NCBI RefSeq assembly: GCF_900411375.1
Contig: NZ_LS423006.1
Coordinates: 1 to 64,000, forward strand
Reading direction: 5' to 3'
Source of the DNA: Lentilactobacillus raoultii
GTDB lineage: Bacteria > Bacillota > Bacilli > Lactobacillales > Lactobacillaceae
Length of the DNA: 64,000 bases
Numbering within the stretch: position 1 is the first letter of the stretch; every line of letters starts with the position of its first letter. Position numbers and translations under genes: made by a program. The notes under the pieces were generated by a model. The model was not told where the DNA came from and ran no database searches. It worked only from the letters and a program-made list of their open reading frames with translations. Of the stretch, positions 1-64,000 are shown piece after piece.

Positions 1-1
1 G

Positions 2-106
2 CCATTTTCTCACGCATCTACCGGCCGTTTTGACCAGGGAATTAGTGTCAGCTTGAATTTCCATTTTCTGACGGATTATTCCAGGACGACTAAGGTGTTC
101 GGTTAA
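2..106 (+). other. short open frame at window edge, possible gene remnant
   Basis: A frame open from the first bases reads 34 codons to a TAA at 104-106. I do not recognise the peptide. It could be the 3' end of a gene lying mostly outside the window. The opposite strand also has a short open frame starting with ATG near base 65 and running out of the window, so the coding strand is undecided. Bases 107-230 contain no gene that I can see. Confidence 0.15.
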
Positions 107-132
107 TTTTTAGCTTTCAAGTTTCAGTTGTT

Positions 133-151
133 TAACTTATCGAATAAGTTA
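133..151. repeat. AT-rich inverted repeat upstream of copper promoter
   Basis: TAACTTAT at 133-140 and ATAAGTTA at 144-151 are perfect reverse complements around a 3-base loop. No T-run follows directly, so it is a weak terminator at best. It may mark the end of the upstream unit or a protein binding site. Confidence 0.35.
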
Positions 152-231
152 GGAATATCTTTTTATAATGCCGAATTAGCCCAGAGAAAACTACGTTAAA
201 TGAAAAAACTTGGTAGATTTTTAACTTTATG

Positions 232-283
232 TTTACAAATGTAGACTAAAGGTGGTATGCTGTTAGTTGAAGCTACAGATGTA
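232..283 (+). promoter_or_regulatory. copper-responsive promoter with two CopY-type operators
   Basis: Two cop boxes fit the TACANNTGTA consensus of CopY repressors of lactic acid bacteria: TACAAATGTA at 234-243 and TACAGATGTA at 274-283. The first overlaps a -35 candidate (TTACAA, 233-238), which lies 17 bases from a -10 candidate (TATGCT, 256-261). The second lies just past the expected transcription start. This is the usual arrangement for copper-relieved repression. No copY gene lies in the window, so the repressor must be encoded elsewhere. Confidence 0.85.
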
Positions 284-312
284 GATTTAATAAAAGAAAT
301 GGGGGATGCACA

Positions 313-687
313 TTGACACAACTCATCACTGTTAGCATTGCAGTACTTTTAATCGGGTTTATTCTTTGGTGGTTCTTTGGTCAGCACCAAGAGCGGGTTG
401 CGGATGCTCAAATAAAAAATGATGAGCAGGCACCAACTGTTATCGTTGATGGCGGTTATTCACCGAGTACCTTGATTTTAAAAAAGGGCGTGCCTGCCAA
501 GGTCAATTTTAAGATGAACGACTCAACTGCTTGCTTGTCACACGTTGTATTTGAAAAATTGGGAATTGATAAAGATTTAACGAAACAAAAAATGACTCAA
601 ATCGAAATTCCCACGGATCAGGCAACGGAATTTGACTACGCATGCGGCATGAATATGTTCCATGGAAAAATTATTGTTAAGGATTAA
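313..687 (+). CDS. membrane-anchored cupredoxin-like copper protein
   Basis: 124 residues. An N-terminal hydrophobic helix (about residues 3-22) is followed by a small beta-rich domain of the cupredoxin_1 type with the metal-ligand motif CGMNMFHGK (C111, M113, M115, H117). C74 and H77 are extra candidate ligands. The domain probably sits outside the membrane and binds Cu+ for handover to, or protection together with, the ATPase encoded two genes downstream. The start is a TTG a few bases after a G-rich ribosome binding site; the ATG at 306 is out of frame. It is the first gene after the cop boxes. Family assignment is from the C-terminal motif; the exact role is inferred. Confidence 0.8.
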   Translation: MTQLITVSIAVLLIGFILWWFFGQHQERVADAQIKNDEQAPTVIVDGGYSPSTLILKKGVPAKVNFKMNDSTACLSHVVFEKLGIDKDLTKQKMTQIEIPTDQATEFDYACGMNMFHGKIIVKD

Positions 688-710
688 TTTAAAGAAAGCG
701 GGAATTTAAT

Positions 711-1037
711 ATGAATTTTAAAAAACTTTTTGGTCGTCAAGATAATTTGAATGCAGCTGAGATTCAAAGCGATGGGTCACAAATTGCTAAAATTAAGGTG
801 GATCACGGTTATGAACCGGAAACAGTCACGCTTAAAAAGGGTGTGCCGGCTAAATTGGTTTTTCACCGAATTAACGAATCTGATTGTCTGTCACGAGTTC
901 AATCAAAGAAACTGGCTTTTAATCAAGCATTACCGCTGAATCAAGATGTTGAAATTTCAGTTGATACTAATCGCAGTGGTGAATTTGATTATGCTTGCGG
1001 GATGAATATGTTCCATGGGAAGGTCGTCGTTCAGTAA
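711..1037 (+). CDS. second cupredoxin-like copper protein, no membrane anchor
   Basis: 108 residues, paralogous to the preceding gene over the whole domain (shared [16 protein letters not shown] and CGMNMFHGK segments) but without the N-terminal helix, so probably cytoplasmic. Conserved candidate ligands are the Cys of the SDCLSRV segment and the Cys, two Met and His of CGMNMFHG near the C-terminus. Its TAA overlaps the ATG of the copper ATPase (TAATG), implying translational coupling. A cytosolic Cu+ carrier is inferred; a CopZ-like ferredoxin-fold chaperone is not present. Confidence 0.75.
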
Positions 1038-2992
1038 TGACGTTATCAAACATGAAAAAGTTTTGGCTTTCATTGATTTTAGCAAGTCCGATGTTACTTC
1101 AAATGGTTTTAATGCCCTTTCATTGGCAACTGCCGGCTTATAATTGGATTGCACTAATTACAACCACGTTGATTATGCTGATTTCAGCATTACCCTATTG
1201 GAAAAGTGCTTGGGCAGCCTTTAAGCATCACAATGCTAATATGAACACATTGGTAGCAGTTGGTACTTCGGTGGCCTATTTCTATTCATTGTTTGCGATG
1301 GCAACTGGTCGGGAAGTTTATTTTGAAAGTGCGGCGTTGGTAACGGTCTTTGTTCTGTTGGGGGATGCGTTAGAGGAGCGAATGCATCACCGGGCTTCCA
1401 ATGCTTTGGGAAAATTGTTGAATTTACAGGTTAAGGAAGCCGAGGTCCTTCGTCAGGGACAGTATCGTAAGATCCCCCTAGAAGAAGTTCAAGTTAATGA
1501 TTTAATTCGAGTCCGTCCAGGTGAAAAAGTGCCGGTTGACGGGGTTGTCACCTCTGGCACCACTTCGGTCAATGAATCGATGATCACGGGTGAAAGCATG
1601 CCGGTTGGTAAAAAAACCGGTGACCAAGTGATTGGCTCAACGATCAATACTGATGGAACCATCACCTTTCGGGCAACCAAGATCGGTAAAGATACTGCTT
1701 TAGCCCAAATTGTTGATTTGGTTAAAAAGGCTCAAACTAGTCACGCACCCATTCAGAATCTAACTGACAAAATTTCAAGAATTTTTGTGCCAGCCGTTTT
1801 AATCGCTGCCATTCTAACGTTTGTCATTTGGAATGTGTTTCTTGGCGCTTCTGCTGTGTCAGCGATGCTGTTTGCAGTTTCTGTCATTGTCATTGCTTGT
1901 CCCTGTGCCCTTGGGTTGGCAACTCCAACCGCTTTAATGGTTGGCACCGGCCGATCGGCTAAGATGGGGGTACTAATTAAAAATGGACAGGCACTTGAAG
2001 AAGTTAATCATGTAAAAACGGTTATCTTTGATAAAACCGGAACAATTACTGCCGGCAAACCGGTTGTTACTGATGTGGTCGGAACTAATCAAACGCAGGT
2101 TCTTGCCATTGCGGCCAGTTTGGAAGAAAGTTCTGAACATCCCTTAGCGACAGCGATTGTTTCAAAAGTAAAGGCTGGAAAAATTGCATATCCGAAAGCT
2201 GAAAACTTCCGAAACATCGAAGGTAAGGGTGTTACTGCGTTGGTTAATGATCAACCAGCTATTGTCGGTAGCGATCGATTGTTGGCAGATTACCAAATTT
2301 CTGATAAGTTAAAAAAGAAAATGACCACTCTGCAGGAAGCAGCTAAGACCGTCGTCCTGGTTGGCTTGGCTGGTCAAATTATTGGGTTAATTGCCATTCA
2401 GGATACGCCAAAACCTATGGCAGCCCAAGCAATTGCTGACTTAAAGGCCAGAGGATTGACGACCGTTATGTTAACGGGTGATAACCAGCGTGTTGCGCAG
2501 GCAATTGGCCAGCAGGTCGGCATTGATCAAGTCATTGCCGGTGTTCTTCCCAATGAAAAAGCTGACCACGTTAAAGCCTTCCAGCAAACCGGTAAAGTCG
2601 CCTTTGTCGGCGATGGTGTGAACGATGCACCAGCTTTGACGGTTGCTGATGTTGGCATTGCAATGGGATCTGGAACTGATATTGCAATTGAATCCGGTGA
2701 AATTGTTCTAATTCAAAACGATTTGTTGGGTGTTGTTCGGGCGCTGGACATTGCCAAAAAGACCTTTAATCGAATTAAGCTTAATTTGTTCTGGGCATTC
2801 ATTTACAACTTAATCGGCATTCCAATTTCGGCGGGAATCCTTGTTGGAATTGGGCTTCAGCTAAGCCCCGAATTGGCAGGATTAGCGATGGCCTTTTCAT
2901 CAGTGTCAGTCGTTACCTCTTCTTTATTGCTTAATAAAACTAAAATTGCTGGTGAACATCAACTTTCAAAGCAATCAGTCATTACTAATTAA
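1037..2992 (+). CDS. copA: Cu+-exporting P1B-type ATPase
   Basis: 651 residues from the ATG at 1037; a longer frame from 995 exists but overlaps the previous gene, whereas 1037 gives a TAATG junction. Visible motifs: CPC in [10 protein letters not shown] (transmembrane metal site), phosphorylation loop [17 protein letters not shown] (His-Pro of the nucleotide domain), MLTGDN and [10 protein letters not shown]. The YN near the end of the NLFWAFIYN segment and MAFSS in the last helices fit the Cu+ class P1B-1. The usual N-terminal CxxC heavy-metal domains are absent; the first helix begins within the first 15 residues. The two upstream cupredoxin proteins may replace those domains functionally (inference). 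Copper efflux across the membrane is the expected role. Confidence 0.9.
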
Positions 2993-3000
2993 CTTTTGAA

Positions 3001-3046
3001 AAAATCTCCAGATCCTTTCAACTAACTTGAAAAGGTCTGGAGATTT
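3001..3046. terminator. bidirectional terminator between copA and the ClC gene
   Basis: AAAATCTCCAGA...TCTGGAGATTTT forms a long near-perfect stem between two convergent genes, with A/T runs at both ends. Confidence 0.75.
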
Positions 3047-3068
3047 TCAGTGACGATTAAATTAATGA

Positions 3069-4304
3069 TTACAAATGGTTTAAAATCGCTTTTGATACAG
3101 TAATTGAAATAGCGACGCCAATTCCTAAGGGGATTAGGGCCATTGAATTTAAATGGCAGACTTCAAAAATCATGAACAGGGCCATCAGGGGGGCCTGTTG
3201 TGACGCTGCCAATAAACTACAACCACCAACCAGGGCTGACTGCCAAACTGGTAGGTGACTGATTGGCAGCAGTAAAATGCCGATTAGTGCACCCAAAGAC
3301 GCACCAATCGCAACTGATGGGGTTAACGTTCCCCCGAAAGCACCGGCCCGAATGACAAAAACCGTTATCAAATATTTGGCGGCACCCCCCAGCAACAGAA
3401 TGATTAGTAACTGCCGGTTAGTCGCATTAAGCGAGAATTGAGCCAAAGCACGACCATTTCCCATAATTTGAGGAAAATTCATTGAAATTAATCCGGTTGC
3501 CAAGGAAGCTACTGGTAGTTGCCAAAGCATCTGCCAATTTTGCGGTTTTGACCGCCCAGCCCATTTAAACGCTTTCCGAAACAGGGCGCCCAATAAACCG
3601 CTTAGCACAGCAATCAAAACGGTAATTGGCAAAAAGGCTGCCGAAAAACCGGAATGGGGCACCAAATAATAGGGAGCGGTTCCCCTGAAACTTGTACTTA
3701 CAAGCGTTGATAGAATTGACATTGCCAAACTAACACTCACCGTTCGAATGGACACTTTTCGGTAAAGCACCTCGACACAAAAAAACATCCCGGTCAGCGG
3801 TGCATTGTAAACGCCGGCAAAGCCTGCCCCAGCTGCAGCAGCCATTAATAACCGGGTGTCAGCTTCCGACAATTGTGTTAGCCGACTTTTGGTCAGTAAT
3901 TGCTGCCACTTTTGAGCAATCATGGCACCGGCTTCCCTGGGGGCTAATTCACGGCCAACTGAGCCGCCGGTGCCCACGTAAAAGATTTGGGTAACTACGT
4001 GAAAGAAGGTTTGAATAGCCGGCATATTTCGGCCACCTAAACCCTGTTCAATTGTTGCGGGTGGCGTCACTTTGGTTCGTAAAAACCACCAAATGATGCT
4101 TGCCAGTAACCCGCCAATAACAACGGATATTAACCTGGCTACACCGGATCCGCCCGTTGCGATTGGGTGAAGGGTGGTTTCATTAAAATGCAAAAAAAGT
4201 TTTTCGATTAAATTTAAGAATAAGCTTAATAAAAGCGAACTGATGCCAACTAATCCGCCAAGTATAATTGTTGAAACTGTTAAGGTAAAATTTTGGGTTT
4301 TCAT
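3069..4304 (-). CDS. ClC family chloride channel or H+/Cl- exchanger
   Basis: 411 residues with about ten hydrophobic helices. Family signatures: GSGVARL (normally GSGIP), GGSVGRELAPREAG (normally GREGP; the gating Glu after GR is kept), AGVYNAPLTG, and GAFGGTLTPSVAIGA near the C-terminus. There are no CBS domains. Role: anion transport across the cytoplasmic membrane, possibly acid resistance. The GSGIP and GREGP loops are altered, so ion selectivity could differ from Escherichia coli ClcA. It stands alone between two terminators or leaders. Confidence 0.8.
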   Translation of the reverse strand: MKTQNFTLTVSTIILGGLVGISSLLLSLFLNLIEKLFLHFNETTLHPIATGGSGVARLISVVIGGLLASIIWWFLRTKVTPPATIEQGLGGRNMPAIQTFFHVVTQIFYVGTGGSVGRELAPREAGAMIAQKWQQLLTKSRLTQLSEADTRLLMAAAAGAGFAGVYNAPLTGMFFCVEVLYRKVSIRTVSVSLAMSILSTLVSTSFRGTAPYYLVPHSGFSAAFLPITVLIAVLSGLLGALFRKAFKWAGRSKPQNWQMLWQLPVASLATGLISMNFPQIMGNGRALAQFSLNATNRQLLIILLLGGAAKYLITVFVIRAGAFGGTLTPSVAIGASLGALIGILLLPISHLPVWQSALVGGCSLLAASQQAPLMALFMIFEVCHLNSMALIPLGIGVAISITVSKAILNHL

Positions 4305-4473
4305 AACTATGTAATTTTACCATATCCATGTCATTTTCTAATTAAGAAACCGTGAAATTGATGAGAAAATTGTCAGATAGTCAGCTTAGGGACTTCCTAT
4401 TTTTGTGGTGATTTAAATTAACCGTTGAATTTTTGACGGCTGTGTGTTAACTTATTTTTAACAATTAAATAAT

Positions 4474-4600
4474 TCTTCGGGGCAGGGTGCAATTCCCGAC
4501 CGACGGTAACAATCTTTGGTGGTTGAAGTCCGTGACCCGCGTATAGCGGTGGACCCAGTGCAAGTCTGGGACCGACAGTAAAGTCTGGATGGGAGAAGAA
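4474..4600 (+). ncRNA. FMN riboswitch (RFN element)
   Basis: The leader has the conserved blocks of the RFN element in order: TCTTCGGGGCAGGGTG, AATTCCCGACCG, GGTAAC, the AGTCCGTGACCCGC segment, GGTGGACCCAGTG, CTGGGACCGACAGT and GATGGGAGAAGAA. It precedes ribD with an intrinsic terminator in between, so FMN is expected to stop transcription of the whole operon. A -35-like TTGACG lies at 4433-4438, but the matching -10 is poor. Confidence 0.95.
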
Positions 4601-4681
4601 AAACACGACATGTTTGGGATAACCAAAAGTCGGCTTATTTGAGTCGGCCTAAGGCAACCAAGCTTTTAAAGTGATCTTAAC

Positions 4682-4717
4682 AAAGGCCCCGCGCAATATT
4701 GCTGCGGCGGCCTTTTT
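4682..4717 (+). terminator. riboswitch-controlled terminator before ribD
   Basis: AAAGGCC at 4682-4688 pairs with GGCCTTT at 4709-4715, with inner stems CCGC/GCGG and GCAAT/ATTGC and a T-run. It lies about 80 bases after the FMN aptamer and just before the ribosome binding site of ribD. Confidence 0.85.
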
Positions 4718-4734
4718 GATTGGAGTGAAACAAA

Positions 4735-5175
4735 TTGAATGATCAGGAAATGATGGCGTTGGCGTTTAAAGAGGCGGCAAAGGGACTGGGCCACACTTGG
4801 CAAAATCCATTGGTTGGAGCAGTCATTTGTAAGCATCACCAGCTGTTAGCCACTGGTTATCATCACGCTTTTGGTCAAATGCATGCGGAAATTAACGCCC
4901 TCAGTCATTTGAAAAATCCAAACGATGCTCGGGGCGCTACGATGTACGTCACACTGGAACCTTGTAGTCATTTTGGTAAGACACCACCATGTGCTAAAAA
5001 ATTGGTGGAGGTCGGGATTAAACGGGTTGTGATTGGCCAACGAGATCCAAACCCGATTGTTTCTGGAAAAGGGATTCGAATTCTTGAAGCTCACGGGATT
5101 CAGGTAACCGTTCTGGGAACCACCGGCGAACTGAACCGGGCCTATAATTTTTTTTTCAGTATCATCGGCCGTTAG
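4735..5175 (+). CDS. ribD: RibD deaminase domain, 5' part of a frameshifted ribD
   Basis: 146 residues: the pyrimidine deaminase half of bifunctional RibD. Zinc-site motifs are visible as HAEINAL and PCSHFGKTPPC; LVGAVI and DPNPIVSGKGI are typical. TTG start, about 9 bases after GGAG. The frame leaves the family pattern at a run of nine T (5148-5156) and stops soon after. One extra T gives NFFFQYHRPLVTLKYAMSLDG, which continues exactly into the next frame and has the expected linker length. The gene is therefore a split ribD: mutated, rescued by slippage, or a sequencing error. First gene after the FMN riboswitch. Product: conversion of the GTP cyclohydrolase II product towards 5-amino-6-(ribosylamino)uracil phosphate. 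Confidence 0.85.
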   Translation: MNDQEMMALAFKEAAKGLGHTWQNPLVGAVICKHHQLLATGYHHAFGQMHAEINALSHLKNPNDARGATMYVTLEPCSHFGKTPPCAKKLVEVGIKRVVIGQRDPNPIVSGKGIRILEAHGIQVTVLGTTGELNRAYNFFFSIIGR

Positions 5176-5180
5176 TAACC

Positions 5181-5780
5181 TTGAAATATGCGATGAGCTT
5201 AGACGGCAAATTAAATGGTCAACCCAATCAACGAACAATGTTGACGGGAACCCAAGCTTTTCAGAGTAGTCAACAGCTTCGGTATTCCCAACAAGCAATT
5301 TTGATTGGTGAACACACCTTAATGATTGATGATCCGGAGTTAACAGTCCGCACAGTGACACCAGATTATCCCCCAATTAAAATTATTTTGGTTAACCAGG
5401 CTGATTCACTATCACTTTCAGAAAAAATATTTCAGTCAGCAACTCCGGTTTGGTTATTGACCAGAAAGAAATCGACCCGGCAGTGGCCAGAATTTGTTCA
5501 AGTTTTTCAATCAGCGGAATGGACACCCCACCAAATTATGAAACTACTTGGAGAAAAGGGCATTCAATCATTAATGGTTGAGGGTGGCAGTCGGGTTCAA
5601 GCAGCCTTTGCCGCCGCAAATTTAATTGATCAAATTTGGCTCTATTTAGCGCCCTTGGTATTGGGTGGTGGTGGCTTGCCGGCCGTCTTAGGGCTCGCTA
5701 ATTCAACGATTCAACAATTTCATCTGACTCAGGTCCAACGGCTTGGCAAGGATTTGCTGATTACGGCGAGGAGGAATTGA
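5181..5780 (+). CDS. ribD: RibD reductase domain, 3' part of a frameshifted ribD
   Basis: 199 residues matching the reductase half of RibD: LKYAMSLDGK at the start, LIGEHTLMIDDPELTVR, and MVEGGSRVQAAFAAANLIDQ for the NADPH-binding region. The frame starts with a TTG at 5181, but I see no Shine-Dalgarno sequence before it, and the true upstream protein sequence continues in this frame from the T-run of the deaminase part. Translation alone would need re-initiation after the stop at 5175. Ends immediately before ribE. Confidence 0.8.
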   Translation: MKYAMSLDGKLNGQPNQRTMLTGTQAFQSSQQLRYSQQAILIGEHTLMIDDPELTVRTVTPDYPPIKIILVNQADSLSLSEKIFQSATPVWLLTRKKSTRQWPEFVQVFQSAEWTPHQIMKLLGEKGIQSLMVEGGSRVQAAFAAANLIDQIWLYLAPLVLGGGGLPAVLGLANSTIQQFHLTQVQRLGKDLLITARRN

Positions 5781-5781
5781 C

Positions 5782-6381
5782 ATGTTTACAGGAATTATTC
5801 GTGGCTTGGGAACGGTAACGTCAGTGACGACCCGCCAGGAAAGTCAGCGACTGACGGTGAGCGAGCCGCTCATTCAAGAAATCCATAGCCAAATCGGTGA
5901 TAGTCTCGCAGTTAATGGTGCTTGTTTGACTATTACCGATTTACAAGAGGACTGTTTTTCAGTTGATGTAATGCCGGAAACTTTTCGCAGAACGAATTTA
6001 AGAATGGTTAAAGTGGGAACTAAGCTCAACCTTGAACCAGCATTGAAAGCTTCTCAACGGTTGGATGGCCATTTTGTACTTGGTCACGTTGATACAACTG
6101 GAACGGTGGTTGATCAGCGAGTCGATGGGAATGCCATAGTTGTCACCGTTGATTTTCCACCAAGCTATGATCATCAGATTGTTGAAAAGGGGTCGATTGC
6201 TGTTAATGGCGTCAGTTTAACGGTGACACAAGTTAGCCATCATAAATTTTCGGTCAGTTTGATTCCCCATACATTAAAGGAGACGACCTTGTCAATGCTA
6301 AAAACTGGTGATCTAGTTAACTTGGAAACTGATATCTTAGGAAAATACGTAATTTCACAACGAAAGGAATGGGGTAAATGA
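5782..6381 (+). CDS. ribE: riboflavin synthase alpha subunit
   Basis: 199 residues, usual length. Starts MFTGIIRGLG, the conserved N-terminus, and contains two lumazine-binding repeats (about 1-96 and 97-195), each with the VNGACLT or VNGVSLT motif and a VMPETF or LIPHTL segment. Catalyses dismutation of 6,7-dimethyl-8-ribityllumazine to riboflavin. GAGGAGG lies a few bases before the ATG. Overlaps the start of ribBA by 4 bases. Confidence 0.95.
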   Translation: MFTGIIRGLGTVTSVTTRQESQRLTVSEPLIQEIHSQIGDSLAVNGACLTITDLQEDCFSVDVMPETFRRTNLRMVKVGTKLNLEPALKASQRLDGHFVLGHVDTTGTVVDQRVDGNAIVVTVDFPPSYDHQIVEKGSIAVNGVSLTVTQVSHHKFSVSLIPHTLKETTLSMLKTGDLVNLETDILGKYVISQRKEWGK

Positions 6382-7598
6382 CACACTCACAGACAGTTAT
6401 TAAACGAGTCGAAACGGCATTAACAGCATTGAAAAAAGGTGGATTGGTAATTGTTGCTGATTCACAAAGCCGTGAAGCAGAGGGCGACATGATTGGTTTG
6501 GCGGATTTAGTGTCACCGGAAACGGTTAATACAATGGTTTCGCGAGCTAGAGGCCTGCTTTGTGTGCCAATGAGCCGTCAAAATGCTGAGCGGTTAGGGC
6601 TTCACCCAATGATAGCCAATGCCACTGATGCGTACGGCACCGCTTTCACCGTTAGCACGGATGCCAAAACCACTTCAACGGGCATTTCAGCTTTTGATCG
6701 GGCGGAAACGATCAAACAATTAACGAATCTAGCCAAAACGTGGGATGACTTTTACCATCCAGGCCATATCTTCCCATTGATTGCAGCTGATCGAGGTACT
6801 GTACAACGACAGGGACATACTGAAGCGGCAGTTGATCTGGCTAGACTGGCAGGCGCTTCGCCAGTGGCGTATATCTGCGAAATCTTGCGAAAAGACGGTA
6901 AAATGGCTAGGCGTCCCTATTTAAAATCGTTTGCGGAAGGCATCGGTGTTCCATTTCTAACAATTGCTGACATTCTTACTTACCGATATATTAAAAACTT
7001 TGAGGTTGTCGAATCCATTACAACTGTCAAACTGCCAACCCGATTTGGTGATTTTACCCTTGAAGCGTTTCAGACCGATCGGGCACAGGAACCGACACTT
7101 TTAATTTCAAAAGGTCGAGTTCAGCCAGATGAACCTTTGCTACTGAGGCTTCACTCGGAATGTTTGACTGGAGATATTTTCGGATCAAAGCGTTGCGATT
7201 GTGGCGAGCAGTTGGCAAAAGCATTGCGGTTAATTCAATTAAAGGGTCACGGTGCTGTTTTATACCTGCGTCAGGAAGGCCGCGGCATTGGACTGGCCAA
7301 TAAGCTTAAGGCTTATAAATTACAGGAACAGGGATACGACACTTTTGATGCCAATCTTCACCTTGGCTTTGAACCGGATCAACGTCATTATGGTGTGGCA
7401 GCCGCTATTTTGCACGAAAAGGGCGTTCGGACAGTTGATTTAATGACTAATAATCCTGACAAAATTCAGCAGCTTAGTGATTTAGGAATCAGTGTTAGAA
7501 AGCGAATTCCAATTGAAATTGCAGCCACAGCAGATGATCAAAGTTACTTACAAACCAAGAAAGACCGATTTCACCATCTATTAAAGGGAGTGGATTAA
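6378..7598 (+). CDS. ribBA: bifunctional DHBP synthase / GTP cyclohydrolase II
   Basis: 406 residues, normal for the fusion. The N-terminal half (1 to about 205) is 3,4-dihydroxy-2-butanone-4-phosphate synthase with SREAEGD, YGTAFTVSTDA, TSTGISAFDRAETI and HTEAAVDLARLAG; the usual acidic DDED before REnEGD reads ADSQ here. The C-terminal half is GTP cyclohydrolase II with the zinc site in SECLTGDIFGSKRCDCG and RQEGRGIGL. The two halves supply both precursors for the lumazine. ATGA overlap with ribE indicates coupling. Confidence 0.95.
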   Translation: MTHSQTVIKRVETALTALKKGGLVIVADSQSREAEGDMIGLADLVSPETVNTMVSRARGLLCVPMSRQNAERLGLHPMIANATDAYGTAFTVSTDAKTTSTGISAFDRAETIKQLTNLAKTWDDFYHPGHIFPLIAADRGTVQRQGHTEAAVDLARLAGASPVAYICEILRKDGKMARRPYLKSFAEGIGVPFLTIADILTYRYIKNFEVVESITTVKLPTRFGDFTLEAFQTDRAQEPTLLISKGRVQPDEPLLLRLHSECLTGDIFGSKRCDCGEQLAKALRLIQLKGHGAVLYLRQEGRGIGLANKLKAYKLQEQGYDTFDANLHLGFEPDQRHYGVAAAILHEKGVRTVDLMTNNPDKIQQLSDLGISVRKRIPIEIAATADDQSYLQTKKDRFHHLLKGVD

Positions 7599-7599
7599 C

Positions 7600-8070
7600 A
7601 TGCAGACTTATACCGGGAAAACAATTAATCAAAAGGATCGGATTGGCATTGTGGTAGCTCATTTTAATCAGTTGGTCACGGAGTGCCTGTTGAAAGGCGC
7701 CTTGGATGAATTGAAAAAATATGGGGTGACAGATGACCAACTGACAGTTATTTGGGTACCTGGCGCAATGGAGCTTTCCAGGGCTGCTAAGTTACTTGGT
7801 ACCTCTGGTCAGGTTGACGGCATTATTGCCTTGGGAGCAGTAATTAAGGGACAAACGGATCATTATCAGTATGTTTGTTCGGAAACTGCAAGTGGCTTAA
7901 GTTCGCTATCATTATCCGGACCAGTGCCAGTCATGTTTGGCGTTTTAACAACTGATAATCTTGATCAGGCAATTAATCGGGCTGGTGGTAAGGGCGGCAA
8001 TAAGGGGGCAGAGTGTGCCAGTGGCTTACTTGAAATGTTAGGGATGCAACGGTGGCTGAAAGCTTTATGA
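7600..8070 (+). CDS. ribH: 6,7-dimethyl-8-ribityllumazine synthase (riboflavin synthase beta)
   Basis: 156 residues, usual length. Motifs: VVAHFNQLVTECLLKGA, WVPGAMELSRAAKLL, LGAVIKGQTDHYQYVC with the catalytic His, PVMFGVLTTDNLDQAI and KGAECASGLLEM. Condenses the ribityl-amino-uracil with dihydroxybutanone phosphate; forms 60-meric shells in relatives. Last gene of the operon, followed by a terminator. Confidence 0.95.
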   Translation: MQTYTGKTINQKDRIGIVVAHFNQLVTECLLKGALDELKKYGVTDDQLTVIWVPGAMELSRAAKLLGTSGQVDGIIALGAVIKGQTDHYQYVCSETASGLSSLSLSGPVPVMFGVLTTDNLDQAINRAGGKGGNKGAECASGLLEMLGMQRWLKAL

Positions 8071-8155
8071 AGTGTGAGATACTCTCCTTAAACTAAATGA
8101 AGTGTTAATATATTTAAGATTCTATTAATACTTAGTTTATAACAATAAATTAAGT

Positions 8156-8202
8156 AAAAGGGTTTAAAAACGTTGAATTGAATTCGTTTTTGAGCCTTTT
8201 TT
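8156..8202 (+). terminator. terminator of the riboflavin operon
   Basis: AAAAGG-GTTTAAAAACG pairs with CGTTTTTGAGCCTTTTTT around a 12-base loop and ends in a T-run. Confidence 0.75.
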
Positions 8203-8481
8203 AATGCTTTCAGTTAATTCTGAATCCCTATTAAAGCCCGTCAAATCAAGGATTCTAAGTGTTAAAGTGCCGTTTGACAGGGCTGAAGAGATTCGATAAT
8301 GTAATAATGGCTTCATTGATCAATCGTAAAATCATTATTTAGGATACTAAAAAGTCGCTTTAAAAATCTCAAGAAAGGATTCATGCAAGCATTGACTAAA
8401 TTCATAGTCGTCACTAATGCTACGTCAGGTTGATTAATTCATTTTGCTTTAAAAATAATTAAAAGGATTTTGAGATTTGTT
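8203..8481. other. intergenic stretch with no recognised element
   Basis: 279 bases between the rib terminator and the acyltransferase gene. I see no open frame with a ribosome binding site, no strong promoter pair and no structured RNA signature. It probably carries the leader of the next gene. Confidence 0.5.
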
Positions 8482-9519
8482 ATGAATGAGCATTTAAAAA
8501 TCAGTTCGTCACCTTGTCAACCAACCACCACTCGAGTTCAGTGGATCGACATCGCTAAAGCCTACGGGATGATTGCGATTGTCTTAGGACATATCTTAAT
8601 TAATGGGCCGCTGGCACGATTTCTATATTGGTGGCACATTCCAATCTTCTTTATGATTACCGGCATTTTTTTAAAACCGTTGACTAACCCGAACGATTGG
8701 AAACGTTTCTTTATGAAGAGGATTAGAAATGAATTACTCTTGTATGTCGCAATGGGTGGATTGCTGATTTACCTTTATACGGTGATTCATCATAAAAGCC
8801 AACGTTTTTTGTTAAATCATTGGTTTGACCTGGTCCTAGGAGGTCGAACATTAAACTTTTACACCAGTACTTTTTGGTTCATCAATGTTTACATACTGAC
8901 AATCATTGTTGTGACTGTCATGATTTCGATGACTAAAAATTGGTCGATTCATCTTTTACTGACAATCAGCGGTCTGATGATTGAAACCAGTTTTAAGCAG
9001 ATCACTTGGATGCATCTCAATGGATTTGCGATGATGCCATGGAACATGGATACCGTGATGGTGACAGCCTTTTATGCTTATGCCGGTTACGCTTTGTTTC
9101 ACCATAATCGGATATGGCTTGAAAGATTTAAAATGATTCTACTGATTTGGTTGGCAGCAATTGGGTTAATCTTTGTGCATCAAATTAGTGGTTTTAGTTT
9201 TCGACTATCATTAAAATCCCATTTAATGCAAAGTTCGCTTCCAATGGGTATTGCCATCATTGTGATTCCAATTATTTTTTCATTGGCAGTGATGGCCGGT
9301 GCTTGTGTGACAGCTAAAAGTTCGGTTAAATTTGGCTTGCCTTTAATTGGCCGTCATACATTAGCCATTATGTATGGCCATAAACTTTTTTTGGACTTGT
9401 GCTTGATAAATGGAATCAAGAGCGTCTTCGTTCGCTTAACGATTGGGGTCATGGTACCAGTGGTCCTTGGGATTGTGATTCAAAAGATTAAAGCGACTTT
9501 TATTAAGCCGACTCATTAA
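8482..9519 (+). CDS. membrane acyltransferase, acyltransferase_3 family
   Basis: 345 residues from the ATG at 8482; a TTG at 8470 would add four residues but sits only 2 bases after AAAAGGA. The N-terminal block RVQWIDIAKAYGMIAIVLGH with the catalytic His, followed by WWHIPIFFMITGIF, is the signature of acyltransferase_3 proteins. About ten hydrophobic helices follow. Relatives O-acetylate extracellular polysaccharides, teichoic acids or peptidoglycan; the substrate is not evident here. It may serve the secreted surface proteins downstream, but there is no direct link. Confidence 0.8.
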   Translation: MNEHLKISSSPCQPTTTRVQWIDIAKAYGMIAIVLGHILINGPLARFLYWWHIPIFFMITGIFLKPLTNPNDWKRFFMKRIRNELLLYVAMGGLLIYLYTVIHHKSQRFLLNHWFDLVLGGRTLNFYTSTFWFINVYILTIIVVTVMISMTKNWSIHLLLTISGLMIETSFKQITWMHLNGFAMMPWNMDTVMVTAFYAYAGYALFHHNRIWLERFKMILLIWLAAIGLIFVHQISGFSFRLSLKSHLMQSSLPMGIAIIVIPIIFSLAVMAGACVTAKSSVKFGLPLIGRHTLAIMYGHKLFLDLCLINGIKSVFVRLTIGVMVPVVLGIVIQKIKATFIKPTH

Positions 9520-9649
9520 GTGATGATTACTTTAAGCTTGGATTAAGCTTCTCACAGTATTATTTAAATCGTTAAGTGAGATTTATATCAGCTTACTTAG
9601 CAGATTTGATACCTATTTTGGGGATACGAAAGGAATGTGAGTAAGTAAT

Positions 9650-10078
9650 ATGAGAAAATTAATTTCAGTTTCAACGGCGTTATTAGGAGCATTAGCAATC
9701 GGTGGCACTTCTTTGACGGCAAGCGCAGAGACGGTTACCCCGGCGCAACGACATGGGCAAACTTTTAAATCGACCCAGCAACGTAGCCAAAATAAGTCAG
9801 CTCAGTCATCTTCTTTGCAAGATTCTGATCTGCAGTCAACAACACTAAGTGCCTGCACCGTCAAAAGTAACTTTGCCAGTGGTACGGCAACACCTGGCTC
9901 GATCATTACAATTAAAACAGCCAGTGGACACGTTGCTGGGACAGCGTATGCCAGTTCAGTTTTAGGCGTTTGGTGGACAAATTTGGATACTAAATACGCC
10001 AGTGGCACTCAGTTTACTGTCACCGTCAGCAAGTCCGGCTATAATTCATTGACCCGGACCATCGAAATCAATTCATAA
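9650..10078 (+). CDS. small secreted protein with Ig-like domain
   Basis: 142 residues. Signal peptide at 1-27 (MRKLISV, hydrophobic core, cleavage after TASA). Residues about 28-65 are rich in Gln and Ser and probably disordered. The C-terminal 75 residues (SGTATPGSIITIKTASG ... FTVTVSKSGYNSLTRTIEI) resemble bacterial Ig-like domains (Big_6-like). No LPxTG motif or membrane anchor, so it is released or loosely wall-bound. Own terminator downstream. Function unknown. Confidence 0.7.
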   Translation: MRKLISVSTALLGALAIGGTSLTASAETVTPAQRHGQTFKSTQQRSQNKSAQSSSLQDSDLQSTTLSACTVKSNFASGTATPGSIITIKTASGHVAGTAYASSVLGVWWTNLDTKYASGTQFTVTVSKSGYNSLTRTIEINS

Positions 10079-10094
10079 TTTAATTTGATTCTTT

Positions 10095-10129
10095 AAAGGG
10101 ACGTTTGCAAATTGCAGACGTCCTTTTTT
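10095..10129 (+). terminator. terminator after the small secreted protein gene
   Basis: AAAGGGACGTTTGCAA...TTGCAGACGTCCTTTTTT forms a strong stem with a T-run, 16 bases after the stop codon. Confidence 0.85.
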
Positions 10130-10356
10130 GACGTTATTTGAACGTTATGTAAAAAAGTAATCACTTATTGTAATAAAATGATAACTAATAATTAAATAAT
10201 ATAAAATTTGGTTACATAAAAATAAATAAAAAGCTAACTAATATGCTAATAATATGATATAGTATTTAATGTACTGAAAATAATTTTCTCGATTTCAGAT
10301 TTTTATCGAAAGGTGACAATCATGTTTATCGAGAAATAACTATATGGAGGGATTTG

Positions 10357-13101
10357 ATGCATAAAAGTTTCAATAAATACTTAGGTGTGTTTGCCGGAGT
10401 GGCAACCGCCGGTTTGATGGTTTTGACAATTCCAGCCCAAGTTCATGGGGATGCAACTGGAACTGAGGTCACGATTAAGAAGGACAGTTACCAGAAATAT
10501 TTTGCGACAAAAGGGTTAGCGAAATATGATTCAACAAATGGTACGTTGACTTTTCCCGAATCGGTTTATACAGGGGATCCAGCCAGTGGCACAATTTATA
10601 TTGATGGTCACCCTTATTCGACAGTAAAGCATTCAGATGGTTCTTATTATGTTGATCTGAACGGGTATTGGGGCCGTGTGAATCCAGCAAATTCCAAACT
10701 CAAATTTAATTGGATTAATGCCGTTGGTCAGTCTTACATGAGAGATAACATTGACTTGCGAAAAGACTTTTCATTGCAAATGAAACTTAAAGTGACTCCA
10801 AGTGATGTAAACAGCCCATATGGTCAATTGGGGGATGGTCTGTCACTTTCATTTAGATTAAATGATCCAAGAGTGATGGGAATTGGTGGTGCCGGATTAG
10901 GTATTGGCGATTTAAAGGGTGTCTTTGGATTAGTTATCGATAATTCTCGTGTGGGTGCGCCAGTTACAAAAACTGGGAAAGTACCAACTATCCAACTGTT
11001 TAAATCCAACGGAACCAATCATGATTTGGATGGTCATATTTATAATGATACAGAAAACATTAAATTTCTGGGGGCTCCGAAGTCTTTAAGCACTAATGAA
11101 TACGTTGGTAAGAACTTGTCAGTAAAAATTGACTGGAAAGCAGACAGTAAAACTCTGAGTTACGAGATTAAAGATGAAGCAGGGCAAAAAATGGTCAGTG
11201 ATGAGGAAAATTATGCGGACTATCTAAAACAACAGGGTGGCCAATTTGCCAGTTTTGCCATTGCGGGTTCGAATGGTGGAACACAAGCTACTGATCAGAT
11301 TCAAATTCAAAAAATGAACTATAATGCAGTCAACGTGATCGGAACCAACTACGTTTTGGATAAGTCTGATGGTTCCACTACTTATCTCAAGCCAGCAAAT
11401 ATTCAACGTGGTGACTCAACGGAAAAGGCGATCATTTCAGCTTACCAAAAGTCTGGAATTGATAGTCAAACTTACCGACTAGTCCGGATTGAAGCACCTG
11501 CCGGGGTTCAATTAGATAAGAAAATGCAAGCATTGCCATTTGCCGACAGTCAACCTGTCAAGCTACCGTTTAAAGACACTGGGCAAGAATTTACACTACA
11601 TTATCAAAAGGTCACTCCTGAAGACTTTCAAAAGCCAATCGGAATTAAGGTTAAACGCGTAGATGAAGCCGGTAAGTCAATTGGTAAGGATCTTGACCTT
11701 AGCGGCAAATTTGGTGACACAACTAATAAACTAATTGCGAAGATTGATGGTTATGAAGCTGATAAGCCATCCCAAAGCTTCCGATATGGAACACTTGGCC
11801 CAGATGGCAAGCAAGTTTCAGAAATTACCATTAAATATCATCATACTGCACAGCAAACATCTAAACCAAATACCCAACCGTCTTCTGGTAAAAAGACAGC
11901 AACTACTCCAGCTCCGGCAACCAGCCTGACAGCACCAATCGCTGATTCAGCCTCATCGAAGACGACTGGTTCAGGTGCTAAGTCTGATTCTGCGGCTACC
12001 TTGACAGGTTCATCAAGTGCTAAAGTTTCATCCAACGATCGAGACAAAACAGCTGATTCAACCACTCCAGCAACTAAATCAGGTAAATCTCAATCGACTG
12101 GAACAGCTAGTTCAGCTGATAAAAAAGCTGATCCGACTCAATCAAAAGTAAAGGGTCTTAAACAACAAGAATCGCCACAAGCAAAATCTTTAAGTAAGGG
12201 CGATAAAGATAAGTTAGCGGGCCAAAAGAAATCCGATGCTGACAGGACTGACAAAGGAAAGCTGGCTGATAAGCAATCACCTGCTAAGCTAACGGCAAAC
12301 GGCGATCAGACAGACCATTCGAAAAAAGATGCTAAAAAATCAGAACCGAAATCTGAAAAGCCGACCGCAGCGACTCCAGCTAAACAACAGGTTAAAAAGC
12401 CGACAGCCGTTAAACCTATTACTAAGTCAGCTTCGACGGTTAAGAGCGGCCAAGTAACCCATCCAAGCACTGGGGTTAGTCTTCCGGCTAAACCTGCTAA
12501 AACGTCTATCAAAACTACGGCACCAACCCAAAAGACCACTTCTTCAACCAATTCCAGCTCAAGTAGTTCAGTTAAAACACCTGCAGTTGATTCAGGAAGC
12601 GTTCAATCAACTCGGGATGGCTTGCCAGAAGGAACCGTTCGTGAAAACACCGAAGTTTATGCGGTGAAGGGAATCTCTTTATATCGCCATGCTGATTTTA
12701 AGAAATCGCAACGGATTGCTCACTACACTAAAAAGTCACGTCGTAATTGGCCAAAGTTCCTTGTAACAGGTTACGCTCGGTCCGCTTCAGGTGAGCTTCG
12801 TTATCAAGTCAAAGACATTAACCGACACCATAAAACTTATGGTAAAAGGGGTTATATTACGGCAGATCGGAAATTTGTTCGACCAGTCTTCTATGACAAG
12901 AAACATGCTAAGGTAAAAGTAGTTCGACTTACCGGCATCACTGCTTATCATAACCGAGAGTTAACTAGTAAAGCAGCCCATTACCGTTATGGTAAAGTAC
13001 TTCACGTTAAGCGACTTGTTCGCGAACATGGCAAGACCTGCTTTGTTTTAACCAACGGTGAGTACATTTTAGCTGATCGAAAATTAGTTGATCTTAAATA
13101 A
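10357..13101 (+). CDS. secreted adhesin-like protein: L-type lectin, MucBP-like, DUF5776
   Basis: 914 residues from the ATG at 10357, which lies 6 bases after GGAGG; the TTG just before is too close. Signal peptide at about 1-30. Residues about 110-320 match an L-type (legume-like) lectin fold: GDGLSLSFRL, GIGDLKGVFGLVIDN, FASFAIAGSNGG. About 410-495 is a MucBP-like module. About 497-745 is a Ser/Thr/Lys/Ala-rich low-complexity stalk. About 752-914 holds two DUF5776 repeats (NTEVYAVKGISLYRH, YITADRKFV). No LPxTG signal; DUF5776 repeats probably hold the protein in the wall. A role in carbohydrate or mucus adhesion is inferred from the domains. Confidence 0.85.
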   Translation: MHKSFNKYLGVFAGVATAGLMVLTIPAQVHGDATGTEVTIKKDSYQKYFATKGLAKYDSTNGTLTFPESVYTGDPASGTIYIDGHPYSTVKHSDGSYYVDLNGYWGRVNPANSKLKFNWINAVGQSYMRDNIDLRKDFSLQMKLKVTPSDVNSPYGQLGDGLSLSFRLNDPRVMGIGGAGLGIGDLKGVFGLVIDNSRVGAPVTKTGKVPTIQLFKSNGTNHDLDGHIYNDTENIKFLGAPKSLSTNEYVGKNLSVKIDWKADSKTLSYEIKDEAGQKMVSDEENYADYLKQQGGQFASFAIAGSNGGTQATDQIQIQKMNYNAVNVIGTNYVLDKSDGSTTYLKPANIQRGDSTEKAIISAYQKSGIDSQTYRLVRIEAPAGVQLDKKMQALPFADSQPVKLPFKDTGQEFTLHYQKVTPEDFQKPIGIKVKRVDEAGKSIGKDLDLSGKFGDTTNKLIAKIDGYEADKPSQSFRYGTLGPDGKQVSEITIKYHHTAQQTSKPNTQPSSGKKTATTPAPATSLTAPIADSASSKTTGSGAKSDSAATLTGSSSAKVSSNDRDKTADSTTPATKSGKSQSTGTASSADKKADPTQSKVKGLKQQESPQAKSLSKGDKDKLAGQKKSDADRTDKGKLADKQSPAKLTANGDQTDHSKKDAKKSEPKSEKPTAATPAKQQVKKPTAVKPITKSASTVKSGQVTHPSTGVSLPAKPAKTSIKTTAPTQKTTSSTNSSSSSSVKTPAVDSGSVQSTRDGLPEGTVRENTEVYAVKGISLYRHADFKKSQRIAHYTKKSRRNWPKFLVTGYARSASGELRYQVKDINRHHKTYGKRGYITADRKFVRPVFYDKKHAKVKVVRLTGITAYHNRELTSKAAHYRYGKVLHVKRLVREHGKTCFVLTNGEYILADRKLVDLK

Positions 13102-13146
13102 GCTAATTTGATTTTTCGTCAAACGAGAAGTTAATTTAACAAAAAT

Positions 13147-13209
13147 AAAGCAACTATTAACCAAGATGTTCACAACGAGTGGAAGTCTTGATTAATGGCT
13201 GCTTTTTTG
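13147..13209 (+). terminator. long terminator after the adhesin gene
   Basis: AAAGCAACTATTAACCAAGA pairs with TCTTGATTAATGGCTGCTTTTTT around a loop of about 20 bases. It lies between convergent genes and could also serve the hxlR gene. Confidence 0.7.
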
Positions 13210-13228
13210 TATTGCCAGCGTTTTTGGG

Positions 13229-13636
13229 TTAGTCTTTAAGGTCCTTGGAAACATCCAATTTAAATGAAGCCGGAATTTGATAAGCATTAATTCGCTTCTT
13301 ACCCCATTCGTACATACTATCAATAATTGGCAAGAGGGAACGGCCGACTGATGTCATTTTATATACCACAAAAGTTTGATTATTTTGCCGATAAGTGCGG
13401 CGTTCAATTAATTGATCGTTAATTAACTCGTGCAGCTGATTTGATAAAACCTTTTTAGTCACCTTGTCAATTACCCGGTAGAGTTCATTGAAATGCATCT
13501 CACTAACATGCCCGAGTTCCCAAAGAATGACCAATTTATATTTACCGCTAAACATTGACAGTGTAAATTCCTTTTCACAATTGTAATCACCATTGGCTAA
13601 TTTTTCCAAAACACCTTTGCGAACAACGTCTGTCAT
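13229..13636 (-). CDS. hxlR: HxlR-type formaldehyde-responsive regulator
   Basis: 135 residues, winged-helix HxlR/DUF24 family. The N-terminal segment NCEKEFTLSMFSGKYKLVILWEL aligns with Bacillus subtilis HxlR, and C20 corresponds to the formaldehyde-sensing Cys11 there. RVIDKVTKKVLSNQLHEL is the recognition region. Divergent from hxlA across 108 bases, which contain a dyad operator. In B. subtilis the protein activates hxlAB after formaldehyde cross-links this Cys to a Lys; the same is expected here. Confidence 0.85.
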   Translation of the reverse strand: MTDVVRKGVLEKLANGDYNCEKEFTLSMFSGKYKLVILWELGHVSEMHFNELYRVIDKVTKKVLSNQLHELINDQLIERRTYRQNNQTFVVYKMTSVGRSLLPIIDSMYEWGKKRINAYQIPASFKLDVSKDLKD

Positions 13637-13679
13637 TATGAACTTCCTTTCGTCAAGCAGGTTACTTTAAAGTGCCCTA

Positions 13680-13726
13680 TTGTCAGAATTAACAACAGGT
13701 ATCATAATTATACCCGTCACTGACAA
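13680..13726. promoter_or_regulatory. hxlA promoter with nested inverted repeats, candidate HxlR operator
   Basis: TTGTCA at 13680-13685 and CATAAT at 13703-13708 (17-base spacer) make a promoter towards hxlA. GGTAT at 13698-13702 and ATACC at 13710-13714 form an inner dyad over the -10. TTGTCAG at 13680-13686 and CTGACAA at 13720-13726 form a perfect outer dyad. HxlR assignment follows from position between hxlR and hxlA. Confidence 0.6.
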
Positions 13727-13744
13727 AGAAAGGAAGATTTTGCA

Positions 13745-14374
13745 ATGAAATTACAACTAGCAATTGATTTAGAGGATATCGATGGCGCCATTAACTTGAT
13801 TAACCAAACAAAAGATAGCGTTGATATCTTTGAATATGGCACGCCGTTAGTCATTAATTTTGGCTTGGAAGGTCTTCAAAAGATTCGTCAGGCATTTCCG
13901 GACATTACGCTATTAGCTGATCTTAAAATTATGGACGTTGCCGAATATGAAGTGAACCAGGCCTATAAGTATGGTGCTGATATTACGACAATTTTGGCAG
14001 TGGCCGAAGATCAATCAATTGAGGATGCTGTTAAGGCTGCCCGGGCTGCTGGTAAACAACTATTAGTAGACATGATCGGAGTTCATGACGTTGCTAAGCG
14101 GGCTGCCGAAATTGACGCGATGGGTCCGGATTATATCGGGACGCATACGGGGTATGATTTGCAAGCGCTTGGTGAGACGCCTTTTGAAACATTTAATACG
14201 ATTAAACAGGCAGTTACTAAAGCTAAAACGGCAGTGGCTGGTGGGATCAAAGTTTCGACGGCTAAGCAAATTATCGATGCTGGGCCAGACTTATTGATCG
14301 TTGGTGGCGGCATTTCAACGGTCGACAATCCAAGCGAAGCCGCCCGCCAAATTAAAGCAATGATGCCGAAATAA
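13745..14374 (+). CDS. hxlA: 3-hexulose-6-phosphate synthase
   Basis: 209 residues, a TIM barrel of the OMP decarboxylase suprafamily. Motifs: LAIDL at the start, LLADLKIMDVAEYE with the conserved Asp-x-Lys-x-x-Asp, and GTHTGYDLQ, VAGGIKVSTA and IVGGGIS for phosphate binding. Condenses formaldehyde with ribulose 5-phosphate to hexulose 6-phosphate. GAAAGGAAG precedes the ATG. Forms an operon with the isomerase gene 36 bases downstream; together with HxlR this is a complete formaldehyde fixation module. Confidence 0.93.
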   Translation: MKLQLAIDLEDIDGAINLINQTKDSVDIFEYGTPLVINFGLEGLQKIRQAFPDITLLADLKIMDVAEYEVNQAYKYGADITTILAVAEDQSIEDAVKAARAAGKQLLVDMIGVHDVAKRAAEIDAMGPDYIGTHTGYDLQALGETPFETFNTIKQAVTKAKTAVAGGIKVSTAKQIIDAGPDLLIVGGGISTVDNPSEAARQIKAMMPK

Positions 14375-14410
14375 GCTAAAACAGTTAATGCTTAAAAAGA
14401 GGTCATAATA

Positions 14411-14947
14411 ATGGAACCAATCAAGCAAGTCACTTCAGAGTTAACGGGTTTGACAAATCACCTAACCATTGATGCGCACTTAATTTCTGAATTAACGACG
14501 ACTAAGCACGTATTTGTGTATGGTGCCGGTCGATCCGGCTTGGCTCTTCAAATGTTTGCGATGCGATTAGCGCAAATGGACAAGCCAGCAATTGTGGTCG
14601 GCCAAATTACGGCGCCGCCAATCCATGAAGAGGACTTATTACTGGTAGCGTCCGGATCGGGTCAAACGATGCAAACTAAACACTTCGTTGAAACGGCTAA
14701 AGCAGTTGGGGCTAAGACCATTTTACTGAGCACTAAAGCTGATAGCCCAATTGCTGACTTGACCGATCAAACCATTGTCTTGGGCGGTAAGGCTAAATAT
14801 GCTGACCAAAAATCGAGTCAACAGCCATTAGGGGCCGCATTTGAACAATTGGTGTTTCTATATTTAGAAGCGGTTGTCTTGGACTTAATGTCGGCTTGGC
14901 ATCTCGACGAAACAGATCTAGCGAAACATCATGCTAATTTAGAATAG
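14411..14947 (+). CDS. hxlB: 6-phospho-3-hexuloisomerase
   Basis: 178 residues, single SIS domain. HVFVYGAGRSGLALQMFAMRL and LLVASGSGQT are the sugar-phosphate binding loops; PLGAAFEQLVFLYLEAVV is the typical C-terminal helix. Converts hexulose 6-phosphate to fructose 6-phosphate, completing entry of formaldehyde carbon into sugar phosphates. AGAGGT lies before the ATG. Followed by a strong terminator. Confidence 0.93.
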   Translation: MEPIKQVTSELTGLTNHLTIDAHLISELTTTKHVFVYGAGRSGLALQMFAMRLAQMDKPAIVVGQITAPPIHEEDLLLVASGSGQTMQTKHFVETAKAVGAKTILLSTKADSPIADLTDQTIVLGGKAKYADQKSSQQPLGAAFEQLVFLYLEAVVLDLMSAWHLDETDLAKHHANLE

Positions 14948-14950
14948 GTT

Positions 14951-15004
14951 AAAGGACGCCTGGGCTATCAACTAATTTAACGTTGATGACTCAGACGTCC
15001 TTTT
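14951..15004 (+). terminator. terminator of hxlAB
   Basis: AAAGGACGCCTGGG...CTCAGACGTCCTTTT with inner ATCAAC/GTTGAT pairing, directly after hxlB. Confidence 0.85.
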
Positions 15005-15083
15005 AAAATTTGGCAGAGAAGGTTAGCTTTGAGGATGTGCTCTAATCTCCTCAACTAGTATCGCTTTGACTATTTTGATGAAA

Positions 15084-15239
15084 TTAGTCATTTGATTTTC
15101 GACCATATAACTTATGCTGTAATTTATCGCCAAAAACATTGACTTTTTTGGTTGCAAAAATCGTACCTCCCAGTAACAAACCGCTAACAATTAAGGTACT
15201 GGCAATCATGAATTTAAAAATCGATTTTAAAACTTGCAT
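15084..15239 (-). CDS. small single-pass membrane protein, 51 residues
   Basis: A 51-codon frame starting ATG at 15239 and ending TAA at 15084. It begins MQVLKSIFKFMIASTL, has one hydrophobic helix with GLLLGG (about 7-29) and a basic C-terminal tail (KKVNVFGDKLQHKLYGRKSND). AGGTGA lies 6 bases upstream of the ATG. It sits 63 bases downstream of the GlsB-like gene and could share its transcript. No family recognised. Composition and ribosome binding site support a real gene. Confidence 0.6.
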   Translation of the reverse strand: MQVLKSIFKFMIASTLIVSGLLLGGTIFATKKVNVFGDKLQHKLYGRKSND

Positions 15240-15302
15240 GAATTGTCACCTACTTTCGATTGACTTTTTAGATGATCTTTACGGGGGTCATTTATTAATA
15301 GC

Positions 15303-15545
15303 TCAGGTTCGTTTGACCACCAATGAAACCACCAAGACTAAAATAATTGCCCCAATAATTGATGGAATCAGTGCCATGCCGGCAAGACTGGGACCCCAAG
15401 AACCTAATAGGGCCTGGCCAATCGCTGAACCGACTAACCCGGCAACGATATTGGCGATCCAACCCATTGACCCGCCATTATTGGTGACAGCTCCCGCAAT
15501 TGCACCAATTACTGCACCGACAATAATTGCCCAAATAATTCCCAT
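15303..15545 (-). CDS. GlsB/YeaQ/YmgE family stress membrane protein
   Basis: 80 residues with three glycine-rich hydrophobic helices: MGIIWAIIVGAVIGAIAGAV, WIANIVAGLVGSAIGQALLG and the IIGAIILVLVVSLVVKRT tail. This is the transglycosylase-associated (Tag) family, often linked to general or alkaline stress. TTAGGAGGAAATCATC before the ATG is an excellent ribosome binding site. The longer open frame on the opposite strand is a shadow. Confidence 0.85.
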   Translation of the reverse strand: MGIIWAIIVGAVIGAIAGAVTNNGGSMGWIANIVAGLVGSAIGQALLGSWGPSLAGMALIPSIIGAIILVLVVSLVVKRT

Positions 15546-15770
15546 GATGATTTCCTCCTAACTTGACAATAAAGCGTTCCTTCACTTTATGAATAAATAC
15601 TTTATTAGCGTCGTAGCAAAACCAGAACTTGTAAAAGCAACATGTGCTACTTAAATATATAAATTGACAATCATTGTTTTTAGAAAAGCCAATATTATAT
15701 AATAATTAAAGATTATCACGTTGCCAATAACCCTGTCAAAAATGACGATTATTGTTTGAAAAAATTAACT

Positions 15771-15818
15771 AAAAAAGCCCCTCTGTCTACCTGATAACTA
15801 ACACAGGTAGGAGGGGGC
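15771..15818 (-). terminator. terminator of the pyruvate oxidase gene
   Basis: Reading the minus strand, GCCCCCTCCTACCTGTG...CAGGTAGACAGAGGGGCTTTTTT follows the stop codon with a strong GC stem and T-run. Confidence 0.85.
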
Positions 15819-15827
15819 GGCGTTAAT

Positions 15828-17567
15828 TTAGAAGAATTGACGCATAATGTCTTTCAATGGTGGTAATTCTGGAATCTTCTTTTCTTCTTTGAGATATTGG
15901 CTACCGAATTTCATATAGCCCTTGGCCTCTTCGCCAACAATTTTGCCCGGTAACGGTGCATCATCTCTGACGTAGGCATTAATTAGAACCGGCATTTTAG
16001 TGACTCGGTAGGCGCGATTTAAAGCTCGTTCGAATTCCTCTGGTGTTTTGGCTGTGATACCGACACCGCCGGCCGCATCCGCAAATTTAGCATAGTCCAT
16101 GTCCTGCAGATCAATTTGATAATTTAATTGACCGGCTGCTTGTTGTTCGTATTCAATGAAAGCCAGCTTTGAGTTATTTAAAACGATGTTAATTAACGGT
16201 AGTTTGTATTTAACGGCTGTGATGAAATCCTGCATCACCATCGCAAATGCGCCATCACCATTAATGGAAATGACTTGGCGATTTGGGTAATTAAGCTTAG
16301 CGGCAATTGCAGCGGGTAAAGCGCACCCCATTGTCCCTAAATAAGACGATAGGACAAATTTTTGGGTTGGTTTAACATCAAGAAAGCGGGCACTCCATGA
16401 AGTGGCGGTACCAACATCAATTGAGTAAATGGCATCTTTAGCAGCTGTTTCGTTGATGTCATTGAACAAAGCTTCTGGGGCTACCGGCGTTGTATCGAGT
16501 CGTCGCTTATCTTTCATCCAGCGATTCCAATTAGCAACGTTTTCCTGGCAAGCCTTCAGGAAACTGTCATCTGGATGAAGCACCGTTGTTTCGGTTGGAT
16601 CCAAACGGAAAAGGACTTCCTTGAGGTCGGCGACCAAACCGACATCGGCCGGATAACGTTTGCCAATCGCTGATGGATTGGTGTTAACCTGAATGCTTTT
16701 GGCACTACCGGGTTTCGGCAAATAGGCGGTGTAAGGGTAATTAGTCCCAAGCATTAGGAGTAAATCAGTGTTTTGCATGGCTTCATAAGCCGGCTTGGTC
16801 CCTAATTTACCAACATTGCCCAGTGAATTGGGATGGCTGTCGCCGACAAGGCCCTTCGCCGGCAAGGTTGAGATAAATGGAATATGATTTCGCTCAAGAA
16901 AACTGGCCACTTGGCTGCCGGCATGCTTAGCACCCAAGCCGACCAGTGCCAACGGCTTTTTAGCTTCTCGAATTAATTTAGCTGCCGTCTTAAGCCGGTC
17001 ACTGTCAATTTGCGGTGAAGTTAATTGAAAAGTAGCTGCGGAACTGGTATAAGAACCAGTGACTTTCTGTTCCGGTAAATTATCCGGAATCGTTAATACA
17101 GCCACACCATGTTTTTGATAAGCGGTTCGAATCGCTTCATCGACAACTTCGGCTAAATTGTCAGAAGCCGTAATCAATTTATCGTAAACAGCCACGTCTG
17201 AAAAGAGCTGTGGCGTATTGACTTCTTGAAAGTAGTTTTCGTTTAGAAACTGCGTATCAACCTGACCTAGTAGTGCCAAAACCGGAACATGATCCATTTT
17301 GGCATCGTAAAGGCCATTTAGCATGTGAATGGCTCCCGGGCCGCCAATTGATAAACAGACGCCCAGTTTATCCGTTAATTTGGCTTCGGCAGCTGCGGCT
17401 AAAGCAGCCACTTCTTCGTGTCGGACTTGAATAAATCCGATTTGATCCTGCTTTTTTCGAAGGGCATCGACAGTGGTATCGATTGAATCACCGGGTAGCC
17501 CATAAACGTGTTTGACTTGCCAGTCAATAAGGACGTCGACTAATTGTTCAGAAGCTTTTTCAGCCAT
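15828..17567 (-). CDS. pyruvate oxidase (ThDP/FAD dependent)
   Basis: 579 residues from the ATG at 17567, 6 bases after AGGGAGA; a TTG six codons upstream precedes that site and is rejected. Three-domain ThDP enzyme: N-terminal pyrimidine-binding domain with VYGLPGDSID, catalytic Glu in RHEEVAALAAAA and GVCLSIGGPGAIH; central FAD-type domain (about 190-330); C-terminal ThDP-Mg motif SINGDGAFAMVMQDF ... IVLNNSKLAFIEYE. Relatives in lactobacilli oxidise pyruvate to acetyl phosphate, CO2 and H2O2. Single-gene unit with its own promoter. Acetolactate synthase is less likely given the poxB-like N-terminus. Confidence 0.85.
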   Translation of the reverse strand: MAEKASEQLVDVLIDWQVKHVYGLPGDSIDTTVDALRKKQDQIGFIQVRHEEVAALAAAAEAKLTDKLGVCLSIGGPGAIHMLNGLYDAKMDHVPVLALLGQVDTQFLNENYFQEVNTPQLFSDVAVYDKLITASDNLAEVVDEAIRTAYQKHGVAVLTIPDNLPEQKVTGSYTSSAATFQLTSPQIDSDRLKTAAKLIREAKKPLALVGLGAKHAGSQVASFLERNHIPFISTLPAKGLVGDSHPNSLGNVGKLGTKPAYEAMQNTDLLLMLGTNYPYTAYLPKPGSAKSIQVNTNPSAIGKRYPADVGLVADLKEVLFRLDPTETTVLHPDDSFLKACQENVANWNRWMKDKRRLDTTPVAPEALFNDINETAAKDAIYSIDVGTATSWSARFLDVKPTQKFVLSSYLGTMGCALPAAIAAKLNYPNRQVISINGDGAFAMVMQDFITAVKYKLPLINIVLNNSKLAFIEYEQQAAGQLNYQIDLQDMDYAKFADAAGGVGITAKTPEEFERALNRAYRVTKMPVLINAYVRDDAPLPGKIVGEEAKGYMKFGSQYLKEEKKIPELPPLKDIMRQFF

Positions 17568-17625
17568 CTTATCTCTCCCTTTCAAAAATCATGTCACAAA
17601 ATGTATCAAAGTAGCATTTAATTCA

Positions 17626-17653
17626 ATTGTAGGCGATTGAAATTAAAATGCAA
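17626..17653 (-). promoter_or_regulatory. promoter of the pyruvate oxidase gene
   Basis: On the minus strand, TTGCAT (17653-17648) and TACAAT (17631-17626) are separated by 16 bases, about 60 bases upstream of the ATG. Confidence 0.5.
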
Positions 17654-17785
17654 AAACAAAGTGTGAAAATTTATTCACAAATAACATCTTCTAGTGATTA
17701 GCATGTAAAAAATGATTGGGATCTTGAAAGATTAGTGACGATAATAATCGTTAATCGACCATAACGCTAAAGTCACTAAAGACTA

Positions 17786-17815
17786 TTGACAAGGGATGAC
17801 TTTCGGGTGTAGATT
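17786..17815 (+). promoter_or_regulatory. promoter of the T-box leader
   Basis: TTGACA at 17786-17791 with TAGATT at 17810-17815 (18-base spacer), about 35 bases upstream of the T-box Stem I. Confidence 0.6.
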
Positions 17816-17845
17816 AATTTTGTGCCATAAGATTTTAATATTTAG

Positions 17846-18110
17846 ATAACGATGATGAGAAGAGTAAGTTGTTAATTAAATTTTAAAGAGAGCGTCGGTT
17901 GGTGAGAAGGCGCAATTAAATAACAACTGAAGATGAACTCGGAGCATTCAAACTCGTGCAAGCGTGATTGACGTGAGGAAGCGTTACTTTCCAAAACTTA
18001 CTAAATGGTGAGTAATTAAGATTGCCTTTGTGAAGGGGTAATAACTTAAGGGTGGTACCGCGGTTTTAACCGTCCCTGTTGACTTCAAATAGTTAACGGG
18101 GACGGTTTTT
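17846..18110 (+). ncRNA. T-box riboswitch with terminator
   Basis: The T-box consensus AGGGTGGTACCGCG is at 18049-18062, followed by terminator AACCGTCCCTGTTGAC/GTTAACGGGGACGGTT (18068-18110). Stem I is visible: AGTTGTTA (17867-17874) pairs with TAACAACT (17921-17928), an AGTA faces GAA (17929-17931) as in the loop E motif, and the apical part has GGTTGGTGAGAAGG. By position the specifier is GAT (17932-17934, Asp). However, the acceptor-pairing TGGT (18053-18056) implies a discriminator A, which fits Leu (CTC 17938-17940) or Met (ATG 17933-17935) better. The cognate tRNA is therefore unresolved. Confidence 0.92.
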
Positions 18111-18142
18111 ATTTATATGAAAATGGTGAAGGGATGATTAAA

Positions 18143-19234
18143 TTGAGAATTAAAGCAAATGATGAGCAGCAATTTCTCGAACAGGTATTTGTTAAACGTG
18201 GGTTTTCGACCGTTAATAGTCAATTATTAGCGGAAACGCTGGTTGATGCGGATCTTCGCGGAATTTCTTCGCACGGAATTCAACGATTGGCATGGTATCT
18301 TCGAATGGTTGATGATGGCACCATTCAACCTCAAAATTCAGTCAAGACTTTAAAAGAATCGCCAACCAGTTTGTTTTTGGATGCCAATCAAAATATGGGC
18401 CAAATTGCTTGCTTTCAAGCCATGACCAGTTTGATTCAAAAGGCTCAAAAATCGTCAATTGCCATGGCGGTAATCAAAAACTCCAATCATTTTGGAACTG
18501 CTGGTTATTGGGCACGAATGGCCGTTAAAAAGGGACTGATTGGCATTGCGACAACTAACACCAGACCTTTAGTGGTACCAACCAATGCCACGGAAGCCTT
18601 TCTTGGATCTAATGCGTTTGCTTTTACTTTTCCGGCAGATCCACATCCCTTTGTCTTTGACGGCGCTACTTCGGTCGTCTCAAGTGGCAAAATTCAAGTT
18701 TTAGCTAAGAATAAGCAACCGATTCCTGGTCAATGGGCGGTGGATGCGGATCGTCAGGTCGTCAAGAATGCTGATGAAGCCGAAGATTTATTGGCCACCG
18801 CGGCTTTTACCCCTCATCAAAAAGGCGGTGGCGTCTTAACATTAGGCGGTAATCAGGAACAAAATTCCAACTACAAAGGATTTGGTAATTCACTGGTAGT
18901 TGAACTATTGACGGGGATTTTAGCCCAAGGCTCAATTTCAGCGGATACCAGCGTTGGTAAACACGACTTCAGCCAATTCCTGATGGTGATTGATCCAGGC
19001 TTCTTTGGGGACCTGAAGCAGCTTCAACACGATGCATCGGCAATGTTTCAACGAATCCGTCACTTAAAACACTTGCCACATACTGAAATTAAGATTCCGG
19101 GTGACCGAGAATACCGCCGATATGCCGAAAACCAGCAAAATGGCGTGGTGGTTGATGAACAAACGGCTAAGGAATTGCATCAAATTGGCGATCAGTTAAA
19201 TATTTCAGTTCCTCATGCAGTTTCAAATAGTTGA
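18143..19234 (+). CDS. Ldh_2 family NAD(P)-dependent dehydrogenase
   Basis: 363 residues from a TTG at 18143, 9 bases after GAAGGG; the ATG at 18134 abuts that site and is less likely. Family motifs of malate/L-lactate/ureidoglycolate-type dehydrogenases (YlbC/AllD/YiaK group): GISSHGIQRLAWY with catalytic His, IKNSNHFGTAGYWARMA, IGIATTNTRP and GGNQEQNSNYKGFGNSLVVELLTGIL. It reduces or oxidises 2-oxo/2-hydroxy acids; the substrate cannot be read from sequence. Control by a T-box (amino acid starvation) is unusual for this family and suggests a 2-oxo acid derived from an amino acid. Confidence 0.85.
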   Translation: MRIKANDEQQFLEQVFVKRGFSTVNSQLLAETLVDADLRGISSHGIQRLAWYLRMVDDGTIQPQNSVKTLKESPTSLFLDANQNMGQIACFQAMTSLIQKAQKSSIAMAVIKNSNHFGTAGYWARMAVKKGLIGIATTNTRPLVVPTNATEAFLGSNAFAFTFPADPHPFVFDGATSVVSSGKIQVLAKNKQPIPGQWAVDADRQVVKNADEAEDLLATAAFTPHQKGGGVLTLGGNQEQNSNYKGFGNSLVVELLTGILAQGSISADTSVGKHDFSQFLMVIDPGFFGDLKQLQHDASAMFQRIRHLKHLPHTEIKIPGDREYRRYAENQQNGVVVDEQTAKELHQIGDQLNISVPHAVSNS

Positions 19235-19307
19235 GTGTTGCTAAGTACTTTTGATACCGGGGTTAGGTCGTAGGAAAAATTGGATAAATGCAGAGTCCCA
19301 AAAATAA

Positions 19308-19368
19308 TTGACTAATCAAAAAAGCAATCGCTGGTTAAAGTTCAGTGATTGCTTTTTTGATTAGTCAA
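19308..19368. terminator. long bidirectional terminator
   Basis: A 26-base arm at 19308-19333 pairs with 19343-19368 with a single G-U, around a 9-base loop. T-runs exist in both directions. It separates the dehydrogenase from the convergent regulator gene. Confidence 0.85.
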
Positions 19369-19381
19369 TAAATAATTTTAT

Positions 19382-19615
19382 TCAAAACTCGCTCAGTGAC
19401 TGCTTATCATGGCCATCATCAATGTAGGTTAAAATATCACCGGGTTGGCATTTTAGTGCTTTGCAAATTTTTTCAAGGGTGGTGAATCGAATCGCTTTGG
19501 CCTTACCAGTTTTTAAAATGGAAATGTTAGTTGGCGTAATCCCAACCAATTTAGCCAATTCACCAGTCGAAATATTGCGTTTCGCCATAACGACATTTAA
19601 AGTGATTTTGATCAA
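19382..19615 (-). CDS. XRE/Cro-type regulator paired with DUF2975
   Basis: 77 residues, nearly all one helix-turn-helix domain: ELAKLVGITPTNISILKTGKAKAIRFTTLEKICKAL and CQPGDILTY are typical of the YozG-like group. TTG start with AGGA about 10 bases upstream. Lies 25 bases downstream of the DUF2975 gene; this pairing is common in Firmicutes, where the small regulator probably controls its own operon. Confidence 0.85.
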   Translation of the reverse strand: MIKITLNVVMAKRNISTGELAKLVGITPTNISILKTGKAKAIRFTTLEKICKALKCQPGDILTYIDDGHDKQSLSEF

Positions 19616-19640
19616 GATTAATCACATCCTTACGATTAGT

Positions 19641-20216
19641 TTAAACGGTCAGATCATTTTCCTGTTTCATTTGTTCAGCGATTTTAAATAAGATATAGAT
19701 CACACTGATAATGACTAGTGTAACGGTGTCTTCAAAAATATCTGACCAATCAGTTGCCCCGATCCCAATGTCAACTCGACCCAAGTGTGTTCTAACCAGT
19801 TGATCAGCTCCGGCAAGAAATGGATCAGCAGCGATTGAATAAATTTGAGAAATAATAATCAGCCAAATCAAGTGGACATTTTCAGATGTGAAGTATTGCT
19901 GCCGCTTTAGGTTGGTAATTAACTTAATCAATGCTTTTAGCCAATACAGGATACTAATAATCGCGAGAATGATTCCAATTGATTGTAGGGCGGTAAATGG
20001 ATAGACCGGAAACTTAGCGATTTCAGCTTGGCTGACATGGTAATGGCCGGCAATTGCCAGAAATTGATCATTATTTAAAATATCAGTAACAACGGTTCCC
20101 TTAAAAGCCTCGTAAATACGAAATACTGGTAGTAAAAAATCAAAATAAATCAACACAAACGAAATTTGGGCAAATACTAAAACGACGGTTAACGCATGAT
20201 TGAGAATTTTTGGCAT
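19641..20216 (-). CDS. DUF2975 membrane protein
   Basis: 191 residues with four predicted helices (about 10-30, 75-95, 115-135, 160-182) and a larger outside loop after the first. The C-terminal ILFKIAEQMKQENDLTV matches the DUF2975 ending. Function unknown; the partner is the XRE regulator immediately downstream, possibly a membrane-linked sensor-regulator pair. GAGGAGATG precedes the start. Confidence 0.8.
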   Translation of the reverse strand: MPKILNHALTVVLVFAQISFVLIYFDFLLPVFRIYEAFKGTVVTDILNNDQFLAIAGHYHVSQAEIAKFPVYPFTALQSIGIILAIISILYWLKALIKLITNLKRQQYFTSENVHLIWLIIISQIYSIAADPFLAGADQLVRTHLGRVDIGIGATDWSDIFEDTVTLVIISVIYILFKIAEQMKQENDLTV

Positions 20217-20365
20217 GCATCACATCTCCTCTTCTTATTTGTATTTCAAGTATATATCATCGATAAACGATAATCAATCACTGAATTTCAAATATTGTAG
20301 TAGTTTCATAATGTTTAAAAATGAGTTGTTAGGCTGTCTTTAGAATTCCTATAAACAAGTTTCAA

Positions 20366-20414
20366 AAAAAATCCCTTGTCATCAATGTATTAAAACTTTG
20401 ATGGCATGGGATTT
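20366..20414 (-). terminator. terminator downstream of the TetR gene and small frame
   Basis: On the minus strand, AAATCCCATGCCATCAAAG...TTGATGACAAGGGATTT is followed by a run of T. It closes the transcript of the TetR-type gene and the 39-codon frame. Confidence 0.75.
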
Positions 20415-20423
20415 ACTTGATTG

Positions 20424-20543
20424 TCAACTGAATCGGATTTTAGAGATAGGGTTAAGTTGATCGATAATTTTTAAAATTGTTATGGGATCCGGAGAGGCTT
20501 TAATAATTTGAATGACTCTTTTTTGATTCTCTAAATTAGCCAT
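20424..20543 (-). CDS. possible 39-residue peptide downstream of the TetR gene
   Basis: A frame starting ATG at 20543 (MANLENQKRVIQIIKASPDP...) and ending TGA at 20424, with AAGGTGTC just upstream of the ATG. It lies 52 bases after the TetR gene and 10 bases before the terminator, so it would be co-transcribed. Composition is protein-like and helical. No family recognised; coding status is unproven. Confidence 0.4.
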   Translation of the reverse strand: MANLENQKRVIQIIKASPDPITILKIIDQLNPISKIRFS

Positions 20544-20595
20544 CTGACACCTTATTTTCATTGTTTCATGGAGCTAAGTAGTTTGAAATCATCAT

Positions 20596-21162
20596 TTATG
20601 ACTGATGCTTAATTTTATTTAGGGCTTGTCCTAAAGTTTCAGCAACGTGTTCCGGAGAGGGGGCCACTTGATCTGATTGACTTAACCAATTGTTTAGTAA
20701 GTTCCAAAAGCCACCTACTGAAAAACTCATAATGTAAGAAACTTCCTGTTGGCTACCGTCGATATGCCAAGGTGCATTGAATAAATCGTAAAGCCGAAAA
20801 GCTTGTGGATTTATTTGATTTAATAAGTTCATGAATAAGTTTTGTTTAATTAGTAGCCGGACTGGTTTTCTTTTCGACCACCAAAAATTAAAGAAAATAA
20901 TCAAAACTTTTTCAAAAGTCAATTCATCTTTCGGTATTACTTGCAATTGCTGAAGATAGTCGTGGATTAATTGTTCACCGCAGAAGTCTAAAAGCGCACG
21001 TTTATCTTGAAAAAGTCGATAAAAGGTTCGTCTGGATAATTGCGCTTTTTCAGAAATTTCTTTAACAGTGATTGAATCATAGGCCTTCTCTTTGAGTAGG
21101 TCAAAAAACGCGTCAACCAGCCAAGATTGGGATTGTTCGATCATTCGTTTTTTTCCATTCAT
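20596..21162 (-). CDS. TetR family repressor of the adjacent exporter
   Basis: 188 residues from the ATG at 21162, 8 bases after AGGGG; a GTG six codons upstream is an alternative. The N-terminal DNA-binding domain contains FFDLLKEKAYDSITVKEISEKAQLSRRTFYRLFQDKRALLDF, the TetR signature. The C-terminal ligand domain (about 70-185) is hydrophobic and family-specific. Divergent from a DHA2 exporter; the shared spacer holds a 35-bp symmetric operator. Expected to repress the exporter until an inducing compound binds. Confidence 0.85.
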   Translation of the reverse strand: MNGKKRMIEQSQSWLVDAFFDLLKEKAYDSITVKEISEKAQLSRRTFYRLFQDKRALLDFCGEQLIHDYLQQLQVIPKDELTFEKVLIIFFNFWWSKRKPVRLLIKQNLFMNLLNQINPQAFRLYDLFNAPWHIDGSQQEVSYIMSFSVGGFWNLLNNWLSQSDQVAPSPEHVAETLGQALNKIKHQS

Positions 21163-21259
21163 TTTTGTTACCCCTGTCACACTTTATTAAAGGATGTAGC
21201 ACTTGTCTGAAAAGACTGGTATTTTCCCTCCAACCCAGTATACTAAAAAACAGGTGATA

Positions 21260-21294
21260 TGTCACACGTGTAGCAAATTGCTACTAATGTGACA
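21260..21294. promoter_or_regulatory. 35-bp perfectly symmetric operator between TetR and exporter genes
   Basis: TGTCACA (21260-21266), 3 bases, GTAGCAA (21270-21276), one A, TTGCTAC (21278-21284), 3 bases, TGTGACA (21288-21294). All four 7-base arms pair perfectly about the centre at 21277. A second TGTCACAC...GTAGCA pattern overlaps the start region of the TetR gene near 21176-21201, suggesting autoregulation. Confidence 0.8.
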
Positions 21295-21369
21295 AATTAT
21301 ATTTGCGCAAATGTAATTGCCTATAAATTACTGTCATTAAGTGATTGCAATTAGGGAGGCAATTTACAA

Positions 21370-23112
21370 ATGAATAAAACTAAATACGTTTTACCAATTT
21401 TATTATTGGGAAACTTGCTTTGCATGATGGATGTTTCTATCATGACAATTGTTTTACCGGAAATTCAAACGGCTTTTAAAGTTAACTTAACGGACTTATC
21501 TTGGACACTGAACGTCTATACGATTGTTTTTGCGTCGCTGATTATCCCATTTGGTCGATTTGCTCAGAAAATTGGCCGCAATAAATTCGTCTTTATTGGG
21601 TTACTAATCTTTGGAGGCGGTTCGTTTATGACGGGAATTTCAGATAATCTTTCGTTCATGATTGGATCCCGTGTAATTCAAAGTATTGGTGCCGCAATTA
21701 TCATCCCAACCAGCATGGTGATTGGTTTAGAAATTAGTAATCGTCAAAATCGGCACAAAATTGTGGCGGCATTAGCTGGAGTCCAAGGCTTGGCAGTTGC
21801 ACTTGGACCAAGTATCGGTGGCTTTGTTTCTCAATATTTTGGTTGGCGATGGGTATTTTTCATTAATGTTCCTTTAGTTATATTAGATTTAATTCTCTAC
21901 CCATTTGTTCTGCCGTTGAAACGGGAATCAAAATTTTCTGTAAAAATTGATTGGTTGGGCGCCTTATTAAGCACCGCCATGTTATTTTCGCTTTCTCTTG
22001 GCTTAATTAAAGGAAATACTTGGGGTTGGCACTCCACCGTTATTTGGGTATTGTTTGCAATTGCCTTAGGGTCGCTAGTCATCTTTGTTTTATTGGAAAC
22101 TTATTTGAAATCGCCAATGATTGATATGACCCTATTCAAAAGTCGAAATTTTGTCGGTGCTGGCAGCGCACTGATCTTGTGTAATTTCTTCTTAGGTGGG
22201 ATGGCAATTTTAATTCCAACATTTTTAACTCAAGTTCAGGGTGAAAGCGAATTGCGTGCCGCGTTATTGATTACACCGTATTCAATAGCGGTTATGTTTT
22301 CCGCCATTCTAACCTCACTATTTGTTAAAAGAATTAATAATAAACTGTTAATCAGTGCCGGATTTATTTTAATTGGCATTAGCTATCTGTTACTTTCTCA
22401 AATGAACCTTCGTCACAATTATAATGAATTAATTGTTGCCGCAATTTTACTGGGAGTTGGTTATGGATTAGTTGCCGCAACGGCTAATATTTTAGCAGTG
22501 GCTGATTTCCATGGTAGTCGGTTGACTGATTCTCAAAGTGTCGCAAATGTTTTAAGACAGGTTGGAATGGTGCTATCGATTGCAATTTTTATGACCATCC
22601 TTGCAAATAATGTTGGAACAGCTAAGCAAAAAACACTAGGGTTTAGTGATCAGCAGATAAATGCTTTAAGTCTATCCACCGCTCAACAGGCAAGATTACG
22701 TCATAAACTGCAGTATAAACTAAATCCTCAGAACAATGACGTTAGCGAAAATCAAAAAGCCCGGGTAACTTTTCAACCAATCCACGTATCGAATAAACGA
22801 GTTGCTCAATTATCAAAAAAGCTTTATCAAAAACGACTTCGACAAATGCAGCGAGAAGGACGACTATCGAGTAATCATATTGTAGCAATTAGTCAGAAAT
22901 TAAAACATCTTGTTTACTATCAAGTACAGCAGTCAATTAAGCACCGGGTCATTGAGTTAGCAACTAAAATAAAAATTTTAGTCTCCCAGATTAAATGGTA
23001 CTTAAAAGCTAAATTAAATCATGCATTCTTAGATATCTATGGTGATATGCTTTGGCTTGCGTTCCTATCGCTTTTAATTATCCCAATTTTTAAATTTAAA
23101 CCGCGATCTTGA
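21370..23112 (+). CDS. DHA2 family drug:H+ antiporter (14 helices)
   Basis: 580 residues. LCMMDVSIMTIVLPEIQ in the first helix, GRFAQKIGRNKFVFIG (motif A) and LAGVQGLAVALGPSIGGFVSQYFGWRWVFFINVP (motif C) identify an EmrB/QacA-type exporter. Between the last two helices there is an unusually long, basic, helical extracellular segment of about 140 residues (roughly 420-555). GGGAGG lies before the ATG. Divergent TetR regulator. Substrate unknown; lipophilic toxic compounds are typical. Confidence 0.85.
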   Translation: MNKTKYVLPILLLGNLLCMMDVSIMTIVLPEIQTAFKVNLTDLSWTLNVYTIVFASLIIPFGRFAQKIGRNKFVFIGLLIFGGGSFMTGISDNLSFMIGSRVIQSIGAAIIIPTSMVIGLEISNRQNRHKIVAALAGVQGLAVALGPSIGGFVSQYFGWRWVFFINVPLVILDLILYPFVLPLKRESKFSVKIDWLGALLSTAMLFSLSLGLIKGNTWGWHSTVIWVLFAIALGSLVIFVLLETYLKSPMIDMTLFKSRNFVGAGSALILCNFFLGGMAILIPTFLTQVQGESELRAALLITPYSIAVMFSAILTSLFVKRINNKLLISAGFILIGISYLLLSQMNLRHNYNELIVAAILLGVGYGLVAATANILAVADFHGSRLTDSQSVANVLRQVGMVLSIAIFMTILANNVGTAKQKTLGFSDQQINALSLSTAQQARLRHKLQYKLNPQNNDVSENQKARVTFQPIHVSNKRVAQLSKKLYQKRLRQMQREGRLSSNHIVAISQKLKHLVYYQVQQSIKHRVIELATKIKILVSQIKWYLKAKLNHAFLDIYGDMLWLAFLSLLIIPIFKFKPRS

Positions 23113-23141
23113 AATAGTTAGTTAGAGGTCAAGTGGGGAAA

Positions 23142-23489
23142 ATGCTTAACTATTGCCAGGCAGAATGCTGTTTTGCCAAAAAGAAACTTAAGTTGATGGA
23201 TTTAATCGAACAAAAGCCCAAGCATTTAAACGCAGAGATTGCCGAGACACTCTATCAACAATATCCTGAAAGAATTAACGATCTTTATTATCATGACGTC
23301 ATTTTAAATGAAAGGTCAGTCAGCCGACCAGCTTATCGACGAATTGCAAAGAAGATTCTGGCCTATGCCAAATTTGGTGATCCAGTAATTGCCAAAGCTT
23401 GGATTAAAAAATTACAGCAGGCCTACCCACGAAGGTGGGCTATGATAAGTGAACTAGATACTGCTTTAGCAAAGCTTTCATCAGACTAA
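23142..23489 (+). CDS. hypothetical protein resembling the C-terminus of SWIM zinc-finger proteins
   Basis: 115 residues from the ATG at 23142 (a GTG at 23133 is an alternative; both share a GAGGTC / GGGG site). The C-terminal half, YRRIAKKILAYAKFGD ... WIKKLQQAYPRRWAMISELD, resembles the helical end of SWIM zinc-finger proteins, where an EYPRRPALLDEL-like motif is common, but the CxCxnCxH finger is absent. It may be a stand-alone or truncated relative. It lies 29 bases after the exporter gene, probably in the same transcript. Function unknown. Confidence 0.5.
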   Translation: MLNYCQAECCFAKKKLKLMDLIEQKPKHLNAEIAETLYQQYPERINDLYYHDVILNERSVSRPAYRRIAKKILAYAKFGDPVIAKAWIKKLQQAYPRRWAMISELDTALAKLSSD

Positions 23490-23491
23490 GT

Positions 23492-23538
23492 AAAAAGGCA
23501 GTGATCAACTTCCAAATTAGAAGGATCACTGCTTTTTT
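23492..23538. terminator. bidirectional terminator between exporter operon and cassette genes
   Basis: AAAAAGGCAGTGATC...GATCACTGCTTTTTT, with inner CTTC/GAAG, between convergent genes. Confidence 0.85.
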
Positions 23539-23953
23539 ATTCAGCCATTTTTTGGCGCATTGGCGGATTTAAAGGGCTGTTAAAGGTCACCCAATCACCT
23601 TTTAAATTAATTGAATCAAGTTCAATTTCCCCGGGAATTGTAAATTGTTTTTCAACGTCAGTTTTAAAAGCGGTGACAATCTTGGTAACTTTATCCATAG
23701 GCGCAAAGCCGGTTAACGAGACACCATATTTCAATATATCAGCGTGAGTCTTTGTAAATTGCCGTCTAAAATTGAGAAATCGCCGGTGGACCTCAGGGGT
23801 TAATGTCGGGACACCATTTGTTTCCTTTACAAAGTAAGGCTCACTGACCCGAAAAAGGATTTGCAAATAAGGAATTTCAGCAGGTACAACTGGATCATAA
23901 GTTAAATCAGGGTCGTTATATAAATCGAAAGTTTCTTGAATGATTTCTTTCAT
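23537..23953 (-). CDS. uncharacterised cassette protein A2
   Basis: 138 residues from the ATG at 23953, 11 bases after GGGAGGT; an upstream TTG would place that site inside the gene. No known domain recognised, no signal peptide, no membrane segment. Closely paralogous to the protein at 24700-25122: shared QETFxLYNDPxL, APYLQxxF or IPYLQILF, IPGEIELDSINLKGDWVTFN and PMRQ at the end. More distantly related to its operon partner. Last gene of the downstream copy of a duplicated two-gene cassette. Confidence 0.75.
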   Translation of the reverse strand: MKEIIQETFDLYNDPDLTYDPVVPAEIPYLQILFRVSEPYFVKETNGVPTLTPEVHRRFLNFRRQFTKTHADILKYGVSLTGFAPMDKVTKIVTAFKTDVEKQFTIPGEIELDSINLKGDWVTFNSPLNPPMRQKMAE

Positions 23954-23976
23954 TGCTATGTGGAACCTCCCAAAAA

Positions 23977-24453
23977 TCAAAAATCAGAATCGTCATCTTT
24001 AAAGCCGCCATTTTTACGGATTTCTCTAAGTGTCTTTTGACGTAATTCGGCACTGGTATCACCCACATAGATTTCCCAATTACCTAAAAATTGAATTTGA
24101 AAGAGTTCAATCTTATTTGGAATGGTGAATTGCTTTGTCAGAGTCTGCTGGAGGTCTTGATTGACTTTTGTTGCGTAATGCAGTGGATCAAAGCCACTCT
24201 CTGTATAAAAGCCGGTGTCAAAATGATCGACGTGACGATCGATAAAATCGGTTAAAATTTCAGCCAACTGAGTGCGGTACTGAGAAATTAAAATGAGGTC
24301 ACCCTCATCGTTAACGGTATAATAGGGAGCGTCAACCAGAAATCTGACGCGGATAAATTCGACCCCGTCATCATCTAGAATTTTGTGCTTTAGGTCTAGG
24401 TCACCAAAAAAGTTAAAAAGAATTGAAACGGGCTTAATTGTGTTCGTTGCCAT
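23977..24453 (-). CDS. uncharacterised cassette protein B2
   Basis: 158 residues, soluble. Paralogous to the protein at 25186-25605: VSILFNFFxDLDLxH, FIRVRFLVD, GFDPLHYATKVNQDLQ, LTKQFTIPNKIELFQIQFL and GNWEIYVGD. It ends with an extra acidic tail (KNGGFKDDDSDF) that the other copy lacks. Also distantly similar to protein A2 (FTIP-x-x-IEL-x-x-I-x-LxG-x-W), so all four belong to one family. ATGGAGGC precedes the ATG. First gene of the downstream cassette copy; its own promoter must lie in 24454-24629. Confidence 0.75.
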   Translation of the reverse strand: MATNTIKPVSILFNFFGDLDLKHKILDDDGVEFIRVRFLVDAPYYTVNDEGDLILISQYRTQLAEILTDFIDRHVDHFDTGFYTESGFDPLHYATKVNQDLQQTLTKQFTIPNKIELFQIQFLGNWEIYVGDTSAELRQKTLREIRKNGGFKDDDSDF

Positions 24454-24629
24454 GGATTAGCCTCCATTTGAAAGTTTCGTTGCGGTTATGGTTATTACTT
24501 TTCTAATTATAGGCGAATTCGTCGGCGAACACAATGATTTTTAGAACATATGTACTTATCTTTAGAATTTAGCATAAAAAAGCTTGGCAGTCATTTAATA
24601 GACATGTTGATAGTTTGTTTTTGGGTATT

Positions 24630-24678
24630 AAAAAACGCCTCATCAGCTAGAAAAATCGATTGCTATGACTGAGGCGGA
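24630..24678 (-). terminator. terminator of the upstream cassette copy
   Basis: On the minus strand, CCGCCTCAGTCATAGC...TAGCTGATGAGGCGTTTTTT follows the stop of the gene at 24700. It separates the two cassette copies into two transcription units. Confidence 0.75.
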
Positions 24679-24699
24679 TGCTTTATTGGTCATAAAATT

Positions 24700-25122
24700 T
24701 TAGTCTACTAAGTTTTGGCGCATTGGTGAGTCTAGCGGGCCATTAAAGGTTAGCCAGCTGCCCCGCAGATTAATGGCATCTAATTCAATTTTGCCCGGAA
24801 TTAGGAAATGCTCTTCAATTTCTTTTTTAAAATCGGTTACCACTTCGGTTAGTTCTTCCATGGGACCATCCCCAGCTAAAGATGCAGCACCTTTTAATTT
24901 TTCCAAATGGGCTTTAGAAAAATTTTGTCTGAAGTCTCGAAATTGACGGCGATATTGACGTGCCAACATCGGGGGTTTATTTTCCTTTTCAGCATAATAA
25001 GGGGCGGCGACTAAAAAATAGACCTGTAAATAAGGTGCTTGAGCTGGAAATCCTGGGTTATTTGGTAACTTGGGATCATTATATAAATTAAACGTTTCTT
25101 GAACAGTCTTTGTAGTTGTCAT
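24700..25122 (-). CDS. uncharacterised cassette protein A1
   Basis: 140 residues, soluble, no recognised domain. Paralogue of protein A2 at 23537-23953 along its whole length (TVQETFNLYNDPKL, PYLQVYFLVAAPYY, FLIPGKIELDAINLRGSW, SPMRQ). AGGAGGA lies just before the ATG. Lies 63 bases downstream of B1 and is followed by a terminator. Confidence 0.75.
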   Translation of the reverse strand: MTTTKTVQETFNLYNDPKLPNNPGFPAQAPYLQVYFLVAAPYYAEKENKPPMLARQYRRQFRDFRQNFSKAHLEKLKGAASLAGDGPMEELTEVVTDFKKEIEEHFLIPGKIELDAINLRGSWLTFNGPLDSPMRQNLVD

Positions 25123-25185
25123 ACTATTCCTCCAAAAGGTTAAAAATTACATACAGCATTTTTAAAAACCATCGTTTTCACGTAT

Positions 25186-25605
25186 TTATTTGAGTCTCTG
25201 TTGACGCAAAGCCGATTTCTTATCACCAATGTAGGCCTCCCAATTGCCATAAAATTGAATTTGAAACAATTCAATTTTACCAGGGATCACAAAATGGTTT
25301 GTTAAACTCTCTTGAAGATCCTGATTAAGTTTAGTTGCGTAATGTAAAGCGTCGAATCCTTCATCATTATAAAAGCCCTTATCAAAGTAACCTATGTGGC
25401 GCCTAATAAAACTGGAAAGAATCTTCGTCAATAACTTTCGATATCGAGAATTGAAAATAGGCTCTCCCTCATCATTTGTTTCGACATTAGAACTGTCTAC
25501 TAGGAATTTGACGTGGATATATTCTAGGCCATCGTTAAATGTCACATGTTCGAGATCTAGGTCATCAAAAAAATTAAAAAGAATTGAAACAAGTTTGGTT
25601 GTCAT
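25186..25605 (-). CDS. uncharacterised cassette protein B1
   Basis: 139 residues from the ATG at 25605, just after GTGGAGGC; a TTG five codons earlier precedes that site. Soluble, no recognised domain. Paralogue of B2 (LVSILFNFFDDLDLEH, FDALHYATKLNQDLQES, FVIPGKIELFQIQFYGNWEAYIGD). First gene of the upstream cassette copy and divergent from the CotH-like gene. Confidence 0.75.
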   Translation of the reverse strand: MTTKLVSILFNFFDDLDLEHVTFNDGLEYIHVKFLVDSSNVETNDEGEPIFNSRYRKLLTKILSSFIRRHIGYFDKGFYNDEGFDALHYATKLNQDLQESLTNHFVIPGKIELFQIQFYGNWEAYIGDKKSALRQQRLK

Positions 25606-25698
25606 AAACTGCCTCCACAATAACTGCTAGCTAAAAATTTTAGACCTGTTTACTATCTACTAATATCTTAATTATAAGTTAGAAAAAGCAGAAACTCA

Positions 25699-25712
25699 AC
25701 GTTCTAGAACGT
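25699..25712. repeat. 14-bp perfect palindrome between divergent genes
   Basis: ACGTTCTAGAACGT lies between the cassette genes (minus strand) and the CotH-like gene (plus strand). Its position suits an operator, but no regulator is adjacent. Confidence 0.4.
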
Positions 25713-25862
25713 ATACCTCCTTTTCGAGATTAGGTAGTCAACTTGGTTGGTCATTAGATTCAAGCAAACTATCAACCTATCAAATTAGAAATTGATCCCG
25801 CTACATTAATTCGTTGTGGTAAGCTATAAACATTGGTATTTAACAATTCTGGAGGGGTATTT

Positions 25863-27770
25863 TTGAGAAAACAATTAATAATTACGATGGCGACAACTAC
25901 CGTGGCTTTAGGGATGTTCGCCTTTGGTTCGTCTACTAGTCATGCATCGTCATCATCGAATTCAGTTGGGATGGGCGGCTCAATTCTTTTTACGCCCACC
26001 GTTGATCAAACAGTTAGTTCTGCTGAGATTGGTAAAACAACGGTGGTGCCAACTGGAGATTATGCGAAGCAAACGACGATTGATAATTTACCAGTTAAAA
26101 CGCAATCGATAAAGGGAAATCAGGTCACGGTAACGATCTCAAGTAATGATCCAAGTCTAAATGGCAAAACCATTACGAAAACGGTTAATCTTGATCAAAT
26201 TTATCCAGGAAACAATAATTCTGCACAATCATTATTAGATTCGGTTAGTGACGTGATTAACGGATCGTTGGACAAACTGGTTCAAGGGCGGCCAAACGTG
26301 ATTAGTGCTTTAACAATTGGCTTACCACAAACCGTTTTGAACATGTTGGGTAATCCAACCAGTTCAAGTGATGTTTTAGGTGATTTTAGCCGGGGGTTAA
26401 AGAGCATTATTGATCAGTTTAATACACAATTTCCACTAGGAATTATTTCAGACGGCCTATCAGTAGTTGGCAATGTGCTTTCAGGGATTACCGGTTCTAT
26501 TAGCCAAAATGGCGGTAAAGTTAATTTAACCGGTTTGCAATCAAAAATAGAAGACAAGATGCCCGAAAATTCAACTCAGTTACCAATTATGAAGTTGGAC
26601 GGTAATGAATTTTTAGCTGATAAATCAAACCACTCAACGATGACTTTTGACTATCAGAATCCTAAAACTGGTGAGAAACAGACTGGTTATGCTGAGGTCA
26701 ACTGGTCAGGCAGCTCCACTCAACTGTTACCAAAGAAAAGCTATAAAGTGAAGCTTTACAAGGATCAGCAATTAACCGATAAATTAAAGTTGAAACTTTT
26801 CCCAGATGCTAAAAAGGACAATACTTATCAACTAAAGGCTAATGAAACTGACCCGACAATGGCCCGAAATTTAGTTAATGCCAATATTTGGCAGTCGATG
26901 GTTTCTTCAGAATCAAATCTTCCTCAACAATTAAAAGAGACGCCTCATTTAGGTTCGGTTGAAGGCTACCCACTTTTAGTCTTCGTTAATGGTAAGGGAC
27001 GGGGACTCTACACGTTAACGACCGATAAGAGTGGTAAACTCTGGGGGATGGATAAAGATAATCCTGACCAAGTAGCTGTTCAAGGGAATGTGAATAGCAC
27101 GCCTGCCGAAATGTTTGATAAGGGGAATGCCAAGGTTGATGACACGGATTTTAGCTCCGAAAGTGCTGATACCATTACGGACACTGCTAAAAATAATTTA
27201 AACGATTTTATTAGTTTTGTCAGTCAATCATCTGATCAAGAGTTCAAAGATAAATTGAGCCGCTATATTGATTTGAACAATGTGATTGATTATTACTTGT
27301 TTATTAACGTCTTAGGGGCTTACGACCAAATTGCTAAAAATGCCACTTACCTTTCCTATGATGGTGGCAGGACTTGGCGGATGACAGCTTATGATAATGA
27401 TTTAACACTCGGCAATTACCTTTTTGGCCTTGGTATCCATGAACCATACGCAATGTACTATGATGCTAGTCGAGGTGGCCTTTTCCCAGCGCATAATACG
27501 TTACTAAAACGAGTTGGCCAATTATTTGGACCACAGGTGATAGATCGTTACGATTGGTTGCGAAAAGAAAATGTTATTAGCGCTCAAACTATCAATCAAA
27601 AGTACGTTGATTTCATGTCAAAAGTTGGTTACGATAACTATACGTATGATCAAGATATTAATCCGTTAGAGATCAATCAGTATACGCAGGGCTTGCCGGC
27701 ACTAGAAAATGTTGTCACAAAACGTATTCAAATTTTGGATCAGCATTTTGGCTACTCTGAAAATAATTAG
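25863..27770 (+). CDS. secreted CotH kinase-like protein
   Basis: 635 residues from a TTG at 25863, 5 bases after GGAGGGGT; longer in-frame starts place that site inside the gene. Signal peptide at about 1-29 (cleavage near SHAS). About 30-240 is an N-terminal region without a recognised domain. About 250-620 is the CotH fold: LPKKSYKVKLYKD, DPTMARNLVNANIW, GKGRGLYTL, LNNVIDYYLFINVLGAYDQIAKNATYLSYDGG and RMTAYDNDLTLGN, the last matching the WDLD-like acidic metal motif. In Bacillus CotH is a protein kinase of spore coat; non-spore formers carry extracellular relatives, often beside VTC and DUF4956 genes, exactly as here. Confidence 0.85.
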   Translation: MRKQLIITMATTTVALGMFAFGSSTSHASSSSNSVGMGGSILFTPTVDQTVSSAEIGKTTVVPTGDYAKQTTIDNLPVKTQSIKGNQVTVTISSNDPSLNGKTITKTVNLDQIYPGNNNSAQSLLDSVSDVINGSLDKLVQGRPNVISALTIGLPQTVLNMLGNPTSSSDVLGDFSRGLKSIIDQFNTQFPLGIISDGLSVVGNVLSGITGSISQNGGKVNLTGLQSKIEDKMPENSTQLPIMKLDGNEFLADKSNHSTMTFDYQNPKTGEKQTGYAEVNWSGSSTQLLPKKSYKVKLYKDQQLTDKLKLKLFPDAKKDNTYQLKANETDPTMARNLVNANIWQSMVSSESNLPQQLKETPHLGSVEGYPLLVFVNGKGRGLYTLTTDKSGKLWGMDKDNPDQVAVQGNVNSTPAEMFDKGNAKVDDTDFSSESADTITDTAKNNLNDFISFVSQSSDQEFKDKLSRYIDLNNVIDYYLFINVLGAYDQIAKNATYLSYDGGRTWRMTAYDNDLTLGNYLFGLGIHEPYAMYYDASRGGLFPAHNTLLKRVGQLFGPQVIDRYDWLRKENVISAQTINQKYVDFMSKVGYDNYTYDQDINPLEINQYTQGLPALENVVTKRIQILDQHFGYSENN

Positions 27771-27783
27771 CCGCAAAGTGCAT

Positions 27784-27818
27784 AAAAAGAACCGACCTCA
27801 CATTAGGCCAGTTCTTTC
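27784..27818. terminator. terminator between convergent CotH and DUF4956 genes
   Basis: AAAAAGAAC...GTTCTTTC with inner CT/AG pairs, 14 bases after the CotH-like stop and 10 before the DUF4956 stop. Confidence 0.55.
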
Positions 27819-27827
27819 AATCTATCA

Positions 27828-28511
27828 CTATAAGACATTGGTTTGCGAGGAAAGCTTACTTGATACAACTGGTAGATTTCCGTTTCTGACCCTAATTTCA
27901 TCGATTAAGTGTTTCTCATCCTTGACATCTTTCAATTTGATGTAGTAAGAAAGTTCATAAACGGAACCCATTGTCGTGGTTTTAACGGAATCATATGAAA
28001 AATCATAACCGTATTTCTTAAGTAAATCATCGAATAATCCTGGAAAATCCAGATCTTCGGGGATGGTGATTTTTAATTCACGTTCGGCTGTGTGACCACG
28101 GTTGCCAAATGAAGATGAATTCAAGATTAACAGGTAGATGGTCACAATCACTGAGAAGAAAATCGCATAAAAAATGTAACCCATTCCGGCAGCCAAACCA
28201 ACACCCATTGCCCAGAAGATGGTTGCAATATCACGGGAATTACCAGCCACTGAGCGGAAGCGAATTAAACTGAACGCTCCCAAAACAGCCATTCCGGTTC
28301 CTAAATTACCGTTCATATTAACTAACATAATGATCAATTGAACCAGCAGTGGTAAAGTTGCCAACGTAATGACAAAATTCTTTGAATAAGTATTGCGGTA
28401 CATGTAAACTAAAGCAACTAACAGCCCTAAAATAATAGAGGCCATGACACTGCCGATAATCGACGGTAATGAGTAAGTTAAACTATGTGCTTTAAACAGT
28501 TGCTGTAACAT
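27828..28511 (-). CDS. DUF4956 membrane protein
   Basis: 227 residues. Hydrophobic helices at about 15-37, 45-65, 75-95 and 105-128, with the conserved GMAVLGAFSLIRFRSVAGNSRDIATIFWAMGVGLAAGMGY block of DUF4956. The C-terminal 90 residues are a soluble alpha/beta domain with KITIPEDLDFPGLFDDLL. Function unknown; the family occurs with VTC-type polyphosphate polymerases. Its start overlaps the preceding gene by 20 bases. Confidence 0.88.
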   Translation of the reverse strand: MLQQLFKAHSLTYSLPSIIGSVMASIILGLLVALVYMYRNTYSKNFVITLATLPLLVQLIIMLVNMNGNLGTGMAVLGAFSLIRFRSVAGNSRDIATIFWAMGVGLAAGMGYIFYAIFFSVIVTIYLLILNSSSFGNRGHTAERELKITIPEDLDFPGLFDDLLKKYGYDFSYDSVKTTTMGSVYELSYYIKLKDVKDEKHLIDEIRVRNGNLPVVSSKLSSQTNVL

Positions 28512-29232
28512 TTTTTGCCCCCATTTGTCTTAAATAATGTTGATAAACGTAACCGTATTTTGAAAACTGCCCTTTAACCAAGTGAAGATTAGTTACAATA
28601 TTGGTAAACCAAATTGGGTAGGCCCCGGTTGCCTTAACTTCCATGATGGTCTCAAAATTTGTCTTCAACCGTTGTCCGTCACCGCCATTGGCTAAACTGA
28701 GATCATGATCGCGAAAGCGGAGATTAAAGTCAAACGTCACTCGAAAATCAGGATCTTCGGTTGTGAAAAGAGCCACCCGATCATTTGCAATTAAAACTTT
28801 CGGCTCGATTTGGTATCGATTAAACAACCACGCAATTTCATTTTTGATTTGGCGTTCGTTAGCAACTAATGGTTGTTGATCCAAATTAGCAGTATGGGTT
28901 GCCAGTGTTGCTGCCAATTTAAAATAGGGAATTTGTAGGCGTCGCTTATAAACGACCCCCTGAATCTTTTTCTTGATTTCCAAAAAGACTGGTTGATCAG
29001 GCAACGGTTGCCCATAACTTCGAATTCGAAATTTTGATTTATAAGTAGTCTTCTGAATACTTTGATTAACAAAATCAAACTGTGGTGTGTCAAAATATAG
29101 TGACAGGATCGTTGTTAAGCCATATTGGTCCTCGGTCATATACCCCATTAACAATTTACGAATATTAAGATAGTCAGCGGCTGACAATAAATACTTATAT
29201 TCTCGCCGCTTAAAAACACGTTTCAGCCCCAA
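28492..29232 (-). CDS. VTC-domain polyphosphate polymerase
   Basis: 246 residues, the tunnel-fold VTC domain: FKRREYKYLLSAADYLNIRKLL, TILSLYFDTPQFDFV, KFRIRSYG, VFLEIKKKIQGVVYKRR (basic tunnel residues), RVTFDFNLRFRDHDLSL and METIMEVKA-like FETIMEVKATGAYPIWF. VTC proteins make polyphosphate from ATP. TTG start after GAGGGGGC. Forms an operon with DUF4956, a likely membrane partner. Confidence 0.88.
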   Translation of the reverse strand: MGLKRVFKRREYKYLLSAADYLNIRKLLMGYMTEDQYGLTTILSLYFDTPQFDFVNQSIQKTTYKSKFRIRSYGQPLPDQPVFLEIKKKIQGVVYKRRLQIPYFKLAATLATHTANLDQQPLVANERQIKNEIAWLFNRYQIEPKVLIANDRVALFTTEDPDFRVTFDFNLRFRDHDLSLANGGDGQRLKTNFETIMEVKATGAYPIWFTNIVTNLHLVKGQFSKYGYVYQHYLRQMGAKNVTATV

Positions 29233-29411
29233 ATTAACTGCCCCCTCGAAATTCTATAATTGATCAGTCCTTAAAATTGTAAGATAATTAATCAGTAACG
29301 TCAATATAATTTAAACCGGTTTGAAGCATTCAAAAGATTCAATAATTATCTCTACAGTCATCGTAATGATTTAAAAGTTAACCAAATTAAAGTTGAAAAG
29401 AGTGATTTCTA

Positions 29412-30524
29412 ATGATTGAATGGTCGCCGACAAAGATTGCTGCATTTCAGAAGACATTATTAAATTGGTACGATCACAACAAGCGGGATTTACCATGGCG
29501 ACATGGCCATGACCCATACCACGTTTGGATTTCAGAAATTATGCTTCAGCAAACCCAAGTGCAAACCGTTATCCCATATTACCAACGATTTATGAAAAAA
29601 TTTCCAACGGTTCAAGCTTTAGCAGTGGCAGATGAATCGGACTTAATGAAAGCTTGGGAGGGTTTGGGGTACTACTCACGAGCACGTAATCTTCAAAAAG
29701 CAGCTAGGCAACTGGTTGAAGATTATGACGGTCAGTGGCCAACTACGGCCAAGGAACTGCAAAACTTAAGCGGCATTGGGCCTTATACAGCTGGCGCGAT
29801 TGCCAGCATTGCATTTAATCAACCGGTGCCGGCGGTTGATGGAAATGCTTTTCGGGTTTTCTCGCGACTTTTGGAAATTGATGCTGATATTGCCAAGCCC
29901 CAATCGCGACGAATCTTTGAAAAGGCCATTCAACCTCTCATGCCTAAAGATCGTCCAGGAGACTTCAATCAAGCAATTATGGATTTGGGCACCAGCTATA
30001 TGAGTGCGACTAACTATGATTCTGAGCATTCACCTGTTAAGGCCTTTAACCAAGCTTACTTGGATGGAGTGGAAGATCACTATCCGGTTAAGACCAAGAA
30101 AAAAAGGCCGGTACCTGTTAAGTACTTCGGCCTCATAAGTCGCTCTGAAAAAGGCTTTCTATTTGAAAAGCGTCCAAGTAATGGCATTTTAAGTGGCTTT
30201 TGGATGTTTCCATTGATCAAAGCCGATGAACTTCCAGTTAAACCGGCTGCCTCAGAGAAAACTGTGTTAGCCACCTTGGAAAAACAATTTTTGGAAACCT
30301 ATCAATTGCCCATTCACGTTAAAAAGTTGGCTGGACAGCCTGTTAGTCACACATTTACGCACCAAAAATGGCAAATTATCCTTCTTGAAACAACTTTATC
30401 AAGTCAAGTCGACCTCAGCTTTTTCCCAGGGAAGTGGATCCCAGAAGCTGAATTTAGCGACGTGGCTTTTACAAAGGTACAATCGAAAATGTGGGCCCGT
30501 TACCAAGCTGAAACAAGGTATTAA
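29412..30524 (+). CDS. mutY: A/G-specific adenine glycosylase, without iron-sulfur cysteines
   Basis: 370 residues. Helix-hairpin-helix and catalytic region: LPWRHGHDPYHVWISEIMLQQTQVQTVIPYY, LSGIGPYTAGAIASIAFNQPVPAVDGNAFRV with the catalytic Asp. The C-terminal MutT-like domain (about 235-368) recognises 8-oxoguanine. The segment that usually carries the four Fe-S cysteines reads LGTSYMSATNYDSEHSPVKAFNQAY with no Cys. Fe-S-less MutY proteins are known in lactobacilli. Removes A paired with oxidised G. Confidence 0.92.
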   Translation: MIEWSPTKIAAFQKTLLNWYDHNKRDLPWRHGHDPYHVWISEIMLQQTQVQTVIPYYQRFMKKFPTVQALAVADESDLMKAWEGLGYYSRARNLQKAARQLVEDYDGQWPTTAKELQNLSGIGPYTAGAIASIAFNQPVPAVDGNAFRVFSRLLEIDADIAKPQSRRIFEKAIQPLMPKDRPGDFNQAIMDLGTSYMSATNYDSEHSPVKAFNQAYLDGVEDHYPVKTKKKRPVPVKYFGLISRSEKGFLFEKRPSNGILSGFWMFPLIKADELPVKPAASEKTVLATLEKQFLETYQLPIHVKKLAGQPVSHTFTHQKWQIILLETTLSSQVDLSFFPGKWIPEAEFSDVAFTKVQSKMWARYQAETRY

Positions 30525-30631
30525 GCTGCTTATCAATCACGCATTAAAGTTAGCGTCATTTCGAAACAAGCTTCATTATAGGAATCCTAAATTGTGAACA
30601 TAATCAAATGAGTGTTTATTTTGAAACGAGT

Positions 30632-30740
30632 AAAAAAAGTCCCCCAAATGTTTTCATCAAAATTGCTTCAAAGTAACTTTCAGTTTAAAATCTGAAAGCT
30701 AAATGTTTTTTGCAAGTTGATTCAAGCAGGCGGGGGATAA
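30632..30740 (-). terminator. GC-boxed structured region downstream of gldA, possible terminator
   Basis: On the minus strand CCCCC (30736-30732) can pair with GGGGG (30645-30641), followed by a T-run of seven. The roughly 85-base interior contains its own hairpin, CTTTCAG/CTGAAAG (30678-30698). It could end the gldA transcript, or be a small structured RNA. The remaining bases of this 267-base gap show no gene. Confidence 0.4.
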
Positions 30741-30791
30741 CTAGTTTATTTCAGAAATGAGTGAGTCTCTCTTTTGAGACTGCTAGGCAAA

Positions 30792-31892
30792 TTAAGAGAA
30801 TTGAGTCGAAAAAGTGTCAACTGCTTTAATAGCTTCAAAGACATCTTCAGCGGATACTGGAAAGCCCATATTGTGAATCGTTTCGCCCTTTTGCGTGGTC
30901 AGGGTGGCAACTTTCATCAAATCTTCGTCGGAAGCGTCTTCAAGATGCAGCTCCTTTAAAGTGGTTGGTAATCCCAATTTCTTTTCGAAGGCTAGGTAGT
31001 GGGCTAGCTGATCATCACCAGCACCTTCTAAAACTAAATTAACCAATGAGCCATAAGCCACTTTTTGGCCGTGAGATAATTTATGCACATCACCTGAGAG
31101 TGCTGTTAAGCCATTCTGGAAGCTGTGGGCGGCTGCCAAACCGGAACTTTCAGCACCCACACCACTCAATAGCGTGTTGGCTTCAATAATGTGATCTAAT
31201 GCCGGAGTTACCGTATGGTTAGCTGCTGCAGCAACCGCTTGATCAGTGTATTGGAATAATAATTGCTCGCATTTTTCAGCCAGTGCCAATCCAGCAGCCG
31301 TTTGTTGGGTGTTTAAAGGTAGTAAAGTGACTTCGTGAGCACGAGCTACGGTTTGCGCTTCAATATTGGTGGATAATGCATCCGCAATGCCATCGATTAG
31401 AAACTTAACGGGTGCCCCAGCAATCACTGCTGTATCAACAAGGACCAAATCAGGATTCTTGTCATAAAAAAGATACTTTAAAAATTCACCGGATGCCGTA
31501 TAAATGACACTCAGTCGTGTACATGGTGAGTCGTTGGAAGCTAACGTTGGGGTGATCACAACTGGAATCTTTAATTGATCACCGACAGCTTTAGTCGTGT
31601 CGTTGGTTTTACCGCCGCCCAATGAAATGATAAATTTGGCATCGGCTTTTTGGCCAATTTCCTTAATCCGATCAATTTCTTCAGGCGAACTTTCGCCGCC
31701 AAAGACGACGTGTTCAATCGTTAGGCCGTCCTTAGTCAAATAGTCATAAAATTTTTGGCCAACCAGGTTCCAAACAATGTCATCCGTTAGAAGAATTCCG
31801 TGGTCACCAAAGGGACGAATATACTTAGAAGCAGTTTTTAATAAATCTTTTCCTTGAACATAAGTCGAAGGACTAGCAAAAGCAGTTGTCAT
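30792..31892 (-). CDS. gldA: glycerol dehydrogenase, iron-containing family
   Basis: 366 residues; ATG at 31892, 8 bases after GGAGGT (a TTG immediately upstream is possible). NAD-binding ISLGGGKTNDTTKAV, PTLASNDSPCTRLSVIY, and metal ligands in FLIDGIADALSTNIEA (Asp), SGLAAAHSFQNGL (His) and LSHGQKVAYGSL (His) are characteristic of GldA. Oxidises glycerol to dihydroxyacetone or the reverse. A cre site overlaps its promoter, implying catabolite repression by CcpA. Confidence 0.88.
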   Translation of the reverse strand: MTTAFASPSTYVQGKDLLKTASKYIRPFGDHGILLTDDIVWNLVGQKFYDYLTKDGLTIEHVVFGGESSPEEIDRIKEIGQKADAKFIISLGGGKTNDTTKAVGDQLKIPVVITPTLASNDSPCTRLSVIYTASGEFLKYLFYDKNPDLVLVDTAVIAGAPVKFLIDGIADALSTNIEAQTVARAHEVTLLPLNTQQTAAGLALAEKCEQLLFQYTDQAVAAAANHTVTPALDHIIEANTLLSGVGAESSGLAAAHSFQNGLTALSGDVHKLSHGQKVAYGSLVNLVLEGAGDDQLAHYLAFEKKLGLPTTLKELHLEDASDEDLMKVATLTTQKGETIHNMGFPVSAEDVFEAIKAVDTFSTQFS

Positions 31893-31937
31893 CAATAAGA
31901 CCTCCAGTCATTTATCCATAATCAAACTACAGTTAAA

Positions 31938-31952
31938 ATGTAAACGCTTACT
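31938..31952. promoter_or_regulatory. catabolite-responsive element (cre) at the gldA promoter
   Basis: ATGTAAACGCTTACT matches the cre consensus WTGNAANCGNWNNCW at every position. On the minus strand it lies over candidate promoter elements about 45-60 bases upstream of gldA, fitting CcpA repression. Confidence 0.85.
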
Positions 31953-31968
31953 GTACAATAGGCAAGTA

Positions 31969-32139
31969 ATGACACTTTTAAATTTCCAACTTACAGAATG
32001 GGGGAATCCCCAATGTTATTTGGGCAGTTGGTTGACGTATACTAAGTCTGAATTTAATCAGTTAGAGGTTAAAAGAATCTGGGCCATTTTGATGAAACAC
32101 TATGGTAGTCTGTTTAACCAAGATTTAAATGTTCACTAG
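31969..32139 (+). CDS. possible 56-residue protein between gldA and arsC
   Basis: A 56-codon frame, ATG at 31969 to TAG at 32139, beginning MTLLNFQLTEWGNP and containing YLGSWLTYTKSEFNQ and VKRIWAILMKHYGSLF. The composition (several Trp, Tyr, a basic amphipathic helix) is protein-like. A -10-like TACAAT lies at 31954-31959, only 9 bases before the ATG, and the ribosome binding site (AGGCAAG) is weak, so it could be leaderless or not expressed. No family recognised. The remaining 124 bases before arsC hold only its promoter and leader. Confidence 0.35.
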   Translation: MTLLNFQLTEWGNPQCYLGSWLTYTKSEFNQLEVKRIWAILMKHYGSLFNQDLNVH

Positions 32140-32150
32140 TGAAGTGAGCT

Positions 32151-32180
32151 TTACTGATACTATTCGGAATATGGTATAAT
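32151..32180 (+). promoter_or_regulatory. arsC promoter with extended -10
   Basis: TATAAT at 32175-32180 preceded by TGG (extended -10), with TTACTG at 32151-32156 (18-base spacer). The transcript would carry a leader of about 75 bases. Confidence 0.6.
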
Positions 32181-32263
32181 CCTTTATAAAAATTAATAAC
32201 CTTGATGCTGCTTTAAAAAATTTTAGTTAATTCATTTTAGCAGAGAAAGGATCGGCGACCATC

Positions 32264-32680
32264 ATGAAGCGTATTTATTTCATTTGTACCGGTAACTCAT
32301 GTCGAAGTCAAATGGCGGAAGGTTTTGCTAAACAAGAATTGAGTTCAGAATGGCAAGTCAAAAGTGCTGGGCTTGAAGCTCATGGTGTTAACCCTTTAGC
32401 AATTCAAGTGATGCAAGAATTAAATATCGATATTTCTAATAATCAATCAACATTAATCGACCCAACTTATCTGAAGCAATGCAATGTGGTAGTGACACTT
32501 TGTGGTGACGCTCGTGACCGCTGCCCAACAACGCCATTAACAACTCATAAAATTCATTGGCCACTACCAGATCCTGCTAACGCAACCGGCACACTGGATG
32601 AAAGGCTAGTAGTCTTTCGAACGGTCCGTGATCAAATTAAAAATCGGGTTATAGCTTTGGCAAAACAATTAGCTTATTGA
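32264..32680 (+). CDS. arsC: thioredoxin-coupled arsenate reductase / LMW-phosphatase family
   Basis: 138 residues. The P-loop FICTGNSCRSQMAEG gives nucleophile C8, and TLCGDARDRCP gives the redox pair C80 and C87, spaced as in Staphylococcus aureus ArsC (10, 82, 89). WPLPDPANATGTLDE is the conserved region after the redox helix. Reduces arsenate to arsenite in the cytoplasm. No ArsR or arsenite pump lies nearby, so it works alone or with a distant pump. Overlaps the end of xerS on the other strand by 7 bases. Confidence 0.9.
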   Translation: MKRIYFICTGNSCRSQMAEGFAKQELSSEWQVKSAGLEAHGVNPLAIQVMQELNIDISNNQSTLIDPTYLKQCNVVVTLCGDARDRCPTTPLTTHKIHWPLPDPANATGTLDERLVVFRTVRDQIKNRVIALAKQLAY

Positions 32681-33771
32681 TCCTTCTGATTTTTGTGCAA
32701 CTGATTGAGCGCCTGTCGTTGCTTAGTATCCACAATATGGGTATACAAACCAGTGGCTTTAGTAGAAGTTTGTCCAAGTTGGGTTGCCACCAAATGCTCA
32801 TTGTTAGTTTCTAAATATAATTTGGAAGCTAGCGTATGTCGCAACTTATGAGGGGTAATTCGAACGTGGTTAAACGCCTGTGAGTATTTAGCCACCAGTA
32901 ATTCAACGGTGGCTGTCGAAATTCGTCGTGGTTGGGTGGCCCCTTTTGTCAAAAAGAGGGCAGGGGTGGCCTTGATAGCTTGATAGCGGGTAGTTCGAAT
33001 CTCTAAATATGGTTTAATGTAGGGAATGACCCAGCTGGCAATCGGTACCGCATCACGCTTGCCGCCTTTACGTTGAACAGAAACAGTGGCTTTTCTTAAG
33101 CTTAAATCTCGTAAATTTGCATTGGCTAATTCAGAAACTCGAATGCCGGTTCCTAACATCAGCGCATTAATAGCGACGTCGCGTTCACGATCCCGCTCAT
33201 ATAATTTAGCCAAGCGTTTGCCAGTGACCTTTTGACCGTATTCATTTTGAATAAAATCTAGGTAACGAACATCAGCATCGCCGAGCATTAACTTATCTTT
33301 AATGTTGTGAGCCCGAGTTTGATAGGTTTCACTTTCTGGAACCAAGCTGATCTTTTTCATGACATTTCGATAAAAATACGGTTCACCGTCATCGTTTTCA
33401 GATTCCTCAGTTAAAAAGCGAAATAGTGCAGATAAAGCGTTCAATGATCGATTAACTGTTCTGTGTGATAGTGTTCCTTGTGGTCGGCTGGCAGATTCTT
33501 TACCGCGATTTAGAAGAAACGCCTTATACAATTCCATGTCCTGTTTTTTTAAATGTTCCAGCTCAGCAAGTGGAATGTCTTTAATATCACTGGCAGAAGT
33601 GATGTTAGTTGCAATCAGCCAGTTGAAAAAGCGGTGAAACTCACTCAGATATTGATAAAGGGTTGCTGGTGACAGGGGCACCGTTGATTTTTCCAAATAG
33701 TAATCTTGGACATAATCGGGCATTTGTTGAACTAGTGCATCATTATTAGCAATGTAAGCTTCTTTTTTCAT
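32674..33771 (-). CDS. xerS: site-specific tyrosine recombinase XerS
   Basis: 365 residues from the ATG at 33771 (four upstream codons lack a better site). N-terminal SAM-like domain with MPDYVQDYYLEKST and FHRFFNWLIATNI, typical of XerS. Catalytic residues: Arg in LGTGIRVSELAN, His-x-x-Arg in TPHKLRHTLASKLY, His/Tyr in TGLYTHIVDTKQ. XerS alone resolves chromosome dimers at a dif-like site in streptococci and some lactobacilli. It is a housekeeping gene, not evidence of a mobile element. Confidence 0.9.
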   Translation of the reverse strand: MKKEAYIANNDALVQQMPDYVQDYYLEKSTVPLSPATLYQYLSEFHRFFNWLIATNITSASDIKDIPLAELEHLKKQDMELYKAFLLNRGKESASRPQGTLSHRTVNRSLNALSALFRFLTEESENDDGEPYFYRNVMKKISLVPESETYQTRAHNIKDKLMLGDADVRYLDFIQNEYGQKVTGKRLAKLYERDRERDVAINALMLGTGIRVSELANANLRDLSLRKATVSVQRKGGKRDAVPIASWVIPYIKPYLEIRTTRYQAIKATPALFLTKGATQPRRISTATVELLVAKYSQAFNHVRITPHKLRHTLASKLYLETNNEHLVATQLGQTSTKATGLYTHIVDTKQRQALNQLHKNQKDQ

Positions 33772-33844
33772 TAAAATCACCAAATTTATTTTAAATAATT
33801 GTATGGTAAAATTGAATTTACGGGGGCTTTCGGACTTTTCACAG

Positions 33845-33882
33845 ATATAACTTAATAAAATACTGGTTTTATTAAGTTATAT
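33845..33882. repeat. perfect 16-bp inverted repeat upstream of xerS
   Basis: ATATAACTTAATAAAA (33845-33860), loop TACTGG, TTTTATTAAGTTATAT (33867-33882). It lies 74 bases upstream of the xerS start in an AT-rich spacer of 254 bases between divergent genes. It may be an autoregulatory site, a recombinase binding site or a hairpin in the leader. I could not find a clear match to the streptococcal difSL core here. Confidence 0.7.
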
Positions 33883-34025
33883 TATATCATAAAATTAGGT
33901 GATTTTCGGTGTAAATATTTGACCAAAAATTAAAAATTCATTAGTATGAAATAGACGAACAAAATTAGTCAAAAGAGGTTTTCAGATGAAACTGGATTAA
34001 TAAGTAAATAAAGGGGGGCTTTCAT

Positions 34026-34892
34026 ATGATGGTTGATATGAAGCAAATTCATGGTATTCAGTTGGACATTCTACGGAAAGTAGCGAGGCTGAGTGCCAAA
34101 CACCATATCAAATATTTTATGACTGGAGGCTCCGCAATCGGTGCTGTGCGTCACCACGGATTCATTCCATGGGATGATGATATTGATATTGGATTAACTC
34201 GACATGATTTTGAAAAGTTTCTTCAAGTAGCACCAACGGAATTTGAGTCTACAGACTATTTTGTTGAAGAAAATCGGCTAAATCCGGCTTATGAATACGA
34301 TTTTGCCAAAGTGATGTTTAAAGGAACCAGAATTTTGGAACGTGGTCGTGAAGAAGCCAAGTCAAAAAATGGTATTTTTATTGATGTTTTTCCGTTTGAC
34401 AAAATGCCAATTAATAAGCGTCAACAGCGTCAGCAAAAACACGTTCTTCAAGCAATCTTGACAGAGATTCGGCGACGGTTTTATCCAGATCTGTTCCCAA
34501 ATTTACCGTTGGATGCCCAATATACGTCAATGACATTAGAACAACTTTATGACTTACGATTCAGAATGATGACAAAATATGATCATCATGCTCGTTTACC
34601 GTATATCAACTTATCATCGCCGTATGAATATGGTAAAGAACGAATTTTGCCAAATGAAATGAATCGATTCATTAAGATGCCATTTGAAGACATGTCGGTA
34701 CCGGTCTTGGCTGCATATGATTCATACTTGACAAGATTGTATGGCGATTATATGAAACTACCGCCGGTTGAGAAACGCATTCAGCGTCATATTTTAAAAG
34801 CATCGGTTGATAATCCACAAGTTTTGTCCGAAGACGATCCGGACAACCAAAGACAAATTCGACCAAATCAATTTGAGGCTGAAGCTGGTTAA
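34026..34892 (+). CDS. LicD family phosphotransferase
   Basis: 288 residues. The LicD nucleotidyltransferase fold is shown by YFMTGGSAIGAVRHHGFIPWDDDIDIGLTRHDFEKF with GG-S and the D-x-D metal ligands, and FIDVFPFDKMP. LicD proteins transfer phosphocholine or other phospho-substituents to surface polysaccharides or teichoic acids. GGGGGG lies 7 bases before the first ATG. Single gene with its own terminator; the acceptor is unknown. Confidence 0.88.
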   Translation: MMVDMKQIHGIQLDILRKVARLSAKHHIKYFMTGGSAIGAVRHHGFIPWDDDIDIGLTRHDFEKFLQVAPTEFESTDYFVEENRLNPAYEYDFAKVMFKGTRILERGREEAKSKNGIFIDVFPFDKMPINKRQQRQQKHVLQAILTEIRRRFYPDLFPNLPLDAQYTSMTLEQLYDLRFRMMTKYDHHARLPYINLSSPYEYGKERILPNEMNRFIKMPFEDMSVPVLAAYDSYLTRLYGDYMKLPPVEKRIQRHILKASVDNPQVLSEDDPDNQRQIRPNQFEAEAG

Positions 34893-34942
34893 GAACAATC
34901 TTTAAAAAATAAATAAAATCAATTTATCTGTTTATCTGTGAT

Positions 34943-34986
34943 TAAGAAACGCCAACTAGTTTAATGACTAATTTGACGTTTCTTTT
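34943..34986 (+). terminator. terminator of the licD-type gene
   Basis: AAGAAACG...CGTTTCTT with an inner CTAGT/ACTA pairing and a T-rich 3' end. Confidence 0.75.
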
Positions 34987-35087
34987 CATTTAAGCACTTA
35001 CTTCTGATAATGTATATTATGTAAAGTAGAGTTTATATTAAAAACACTTCTCAATTTCAAGGCACTTCCCTCTATGTTGTTGTTGAA

Positions 35088-35122
35088 TTAAAAAAGTCAT
35101 CAACTAAATTACGTGATGACTC
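35088..35122 (-). terminator. terminator of the folate operon tail
   Basis: On the minus strand GAGTCATCA...TGATGACTTTTTT follows the GNAT gene by about 30 bases; the last T-run makes it a good terminator for the whole fol unit. Confidence 0.8.
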
Positions 35123-35150
35123 AACTAAAAGCAAACGATTGTTCATTTTC

Positions 35151-35591
35151 TCAAATAATTTTATCAAATGTTTCAATTTCCAAGCGTTTACTGAACTTTA
35201 ATTTTTGCCAAAAACGTTCGCCAACCTGATTGTGCTTCATCACAACCACCGAAATTTTGCGAATTCCGACATCATGAAGTTGTTTGATAACTAAATTAAC
35301 CAGTTTGGTTGCAATGCCTTCACGCCGAAAGTCCTTATCAACTGCCAAATGGTAAATTCGCCCTCGTCGACCATCCGTAGCACCTAAAATAGTTCCTACC
35401 AATTGATGTTCTTTTTCAGCTACAAAACAAAAATCTGGGTTGAATTGAATTAAACGACTGATTTCTTCAAAACTATCATCAAAATCACGTAAATTCATAC
35501 CAGGCGTTTTTTCCCACAAAGCATATGCATCCGGGTAATCTTCTACCGCCATTTTACGAATGCCAACCAATTCATCAGGAGATTCTGCCAT
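35151..35591 (-). CDS. GNAT family N-acetyltransferase
   Basis: 146 residues. Acetyl-CoA binding motif A is HLAVDKDFRREGIATKLVNLVIKQL (R/Q-x-x-G-x-G/A pattern), followed by VGERFWQKLKFSKR. Substrate unknown. It lies 14 bases downstream of the amidohydrolase-like gene at the end of the folate cluster and is followed by the terminator, so it belongs to the same transcript. Confidence 0.85.
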   Translation of the reverse strand: MAESPDELVGIRKMAVEDYPDAYALWEKTPGMNLRDFDDSFEEISRLIQFNPDFCFVAEKEHQLVGTILGATDGRRGRIYHLAVDKDFRREGIATKLVNLVIKQLHDVGIRKISVVVMKHNQVGERFWQKLKFSKRLEIETFDKII

Positions 35592-35605
35592 ACTTCCCGC
35601 CCCTT

Positions 35606-36400
35606 TCAGTTTGATTCATTTAAACCAATTGTTAATGTTTCAAAGATCTTTTGAAGTCGTTGTTTTGTACAATTAAAAGTACTCGGATCCCAACCATTCA
35701 ATACTTCTTCGTCAAAAAATCGTTTTCCAATATATTGATTATATCGTAATTCAATTTGAAGTGCTTGAACACCAGTTTGACTACCATAATGTCGTGTAAT
35801 GTACCCGCCACGAAATGGGAAATTCTCTTCGACTGTATAGTTTTGGGCTTTAAAAAGCTGTTTGAATTCCGCTAAAGTGGCTTGTGACGCTGTTTGGTTA
35901 AAATCATTTCCCAAAACAACATCAGCGGTTGGCTTAGTAGTTGAATGAGTGTATTCGGCAAAACTATGCAAGTCGAGCAGTAGCACTTTACCAAAAACAG
36001 CTAGTTTGTTTTTTAACAACGCATCAAGTTGCTGATGATAAGGCTTATAATATTGATTAATTCGCGAATCAATCTCTAACGGGCTTAATGGCCATTTATA
36101 TAACGGATGACCAAAAGTATTTTGGGCATAGATTAAATGGTAATAGGTGCCACTAAGTTTTTCTTTTGGATCACGGTTTGGATCAATTAGGTATCGATTG
36201 AGATTGTTTTCCAAAACTGTAAAACCTAATTTGGGCAAAAAGTCATATAATTCTCTTAAAAACCAGTCTGTGTTTGCTAAAATGGCGGTCGGTAAAAGCT
36301 GTTGTGCCATTGAACTTGTGATTTTAGTGCCACTGTGAGGCAAGTCAACCACTACAGGAAATCGATTCAGATTTGCATTATAAACTCGAAAATTAGCCAT
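35606..36400 (-). CDS. N-formylglutamate amidohydrolase-like protein
   Basis: 264 residues. VVVDLPHSGTKI, TDWFLRELYDFL, NRYLIDPNRDP, LLLDLHSFA and FRGGYITRHYGSQTGVQALQIELRY match the N-formylglutamate amidohydrolase family, with the Zn-binding H, D, H and E present. In histidine degradation this enzyme deformylates N-formylglutamate; here its gene starts directly after the Nudix stop codon within a folate operon, so a folate or formyl-glutamyl substrate is possible but unproven. AGGTGGT before the ATG. Confidence 0.8.
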   Translation of the reverse strand: MANFRVYNANLNRFPVVVDLPHSGTKITSSMAQQLLPTAILANTDWFLRELYDFLPKLGFTVLENNLNRYLIDPNRDPKEKLSGTYYHLIYAQNTFGHPLYKWPLSPLEIDSRINQYYKPYHQQLDALLKNKLAVFGKVLLLDLHSFAEYTHSTTKPTADVVLGNDFNQTASQATLAEFKQLFKAQNYTVEENFPFRGGYITRHYGSQTGVQALQIELRYNQYIGKRFFDEEVLNGWDPSTFNCTKQRLQKIFETLTIGLNESN

Positions 36401-36937
36401 TTAACCACCTGCCGTTATTAAGGAAAAGTACTTGGTGAATTCAGCCGGTGCCTGGGACAAAGTCAGTAATGGCACCGGTAATTCAGCATCACTTTTTGAC
36501 CCGCTAGCTAATCTGAAAGTAAACCGAAAATCGATATGTTGATGGGCCGCTTCATCCTTAATTGGGTTGGCAGGAATGGAAATTAGATTAATGTCAATTA
36601 ATTGACCGCTTTGATCTTGTACCTGATAGCCAGTTTCTTCACGAAATTCTCTCACTGCACAAGCCAATGGCATTTCGCCCGGTTCCACATGTCCAGCAGG
36701 TAAAAGCGTGGCCTTTAAATATGGATGGCGAATAAAAAAGATTGACTGCCTTAAAAAGACGACCGCACTAGCGGATAAATGTAAAGGCGATCGTCGATTT
36801 CGCAACCCAGTTTTGTTCAGTTGAATAAGGCGCTTCAATTCTGTTATTTTGTTAGTTCTAATCCAAGGAAAATTTGAATGATTTAATCTTGTCAGTTCTG
36901 ATAGGATGACATTAAGAAAAATTTCTGATGGCGCCAT
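36401..36937 (-). CDS. Nudix hydrolase, candidate dihydroneopterin triphosphate pyrophosphatase
   Basis: 178 residues. Complete Nudix box GHVEPGE...REFREETG (G82, E88, R96, E97, E100, E101, G103). It lies between folP and the amidohydrolase-like gene, and folate synthesis needs a Nudix enzyme (FolQ type) to remove pyrophosphate from the FolE product. This makes it the best candidate, by context. Other Nudix substrates are possible. AAGAGGTG precedes the ATG. Confidence 0.75.
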   Translation of the reverse strand: MAPSEIFLNVILSELTRLNHSNFPWIRTNKITELKRLIQLNKTGLRNRRSPLHLSASAVVFLRQSIFFIRHPYLKATLLPAGHVEPGEMPLACAVREFREETGYQVQDQSGQLIDINLISIPANPIKDEAAHQHIDFRFTFRLASGSKSDAELPVPLLTLSQAPAEFTKYFSLITAGG

Positions 36938-36972
36938 ACCAACACCTCTTTAACTAAAGACTCAAGTTCAAA

Positions 36973-38070
36973 TTAAGCTAACAACGATGCCTTTAACAAA
37001 TTAAACGTTTTAATGAGCCATTCGGTTTCCTTAACATCATGAACACGGATGATCCGACCGCCTAAAACGGTCATCAATGATTCAAAAAGTAACGTCGGAA
37101 TCAATCGATCATCTGCCGAATCTAAATCAAATAGCTGCTTCGAGAAGCTTTTACGTGAAATGGCAATCATGATTGGAACTTGATACTTTGCCATGAACTT
37201 TGTGAATTGCATTTTGATCACATCCAAAGTTAAAGTACTGTGGTTTGAAAAGCCAACACCTGGATCCAGAACAATATTTTCCTTTTCAAGTCCCGAAGCC
37301 GTTAGATTACTTATTGTATGTGTAAAGAAATTGGCCATTGTTTCTGGTAAAGTTTCCGGTTGCTCATTAAAGAGTCGGCCATTGAACATGCTAACTACCG
37401 CCGGCTTGTATTTTGCAATTAAGTCTAATTTAGTTTTCGATTTAAAACCATCGATATCATTGATAATTTGAATGCCGTTCTTAAGGGCCTCTTCCACAAC
37501 CTCATCGGTATTAGAGTCAATTGCTAAAATAATGTTTGGAAATCGTTGATGAATTGCGTCAAGGAATGGTTTAATTCGGCCCCACTCTTCTTTTGCACTA
37601 ATATCGTCAAAATGTGGTTTCGAAGACTTACCGCCAACTTCAAAAATCGAAGCACCAGCGGCCATTTCAGTTTCAATTCTTGCAAGAACACCGTCAATCG
37701 ACGCATTTCGCCCACCATCATAAAATGAATCTGGTGTTAGATTTAAGATCGAATAAATCAACGGATTGGTTGTAATATCAAAATCAAATCCTGGACCTTT
37801 GAAATGAATCCCGGCTGTCGCGATGATTTGTTCTAATTGGTGTTGACCATCATTAGCTTCAAAAATAGTTGGCCAAGCTTTAATCACCTGGTTAATTTCA
37901 TTGATGGTTAATGTCGTCATAACGAAAGTTGGCTCGATTACCAGATGACGCGTCTTTTTGGTTAACAATTGAATCAGTTTGGTCCGTTCAGAAGTACTGG
38001 TAACTTCAAATAACAATGTTAATTTATTTGATAAAGTTTCGCTTGGATTAACAATCTTTTTAATTTTCAA
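36973..38070 (-). CDS. folP: dihydropteroate synthase, divergent
   Basis: 365 residues from a TTG at 38070, 8 bases after AGGAG; a GTG three codons earlier touches that site. About 90 residues precede the TIM barrel, longer than typical. Barrel motifs: YSILNLTPDSFYDGG, LAIDSNTDEVVEEAL, IINDIDGF, LDPGVGFSNHSTLT, AISRKSF, IIRVHDVKET. The second loop, usually DIGGESTRPG, reads EVGGKSSKP, changing residues that touch p-aminobenzoate and pyrophosphate. Joins p-aminobenzoate to the pterin. Overlaps folC by 11 bases. Confidence 0.85.
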   Translation of the reverse strand: MKIKKIVNPSETLSNKLTLLFEVTSTSERTKLIQLLTKKTRHLVIEPTFVMTTLTINEINQVIKAWPTIFEANDGQHQLEQIIATAGIHFKGPGFDFDITTNPLIYSILNLTPDSFYDGGRNASIDGVLARIETEMAAGASIFEVGGKSSKPHFDDISAKEEWGRIKPFLDAIHQRFPNIILAIDSNTDEVVEEALKNGIQIINDIDGFKSKTKLDLIAKYKPAVVSMFNGRLFNEQPETLPETMANFFTHTISNLTASGLEKENIVLDPGVGFSNHSTLTLDVIKMQFTKFMAKYQVPIMIAISRKSFSKQLFDLDSADDRLIPTLLFESLMTVLGGRIIRVHDVKETEWLIKTFNLLKASLLA

Positions 38071-39388
38071 CGGGCTCACTCCTAGTCAATAAATAAGTTC
38101 GAATGGGATTAAGTAAATAAAATGACCCAACGATAAAAATAATGGTATTGCTGCCGGCACGTTCAATAGCTGCATTTAGCGCATCAATCGGTGAAAGAAA
38201 GTTTGGATAGTGTTTACCTGTCAAGCGAAAGTATACATCAGATAATTTATCTGGTGATAGTTCACGCTTTTGATTAACTGGTTCAGTAATGATGAATGAT
38301 GTGTTTTTTAAAGAAATCAAGTGTTTAACAGCAGCTTCATATGACTTATCTTTTAAAAAACCGTTAACAATGATCTTTGGCGTTTCGCTATACAGTTGAT
38401 TAACCGTTTTTGTAAATGCTTGAATCCCATCCGGATTATGCGCACCATCTAAAATAATTTGTGGTTTCTGTTGAACAGTTTCAAAGCGGCCTGGAATTGT
38501 TAGCGTTGACAAAGCTTGATTAAGAATTTGGTCAGGCGATTTTTGATTCGCTACTTTCGTAATAAAATCGAAAAACCAAGTTAAGACAGTTGCTAAATTT
38601 TCAAGTTGGTAAACACCGACCAGGTTAAAATTAAAATGATCGCTTTTGTTTAAATTCGGCAATTTATAGTTGATTTGTATAACATTTTTCTTTCGATTGG
38701 CATTTAATCTAACATGCTTAGTCGTTAAAAACGTTGCCTGCTTTAAATGAGCTTCTGACTGCAACACATTAAATGCTGGTGTCGGCTGATTAGGTGCAAC
38801 GATCGTTGTGTTATGAGGACGAATGATTTTTGACTTGGTAGTTGCAATTTCAGTAAGATTACGACCCAGAATCCCCACATGATCCAAGCCAATCTTTGTA
38901 AAGATAGAATACATGGTGGTAAAAACTGCGTTGGTTGCATCTAATTCCCCACCTAAGCCACATTCTAAAACAACGTATGTGACCTTTTGATTGGCAAAAT
39001 AAAGCATCGCTGCTAAAAACTGGGCTTCAAACTCTGAAACTTGATTATTCCTAAATTGTTGTCTTGTTAAGGTTTGCTCGATCAAAGTAAGTTGAGCATC
39101 AAACTCATCTTGCGAAATATCTTTAAAATCAACTTGGATCCCGTTTAAAATTGTTCCAATGTATGGGCTGGTAAACAGACCAACCCGCTCTCCCAAACTG
39201 CGTAAAATCGATGCGATCATTGTAGCTGTTGATCCCTTGCCATTTGTCCCACACACATGAATGATTTTAAATTGCTTATCTGGATTTCCTAATACCTTGA
39301 GAATTTCTTTCAATAAGCTAATTCGATCACCTTGATCGTAAAGAAATGATGGGAATTCGCTTATTTTAGTTTCAGAGTTTTTTATCAT
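38060..39388 (-). CDS. folC: dihydrofolate synthase / folylpolyglutamate synthase
   Basis: 442 residues from the ATG at 39388, 5 bases after AGGTGA. Mur ligase fold: P-loop HVCGTNGKGSTATMIASIL, FTSPYIGTILN, EFEAQFLAAMLYF, LECGLGGELDATNAV, TKIGLDHVGILG, and ILDGAHNPDGIQAF in the C-terminal domain. Adds glutamate to dihydropteroate and to folates. Overlaps the end of folKE by 17 bases. Confidence 0.9.
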   Translation of the reverse strand: MIKNSETKISEFPSFLYDQGDRISLLKEILKVLGNPDKQFKIIHVCGTNGKGSTATMIASILRSLGERVGLFTSPYIGTILNGIQVDFKDISQDEFDAQLTLIEQTLTRQQFRNNQVSEFEAQFLAAMLYFANQKVTYVVLECGLGGELDATNAVFTTMYSIFTKIGLDHVGILGRNLTEIATTKSKIIRPHNTTIVAPNQPTPAFNVLQSEAHLKQATFLTTKHVRLNANRKKNVIQINYKLPNLNKSDHFNFNLVGVYQLENLATVLTWFFDFITKVANQKSPDQILNQALSTLTIPGRFETVQQKPQIILDGAHNPDGIQAFTKTVNQLYSETPKIIVNGFLKDKSYEAAVKHLISLKNTSFIITEPVNQKRELSPDKLSDVYFRLTGKHYPNFLSPIDALNAAIERAGSNTIIFIVGSFYLLNPIRTYLLTRSEPVEN

Positions 39389-40442
39389 TAATGTCACCTA
39401 TTGAGTTCAAAAATGCTGTTTGCAAGTTATGATTTGTATCAAAGACTCCTGAAAAACGAATGGTTCGAGTAGATGAATCGGCTTTCTTAACGCCACGCAT
39501 TTCAACACACATATGACGGGCATCGACGACGACGGCAATTCCTTTAGGCGCTAGAATTCGAGTTAGTTGCGCCACAATGTCGTCAGTCAGCTTTTCCTGA
39601 AGGCTTAATTTGCGTGATACAAAATCTACTAATCGGGGAAGTTTGCTTAAGCCAATGATTGTTTCATGATCTGGAATATAAGCAATATGCACTTTACCCC
39701 AAAAAGGCATCATGTGATGTTCACACATGGAATAAAATGGGATATCCCGCATTAAGACCATTTTTGGATCATTTGACGTTTGATTTTTGAACAGCTTATA
39801 ATCTTCAAAATTTTCCAAGCCTTCCGATGAGAAGATTTCATGGTACATCCGTGAAACTCGATTAGGGGTTTCAACTAATCCCGGCCGATCGGGATCTTCA
39901 CCAATTCCTGTTAGAATCGCTCTAACTGAATTTTCAATTGATTGATCAGATTGCGATTCTTTCTTTACTAATTTAATAGTTTGGTCCTTTTCTTGGAGTG
40001 ATTTAATTTGAGATTTAATCTTTGCATAGTTAGGGAAACCATCATCAATAATTTCAAGCGTTGGGACTAAGACAAACAGCCGATTAAAGGCTTCAGGATG
40101 AGGTACTTTTAAATCGCTTGTTGAAATTTTTTGATCTCCCCAAAAGATTATATCAATGTCAAGGGTTCTGGGCCCCCAATGAATATCTCTTGTTCGATGA
40201 AGCGTTAACTCAATTTGATGAATGACTGTCAGCAAGGCTTCAGGTGAATGAGTCGTTGTGATTTTCAGTGCGATATTAATAAATTGACGTTGCTTGACGT
40301 TACCAACCGGCGAAGTTTCATAAAAGCTTGATCGCTTATTAATTAAAATGTGCGCGTCATTTCCTAAGAGTTCAACTGCTCGGTTGATATAGGCTTCTCG
40401 ATTACCAATATTACTTCCTAAACTTAAAATGATATTTTCCAT
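39372..40442 (-). CDS. folKE: HPPK / GTP cyclohydrolase I fusion
   Basis: 356 residues: residues 1 to about 150 are 6-hydroxymethyl-7,8-dihydropterin pyrophosphokinase (LSLGSNIGNREAYINRA, SSFYETSPVGN, RDIHWGPRTLDIDIIFWG, VPHPEAFNRLFVLVP); about 165-350 are GTP cyclohydrolase I (GEDPDRPGLVETPNRV, FYSMCEHHMMPFWG with zinc Cys/His, GLSKLPRLVDFVSRKL, VVVDARHMCVEMRG). The fusion supplies the first and fourth steps of pterin synthesis. A folKE fusion is known in Lactococcus. Shares one base with the folB stop codon. Confidence 0.92.
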   Translation of the reverse strand: MENIILSLGSNIGNREAYINRAVELLGNDAHILINKRSSFYETSPVGNVKQRQFINIALKITTTHSPEALLTVIHQIELTLHRTRDIHWGPRTLDIDIIFWGDQKISTSDLKVPHPEAFNRLFVLVPTLEIIDDGFPNYAKIKSQIKSLQEKDQTIKLVKKESQSDQSIENSVRAILTGIGEDPDRPGLVETPNRVSRMYHEIFSSEGLENFEDYKLFKNQTSNDPKMVLMRDIPFYSMCEHHMMPFWGKVHIAYIPDHETIIGLSKLPRLVDFVSRKLSLQEKLTDDIVAQLTRILAPKGIAVVVDARHMCVEMRGVKKADSSTRTIRFSGVFDTNHNLQTAFLNSIGDINDKKL

Positions 40443-40795
40443 TATGATTGTTTCATCTCGATTTCTACATTGTCAAAAACACCGTCAACCGGCAAATTAA
40501 GTTTACGAACACGCACTGTGACTGTTTGAATTCGTTGATCTAATTGCTTAATCGCGTTAATAATTTTTTGGGCTAGTGTTTCGATTAAATTAACGTGATT
40601 TTGTTCAATAATTTTTTGAATCATTGGATAAAATTCACCATAACTCACTGTACTTGATAGTTGGTCATCCATTGGTGTTGCATCTACAGCTACTTCCAAA
40701 TCGATTTGAATTGTTTGACCAATTTTCTTTTCTTCCGAATAAACACCAATATGTCCATGGAACTGCATATTTTGGATTCTAATTTTATAACTCAT
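40442..40795 (-). CDS. folB: dihydroneopterin aldolase
   Basis: 117 residues, usual length. IRIQNMQFHGHIGVYSEEKKIGQ at the start, IQIDLEVAVD, TVSYGEFYPMI, NLIETLAQKI and VRVRKLNLPV identify FolB. Cleaves dihydroneopterin to hydroxymethyl-dihydropterin. GAAGAGGT precedes the ATG. First gene of the biosynthetic run; a terminator-like hairpin lies between it and folT, so expression could come by read-through. Confidence 0.92.
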   Translation of the reverse strand: MSYKIRIQNMQFHGHIGVYSEEKKIGQTIQIDLEVAVDATPMDDQLSSTVSYGEFYPMIQKIIEQNHVNLIETLAQKIINAIKQLDQRIQTVTVRVRKLNLPVDGVFDNVEIEMKQS

Positions 40796-40843
40796 ATTAA
40801 CCTCTTCTAGTTGTTGGGACAGCTCACCTTTTAAAAGACAACA

Positions 40844-40888
40844 AAACGGCTCGCCACAATAATTGATTGTCTGACGTGCCGTTTCTCA
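40844..40888 (-). terminator. terminator or attenuator between folT and folB
   Basis: On the minus strand AACGGC...GCCGTTTTG with inner ACAAT/ATTGT pairing. The tail is T-rich but interrupted, and only 48 bases remain before folB with no clear promoter, so partial read-through is plausible. Confidence 0.65.
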
Positions 40889-40890
40889 AA

Positions 40891-41427
40891 TTAGCCTAAT
40901 AATTTATCTTTAATTCGCTCAAATTGAGGCGAAATGAAGGCAAGATAAATAATCGCAATTTGGATCGGCGTGATGACAATTTCTTTTAACAGACGAATCG
41001 GTAAATAACCCATAAATGGTGTATGCCACATCATACTTAACCAAAGGGTATTCAAAATTGTATTCACAAAAATTGCGATAATTAGTTGCGAAAAAATAAC
41101 TTTTGTCAAGGTAAATTCCTGACGATAAAAGAAGAGACCGTAAATGGTGGCTCCCAAAATGGCTGAAATCGTAAAGCCGGGATTATAAACGCCGCCGGAA
41201 GTTAATGTGCCGATAATATCTGATAATGCCGCAATCACCGATGACCACAGTGGCCCATACAAATAGCTGGCGGCTGCGATAATGATGAATCCAAAGCCGA
41301 TTTGAATTGACTTTGTCCCAACAGTAAATCGATCAACAATTAAACCCAGTGCTAGCAGTAACGAAAGCACCGCAACATCTAACGTCCGAAGCTTATGAAA
41401 GCCTAAAGATAATGACTTCATGATCAT
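40891..41427 (-). CDS. folT: folate ECF transporter substrate-binding subunit
   Basis: 178 residues from the ATG at 41427, 5 bases after AGGAG; the longer frame lacks a site. Six hydrophobic helices. LDVAVLSLLLALGLIVDRFTVGT, IGFGFIIIAAASYLYGPLWSSVIAALSDIIGTL and FHPGFTIS-like YNPGFTISAILGATIYG identify an ECF S component of the FolT type. Binds folate and works with the shared EcfAA'T module encoded elsewhere. A THF-type riboswitch and an SD-sequestering hairpin precede it. Confidence 0.9.
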   Translation of the reverse strand: MIMKSLSLGFHKLRTLDVAVLSLLLALGLIVDRFTVGTKSIQIGFGFIIIAAASYLYGPLWSSVIAALSDIIGTLTSGGVYNPGFTISAILGATIYGLFFYRQEFTLTKVIFSQLIIAIFVNTILNTLWLSMMWHTPFMGYLPIRLLKEIVITPIQIAIIYLAFISPQFERIKDKLLG

Positions 41428-41432
41428 GACAT

Positions 41433-41445
41433 CTCCTAGAAGGAG
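41433..41445 (-). promoter_or_regulatory. hairpin sequestering the folT ribosome binding site
   Basis: On the minus strand CTCCT (41445-41441), loop TCT, AGGAG (41437-41433), the last being the folT Shine-Dalgarno sequence. It explains how ligand-dependent folding upstream could control translation. Confidence 0.7.
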
Positions 41446-41481
41446 CTCACCAATATTTAGAGAAAAACGAACTAAATAAAA

Positions 41482-41591
41482 TGGCGAATGCGAAAACAAT
41501 ACCGCAACCAATCGACAAGTCGAAGTTGATTGGCTTTCGTTCGAAGTTCACATTCCGTCCCTTCGACACTTAACGCATTGCTTCCTACCCC
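41482..41591 (-). ncRNA. tetrahydrofolate (THF) riboswitch upstream of folT
   Basis: On the minus strand the leader carries GGGTAG, CAATGCGTTAAGTG, a CGAAG...CTTCG hairpin enclosing GGGACGGAATGTG, ACGAAAGCC, and TTGCGGTATTGTTTTCGCAT. The GCGUUAAGUG block, the GCGGU-AUUG closing strand (pairing with CAAUGC) and the position before folT agree with THF-I riboswitches of Lactobacillales and clostridia. Outer helix P1 is weak in my reading. Confidence 0.7.
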
Positions 41592-41630
41592 ATAATTTTT
41601 GATAACTATTAAAGTGTATCATATTAAGTA

Positions 41631-41680
41631 AAAAAAACAATCACTTCGTCCGACTTTTTCCGAACAATTTAGTGATTATT
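41631..41680 (-). terminator. terminator of the marR-degV operon
   Basis: On the minus strand AATCACT...AGTGATTGTTTTTTTT with inner TTCGGA/TCGGAC partial pairing, about 30 bases after degV. Confidence 0.75.
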
Positions 41681-41709
41681 TTTGAAATCGTTAAGTTTTA
41701 CGTTTTACT

Positions 41710-42582
41710 TTAAAGTTGATCCTGCTCAAAATCCCGAAGCCAGGCTAATGCCAAAGCCTTATCGCCTAAGTGAGTGCCAATGACCGGCCCGAAATAACTT
41801 TGCTCAATAGGCATTTGAGGATACAGCCCATGAATCTTTTCGGTCCATTCAGCTCCTGCTTTAGGATCATGACCATTAATGACTAATGCCCGTAATGGGT
41901 AAGTTGCTTTTTGCTGGGCTGCTGCAAATAGTTCTTCTACCCGCTTCAGCGCCTTTTTTCTTGAACGAACCTTATCAAAAGCAACAATTTCATTACTTTT
42001 ATCATCAAAAGTAAGTAACGGCTTAATCTTAAGGATGCCACCAATAAACGCTGAAGCATTGGATAAGCGGCCGCCACGAACCAAATTTTGTAAATCATCT
42101 ACAACAAAAAGTTCGTCAATTGTTGCCCTTAGCCCATCTAAGTATTGAATAATTGTTTCAGGATCCCGACCCAGTCGAGCCATTTTACTGGCCTGAATTG
42201 CCAAATAACCCATGAGTTTGACGGTAATTTTCGAGTCATAGGGAATTACTTTAATTCGATCAATTTGAGGAGCCAAATTAGCAATGGATTGATAAAAACC
42301 GGAAATTGTACTTGCTAAATGAATGCTGATAACAGTATCATATCCCTTGTCAGCAAGCGAGTTGTATAGGTCAACCATTTCGCCAATGGGTGCTTGGGAG
42401 GTACTTGGAAATGAATTCGAATTTTTTAATTTGTCATAAAACTCTTCCGTATTAAGATCGACGCCCTCTCGATATTCATGGCCATCGATTATCACTGGCA
42501 TTGGAACGACCGTTATGTGATATTTTTCAACTTCATCTTTAGTCAGATAAGCTGTACTGTCAGTGACTATCGCAATTTTCAT
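41710..42582 (-). CDS. DegV family fatty-acid-binding protein
   Basis: 290 residues from the ATG at 42582, 5 bases after AGGTGA. IAIVTDSTAYL, FPSTSQAPIGEMVDLY, VISIHLASTISGFYQSI and LVRGGRLSNASAFIGGILKIKPLL are the DegV signatures. Relatives are FakB proteins that present fatty acids to the kinase FakA for phospholipid synthesis. Co-transcribed with the MarR regulator 17 bases upstream. Confidence 0.9.
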   Translation of the reverse strand: MKIAIVTDSTAYLTKDEVEKYHITVVPMPVIIDGHEYREGVDLNTEEFYDKLKNSNSFPSTSQAPIGEMVDLYNSLADKGYDTVISIHLASTISGFYQSIANLAPQIDRIKVIPYDSKITVKLMGYLAIQASKMARLGRDPETIIQYLDGLRATIDELFVVDDLQNLVRGGRLSNASAFIGGILKIKPLLTFDDKSNEIVAFDKVRSRKKALKRVEELFAAAQQKATYPLRALVINGHDPKAGAEWTEKIHGLYPQMPIEQSYFGPVIGTHLGDKALALAWLRDFEQDQL

Positions 42583-42599
42583 TAATTTCACCTGCTCAA

Positions 42600-43013
42600 T
42601 TAAATTCTATCAAGACTTTGTTCCAACCGATTAATCAAAATTTTTAATAAATTCTTTTCTTCATTAGTCCAGTGACTAAATACTTGTTCCTGAAAGCCTT
42701 CAACTTCCTGTTGGACTCGTTGGCTTGATTCGGTTCCCTTATCCGTTACGCTGTAAATTAACTGACGTTTATCTTTGCCAACAGCAGTTTTAGCCAACAT
42801 TTCTTTAACAAGTAACCGTTTTAACTGTCTTGATAATGTTGAAATGTCTAATTTAGTAACTTCAGACAACGCTTCTTGAGTTGTCTGACCATTAATCACG
42901 TAGTTAAGAAGTTTCCATTCTGAAATTGTTAAATTTTGTGCTTTGGTAATCTTCATCAGCTTTGCGCGATGATTTTTTGCGGCAGAGCTTAAAGCAACAA
43001 GAATATCTTTCAT
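42600..43013 (-). CDS. MarR family regulator
   Basis: 137 residues from the ATG at 43013, 8 bases after GGAGGTC; the longer frame has no site. Winged helix with TISEWKLLNYVINGQTTQEALSEVTKLDISTLSRQLKRLLVKEMLAK and DKRQLIYSVTDKG in the wing. Linked to DegV, which suggests control of fatty acid uptake or lipid genes (inference). Confidence 0.85.
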   Translation of the reverse strand: MKDILVALSSAAKNHRAKLMKITKAQNLTISEWKLLNYVINGQTTQEALSEVTKLDISTLSRQLKRLLVKEMLAKTAVGKDKRQLIYSVTDKGTESSQRVQQEVEGFQEQVFSHWTNEEKNLLKILINRLEQSLDRI

Positions 43014-43171
43014 TCTGAAAAGACCTCCGAAAAAATAGTATACGCTATTTGGTAATGAGATACAAAAAGCATCATTTCTTCTCAGCACCTATTGCTTGCC
43101 TCTACCCTTAGCATCAAGTCTTAAAGTGCGGTATACTAGTAACTGCTATATATACGAAAGAGAGTGATACA

Positions 43172-44893
43172 ATGTCATTCGACGGATCTTTTATCCATTC
43201 AATGAGACAAGAACTGGCGGCCTTGCTTCAAACCGGACGGGTTAGCCGGATTAATCAACCTTATCCAAATGAACTGATTTTAACCATCAGAGCTCACGGG
43301 AAAAATCATCAATTGCTCTTATCGGCTAATCCAACTTACGCCAGAGTGCAAATCACCCAAATTCCCTATGTAAATCCTGCGGTTCCAACTAATTTCGCAA
43401 TGATTATGAGAAAGCATCTTAATGGGGCGATCCTAACCGAAATCAAGCAACTGGAAAATGACCGGGTTTTACATTTTGGCTTTACGGGACGCAATGAATT
43501 GGGTGACCAGACAAAGTTACTACTAATTGTCGAAATTATGGCACGACACAGTAACATTACATTAGTTAACCAGGCCGACAATAAAATTATTGACGCGATC
43601 AAACACGTTGGCTCAGATGTTAATCGTTATCGATTACTATTGCCCGGTGCCATTTATATTAATCCGCCTAAACAAACATTGCAAAATCCATTTACCAAAA
43701 GCTCATTCGACGACATTAGTCAATTATTGATTGATTACCCGAATGTCGATGTGTTAGCAGGTGCACTTCAAAAAACTATTCAAGGACTTGGCAAAGACAC
43801 TGCAATGGCTTTGGCAAAGACCCTTCACAAGGATTCAAATGTTGAAAAAAACTTCAAAACTTTCTTTCAACAATTTAATGCACCAAAGCCAACGTTGAGC
43901 CATATTGGTACTAACAAGATTAATTTTACCGCATTTCCGTATCCAGATACAGATAAAAATGAGGAATATTCGAGCTTAAGTGATCTTTTGGACGCCTACT
44001 TTGCCAATCGAGCCCAACGTGATCGAGTTCGTGAGCAAGGTGCCGTTTTAATCCAAGTGGTTAAAAAACAGTTAAAGAAAAATCGTACCAAGCTCAAACG
44101 GCTGAAAAAAGATCTCCAAGCAACCGAGAACGCGGATGAATATCGTATTAAGGGTGAAATCTTAACAACTTACCTTAATCGGGTTAACAGAGGAATGACG
44201 TCCATTGAGCTGCCAAACTATTATGAAAACAATGCGCCAATTAAAATCAAGCTTTCCAATCAACAATCTCCCTCTGAAAATGCTCAAAAATACTTCAAAC
44301 GCTATCAGAAGTTAAAGAGTGCGGTTAAATTTTTGAATGAACAAATTCAACTGACAGCCCAGGAGATTGATTATTTTGAAAATATTCAATCTCAAATTGA
44401 GTTGGCTAAGCCCGAAGACTTGGTTGATATTCGGTATGAATTGGAGCAAGGACACTATTTAAAAGATCATGAACAGCATAAAAAGAAAAAGCATAAACGT
44501 CGAAAAATTAATCGACCAGAAAAATTCACATCAACTGACGGTACTGAAATCTTGGTCGGTAAAAACAATCTGCAAAATGAACGGTTAACAATGCATACTG
44601 CGGATAAACGAGAAACGTGGCTTCACACAAAAAACATTCCCGGCTCTCATGTTATCATCCGAAGCTTTGATCCATCACAAACAACGATCGAAGAAGCTGC
44701 CAACCTTGCCGCTTACTTTTCGAAGGCTCAGCACGCCACTAAAGTACCGGTTGATTATACAAAGGTTAAAAACATTCGTAAACCTAACGGGACCAAACCT
44801 GGTTATGTGATTTATGATAGTCAACAAACTTTGTTGGTAACACCGGATCCAAAATTAATTAACCAATTATCAGAAGCCACTAAAACTAAATAA
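43172..44893 (+). CDS. rqcH: RqcH/NFACT ribosome quality control protein
   Basis: 573 residues. NFACT-N domain at the start (MSFDGSFIHSMRQELAALL, RISRINQPYPNEL-like), central coiled coil (about 285-430, rich in Lys, Glu, Gln), and C-terminal NFACT-R domain with RETWLHTKNIPGSHVIIR and KPGYVIYDSQQTLLVTPD. Homologues bind the 50S subunit with peptidyl-tRNA and add alanine tails; older annotation is fibronectin-binding protein FbpA. GAAAGAGAG precedes the ATG. Confidence 0.92.
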   Translation: MSFDGSFIHSMRQELAALLQTGRVSRINQPYPNELILTIRAHGKNHQLLLSANPTYARVQITQIPYVNPAVPTNFAMIMRKHLNGAILTEIKQLENDRVLHFGFTGRNELGDQTKLLLIVEIMARHSNITLVNQADNKIIDAIKHVGSDVNRYRLLLPGAIYINPPKQTLQNPFTKSSFDDISQLLIDYPNVDVLAGALQKTIQGLGKDTAMALAKTLHKDSNVEKNFKTFFQQFNAPKPTLSHIGTNKINFTAFPYPDTDKNEEYSSLSDLLDAYFANRAQRDRVREQGAVLIQVVKKQLKKNRTKLKRLKKDLQATENADEYRIKGEILTTYLNRVNRGMTSIELPNYYENNAPIKIKLSNQQSPSENAQKYFKRYQKLKSAVKFLNEQIQLTAQEIDYFENIQSQIELAKPEDLVDIRYELEQGHYLKDHEQHKKKKHKRRKINRPEKFTSTDGTEILVGKNNLQNERLTMHTADKRETWLHTKNIPGSHVIIRSFDPSQTTIEEAANLAAYFSKAQHATKVPVDYTKVKNIRKPNGTKPGYVIYDSQQTLLVTPDPKLINQLSEATKTK

Positions 44894-44897
44894 AATT

Positions 44898-44937
44898 AAA
44901 AACCAACTTTACTCGTAATAAGGCAAAGTTGGTTTTT
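44898..44937. terminator. bidirectional terminator between rqcH and the CarB-like gene
   Basis: AAAAACCAACTTT (44898-44910) and AAAGTTGGTTTTT (44925-44937) pair perfectly. Confidence 0.9.
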
Positions 44938-44940
44938 AGT

Positions 44941-47475
44941 TTAAACATTATTCTTTTCAGCTAAATCAAGGGCGTTTTCAACATTTTTAAAAGAAAGTGA
45001 CGCACCTACCTCTTGAGTAGATGTCCCATCCTTTCGATTGGACTGAAGTTCTCTAAATGGAAAGACTGCCTCCATAACAGCGTATCGCTGATGCTGCCCT
45101 AGTTGGTAGTATTCAGAAAGCTGATCAACATCCAGCACACCCAAGTATTTCTTGACTAAAGCATCAATCCAATTAACGCCTGTCGTTTTATTCAAGAAAG
45201 CCGATTCAGTAATTCGAATTGGTCGAATACCGGCAAACTGATAACCATTATGATCGGTCTTTTTAAATAAAACTTGAACCAAGCCCTGCCAATAACGCGT
45301 GTCGATTTGTTGGATAGCCGTTTGAATTAACCCATCTTCATACTTTTCCCAATTCGACATTGGTTGCTGATAGTCATTAATATAACGCAAATCAGTCCGA
45401 TGACTTCGGGTATAAAATGAAATAGTTGTAATAGGCAAGATCCGATCGTTATCAATAAACAAATCAACAGCTTCTGTGGCTTCCCGTTGCTTGTATTCAG
45501 CAACTTTTTGATCTGGCGGCAATACCACGATATTTAAATCCGCAAATTCTTTTAATTTTTTTGAAAGATAATGTCGATTTCCAGGCAGAAAAATAATATC
45601 CGGATTTTCCAAATTAATAATGTTTAAAATATTTCCCAACTGAATCGGCTCGATGTATTGCTTATCGCTTAATGCCGGTGCCAATGAAATCGCATTTGGA
45701 TTGGTATTCATAATAATGGTTTGGTAACCGGCTTTTTTAGTTGTGTTAAGAATTTGAGCCGTATAGTAATCTGCAGCGGCATTCGGCCCAAGTTGATTAC
45801 CCCCTCGGCCAATCACCAACGCTGTTTTCCCAGAACACGGTTGACTCTCGTTTTCTAACTCATAACTGCTATAGAAAACGTTGGTTGCTTCAATGAATTC
45901 ACCAGCGCTTGGCTCGATTTCCTTAAAGGTCACCCTTTGTTTCGCATTCCTGTTCATTCGTTCAATCGTTGAGATGTTGACATTCCAAAGTTCAGCCAGC
46001 ATGCCGTCACCAAAGCCGTACTTATGGCCAACCTCAACGGCAGTCGGCGAGAGTGGGTTGTTAATAACAAAATCCTGTGCCCTTAACAACTGATTCATTT
46101 TATAAAAATAAAAGCGATCAATTTTAGTTAACTCAGAAAGTTCATCAATGGAAAATCCTCGACGTAGTGCTTCCATTAAAATAAGAATTCGACTTGCTAA
46201 AGGATGAATCAGCTGGTTGATGACATCATCGTCATTCACCTTTGAAACGCTGGGTAAAATATCGCGAGGCGAAAACTGCGAACTGTGCATGGCTTTCATA
46301 ATGGCTTCCTCAACAGTTCTGCCAACACCAATTGTAGAACCAACCGATTTCATCAATGTATTGAGATGCTGATCAACATCCGGAATATCTCTGAATGGCC
46401 ACAATGGGATTCTCACGACAACGTGATCCATCGTTGGTTCCATAAATGGTAAATACTTACTGTACTTTTCGGGTAATCTGACCTCTGGCAATGCGTAGCC
46501 CATTTCGAGCAGAGTCGAGACATATGATAGAGGATACCCCGTTGATTTTGCAGCTAAAAGAGAATTTCTTGTGAAAAATGGGCTGACTTTAGTAATAAAA
46601 TAACTGGAATCAGTTCGACTTTGTGCAAATTGTATATGACAAGTTCCCGTTATATTAATAGCATCCATAATTCGAAAAGTAGCTGTTCTCAACGTTTGAT
46701 ATTCTTGATTAATTAATGTTTGGGTAGGTGCAAAAATAATTGAATCTCCAGAGTGAATACCGATTGGATCCATGTCTTCTAAACCGGATATCAATAATTT
46801 ATTACCATTTTCATCTCGAACAGCCACCATTTCAATTTCTTTATAACCAACGATACTTTGTTCAATTGACACCCGTTTAATATAAGTTCGCTTAAAACTA
46901 ATCTCCAGAGCATCTTCCAGCTCATCCGTATTATTGCAGATAAACCGACTGGTATCGTGGCTAGCTGATAGTGGTTTAACGATTACTGGAAAGCCGACAT
47001 CTCGCACGAAATCCATGGCTTCATCCTCATCAGCGACAATTTTGGATGCAATAATCGGTTCATCAGTTTCGAGCAAAAGTTCTCTTAATTTTTGATTATC
47101 CAGCACTTTTCTCAGATCAATCGGGCGAATTCCCAATAGTTTAATGTGGTTATTGGTTAAGACGTCACTTTCTTCTAATTGCCAAGCCACTTGCATGGCA
47201 TTTAACCCGCCAATTTTAGGCATAATTGCATCAGGTTTTTCTTTTTCAATGATATTAACAACGTTTTGAAAATTAACTTCTTGAACATAAACGTCAGCTG
47301 GTTGGACCTCTTCACTAGCAAAAGAGAACGGATTATTATCGACATATATCACACGTGTACCGGTTTTTTTAATTGCCATCAATCGTTCATAGGCGGCCGC
47401 ATCCAATTCATTTTCATGACCGATGTTCGTTGGGCCACCGCCGAGCAAAAGAAGTTTTTTAATAGTCATCGTCAT
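44941..47475 (-). CDS. CarB-like carbamoyl phosphate synthase large-chain pseudoenzyme
   Basis: 844 residues from the ATG at 47475 (AAGGG upstream), against about 1060 for CarB. Homology is clear: KKLLLLGGGP, KPDAIMPKIGG, GLEDMDPIGIHSGDSII, LAAKSTGYPLS, the helical middle domain FSIDELSELTKID, then ALVIGRGGNQLGP and TIIMNTNP. But in the first ATP-grasp the glycine loop is lost (SASHDTSR, 170-177) and the E-x-N-x-R metal/ATP motif reads K296, S298, F300. The second ATP-grasp is reduced to about 110 residues without motifs, and the C-terminal allosteric domain is missing. Carbamoyl phosphate synthesis is very unlikely. Frame intact and overlapping the CarA-like gene by 17 bases, so a retained non-catalytic role is inferred. 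Confidence 0.8.
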   Translation of the reverse strand: MTMTIKKLLLLGGGPTNIGHENELDAAAYERLMAIKKTGTRVIYVDNNPFSFASEEVQPADVYVQEVNFQNVVNIIEKEKPDAIMPKIGGLNAMQVAWQLEESDVLTNNHIKLLGIRPIDLRKVLDNQKLRELLLETDEPIIASKIVADEDEAMDFVRDVGFPVIVKPLSASHDTSRFICNNTDELEDALEISFKRTYIKRVSIEQSIVGYKEIEMVAVRDENGNKLLISGLEDMDPIGIHSGDSIIFAPTQTLINQEYQTLRTATFRIMDAINITGTCHIQFAQSRTDSSYFITKVSPFFTRNSLLAAKSTGYPLSYVSTLLEMGYALPEVRLPEKYSKYLPFMEPTMDHVVVRIPLWPFRDIPDVDQHLNTLMKSVGSTIGVGRTVEEAIMKAMHSSQFSPRDILPSVSKVNDDDVINQLIHPLASRILILMEALRRGFSIDELSELTKIDRFYFYKMNQLLRAQDFVINNPLSPTAVEVGHKYGFGDGMLAELWNVNISTIERMNRNAKQRVTFKEIEPSAGEFIEATNVFYSSYELENESQPCSGKTALVIGRGGNQLGPNAAADYYTAQILNTTKKAGYQTIIMNTNPNAISLAPALSDKQYIEPIQLGNILNIINLENPDIIFLPGNRHYLSKKLKEFADLNIVVLPPDQKVAEYKQREATEAVDLFIDNDRILPITTISFYTRSHRTDLRYINDYQQPMSNWEKYEDGLIQTAIQQIDTRYWQGLVQVLFKKTDHNGYQFAGIRPIRITESAFLNKTTGVNWIDALVKKYLGVLDVDQLSEYYQLGQHQRYAVMEAVFPFRELQSNRKDGTSTQEVGASLSFKNVENALDLAEKNNV

Positions 47476-48550
47476 TATAATCCCTTCTTCTTGCCATAAA
47501 TTCTGTAAAGTCATCAAACAAACCGACACTATCTTTAGGGCCGGGAGCCCCATCCGGAGAAAATTGAACTGAGAATGCCGGATAATCTCGATGGCGAAGT
47601 CCTTGAACCGTTCCATTAACTAAATCAATATGGGTGATAAACATCTTAGCATGGTCAATTGACTTTGAATCCACAGCGTAACCCTGTTCCTGACCAGAAA
47701 AGAAGATTTCATTTGTAATGATTTCACGAATCGGGTGATTGCTGCCATGATGTTCAACTCGTAATTGGCTGACTTTAGCCCCATTGGCCATTGCAAATAA
47801 TTCGTGTCCCAACCCAATTCCCAGTAATGGGACCTGAGTTTGAACTTCACGAATCATTTGCAAAACAGACTCCGGTAAATTTCCTGGTGCCCCGGGACCG
47901 GTAGATAAAACAACGCCATCCGGATCTAAATCCAGAATTGTTTCACTTGTCGAATTCCACGGGACTACCGTGACATTACAATCCCGCTTGGAAAGTTCTC
48001 GAAGAATCCCGCTTTTCAGACCAAAATCAACAACAATCACATTAGCACCTTCGTCTGGATTAGGGTACGGCTTAGGAGTGGCTACTTGAGCAACTTGTTG
48101 ATTGGTTAACACGGTAGCATGCAACTGATCAAAAGCATGTTCATCGGCAACGTCAACGATACTTGCCATCATATTACCCTTTTGTTGAAGATGCCGTCTA
48201 ATTTGCCGAGTATCCACATCGTAAATTCCGGGAATCCTATGCCGCTTTAAATATCGATCCAGGGAAATGCGTTTGAAATGGTCAGTTGCCAAATTTTCGT
48301 ATTCCCGGACAATGACACCCTTTGCAGACGGCAAAACGGACTCGTACGCATTCTGCGCGAGTCCTGTATTGCCGATTGAAGTTTGGGTAAAAACAATAAT
48401 TTGGTTGTGATAAATTTGATTGGAAATGATTTCCTGATACCCATTCATGGTGGAGTTGGCAACCAATTCACCCGTCGTTGTTGCAAGAGACCCAAAAGCC
48501 TTACCTGCATAAGCGGAACCATCTTCTAATATCAAATATCTTTGCGTCAT
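47459..48550 (-). CDS. CarA-like glutaminase-subunit pseudoenzyme
   Basis: 363 residues, normal CarA length. N-terminal domain (LEDGSAYAGKAFG, TMNGYQEIISN, GIYDVDTRQIRRHL) and C-terminal class I amidotransferase fold (VVLSTGPGAPGN, HHGSNHPI, GYAVDSKS, AFSVQFSPDGAPGPKDS). The catalytic nucleophile is gone: GICLGHQ of the family reads GIGLGHE, with G246 in place of Cys. The His-Pro-Glu of the triad reads S331-P332-D333. Glutamine hydrolysis is therefore ruled out by known chemistry. AAGGAG precedes the ATG. Follows pyrR by 27 bases, where active pyr genes lie in other bacteria. Confidence 0.85.
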   Translation of the reverse strand: MTQRYLILEDGSAYAGKAFGSLATTTGELVANSTMNGYQEIISNQIYHNQIIVFTQTSIGNTGLAQNAYESVLPSAKGVIVREYENLATDHFKRISLDRYLKRHRIPGIYDVDTRQIRRHLQQKGNMMASIVDVADEHAFDQLHATVLTNQQVAQVATPKPYPNPDEGANVIVVDFGLKSGILRELSKRDCNVTVVPWNSTSETILDLDPDGVVLSTGPGAPGNLPESVLQMIREVQTQVPLLGIGLGHELFAMANGAKVSQLRVEHHGSNHPIREIITNEIFFSGQEQGYAVDSKSIDHAKMFITHIDLVNGTVQGLRHRDYPAFSVQFSPDGAPGPKDSVGLFDDFTEFMARRRDYNDDDY

Positions 48551-48577
48551 AATGACTCCTTACTACCATGATAAAGA

Positions 48578-49111
48578 TTACTTAATCAATTCGACTGCAT
48601 CTTTATCATCAATTTCTGAAACATAAACCTTAATTTTTTCTTTTTGAGAACTTGGAATATTTTTGCCAACAAAATCTGCTCGGATTGGCAATTCACGGTG
48701 GCCGCGATCAACTAATACAGCCAAATTAATGCTTTTTGGGCGACCTAAATCCATTACAGCTGATAAAGCAGCTCTCACAGTTCGACCTGTGTACAAAACA
48801 TCGTCTACCAGAATGACTCGTTTACCTTCAACGGAAAAATCAATTTTGTTATTGGACATTTTAACGTCGGTACTAAGTGAATCGTGTTCAATATCGTCAC
48901 GATAATTCGTAATATCAAGCTCACCAACCGGAATGGTAACGTTTTCCAGTTGCTGAAGCCGATCAGCAATTCGATTTGCTAAGAAAATTCCTCTGGTTTT
49001 AATGCCAATCAAAACCAGATCTTCAACACCTTTGTTTTTTTCGACAATTTCATAAGTAATTCGGGTTAATGCCCGTTGCATTGCCATTTTGTCTAAAATT
49101 ATTTTGCCCAT
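48578..49111 (-). CDS. pyrR: PyrR, pyrimidine operon attenuator / uracil phosphoribosyltransferase
   Basis: 177 residues from the ATG at 49111, 8 bases after AGGAG (a GTG one codon earlier is possible). PRPP-binding motif [39 protein letters not shown] and [21 protein letters not shown] are typical PyrR. In relatives it binds pyr mRNA leaders with UMP. No clear PyrR-binding loop was seen in the 102 bases upstream. A strong promoter precedes it. Confidence 0.92.
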
Positions 49112-49183
49112 CACTAAATCTCCTCATAAATGATTTGGTTGTTGATTTAATACAGAAAAATCGGAAGATAGCTTATCCACTCC

Positions 49184-49212
49184 AGAATATGGAAGTCATC
49201 CGCCATTGTCAA
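49184..49212 (-). promoter_or_regulatory. pyrR promoter
   Basis: On the minus strand TTGACA (49212-49207), 17-base spacer, TATTCT (49189-49184), about 70 bases upstream of pyrR. It allows pyrR and the CarA/CarB-like pair to be transcribed separately from lspA-rluD. Confidence 0.75.
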
Positions 49213-49216
49213 GATT

Positions 49217-50116
49217 TTATTTGGTATCGGTTCGTAAGGTCCTCAAAGTTTTCTTGAAGATTTCCGGTAATGGCGCTGAAAAGAGCATTAATTCGTGTGT
49301 CCGGGGATGCTCAAAGCCCAATTCCTGGGCATGTAGAAATTGACCATGCCCACGAATTGTTTTCTTAGGGCCATATAGGGGATCACCAACCAGCGGATGA
49401 CCAATGTACTGTAAGTGGACTCGAATCTGGTGAGTTCGCCCTGTTTCCAATCGGCACTCAATTAATGTATAATTTTGAAACCGTTCCAACACCTTAAAGT
49501 GAGTGATGGCCGGTCGACCACCCACAACGACAGCTTGTTTCTTTCGATCCTTTGGACAGCGACCGATCGGAGCGTTAATGGTGCCAGCTTCTTCTTTAAT
49601 TCGACCATGAACCAATGCAATGTATTTTCGCAGATTTTTTTTGGCCTTTAATTGTTCAGATAGCGCCTGATGGGCAGCATCATTTTTAGCAACCATCAGT
49701 AAACCGGAAGTATCTTTATCAATTCGATGAACAATTCCCGGTCGATATTCTCCGTTAATTGACGAAAGTGGACTATGGTCTAATAAAGCATTCACCAAGG
49801 TGTGGTCTGGATGCCCCACTGACGGATGCACAACCATTCCCTGTGGCTTATTAACCACAATTACGTCTTGATCTTCATACACAATATCGAGTGGTATTTT
49901 TTCAGGGATGATTTCCGTCGGTTGGGGTTTTACCTCCATAATTGTGACTATATCGGCCGGCTTGGTCTCATACTTTGGCTTCTTATTTTCACCGTTAACG
50001 GTAATATGGCCGTCCTCAATCATCTTTTTTGCCATTGATCGGCTGATTTGAGGGTCTAATTGACTGACCACCTTGTCTAGACGGCCCAAAACAGTTGTAA
50101 TTCTAATTTTTTTCAT
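49217..50116 (-). CDS. RluD-type 23S rRNA/tRNA pseudouridine synthase
   Basis: 299 residues. N-terminal S4 domain (LDKVVSQLDPQISRSMAKKMIEDGHITVNG), then catalytic GIVHRIDKDTSGLLMVAKND with the Asp, LRKYIALVHG, LIECRLETGRTHQIRVHLQYIGHPLVGDPLYG. Corresponds to YlyB of Bacillus, also between lspA and pyrR. AGGTGGGG lies before the ATG. Confidence 0.92.
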   Translation of the reverse strand: MKKIRITTVLGRLDKVVSQLDPQISRSMAKKMIEDGHITVNGENKKPKYETKPADIVTIMEVKPQPTEIIPEKIPLDIVYEDQDVIVVNKPQGMVVHPSVGHPDHTLVNALLDHSPLSSINGEYRPGIVHRIDKDTSGLLMVAKNDAAHQALSEQLKAKKNLRKYIALVHGRIKEEAGTINAPIGRCPKDRKKQAVVVGGRPAITHFKVLERFQNYTLIECRLETGRTHQIRVHLQYIGHPLVGDPLYGPKKTIRGHGQFLHAQELGFEHPRTHELMLFSAPLPEIFKKTLRTLRTDTK

Positions 50117-50134
50117 TGATTTGTTGTCCCCACC

Positions 50135-50575
50135 TTATTTTTCGCGGATGATTGCGAAACCAATAATCAAAATTCCAACCGTCAAATAAATATCCGCACA
50201 GTTAAAAATCGGGAAATTAATAAAATCAAGTTGAAACATATCTACAACGTGATTGCTAAAAATCCGGTCAAGAACATTGCCAACCGTTCCGGCCAATAAT
50301 AAGCACAAGCCAACTCGATACCAATGATTTGGCCAATAATGAATCAAAAAATAACTAATTAAAACAGTGGCAACAATTGCAATTAATACAAACACAAATT
50401 GGTGCCCTGATAAGATGCTCCACGCAGCACCCGTATTATTAATTCGGGTTATCGATAAAAAACTCGGAATCAACGTAAATGATTGACCAAGCGTTAATGC
50501 ATTGACAACCCAATGTTTAACAAATTGATCAAGCCCGATCAGCAATAAAATGCCGATAATATATACAACTGGCAA
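50135..50575 (-). CDS. lspA: signal peptidase II
   Basis: 146 residues with four helices. Catalytic Asp motifs: GTVGNVLDRIFSNHVVDM and FNCADIYLTVGILI. N-terminal LIGLDQFVKHWV and ITRINNTGAAWSIL are conserved. Cleaves lipoprotein signal peptides at the membrane. 14 bases downstream of fhs, 18 upstream of the pseudouridine synthase gene. Confidence 0.95.
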   Translation of the reverse strand: MPVVYIIGILLLIGLDQFVKHWVVNALTLGQSFTLIPSFLSITRINNTGAAWSILSGHQFVFVLIAIVATVLISYFLIHYWPNHWYRVGLCLLLAGTVGNVLDRIFSNHVVDMFQLDFINFPIFNCADIYLTVGILIIGFAIIREK

Positions 50576-50589
50576 CTAAAATTCTCCTT

Positions 50590-52254
50590 TTAAAACAAGC
50601 CGGTAATTCGACCGTTCTCATCAATATCCATATTCAAAGCTGCTGGATGGCTTGGCAATCCAGGCATCGTTAATATTTTACCAGTAAGTGCGACCACAAA
50701 GCCAGCCCCCAATTTGAGCTGAAGATCCGAAACGTGAATGGTAAAGTTTTCTGGTGCGCCTAATTCTTTAACATTATCAGTAAATGAATATTGTGTCTTA
50801 GCCATGCAAACTGGCAAATTTCCGTAGCCAAGTTTTTCGATACGTTTCAATTGGTTCTTAGCTTTCGTTGACAGTTCAACATTGGCGCCCCCATAAATCT
50901 TGGTAACAATAGCGTGCATTTTTTCCATAATAGTCGAATTCTGATGATCGTAAAGTTCATGAAACTCATCAGTATTTTCGCTGGCAGCAATTACTTTTTT
51001 GGCAAGTTCAATCCCACCTTTGCCGCCTTCTGCCCAACTATTAATCATTTCACCGGTAACACCTAATTGAGTCGACACATAATTCGATAAATAACTCAAC
51101 TCAGATTCTGAATCACTGGCAAACTTGTTAATGGCAACAATTACCGGTTTCCCGTACTGTTGCATACCCTCGACGTGCCGTTTCAGGTTCACCACACCCT
51201 TTTTAAGGGCTGTTAAATCTTCAGTATCCAGGTGATGTTTATCAGCACCACCATTTAGTTTAAGCGCCCGGACTGTGGCAACTACTACCACACAATCGGG
51301 AACTTTATCCAATCGCGGTGTGACGATATCCATAAATTTTTCCGCCCCAAGATCTGAACCAAATCCCGCTTCTGTAATTGCATAGTCACCGTATGTTAAG
51401 GCTGCCTGAGTGGCCAAAATACTATTACAACCATGGGCAATGTTGGCAAATGGCCCGCCGTGAATAAAGGCGGGGGTTTGTTCTAAGGTCTGAACCAGAT
51501 TAGGCTTAATGGCATCTTTCAACAACAATGTCAACGCGCCCTCAACGTGAAGGTCTGAAACATAAACGGGTTTTCGATCGTAAGTATAGCCAATTAAAAT
51601 TTTACTAATCCGTTTTTTAAGATCTTGAAGACTGGTTGAAAGACAAAGAATCGCCATCAATTCACTGGCAACTGTAATGTCAAAGCCGTCTTGACGGGGT
51701 ACACCGGAAGTTCGGCCGCCTAAGCCAACGACAACTTGCCGTAGTTCTCGGTCATTGACATCCAAAACTCGCTTCCATGTAATTTGGCGGGGATCAATGT
51801 TTAATTGATTACCATGCTGAATATGGTTATCAATAAGTGCTGAAAGGGTGTTGTGCGCCTCGGTCAATGCGTCAAAATCCCCGGTAAAGTGAAGGTTAAT
51901 GTCCTCCATCGGGACTACTTGAGCATAGCCGCCCCCCGTCGCGCCACCCTTCATTCCCATGACAGGTCCAAGTGAAGGTTCCCTTAATGCAAGTGCAACT
52001 TTTTTATGTAGTGCTGTTAAAGCATCACCTAAGCCAATTGTCACAGTCGTTTTCCCTTCGCCAGCAGCGGTTGGATTAATTGAAGTGACTAAAATTAATT
52101 TACCTTTGTTGTGAGCATTCTCTGATTTAAAATTAACTTTGGCTTTATATTTACCATATTGTTCGAGATCATCATCGCTGATTCCAAGCCGCTCAGTGAT
52201 GGTCGTAATTGGTGCCATTTTGGCTTCTTGAGAAATTTCAACATCGCTTTTCAT
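50590..52254 (-). CDS. fhs: formate-tetrahydrofolate ligase
   Basis: 554 residues, usual length. [23 protein letters not shown] (P-loop), [61 protein letters not shown] and [11 protein letters not shown] identify Fhs. Makes 10-formyl-THF from formate and ATP for purine and initiator tRNA synthesis. GGAGGA precedes the ATG. Lies in the ebsA-fhs-lspA-rluD run. Confidence 0.96.
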
Positions 52255-52302
52255 TATTTAAAATCCTCCTCAATCGTACGTAACTGACTATTTCAAGTTA
52301 AC

Positions 52303-52689
52303 TTATTTTTTTGAAATCAGTTCATTAATTTCGATTACCGAATTTGCCGGCAAAATAAAACTATAAATTTTAGTGTTGGCGACAAAGCCCAGCTGATACT
52401 TTGCAGTGGTGACATGCGTGATCTGGTCAAGTCTAACAACCAACCAGTGGGGATTAGTAATCCGACTAACAATCAATTGATCATCATAAACTTTAATACT
52501 CCGAAAATGAATCTCTGCCCATGTCAAAAAGGCAAACAGCACAAAGAAAAACAAAGTTATCCACTGAAAATGAGTAATCTCCAACCAGATAATGACACCA
52601 ATAAAGAAAATAACCAATGTCCAACTCCAGCAAATAATACTGCTCAATGGACTAGGTTGGTAAAAAAAATGTCGCTTTTGCGTTATCAT
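52303..52689 (-). CDS. EbsA-like small membrane protein
   Basis: 128 residues from the ATG at 52689, 8 bases after AAGGAG; the longer frame would run into the promoter of the divergent gene. Starts MITQKRHFFYQPSPLSSIICWSW, two helices (about 18-38, 42-60), then a PH-like soluble part (IKVYDDQLIVSRI ... YSFILP). Resembles EbsA of enterococci and lactobacilli, originally linked to pheromone surface functions; role unknown. Divergent RNase HI-like gene agrees with the ebs context. Confidence 0.6.
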   Translation of the reverse strand: MITQKRHFFYQPSPLSSIICWSWTLVIFFIGVIIWLEITHFQWITLFFFVLFAFLTWAEIHFRSIKVYDDQLIVSRITNPHWLVVRLDQITHVTTAKYQLGFVANTKIYSFILPANSVIEINELISKK

Positions 52690-52729
52690 TAAAAAGGCTC
52701 CTTCATCAAATAGAAAGTGGTGCGTAAGC

Positions 52730-53119
52730 ATGATTAAATTGTACACGGATGCGGCCGTTAACCAGCGAACTGGCCAAGCAGCAATTGGCATCTTAATAAT
52801 TCAAAATGGTCATCAAACACAAATTAAGCAACGAATTCCATCCATGAACAATCATCGGGCGGAATTTACTGCGGCAATCATTGGTTTTCAAACTTTAATT
52901 AATTTAAAAGTTGCGACGACAGAATTTGTTTTTTACTACACTGACAGCCAAATCGTGATTGACAGTATCAATAAAGCTTACGCGAAACACTTTGAAGAAT
53001 TAACAAACCAGCTATTGTCCCTTCAATCACATTTTACAACGGTTATTAACACCTGGATTCCGGATGCCCAAAATCACGGTGCTCACAATTTGGCCAATCA
53101 GGCACTTCACGCTAAATGA
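52730..53119 (+). CDS. RNase HI-like protein with altered active site
   Basis: 129 residues, RNase H fold: IKLYTDAAVNQRTGQAAIG (D7), NNHRAEFTAAIIGF (E45), FYYTDSQIVIDSI (D72) and NHGAHNLANQAL. The fourth acidic position, usually Asp in a xxADxLA motif, is H119. Three carboxylates may still allow reduced activity. Weak ribosome binding site. Overlaps the end of the oxidoreductase gene by 8 bases on the other strand. Confidence 0.8.
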   Translation: MIKLYTDAAVNQRTGQAAIGILIIQNGHQTQIKQRIPSMNNHRAEFTAAIIGFQTLINLKVATTEFVFYYTDSQIVIDSINKAYAKHFEELTNQLLSLQSHFTTVINTWIPDAQNHGAHNLANQALHAK

Positions 53120-54224
53120 TGTAGTGACTAACCGGTTTGGTATAAGTATCCCAATTTTCAAACCGTTGCTCAGCAATTGCCTTGGCTAGCAAATAGCCGA
53201 TAATGGGCCCAGTGGTTAACCCTGAAGACCCCAGTCCACCACCCAGCAAAATATTTGGATGATCAGGTAGATGCCCAAAAAACGGAGCAAAATCTTCAGT
53301 ATAACCACGAGTACCTACCCGCACCCGCTTAATCTGATTTTCTTTCAAACGATGATCAAAAAGTTGGGCATTTTTTAAAAGCATTAGCCGAGCTTCATTG
53401 GTAGGGCTCAGATCAAATCCACCTTCATTTTCGTGAGTTGCGCCTACTACTAATTTATGTTGATCAAATGGGATGATGTCAGAACGACTTTCTGGCATTA
53501 AAACTGGTAACTGGCGACCATAATGCCAGCTGTTAACGGCTAAATCAATCAACTGCCCCTTTTGTGGTCGAATTTTTACCAAATAATCAAGTGGTCTCAG
53601 CGTATCTTTCATCCAAGCTCCTGTTGCTACAATGACAACATCGAATTGTTCCAAGCCATTGGCAGTTCTGATTTGACCGCTGTTATCAAAAAAAACTCGT
53701 TGATGATTAACAATCACCCGCCGTCGTTTTGCCTGCTTCAGCAATGTTTGAATCAGTTGACGGCCATCGACCTTGGCGCCCCCTGTCACAAAGACTCCGG
53801 CTGGCGGGTTTGTTAAGAATGGCAGGCGTTGCCCCACTTCACTGGCAGACAAAAGTTGAACACTTTTCATCGCAGGTGTTCGTTCAAGCTTAATCGTTGC
53901 TTCTTGGAAAAGCTGTTTTAGATCATCAGGGTTTCGGCGCGTTACAATCGTTCCGGTTTGTTGATACACTCGCTGATTTAACTGTGCATCCATCACTAAT
54001 TTGGGATAAAAAGCCGCTCCTAATTTAGCTAATGCATACCAACGCTTATTGCGCCTTTTTGACAACCAAGGAGAAATAATTCCAGAAGCCGCCTTTGTTG
54101 CCTGGCCCAGATCATCATCAAATAATTTAATGGTCAGTGACTGCGATCGATCCAGATAGCTTAAGTAAAACGCCGCCGTTGCACCAATGATGCCACCACC
54201 AATCACTGCAACCCGTTTCCGCAT
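53112..54224 (-). CDS. FAD-dependent oxidoreductase, DAO (glycine/D-amino acid oxidase) family
   Basis: 370 residues. Dinucleotide-binding VAVIGGGIIGATAAFYLSYLD at the N-terminus, VVIVATGAWMKD, and C-terminal FAPFFGHLPDHPNILLGGGLGSSGLTTGPIIGYLLAKAI close the FAD site. Family members oxidise amines or amino acids; the substrate is unknown here. Single gene; about 60 bases separate it from the methyltransferase gene. Confidence 0.85.
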   Translation of the reverse strand: MRKRVAVIGGGIIGATAAFYLSYLDRSQSLTIKLFDDDLGQATKAASGIISPWLSKRRNKRWYALAKLGAAFYPKLVMDAQLNQRVYQQTGTIVTRRNPDDLKQLFQEATIKLERTPAMKSVQLLSASEVGQRLPFLTNPPAGVFVTGGAKVDGRQLIQTLLKQAKRRRVIVNHQRVFFDNSGQIRTANGLEQFDVVIVATGAWMKDTLRPLDYLVKIRPQKGQLIDLAVNSWHYGRQLPVLMPESRSDIIPFDQHKLVVGATHENEGGFDLSPTNEARLMLLKNAQLFDHRLKENQIKRVRVGTRGYTEDFAPFFGHLPDHPNILLGGGLGSSGLTTGPIIGYLLAKAIAEQRFENWDTYTKPVSHYII

Positions 54225-54284
54225 TGATTCACTCCCCTTTTACTGATAATTCACATTTTAACATAAAAAGCGATTAAAAAACCG

Positions 54285-55436
54285 TTAATAATTCGATAAA
54301 CTACTCATATCACGAACTTTCTTACCCCAGTATTGGAAATAGTCCGTTCTTAGAGCGCCGTTATATAATTTACGTCGTTTAGTTGCTTTCTGACCATAAA
54401 ATTTTTCAAATTCCAAATCAGCTGTCAAGAAATATTTTGACCAACTAGTTAGAGGTTGAAAAGCCCGACCCATCTGTCGATATAAGTCATGGACACGCTG
54501 TTTATCACTCATACGTTCACCATAGGGCGGATTGGCAACGAGGACGCCGTTAACCTTGTCGGTTTTAAAATCAGCCACTGCCAACTGTTTGAACTGAATG
54601 TCGTCTAAAAGGCCAACTTCTTCAGCATTTCGCTTGGAAATTTCAACCATGTTGCCATCAATATCACTAGCCGAAATATCCAATGGTCGATCATAATCTG
54701 CTTGAGCATCTGCGTGGTCTCGAACTTGTTGAACCATTTGATCATCTATCCAAGGCCACTGTTCGCAAAGAAAATCTCGGTTAAAACCGGGTGCAATATT
54801 TCTACCAATTAACGCTGCCTCAATCGGCAGGGTGCCTGACCCACACATTGGGTCAACAAATGGCATATTCGGATGCCAACTGGTAAGTAGAATAAGGGCA
54901 GCTGCCATATTTTCCTTTAATGGTGCCGGGCCCTTTTCAATTCGATACCCGCGCTTAAACAGGCTGGCACCGGTTGTATCCAGCGTTAACATTGCATGAT
55001 TCTTATTCAATGCAATTTCTAATGGAAACTTGGCGCCGGTTTCGGGTAATCTTGTGCGCCGATGGTAAGCTGCACTTAAAGATTTGACGATCGCTTTTTT
55101 AACAATTGCTTGAACATCGGGGACGCTATGGAGTTGGGAATTTCTGGAACGACCTTCCACTGGAAATTCTGCATCCATCGGTAATAGCTGGTCCCACTGG
55201 TTGGCCGCTGTTTTTTCAAACAAATCGTCAAACGTTTTGGTATCAAATTCATCAATGATAATTTTGATTCGATCAGCTGTTCTCAGCCAAAGATTGGTTT
55301 TGATAATATCTTGTTCATTACCGGAAAACCGAACCCGACCATTTTCAACTTGGGTTTTATAACCCAACGCTCTTAGTTCTTTGCCAACAAGTGCTTCGAT
55401 TCCCGCAGCACACGTTGCAATTAAATGAAATTCCAA
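54285..55436 (-). CDS. THUMP-domain class I RNA methyltransferase (RlmL/YpsC type)
   Basis: 383 residues. N-terminal ferredoxin-like/THUMP domain (ATCAAGIEALVGKELRALGY, about 1-160), then methyltransferase with FVDPMCGSGTLPIEAALIGRNIAPG for AdoMet and catalytic VLVANPPYGERM. Homologous to the N-terminal half of E. coli RlmL, which makes m2G2445 in 23S rRNA. Lies next to rnpB, gpsB and ypsA as in Bacillus. Confidence 0.9.
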   Translation of the reverse strand: MEFHLIATCAAGIEALVGKELRALGYKTQVENGRVRFSGNEQDIIKTNLWLRTADRIKIIIDEFDTKTFDDLFEKTAANQWDQLLPMDAEFPVEGRSRNSQLHSVPDVQAIVKKAIVKSLSAAYHRRTRLPETGAKFPLEIALNKNHAMLTLDTTGASLFKRGYRIEKGPAPLKENMAAALILLTSWHPNMPFVDPMCGSGTLPIEAALIGRNIAPGFNRDFLCEQWPWIDDQMVQQVRDHADAQADYDRPLDISASDIDGNMVEISKRNAEEVGLLDDIQFKQLAVADFKTDKVNGVLVANPPYGERMSDKQRVHDLYRQMGRAFQPLTSWSKYFLTADLEFEKFYGQKATKRRKLYNGALRTDYFQYWGKKVRDMSSLSNY

Positions 55437-55581
55437 CTACTCTCACACTCACTTATTATTGATATTTCTAAATTAATTCAATAGACGATACTGGTGATTA
55501 ATCTTTATAAGATACAATCTTATCATACCTTATTTTCAATCTGAATCCTTTGCCAAATTTAATTTTATACAGAATATTAAA

Positions 55582-55611
55582 AAAGATGGGAGCAAGCTCC
55601 CATCTTTTCCC
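55582..55611 (-). terminator. rnpB terminator
   Basis: On the minus strand GATGGGAGCTTGCTCCCATCTTTTTT directly after the 3' end of the RNase P RNA. Confidence 0.9.
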
Positions 55612-55616
55612 TGTTT

Positions 55617-56011
55617 CGTGCAAATCCCGATAAGCCATGTTTTGTGCCTGCTTGTTCCCAGGAACGAACCAGCAGGTAGTAATCATCTATCTGGGAAACA
55701 GCCAATGCTGTCTCTCCCCCACAGTTGGTTCATTTACCGTCTGTGAAGCTCCCCTACCAAAGTTTGGGTTTCCCGCTCGAGGGGTTTACCGCGTTCCACT
55801 GTCATGATTTCTCACAACATTCGTCACTGTGGCACCTTAAGGACTCATCCGCATAGCAACGCCTTAGCATCGAGTCCGCCGTCACTCTTATTCAGAGTTC
55901 CCCGGCTTATTTTTTCACCGAGCACGAACACTACAGACATCTCAGTCTGTGCGAGAATGGACTTTCCTCAGCCACCATAAAGGCGACCGCGATTACCTGA
56001 GATTTGCACGG
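55617..56011 (-). ncRNA. rnpB: RNase P RNA
   Basis: On the minus strand the RNA opens with CGTGCAAATCTCAGGTAATCG and closes with CGGGATTTGCACG, the P1 helix. The conserved block GGCTGAGGAAAGTCCATTC (CR-I), the region near 55860 encoding AAGGTGCCACAG, and GCTTGTTCCCAGG/TAAGCC-type P8-P15 parts are present. Length about 395, as in Bacillus-type B RNA. The catalytic RNA matures tRNA 5' ends. Confidence 0.93.
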
Positions 56012-56033
56012 AAAATATGCAAAAGTTAACTAC

Positions 56034-56420
56034 TTACAATCGATGTGATTCATTTGAACCACTATCCAATTGCGACCCAAATACTCTTCTTTCCAAGTTT
56101 GATAGCCGCTTGAGAATATCCATATTCGTTGCACTGGACATTGGTTGACTGGCAGTCGGGCGACTAACCGTTGAATTTCCCGTACCAGCAGATGGCATTT
56201 GTTGATTGCCAGCAACGGCTAACTGTTTATTGAGTTCGTCAACCTGAACTTTTAATCGCTCGTTTTCGTCACTCAGCTCTTGGAACTGTTTATTAAAGGT
56301 TTCATAATCCTTAATAATGTTATCTAAAAAGCTGTCAACGTCGTTTGGATCATACCCACGCATCTTTTGTCGAAACTCTTTTTGGAGGATATCTTTTGGC
56401 GTATAGTTAATATTTTCCAT
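56034..56420 (-). CDS. gpsB: cell division and peptidoglycan regulator GpsB
   Basis: 128 residues from the ATG at 56420, after GAGGTGT. N-terminal DivIVA-like domain [37 protein letters not shown], a coiled coil (about 35-70), a disordered Ser/Thr/Gln linker and a short helix [17 protein letters not shown] for trimer formation. Links penicillin-binding proteins to the division machinery. Directly downstream of ypsA. Confidence 0.92.
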
Positions 56421-56476
56421 TTTATTGGTTACACCTCGTCTTAATTTGCAACAAACCATTAAGATGATACCATATA

Positions 56477-57049
56477 TTAATCATCTTGAAAACTGTTATT
56501 TAGGTTTTCCTGATATTCATCCGCCGCATTCTGAAGATCGTCAAACGTAATTAAGCGGTATGGGTACGGATGATTATCGGCAAATTTTTTAATTTTATCA
56601 AAATCATATTGTGATTTTCCCGGATTATCTAAATCATATATCATGATTACCTGATCCGTATGCGAAAGCATGAATTCTTGATAATTTCTTAATTGTTGCG
56701 GTGATTGATATGGCTGCTGACTAACTGAAGCGTAAAAATCAACCGCTTGCTTCAGCTTTGCCAATTTTATCTGATTTGAGTCATTCCAATTATCACCAAA
56801 TTCGGCAAACGGTAGCATCATGGCCGTTTCAAACTCACCAGGATACTCAGTCTTCAAATGATTTGCAACCGTCAATGACCACTGTTCAACGCCAAGTTGG
56901 CCGCCTGAAATGATCCAGTCCGTCCCGTTAATGATCGCCTGTCTGAGTTCATTTGTCAATACATAATCAATCACTTTCCGTTTGGGATCGTCATCTTTAA
57001 ACACGCCAAGTTCGTAGCTCCGATAGCCAGTTATCCATAAGCGACTCAC
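56477..57049 (-). CDS. ypsA: SLOG-domain protein YpsA (DUF1273)
   Basis: 190 residues. [20 protein letters not shown] at the start, [21 protein letters not shown] and [16 protein letters not shown] are the DUF1273/SLOG signature, a Rossmann-like nucleotide-sensing fold. In Bacillus and Staphylococcus YpsA affects cell division. GTG start after AAAGGGG. Forms a pair with gpsB. Confidence 0.9.
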
Positions 57050-57219
57050 GTGATTATCGCCCCTTTCTTAATTGGCTTATGTTTTGTTTTAAGATCAATC
57101 GGTTAGTGTTAAGAATGATTAAAATTAGTTAAACATTCCTAAAGTTCCCCTTTGTCACTGTCAGCCAATCAACTATGATCAACCCATTTTGACTTAGCTT
57201 TAGCTAATTGATAAAACAT

Positions 57220-57248
57220 TTTTCATCCACATACTCACTTGCTATAAT
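57220..57248 (+). promoter_or_regulatory. promoter of recU-ponA
   Basis: TGCTATAAT at 57240-57248 is an extended -10; TTTTCA at 57220-57225 is 17 bases upstream. The remainder of the 57050-57320 spacer shows no gene. Confidence 0.6.
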
Positions 57249-57320
57249 ATCATTATTAAAACTATTTTAAACAAAATTGCAGTACAATGTACATATTGAT
57301 GTTAGGGGGAATTTGTTTAT

Positions 57321-57920
57321 ATGACGATTAAATACCCAGATGGTCATCAATTTCATCGTCAATCCGGCTTTGTCAGTCACCATAATGATGCGGTTAATTT
57401 TTCAAATCGTGGGATGACACTCGAAGCTGAATTGAACAAAAGCAACAATTATTATTTAAAACAAGAAATTGCAGTGATTCACAAGAAACCGACCCCAATT
57501 CAAATTGTCTCGGTCGATTATCCTAAACGAAGTGCTGCAAGAATTAAGGAGGCTTACTTTCGAAAGGCATCAACAACCGATTATAATGGCGTTTATCAAG
57601 GCCATTATATTGACTTTGATGCCAAAGAGACAACCAATAAAACATCTTTTCCTTTAAAAAATTTTCATCAACACCAAATCGAACATATGAGAGAATGTTT
57701 AAAACAGAAGGGAATTTGTTTTGCTATTATTAAATTTGTCAATGATCAATCCGTTTTCCTATTGAAGGCAACGGATTTAATCGACTACTGGGATCATCAA
57801 CAACTCGGCGGAAGGAAATCCATTCCGCGCAAAACTATTGAAGAAATCGGTGTTGAAATCCCATATCAAATCAATCCAATACTTCCTTATTTACACGCGG
57901 TCGATTCGATCATTGAATAA
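57321..57920 (+). CDS. recU: Holliday junction resolvase RecU
   Basis: 199 residues. NRGMTLEAELNKSNNYY, AVIHKKPTPIQIVSVDYP, STTDYNGVYQGHYIDFDAKET with the catalytic D-x-n-E-x-K-type cluster, FPLKNFHQHQIEHM. RecU resolves recombination intermediates and is classically encoded beside ponA, as here (17 bases apart). TTAGGGGG precedes the ATG. Confidence 0.95.
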   Translation: MTIKYPDGHQFHRQSGFVSHHNDAVNFSNRGMTLEAELNKSNNYYLKQEIAVIHKKPTPIQIVSVDYPKRSAARIKEAYFRKASTTDYNGVYQGHYIDFDAKETTNKTSFPLKNFHQHQIEHMRECLKQKGICFAIIKFVNDQSVFLLKATDLIDYWDHQQLGGRKSIPRKTIEEIGVEIPYQINPILPYLHAVDSIIE

Positions 57921-57937
57921 TCACGAAGGAGAAATCT

Positions 57938-60292
57938 ATGTCACAGAATAATCCTCAGAAGTCACGAACCGATATGAGGCGGGGCCGTCAATTCACTAAG
58001 AAAAAAGGCCCGTTCAAGCGCTTTGTTAAAATTGTGCTTAGTCTAGTTGCATTGCTGATTTTGTTTGGCGCAGGCTTATTTGCTTACTATGCTTCAAGTG
58101 CGCCAAAGATTACCCGAACTGCGCTTTCCAGTGATAATTCGACAAAAATTTTCGATACCAGCGGGAAAGTAATCTCCAGGTTGGGCAGTCAAAATCGGGA
58201 TTATGTTAAATCAAATAAAATCCCGGACACTTTAAAAAAAGCCGTCGTCTCCATTGAAGATCGACGCTTTTATAAACATCACGGGGTGGACCCCATTCGA
58301 ATTATGGGTGCCGCTCTTTCAAATTTAACCGGCTCATCGCTTGGCATGCAAGGCGGAAGCACCCTCACTCAACAGCTGGTCAAGTTATCCGTTTTCTCAA
58401 CTGCAGCCAGTGATCGAACTTTAAAACGCAAAGCACAGGAGGCTTGGCTGGCAATTCAAGTTGAGAATCGTTACTCCAAATCACAAATTCTTGAATTCTA
58501 CATCAATAAAGTCTACATGGGAAACGGTGTTTATGGGATGCAAACAGGAGCTGAATTCTATTACAACAAAACTCTCAGCCATCTCACCCTGCCACAGTTG
58601 GCTCTGTTAGCCGGCATGCCACAGTCACCAAAGTATTACAATCCTTATCTTTATCCTAAATATGCCACCCAACGGCGCAATGAAGTCTTAAACGCAATGG
58701 TTAAAAATAAGGCCATCACTGCTTCTCAGGCACAGCACGCTAAAAACACCAGCGTTAAAAGTGGCTTGGCCAAGACCCATCCTAAGACTAGTGGTTCCGC
58801 TAAAACGTCCCGATACGTCGATTCATATTTAAAACAAACGTTGGAAGAACTAAAGGACAAGGGATACAAAGCTAATAGTGGCTTAAAAGTATACACAAAC
58901 TTAAATCTAAATGCTCAAAAAAAGCTTTATAAAGTTTCAAATAATGACCCAAGCATTGCATATCCAAATAAACGATTTCAGGTAGGTGCAACGTTGGTCA
59001 ACGTTAATAATGGAAAAGTAATGGCCATGCAGGGAAGCCGAAAAACCAAAGTCGCCTTTGGCTTAAATCGAGCTGTTCAAACTGGTCGTTCATCTGGATC
59101 AACGGCTAAACCCATTATGGACTATGGTCCGGCAATTGAATATCTCAAATACCCCACCTATCAACCCGTCAAAGATACGCCATACGTTTATCCGGGGACC
59201 GATAAAAATGTGATGGATTTTGATAATAAATACCAAGGTACTATCACCATGAGAAAAGCATTGGTTGAATCAAGAAATATCCCAGCTATTCGAACTTTAG
59301 AGAACGTTGGTGTTACTAAAGCCACTTCCTTCTTAAAGAAGCTTGGAATGCCGTTTAAGAAGCCTTTAAGTCTTCAGAATGGAATTGGGTTATATATTTC
59401 TTCCGAGCAGCTGGCAGCCTCTTACGCAGCATTCTCTAATGGTGGTACCTATTACAAGCCTTATCTAATTAATCGAATCGTCCAGGCAAACGGCGTCACA
59501 AAACGTTTTCATCCAAGTGGTAAGCGAGCCATGTCTCCGGCAACTGCCTTTATGATTACCAACATGTTAAAAGGTGTCATGACCGATTCGAACGGGTCCG
59601 GTACCGCAGCTAAGATTTCCGGATTATACGAAGCGGGTAAAACCGGAACAACTCAGTATCCAGACGATTATTTGAACAAGGTACCGGCAAATTCGTCGAT
59701 GGATGCTTGGTTCTCAGGTTACACAAAGAATTATTCATTAGCTATTTGGACAGGTTATGATCATCAATTTAAAGCCAATTCATATATTACGCAACCGCAA
59801 ACCGAAATTTCTCAGCAGATTTACAAATCTGTCATGTCTTATGTTTCCGAAAACAAACCCAACACCGATTGGCAGCAGCCAAGTGATGTGGTGGCAACTA
59901 ATCGGGATGGTAAAACCGAGTATTACGTGGCTGGCTACCCCGGAACCGTAACCGACAATACAACAACGGCTGCCGGCAGTTACTCTATTGAAAGCAGTTC
60001 TAGCAGTTCAAACGGAACGGTGACAACTGCACCCCGAAGTAGTGATGAATCTCGAAGTACTTCAAGTGGGTCGTCTCAAACTGCTCCAACAACTCAGCAG
60101 CCAAGTGGTAGTGGCTCCTCATCAGGTGGAAACGATGATAGGAAGAGCTCGAGTACGACCAGCTCTTCTTCGACAGATAATAGCGGTGGTGCAGCATCTT
60201 CGAGTAATGAAGGTAGTAGTACTTCCGATTCTTCGAATGGTCAAAACAACACTAATTCTCCAGATAACAATACCGACGTCAATGATCAGTAA
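57938..60292 (+). CDS. ponA: class A penicillin-binding protein PBP1A
   Basis: 784 residues. Cytoplasmic basic tail, one helix (about 29-52), glycosyltransferase 51 domain (SIEDRRFYKHHGVDPIRIMGA, QGGSTLTQQLVK, KAQEAWLAIQVE, KVYMGNGVYG), transpeptidase domain with S388 in SGSTAKP, SRNIP and KTGTT. The last 95 or so residues are a Ser/Thr/Asn/Gly-rich disordered extracellular tail. Polymerises and cross-links peptidoglycan. GAAGGAG precedes the ATG; forms an operon with recU. Confidence 0.95.
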   Translation: MSQNNPQKSRTDMRRGRQFTKKKGPFKRFVKIVLSLVALLILFGAGLFAYYASSAPKITRTALSSDNSTKIFDTSGKVISRLGSQNRDYVKSNKIPDTLKKAVVSIEDRRFYKHHGVDPIRIMGAALSNLTGSSLGMQGGSTLTQQLVKLSVFSTAASDRTLKRKAQEAWLAIQVENRYSKSQILEFYINKVYMGNGVYGMQTGAEFYYNKTLSHLTLPQLALLAGMPQSPKYYNPYLYPKYATQRRNEVLNAMVKNKAITASQAQHAKNTSVKSGLAKTHPKTSGSAKTSRYVDSYLKQTLEELKDKGYKANSGLKVYTNLNLNAQKKLYKVSNNDPSIAYPNKRFQVGATLVNVNNGKVMAMQGSRKTKVAFGLNRAVQTGRSSGSTAKPIMDYGPAIEYLKYPTYQPVKDTPYVYPGTDKNVMDFDNKYQGTITMRKALVESRNIPAIRTLENVGVTKATSFLKKLGMPFKKPLSLQNGIGLYISSEQLAASYAAFSNGGTYYKPYLINRIVQANGVTKRFHPSGKRAMSPATAFMITNMLKGVMTDSNGSGTAAKISGLYEAGKTGTTQYPDDYLNKVPANSSMDAWFSGYTKNYSLAIWTGYDHQFKANSYITQPQTEISQQIYKSVMSYVSENKPNTDWQQPSDVVATNRDGKTEYYVAGYPGTVTDNTTTAAGSYSIESSSSSSNGTVTTAPRSSDESRSTSSGSSQTAPTTQQPSGSGSSSGGNDDRKSSSTTSSSSTDNSGGAASSSNEGSSTSDSSNGQNNTNSPDNNTDVNDQ

Positions 60293-60312
60293 ATAATTTG
60301 ACTAATCGGTTA

Positions 60313-60356
60313 ATAAAAAGCCACCTTGAAGTTTTACTTCAGGTGACTTTTTTATT
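60313..60356. terminator. bidirectional terminator between ponA and dnaD
   Basis: AATAAAAAGCCACCTTGAAG pairs with CTTCAGGTGACTTTTTTATT around TTTTA. Confidence 0.9.
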
Positions 60357-61092
60357 AATCCTTTTTTTCCTTGGGATTTAGTAAATTTATAAAAGGAATC
60401 TTTGGTCCCTTATAGGTCGTTTCGGATTCAGAACTACTTTGAGTCCGTCGACGATTATAATCCTCAATTTGCTGAGGCGTTTTTAAATTGCGTTGTTCCC
60501 AATTTCTTAGGATCCGATCCATGTATTTCAAATTGTAAACCTGGTTCAAAACGGCCTCTTTTAACGCTAATTCAATCACTCTGGGTGTGTAATGATCTAA
60601 ATCAATCCACTGGCTGATTGATTCCATTTCAAGTGGTGATAGTGTCCGGCCAAATTCTTTTTCAATGCTTTCAAAGATTTTTTGACGTTCTTGATCATTC
60701 ACTTGTGGAGTGGATGAGGTGGCTGTTGGATTAGAAAACACTTCGCCCTCCTCGTCTGACTCTGATTCATCAAGTAATGCCAATTTTTCGTACAACAAAG
60801 TAAAGTCGTACGCATCAACTTGTTGGCCTGCGATTTGAATTTTGGTAATTTTAGCTAACTTTTTTTGAATCATTTGATGAAAAATTTCAAAAAGTTGCTG
60901 TTGGCCATATCCGGTTAACTCGGCCAATTGGTTAATTTCCGGCATGGGGATAACCAACGTTCGATCATGCTTAATTAAAATGTAGAGAAGCAATTCATCA
61001 TTGGACAGACCAATTTTTCGATAATTTTTTAATAAAAAATTAGGTAGTGTTGTCTGACCAAACTTTAGGATATGATGTGCATACTTATCCAA
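60355..61092 (-). CDS. dnaD: DnaD-domain replication initiation protein
   Basis: 245 residues. N-terminal winged-helix domain (FLLKNYRKIGLSNDELLLYILIKHDR, about 15-110), an acidic linker (DESESDEEGE), then DDBH2 domain with FESIEKEFGRTLSPLEMESISQWI and YIDRILR-like YMDRILRNWEQRNLKTPQQIED. Loads helicase with DnaB and DnaI during initiation or restart. Downstream of asnS, as in Bacillus. Confidence 0.92.
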   Translation of the reverse strand: MDKYAHHILKFGQTTLPNFLLKNYRKIGLSNDELLLYILIKHDRTLVIPMPEINQLAELTGYGQQQLFEIFHQMIQKKLAKITKIQIAGQQVDAYDFTLLYEKLALLDESESDEEGEVFSNPTATSSTPQVNDQERQKIFESIEKEFGRTLSPLEMESISQWIDLDHYTPRVIELALKEAVLNQVYNLKYMDRILRNWEQRNLKTPQQIEDYNRRRTQSSSESETTYKGPKIPFINLLNPKEKKD

Positions 61093-61122
61093 AAAGATTC
61101 CCCCTCTTTTAATATGATTTAA

Positions 61123-62418
61123 TTATGGATAAATCCGGTTAAGCAATCGTGGAAACGGAATTGTTTCGCGGACGTGATCCTCTCCTGTGATCCATGTTAG
61201 TGCCCGTTCTAGACCCAAACCGAATCCGGCATGCGGGACACTTCCAAATTTACGTAAATCCAGATACCACGAATATTCTTTAGGATCTAACCCTGCTTCA
61301 ATAATCTGCTTATAGAGATAATCATAATCAACTGCCCGTTCTGAGCCACCAATGATTTCACCATATCCTTCAGGTGCCAGTAAATCCGCACAAATAACCA
61401 CGTCATCACGAGTAGGATGTGGTTTCATATAAAACGGCTTAATGGCTTTAGGGTAGTTAAGAACGAAAACTGGTTGATCAAAATGGTCTGCAAGGAAAGT
61501 CTCTTCCGGCGAACCGAAGTCGGCTCCCCACTCAATGTCAAAATCATTCTTTTTAAGTAAGTCAATCGCTTCATCGTAGCTAATCCGTGGATAAGGGAGA
61601 ATGGTGTATTTTTTCAGTGTCTCAACGTCACGTCCAAGTGTCTTAAGTTCCATTTGGCAGTGGTCAATCACCCTTTGAACCAAGTAGGCAATGTAGCGTT
61701 CTTGAATGTCTAAGCTCTCTTCTTGATGCATAAAAGCCATTTCAGGTTCAATCATCCAAAATTCAATTAAATGTCGTCGAGTTTTTGACTTTTCTGCCCG
61801 GAAGGTTGGCCCAAATGAAAAAACTTTACCAAATGCTTCGGCGCCCGCTTCCTCGTAAAGCTGGCCACTTTGTGAAAGGTAAGCATCCTTGTCAAAATAA
61901 GTCGTGTGAAAAAGATCAGTCGTGCCTTCAGGAGCGCTACCGGTTAAAATAGGTGCGTCCATTTTGACGAACCCTTCATCATTAAAGAAATCATAAGTCG
62001 CTTTAATGACTTCATTTCGAATCCGCATCACAGCGTGGGGCCGACTGGAACGCAGCCAAAGATGGCGGTGATCCATCAGAAAATCAATTCCATGTTCCTT
62101 TGGCGTAATCGGATAATCATGAGATTCACTAATGACCTCAATGGCCTCTACCTCAATTTCATAACCAAAGTGTGAACGACTATCCTCATGGATAATCCCA
62201 GTCACCCACATGCTGGTTTCCTGTTTAACCTCTTTAGCAAGTTCAAAGGTTTCTTCGGAAACGTTATTTTTTACAACCACTCCTTGAAAGAAGGCTGTTC
62301 CATCTCGGAGTTGCAAAAAGGCAATTTTACCGCTGGAACGTTTATTTGTCAGCCAAACACCAATCTTGACCTTTTCGTTGACGTACTTTGGTGCATCAAT
62401 CATGTTAATTTGTTTCAA
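61123..62418 (-). CDS. asnS: asparaginyl-tRNA synthetase
   Basis: 431 residues from a TTG at 62418, 8 bases after GGAGG; an ATG five codons later (62403) is the alternative. N-terminal OB fold ([24 protein letters not shown]), class II core with [25 protein letters not shown] (motif 2) and [15 protein letters not shown] (motif 3). Charges tRNA-Asn. Overlaps the aminotransferase stop by 14 bases. Confidence 0.95.
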
Positions 62419-63628
62419 TGGAAATTCCTCCAGATACATTTTTATCTAAATAATGAGCCATAAACGTATTAATTCGCTTAACGGCGATTTTTAAATCTTC
62501 CAGACCAGCTGCATAGCTCATCCGTAAATAACCAGGCATCCCAAAAGCACCACCATCAACCAGTGCAACGTGTGCTTCATTAAGTAATCTCTCAACCAAC
62601 TCGGCAGAGGTGTTAACGCCAACAATTGACATTGCCTGCTCAACGTTTGGGAAAAGATAAAAGGCCCCCGCCGGCTTTTGCTCAATATGAAATCCGGGAG
62701 TCTGTTGAAGTAACGGGTAAATGGTGTTTAAGCGCTTCTCAAATGCTTGGCGCATCACCTCAACTTCGTGCTGATCAGATTGAAACGCTGCAATAGCCGC
62801 ATATTGACTAACAGTTGCCGGGTTACCGGTCGAGTGCGAAAGAATCGCATTTACTTTGTTGATGATTTCCGGTACGGCAGCTAAATAACCAATTCGCCAG
62901 CCGGTCATCGAATAAGCTTTCGAGACACCATTAACCAGAATCGTCGCATCGGCTATTTTTTGGCCGCACTGAACTAATGAATGAAAGGTTGTTTCATTAT
63001 AAACCAGCTTACCGTAAATATCGTCAGCAATCATCAGTAACTGATGGTCAACGGCCCACTGGCCAATTGCCTGTAATTCAGATTTTGAATAAACAGTGCC
63101 GGTTGGATTTTGTGGCGAATTGATAATCAACAACCGGGTACGACTGGTAACGGCCTGAGACAAGGTTGCCGGAGTGACTTTGAAATCAGCGTTGGTATCA
63201 ACCAAGATTGGCCGACCACCAGCAAGTGACACTTGTTGACTGTAGCTGACCCAACTTGGCTTAGGCATTAGAACCTCGTCACCTTCATCAATCAAGGCCT
63301 GAATGATGACGTAAAGTGCCATTTTGGCGCCGTTAGCAACACTAATTTGTTCCGGTGCATAATTGACCCCATAATCAGCAGCAATCCGATGAGCAATTGC
63401 CTGCTTTAACTCCGGCAGTCCACTGGCTGGCGTATAGAAACTGGTTTTTCCGTGTTGAATTGCCTCAATGGCTGCCTGTGAAATAATCTTTGGCGTTGTA
63501 AAGTCCGGCTCGCCGATCCCTAAGTTAATGACGTCAATGCCATCCCTGATCATTGCTTTGGCACGATTAGATACTCCCACCGTTGCAGAAGGCTTAACTT
63601 GCATTGCCCGATTTGAAAATTTCATCAT
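62405..63628 (-). CDS. aspB: aspartate aminotransferase (class I, AspB type)
   Basis: 407 residues; two adjacent ATG codons (63628 and 63625) after AAAGGA, either may be used. PLP enzyme: [69 protein letters not shown] with the PLP Lys, and [12 protein letters not shown]. Makes aspartate from oxaloacetate; its gene precedes asnS in many Firmicutes. Confidence 0.93.
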
Positions 63629-63657
63629 TTTATCCTTTCATGACTTTTCTTGTCCGT

Positions 63658-64000
63658 CTAAATATTTTCAATTAGCTTTTTAACTGATCCTGTTTTAAAA
63701 TTCAGGGTCGCAAAGCATAGATTATTATGTCGATTCATATAACTAACGACCCAGTAAGGCTTTTGCTTGATTAGTGTTAACCCAACACTGTTAATCTTCT
63801 TGGGATGCTTGGTTTGTTCAAGTCGATTTTTAATTTGAGTGTCACTTAATCCAGCACGTTGATTAACAACCGTCACGGCACCACCTTTTTTAGCAACAAT
63901 GACGTAAATCGGCCGATTTTTGGTTGTTTTACCGGCAACCGAATAATAGGTTTTACCAAGATTGGCCGAATAAAAATTAGTTGCCGATTTCAAATCAGCG
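63658..64000 (-). CDS. TseB/YpmB-like protein, 5' end outside window
   Basis: The frame is open to the window edge; about 114 C-terminal residues are visible, reading ...ADLKSATNFYSANLGKTYYSVAGKT and VGLTLIKQKPYWVVSYMNRHNNLCFATLNFKTGSVKKLIE. This matches the C-terminal PepSY-like/DUF5590 domain of YpmB (TseB), a membrane-anchored cell-wall protein that binds PBP2A in Bacillus. Gene order tseB-aspB-asnS-dnaD agrees with Bacillus. An apparent TTG start at 63993 is internal. Confidence 0.8.
   Translation of the reverse strand, partial: ADLKSATNFYSANLGKTYYSVAGKTTKNRPIYVIVAKKGGAVTVVNQRAGLSDTQIKNRLEQTKHPKKINSVGLTLIKQKPYWVVSYMNRHNNLCFATLNFKTGSVKKLIENI

Follow-up and report, generated by a model that had tools for sequence, protein, structure and literature searches.

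Directly downstream of pyrR, Lentilactobacillus raoultii carries two genes for homologues of the carbamoyl phosphate synthase (CPS) subunits, carA' and carB', and both products have lost catalytic residues. Why has this pair been kept? We analysed it in the window, i.e. the whole stretch of 64,000 nucleotides in which it lies (contig NZ_LS423006.1), and in related genomes.

Layout and catalytic residues of the carA'-carB' pair

Both genes are on the minus strand. The gene of the dead small subunit, carA' (47459..48550, 363 aa), matches the Pfam families CPSase_sm_chain and GATase and the structure 1c30_B (E 3.5e-73). The gene of the dead, shortened large subunit, carB' (44941..47475), has Pfam matches to D1, D2 and D3; translated from its ATG (47475) it encodes 844 aa, and the mechanical ORF extends further upstream. 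The ORFs confirmed two open frames overlapping by 17 bases (47459..47475, minus strand), as stated in an earlier note on this DNA. Its ribosome binding sites were also recognised by eye (AAGGAG precedes carA' and AGAAGG precedes carB'). The open frame of pyrR (48578..49114, minus strand) is 27 bp upstream of carA', and two further conserved genes on the same strand, presumably encoding an rluD-type pseudouridine synthase (49217..50116) and lspA (50135..50575), are located upstream of it. On the other side, the locus is bounded by a convergent gene (43172..44893, plus strand), which we take to be of the NFACT/Rqc2 type. The terminator proposed previously is well supported by a hairpin between carB' and this neighbour (44897..44938, minus strand, -18.4 kcal/mol, z -5.2). 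By contrast, the evidence for a strong promoter is weak: the top hit of the promoter scan (TTGACA-17-TATTCT, 49184..49212, minus strand) lies upstream of pyrR, and the 23 matches found, compared to a mean of 21.5 in shuffles, correspond to chance. An Rfam scan of the window at the gathering score revealed neither a PyrR element nor any other match near the pair.

CarA' harbours GIGLGHE where the live CarA of the same genome has GICLGHQ, which confirms the replacement of the nucleophilic Cys by Gly246 (codon GGG at 47813..47815, minus strand, in the pattern match 47801-47821). Comparison with the live CarA (FSPD vs. FHPD/E) also placed a Ser at codon 331 (47558..47560, minus strand) instead of the catalytic His. 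Of the change from His-Pro-Glu to Ser-Pro-Asp described in the earlier note, the Ser is a true replacement, but the Asp is usual in live CarA (63 of the 73 Cys-type proteins). The catalytic Cys-His pair of a functional glutamine-dependent CPS is consequently absent from CarA' (Gly246, Ser331). Among 158 distinct CarA proteins, the nucleophile position was Cys in 73, Gly in 85 and no other residue in any.

In the first ATP-grasp of CarB', VIVKPLSASHDTSRF was found in place of VIIRPAFTMGGTGGG and YFITKVSPFFTRNS in place of YYIIEVNPRVSRSS, indicating that the glycine loop and the E-x-N-x-R triplet of a functional CPS are gone, as had been proposed; the degenerate E-x-N-x-R segment comprises CarB' residues 295-303 (46567..46593, minus strand). 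The match to E. coli CarB spans residues 4-655, and the domain alignment kept 400 of 400 positions in D1, 147 of 148 in the oligomerisation domain, 290 of 387 in D2 and 5 of 124 in the allosteric domain. The second ATP-grasp is therefore shortened, although the cut is milder than the remnant of about 110 residues suggested earlier, and the C-terminal allosteric domain is missing, as claimed; CarB' has neither the complete second ATP-grasp nor the allosteric domain of a functional CPS. Every short CarB' in the alignment retained D1 along with the larger part of the oligomerisation domain. CarB' scored below the NCBIfam CarB equivalog cut-offs (528.8 bits vs. 1027; 507.6 vs. 599) and CarA' passed those of the small subunit, which are thus blind to the dead residues. 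In one annotated record a dead CarA is still named a synthase, and dead copies named CPS can mislead metabolic models.

Shown at the residue level, glutaminase and both ATP-grasp activities would be lost in the pair, which by its sequence is an enzyme-family relative deprived of its catalytic residues, as expected for a pseudoenzyme. AlphaFold2 models built from 15 near relatives were poor (mean pLDDT 31.6 for CarA' and 46.3 for CarB'), and the fold of both proteins is consequently taken from homology only.

Distribution, selection and origin of the dead copies

Both frames were open, always with Gly, in all 24 Lentilactobacillus genomes. The dN/dS ratio at unsaturated dS was 0.048 for CarA' and 0.051 for CarB'; for CarA' of two congeners that have no CarA other than the dead one, it was 0.006. 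Many pairs of sequences were saturated in dS or not computable; where dN/dS could be computed, it was about 0.05 or lower, i.e. the purifying selection considered in the earlier note and expected for a pseudoenzyme. In representatives of 33 of the 40 Lactobacillaceae genera (a count of the representatives read) the dead pair adjoins rluD and/or pyrR, and in five other genera of the family a live pyr operon occupies the same slot. Dead CarA was found in three further families outside the Lactobacillaceae. Open congeners, dN/dS and family-wide retention rule out a decaying copy specific to one strain. Retention is not universal: G163 has no CarA match, so the pair can be lost; both CarA copies are live in G029; and of 51 genomes sampled from other families, 18 had no CarA match. 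In genus g43 the gene preceding the dead CarA resembles ATCase.

A DNA pattern for GIGLGHE, searched in the order, matched 7 of 246 genomes, all Lactobacillaceae; its sensitivity is low because most dead CarA differ by one residue. A looser pattern matched 227 of 299 genomes class-wide, and none of the 30 loci opened was CarA-like, 19 of them being one protein of 426-437 aa, presumably the Obg GTPase.

The dead copies arose more than once, a single origin of dead CarA being rejected on the wider tree only (85 rows, AU p = 0.0005) and not on the Lactobacillaceae tree alone (AU p = 0.096). Parsimony required 4-6 changes. As the GATase nucleophile lies in a strained turn, the recurrent Gly fits selection for a stable fold. 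That the dead complex is retained in most genera of one bacterial family, after arising repeatedly and with the same substitution each time, implies an undescribed cellular role of CPS. The earlier proposal that the pair was kept for a non-catalytic task is supported by the open frames, the same place in most genera, the selection and the repeated origin.

Possible functions of the retained pair

Coexistence with an intact carAB, raised in the earlier note, was observed in the window's genome, which has one elsewhere beside the dead pair, but not in 5 of the 24 Lentilactobacillus genomes, which keep the pair without a second CarB match or a second full-length CarA. Some of the harmless food bacteria that carry the pair have no live CarA that would confound experiments. 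Genome G242 (99% complete, 40 contigs) keeps the pair, and the dead CarA is its only one. A search for ATCase gave no match, and one for PyrR gave only distant phosphoribosyltransferases; there is a second, weaker CarB-type match. This genome looks able to make carbamoyl phosphate, but judged by its only CarA it is not. As G242 keeps the pair without live CarA, ATCase and PyrR, modulating these cannot be the general role, and the modulation of a true CarAB or PyrR suggested before must be rejected as a general task. Nucleotide sensing, also suggested, is excluded through the classical allosteric domain in the short CarB' forms, which lack it. Bicarbonate sensing is possible, although the residues of the first ATP-grasp site were not kept.

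We consider it probable that the pair is a retained, non-catalytic CarA'-CarB' complex with a binding role that predates the loss of catalysis. Synteny and the tree support an origin of carA'-carB' as the remnant of pyrAA-pyrAB from an ancestral pyr operon at this locus. The live enzyme probably had a second function already; once live CPS genes had come to be located elsewhere, or the cell had ceased to make carbamoyl phosphate, catalysis may have been dropped and the second function may have stayed. The folded complex would be kept, probably as a protein-binding scaffold or regulator, with CarA' and the N-terminal half of CarB' (kept in every shortened CarB' aligned) as the retained unit, and its partner could not in general be live CPS, ATCase or PyrR. 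Selection on both proteins points to such a second job of CPS.

Among possible binding sites, the strongest candidate is the segment H138-V147 in the interdomain linker of CarA' (linker residues 133-158, containing HAFDQLHATVLTNQQV; 48077..48154, minus strand). This segment was present in 85 of 85 dead CarA, in 5 of 5 live ones at the locus and in 0 of 18 live ones beside a dead copy; this complementary retention was observed, and binding at the linker is what it may reflect. When the columns of CarA were scanned without prior selection, with all 25 live CarA from other families and every dead copy included, no window scored better than the linker; the CarB scan (L187 and L188 included) gave no comparable window. 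Of the 46 live CarA that do not coexist with a dead one, 38 have H138. The choice of the six linker positions was made on the same data, and no more than 3-4 independent pairs underlie the contrast between live copies, which is not significant in a sign test. A linker-less live CarA was also found in 8 of the 25 from other families, where no dead copy was detected. Alternatively, divergence of the linker may serve to keep coexisting CPS complexes separate. An RNA-level or overlapping signal in the linker was rejected, as 4-fold sites are as variable there as elsewhere (mean major-base frequency 0.44 vs. 0.44; 9 and 62 sites, 23 sequences).

An alternative, which we regard as unlikely, is that the dead, formerly bicarbonate-using complex would signal inorganic-carbon status to the neighbouring PyrR, of the PyrR2 type, which in turn would set pyr expression. 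It is favoured by the position of pyrR directly upstream of the pair in the window and in many loci read, and by G332, from genus g38 (inferred to be Lactiplantibacillus), where one PyrR belongs to the live pyr operon and a second accompanies carA'B'. However, constant coexistence with PyrR was not found: G017 (87% complete), like G242, keeps the pair without PyrR, and the pair sits away from PyrR in representatives of g3, g6 and g37. Moreover, the ATP/carboxyphosphate residues are lost, and L187 and L188 (other families) have PyrR beside a live, linker-less CarA.

A prozyme-like role, in which the pair would modulate the live CarAB of its own cell by forming mixed complexes with it, is quite improbable. 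The live carAB of the window's own genome, the retained oligomerisation domain and the dead activating paralogues that occur elsewhere favour it; nevertheless, the constant coexistence with a live paralogue of a prozyme-type activator is broken in the five Lentilactobacillus genomes and in g15, where only one CarB match was obtained in 22 of 24 genomes, and G051 and G157 still show strong purifying selection when compared. We give an even lower probability to a new enzyme performing different chemistry in the old active sites: all dead copies share Gly246, 56 of the 85 carry Glu at residue 250, and the DPIGIHSGDSI segment of CarB is largely retained, but the glycine-loop, ATP-site and triad residues vary by lineage and no new invariant catalytic-looking set was seen. 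Finally, a pseudogene in slow decay has almost no probability, being refuted for Lentilactobacillus by open frames and dN/dS far below 1 and countered by family-wide retention, despite the lost catalytic residues and domains, the faster divergence of CarB' than of CarA' and one L. fermentum record in which CarB' is broken into two frames.

Extending the retained complex with a binding role, we propose tentatively, and with rather less than even confidence, that the pyrimidine CPS of Lactobacillales would have a non-catalytic function older than the loss of catalysis, residing in the CarA linker and the N-terminal half of CarB. Repeated conversion, each time by Cys to Gly, would have turned it into a scaffold or regulator, and the pyrR-linked forms may be the inorganic-carbon sensor behind PyrR2.

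Comparison with known systems

The inorganic-carbon response of L. plantarum PyrR2 (PMC3582564) concerns a second PyrR, possibly one encoded beside a dead pair; no role of a CPS-like protein appears in the available text of that paper. No description of a dead CPS pair in lactic acid bacteria was found in the CC-licensed literature, prior publication elsewhere being possible, and a search there for transposon-essentiality data gave nothing relevant to the pair.

The nearest system by the tree is PyrAA-PyrAB/CarAB of Lactobacillales, which shares with the pair the locus, both subunits and their order. In contrast to it, the pair lacks the Cys nucleophile, the His and the ATP-site motifs, and its large subunit is short in many genera, with the allosteric domain gone in those. 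The PDB matches of the pair include 5dot and 6uel, which we take to be ureotelic CPS I. Ureotelic CPS I has no catalytic Cys and uses free ammonia; like CarA', it keeps a GATase-type domain without the nucleophile. However, it retains its two ATP-grasp sites and produces carbamoyl phosphate, which CarB', judging by its residues, could not do. The trypanosome prozymes, reportedly dead paralogues of AdoMetDC and DHS, resemble the pair in that a dead paralogue is retained. They act on a live partner, whereas the pair is kept even where no live CarA was found.

Lost residues and gene context of the dead carbamoyl phosphate synthase pair

The carA' (47459-48550, minus strand) and carB' (44941-47475, minus strand) genes of this Lentilactobacillus window encode the small and large subunits of a dead carbamoyl phosphate synthase (CPS; dead, catalytic residues lost; live, residues kept). 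They belong to an lspA, rluD, pyrR, carA', carB' block in which carB' is the last gene, facing the NFACT gene with which it shares a hairpin terminator. The neighbours are named lspA, rluD, pyrR and NFACT by their sequence features; for lspA and the RluA-family gene, the names agree with those in an annotated record. Rfam searches also revealed a THF riboswitch at 41480-41594 (minus strand), over the gathering score and about 9 kb from the FTHFS gene heading the lspA-rluD-pyrR block, an FMN riboswitch (4469-4604, plus strand), a T-box leader (17843-18080, plus strand) and a class B RNase P RNA (55626-56004, minus strand).

The catalytic roles of the CarA and CarB motif residues are established, and the CarA nucleophile sits in a strained turn. 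Pfam and PDB searches aligned CarA' with almost the entire CPS small subunit, and CarB' with approximately the N-terminal 60% of its large counterpart. The loss of the CarA' catalytic residues claimed in the earlier note was confirmed (nucleophilic Cys to Gly, catalytic His to Ser). Its description of CarB' stands for the glycine loop, the E-x-N-x-R triplet of the first ATP-grasp and the allosteric domain, all of which are gone; the second ATP-grasp is gone in part. The short CarB' forms aligned retain at least 351 of 400 first-half positions and 98-148 of the 148 oligomerisation domain positions, the parts lost being the second ATP-grasp half and the allosteric domain. CarA conservation drops from 0.89 to 0.62 near the former active site (residues 241-270) and goes up from 0.55 to 0.67 in residues 121-150, which hold the interdomain linker.

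CarA' passes the NCBIfam small-subunit models, and 'carbamoyl phosphate synthase small subunit' is the label that an L. fermentum record gives to a dead CarA with the GIGLGHE motif; with such labels on dead copies, pathway predictions can go wrong. In Limosilactobacillus fermentum DR9 (CP033372.1, filed as a 760 kb plasmid; locus L228), CarB' is broken into frames of 139 and 691 aa, adjoined by an annotated carbonic anhydrase gene.

Conservation and origin of the pair

Both frames were open, and Gly occupied the nucleophile position, in 24/24 Lentilactobacillus genomes sampled. The order FTHFS-lspA-rluD-pyrR-carA'-carB'-NFACT was found in 14/14 genome_contigs loci (13 named species and one MAG); some neighbours are split in the L. 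farraginis record. One or more representatives were read in each of 40 Lactobacillaceae genera, and 33 harboured the dead Gly pair (g1-11, g14-24, g26-28, g32, g34-40), adjoined by rluD in all except g28, where only pyrR was recognised. A live pyr operon fills the locus in five genera (g12, g13, g25, g30, g31), flanked by pyrR and NFACT as the dead pair is (in g30, NFACT lies beyond the fetched stretch). Dead CarA was not found in g29, whose rluD locus is outside what was read; the large subunit next to its live CarA (L133, genome G029) reads as two frames (853 and 207 aa). In genome G033 of g33 (L102/L151), the pair is half-degraded: the Cys is retained, the catalytic His is already Leu, ATP-site residues are altered and the large subunit is still full length. 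Dead CarB' is full length (1054-1067 aa) in, for example, g14, g21, g27, g37 and g40, and in others is shortened (approximately 640-900 aa). At least one CarA homologue was present in 394/397 Lactobacillaceae genomes, and ATCase exceeded its cut-off in 331/397.

The proposal that the pair has been kept was upheld by dN/dS between L. rapi and L. dabitei (L037/L035): 0.048 for CarA' and 0.051 for CarB', compared to 0.049 for NFACT and 0.137 for RluD (dS approximately 0.05-0.1 in all), with zero nonsynonymous changes in PyrR. Between L024 and L025 (G157/G051), congeners whose sole CarA is dead, CarA' dN/dS was 0.006 (YN00), and CarB' had a dN of 0.037 and a dS of 1.52 (NG86). Of the 13 species pairs compared, the majority are left out of the count, being saturated or yielding no YN00 estimate.

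Among 158 distinct CarA from all loci fetched, the nucleophile position held Cys (73) or Gly (85) and no third residue; the catalytic His was present in 72/73 Cys-type and absent from 84/85 Gly-type proteins. Dead CarA fall among live pyr-type CarA in the trees, with 4 to 6 Cys/Gly changes by parsimony, depending on the tree. A single Gly clade was rejected in the 85-row tree including other families (p 0.00054), but not in the 73-row Lactobacillaceae tree (p 0.096). The 33 genomes of g43 (family f4; probably Streptococcus; loci L181, L189, L211-L221, L223-L225) comprise 12 with dead CarA, 17 with live CarA and 4 without a match; in the four loci where the reading extends to the large subunit, the one accompanying dead CarA measures 577-579 aa. 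Families f2 (G405, L185) and f3 (G546, L186) contribute one genome each in which a dead CarA is the single CarA match and lies in a pyr-type cluster along with a pyrE that exceeds its cut-off (remaining cluster genes were judged from size and order alone); these genomes presumably obtain carbamoyl phosphate by a different route, e.g. arginine or agmatine breakdown. Of 51 genomes sampled outside Lactobacillaceae, 18 had no CarA match and four more (G400, G401, G503, G525) only distant amidotransferase matches.

The CarA linker and independence from live CPS

Co-occurrence with an intact carAB holds in the window's genome, where an intact, adjacent second CarA and CarB lie beside an ATCase gene on contig C12, but not in 5/24 Lentilactobacillus genomes (G013, G051, G157, G217, G346). 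These five have one CarB match each and no second full-length CarA (the second match of G013 is a distant amidotransferase); none of their matches to ATCase comes close to the cut-off. A single CarB match was also found in 22/24 genomes of g15 (catalytic motif read in G365 alone). In G242, which holds a dead pair, the sole CarA match is the dead one, and neither an ATCase match nor a PyrR other than distant phosphoribosyltransferases was found; a further CarB-type match exists besides CarB' (match level only).

The CarA linker (H138-V147) was scored at six positions (H138, A139, D141, Q142, A145, V147). Scores of 5-6 were obtained in 85/85 dead CarA and 5/5 live CarA at this locus, and L151 of g33 scored 6. 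Live CarA of g43 scored 4-5 (n=16); in other families (n=25), 17 scored 5-6 and 8 scored 0-3. Live CarA sited elsewhere in genomes with the dead pair scored 0-2 (18/18, and L091 of the same class outside the 18), arg-type or second copies 0-3 (n=5), and two further live rows (L096, L097) 0-1. In a column scan of 46 live, 85 dead and 19 coexisting live CarA, the linker was the top 12-residue window (0.42; mean -0.11, sd 0.18), H138 being present in 38/46, 85/85 and 0/19 respectively. The CarB scan (11 live, 34 dead, 17 coexisting) showed no comparable window (best 0.06). As the live/live contrast has 3-4 independent pairs behind it, each as expected or neutral but too few to reach significance, the linker is a lead, short of proof. 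Part of this pattern would also arise if two CPS complexes within one cell were insulated from each other.

Candidate function

The conservation, repeated origin, recurrent Gly, shortening pattern and independence from live CarA and PyrR would be explained most simply if CarA' and CarB' form a folded complex that binds a partner and has no catalytic role; the linker is its candidate binding site. That the pyrR-linked forms are tied to inorganic-carbon control is attractive, because PyrR2 of L. plantarum is said to respond to inorganic carbon (PMC3582564), although this would not be the whole explanation, since G242 keeps the pair without PyrR. In L. plantarum, pyrR1 is listed as lp_2704 and pyrR2, possibly the copy beside a dead pair, as lp_1782 (PMC7911632).
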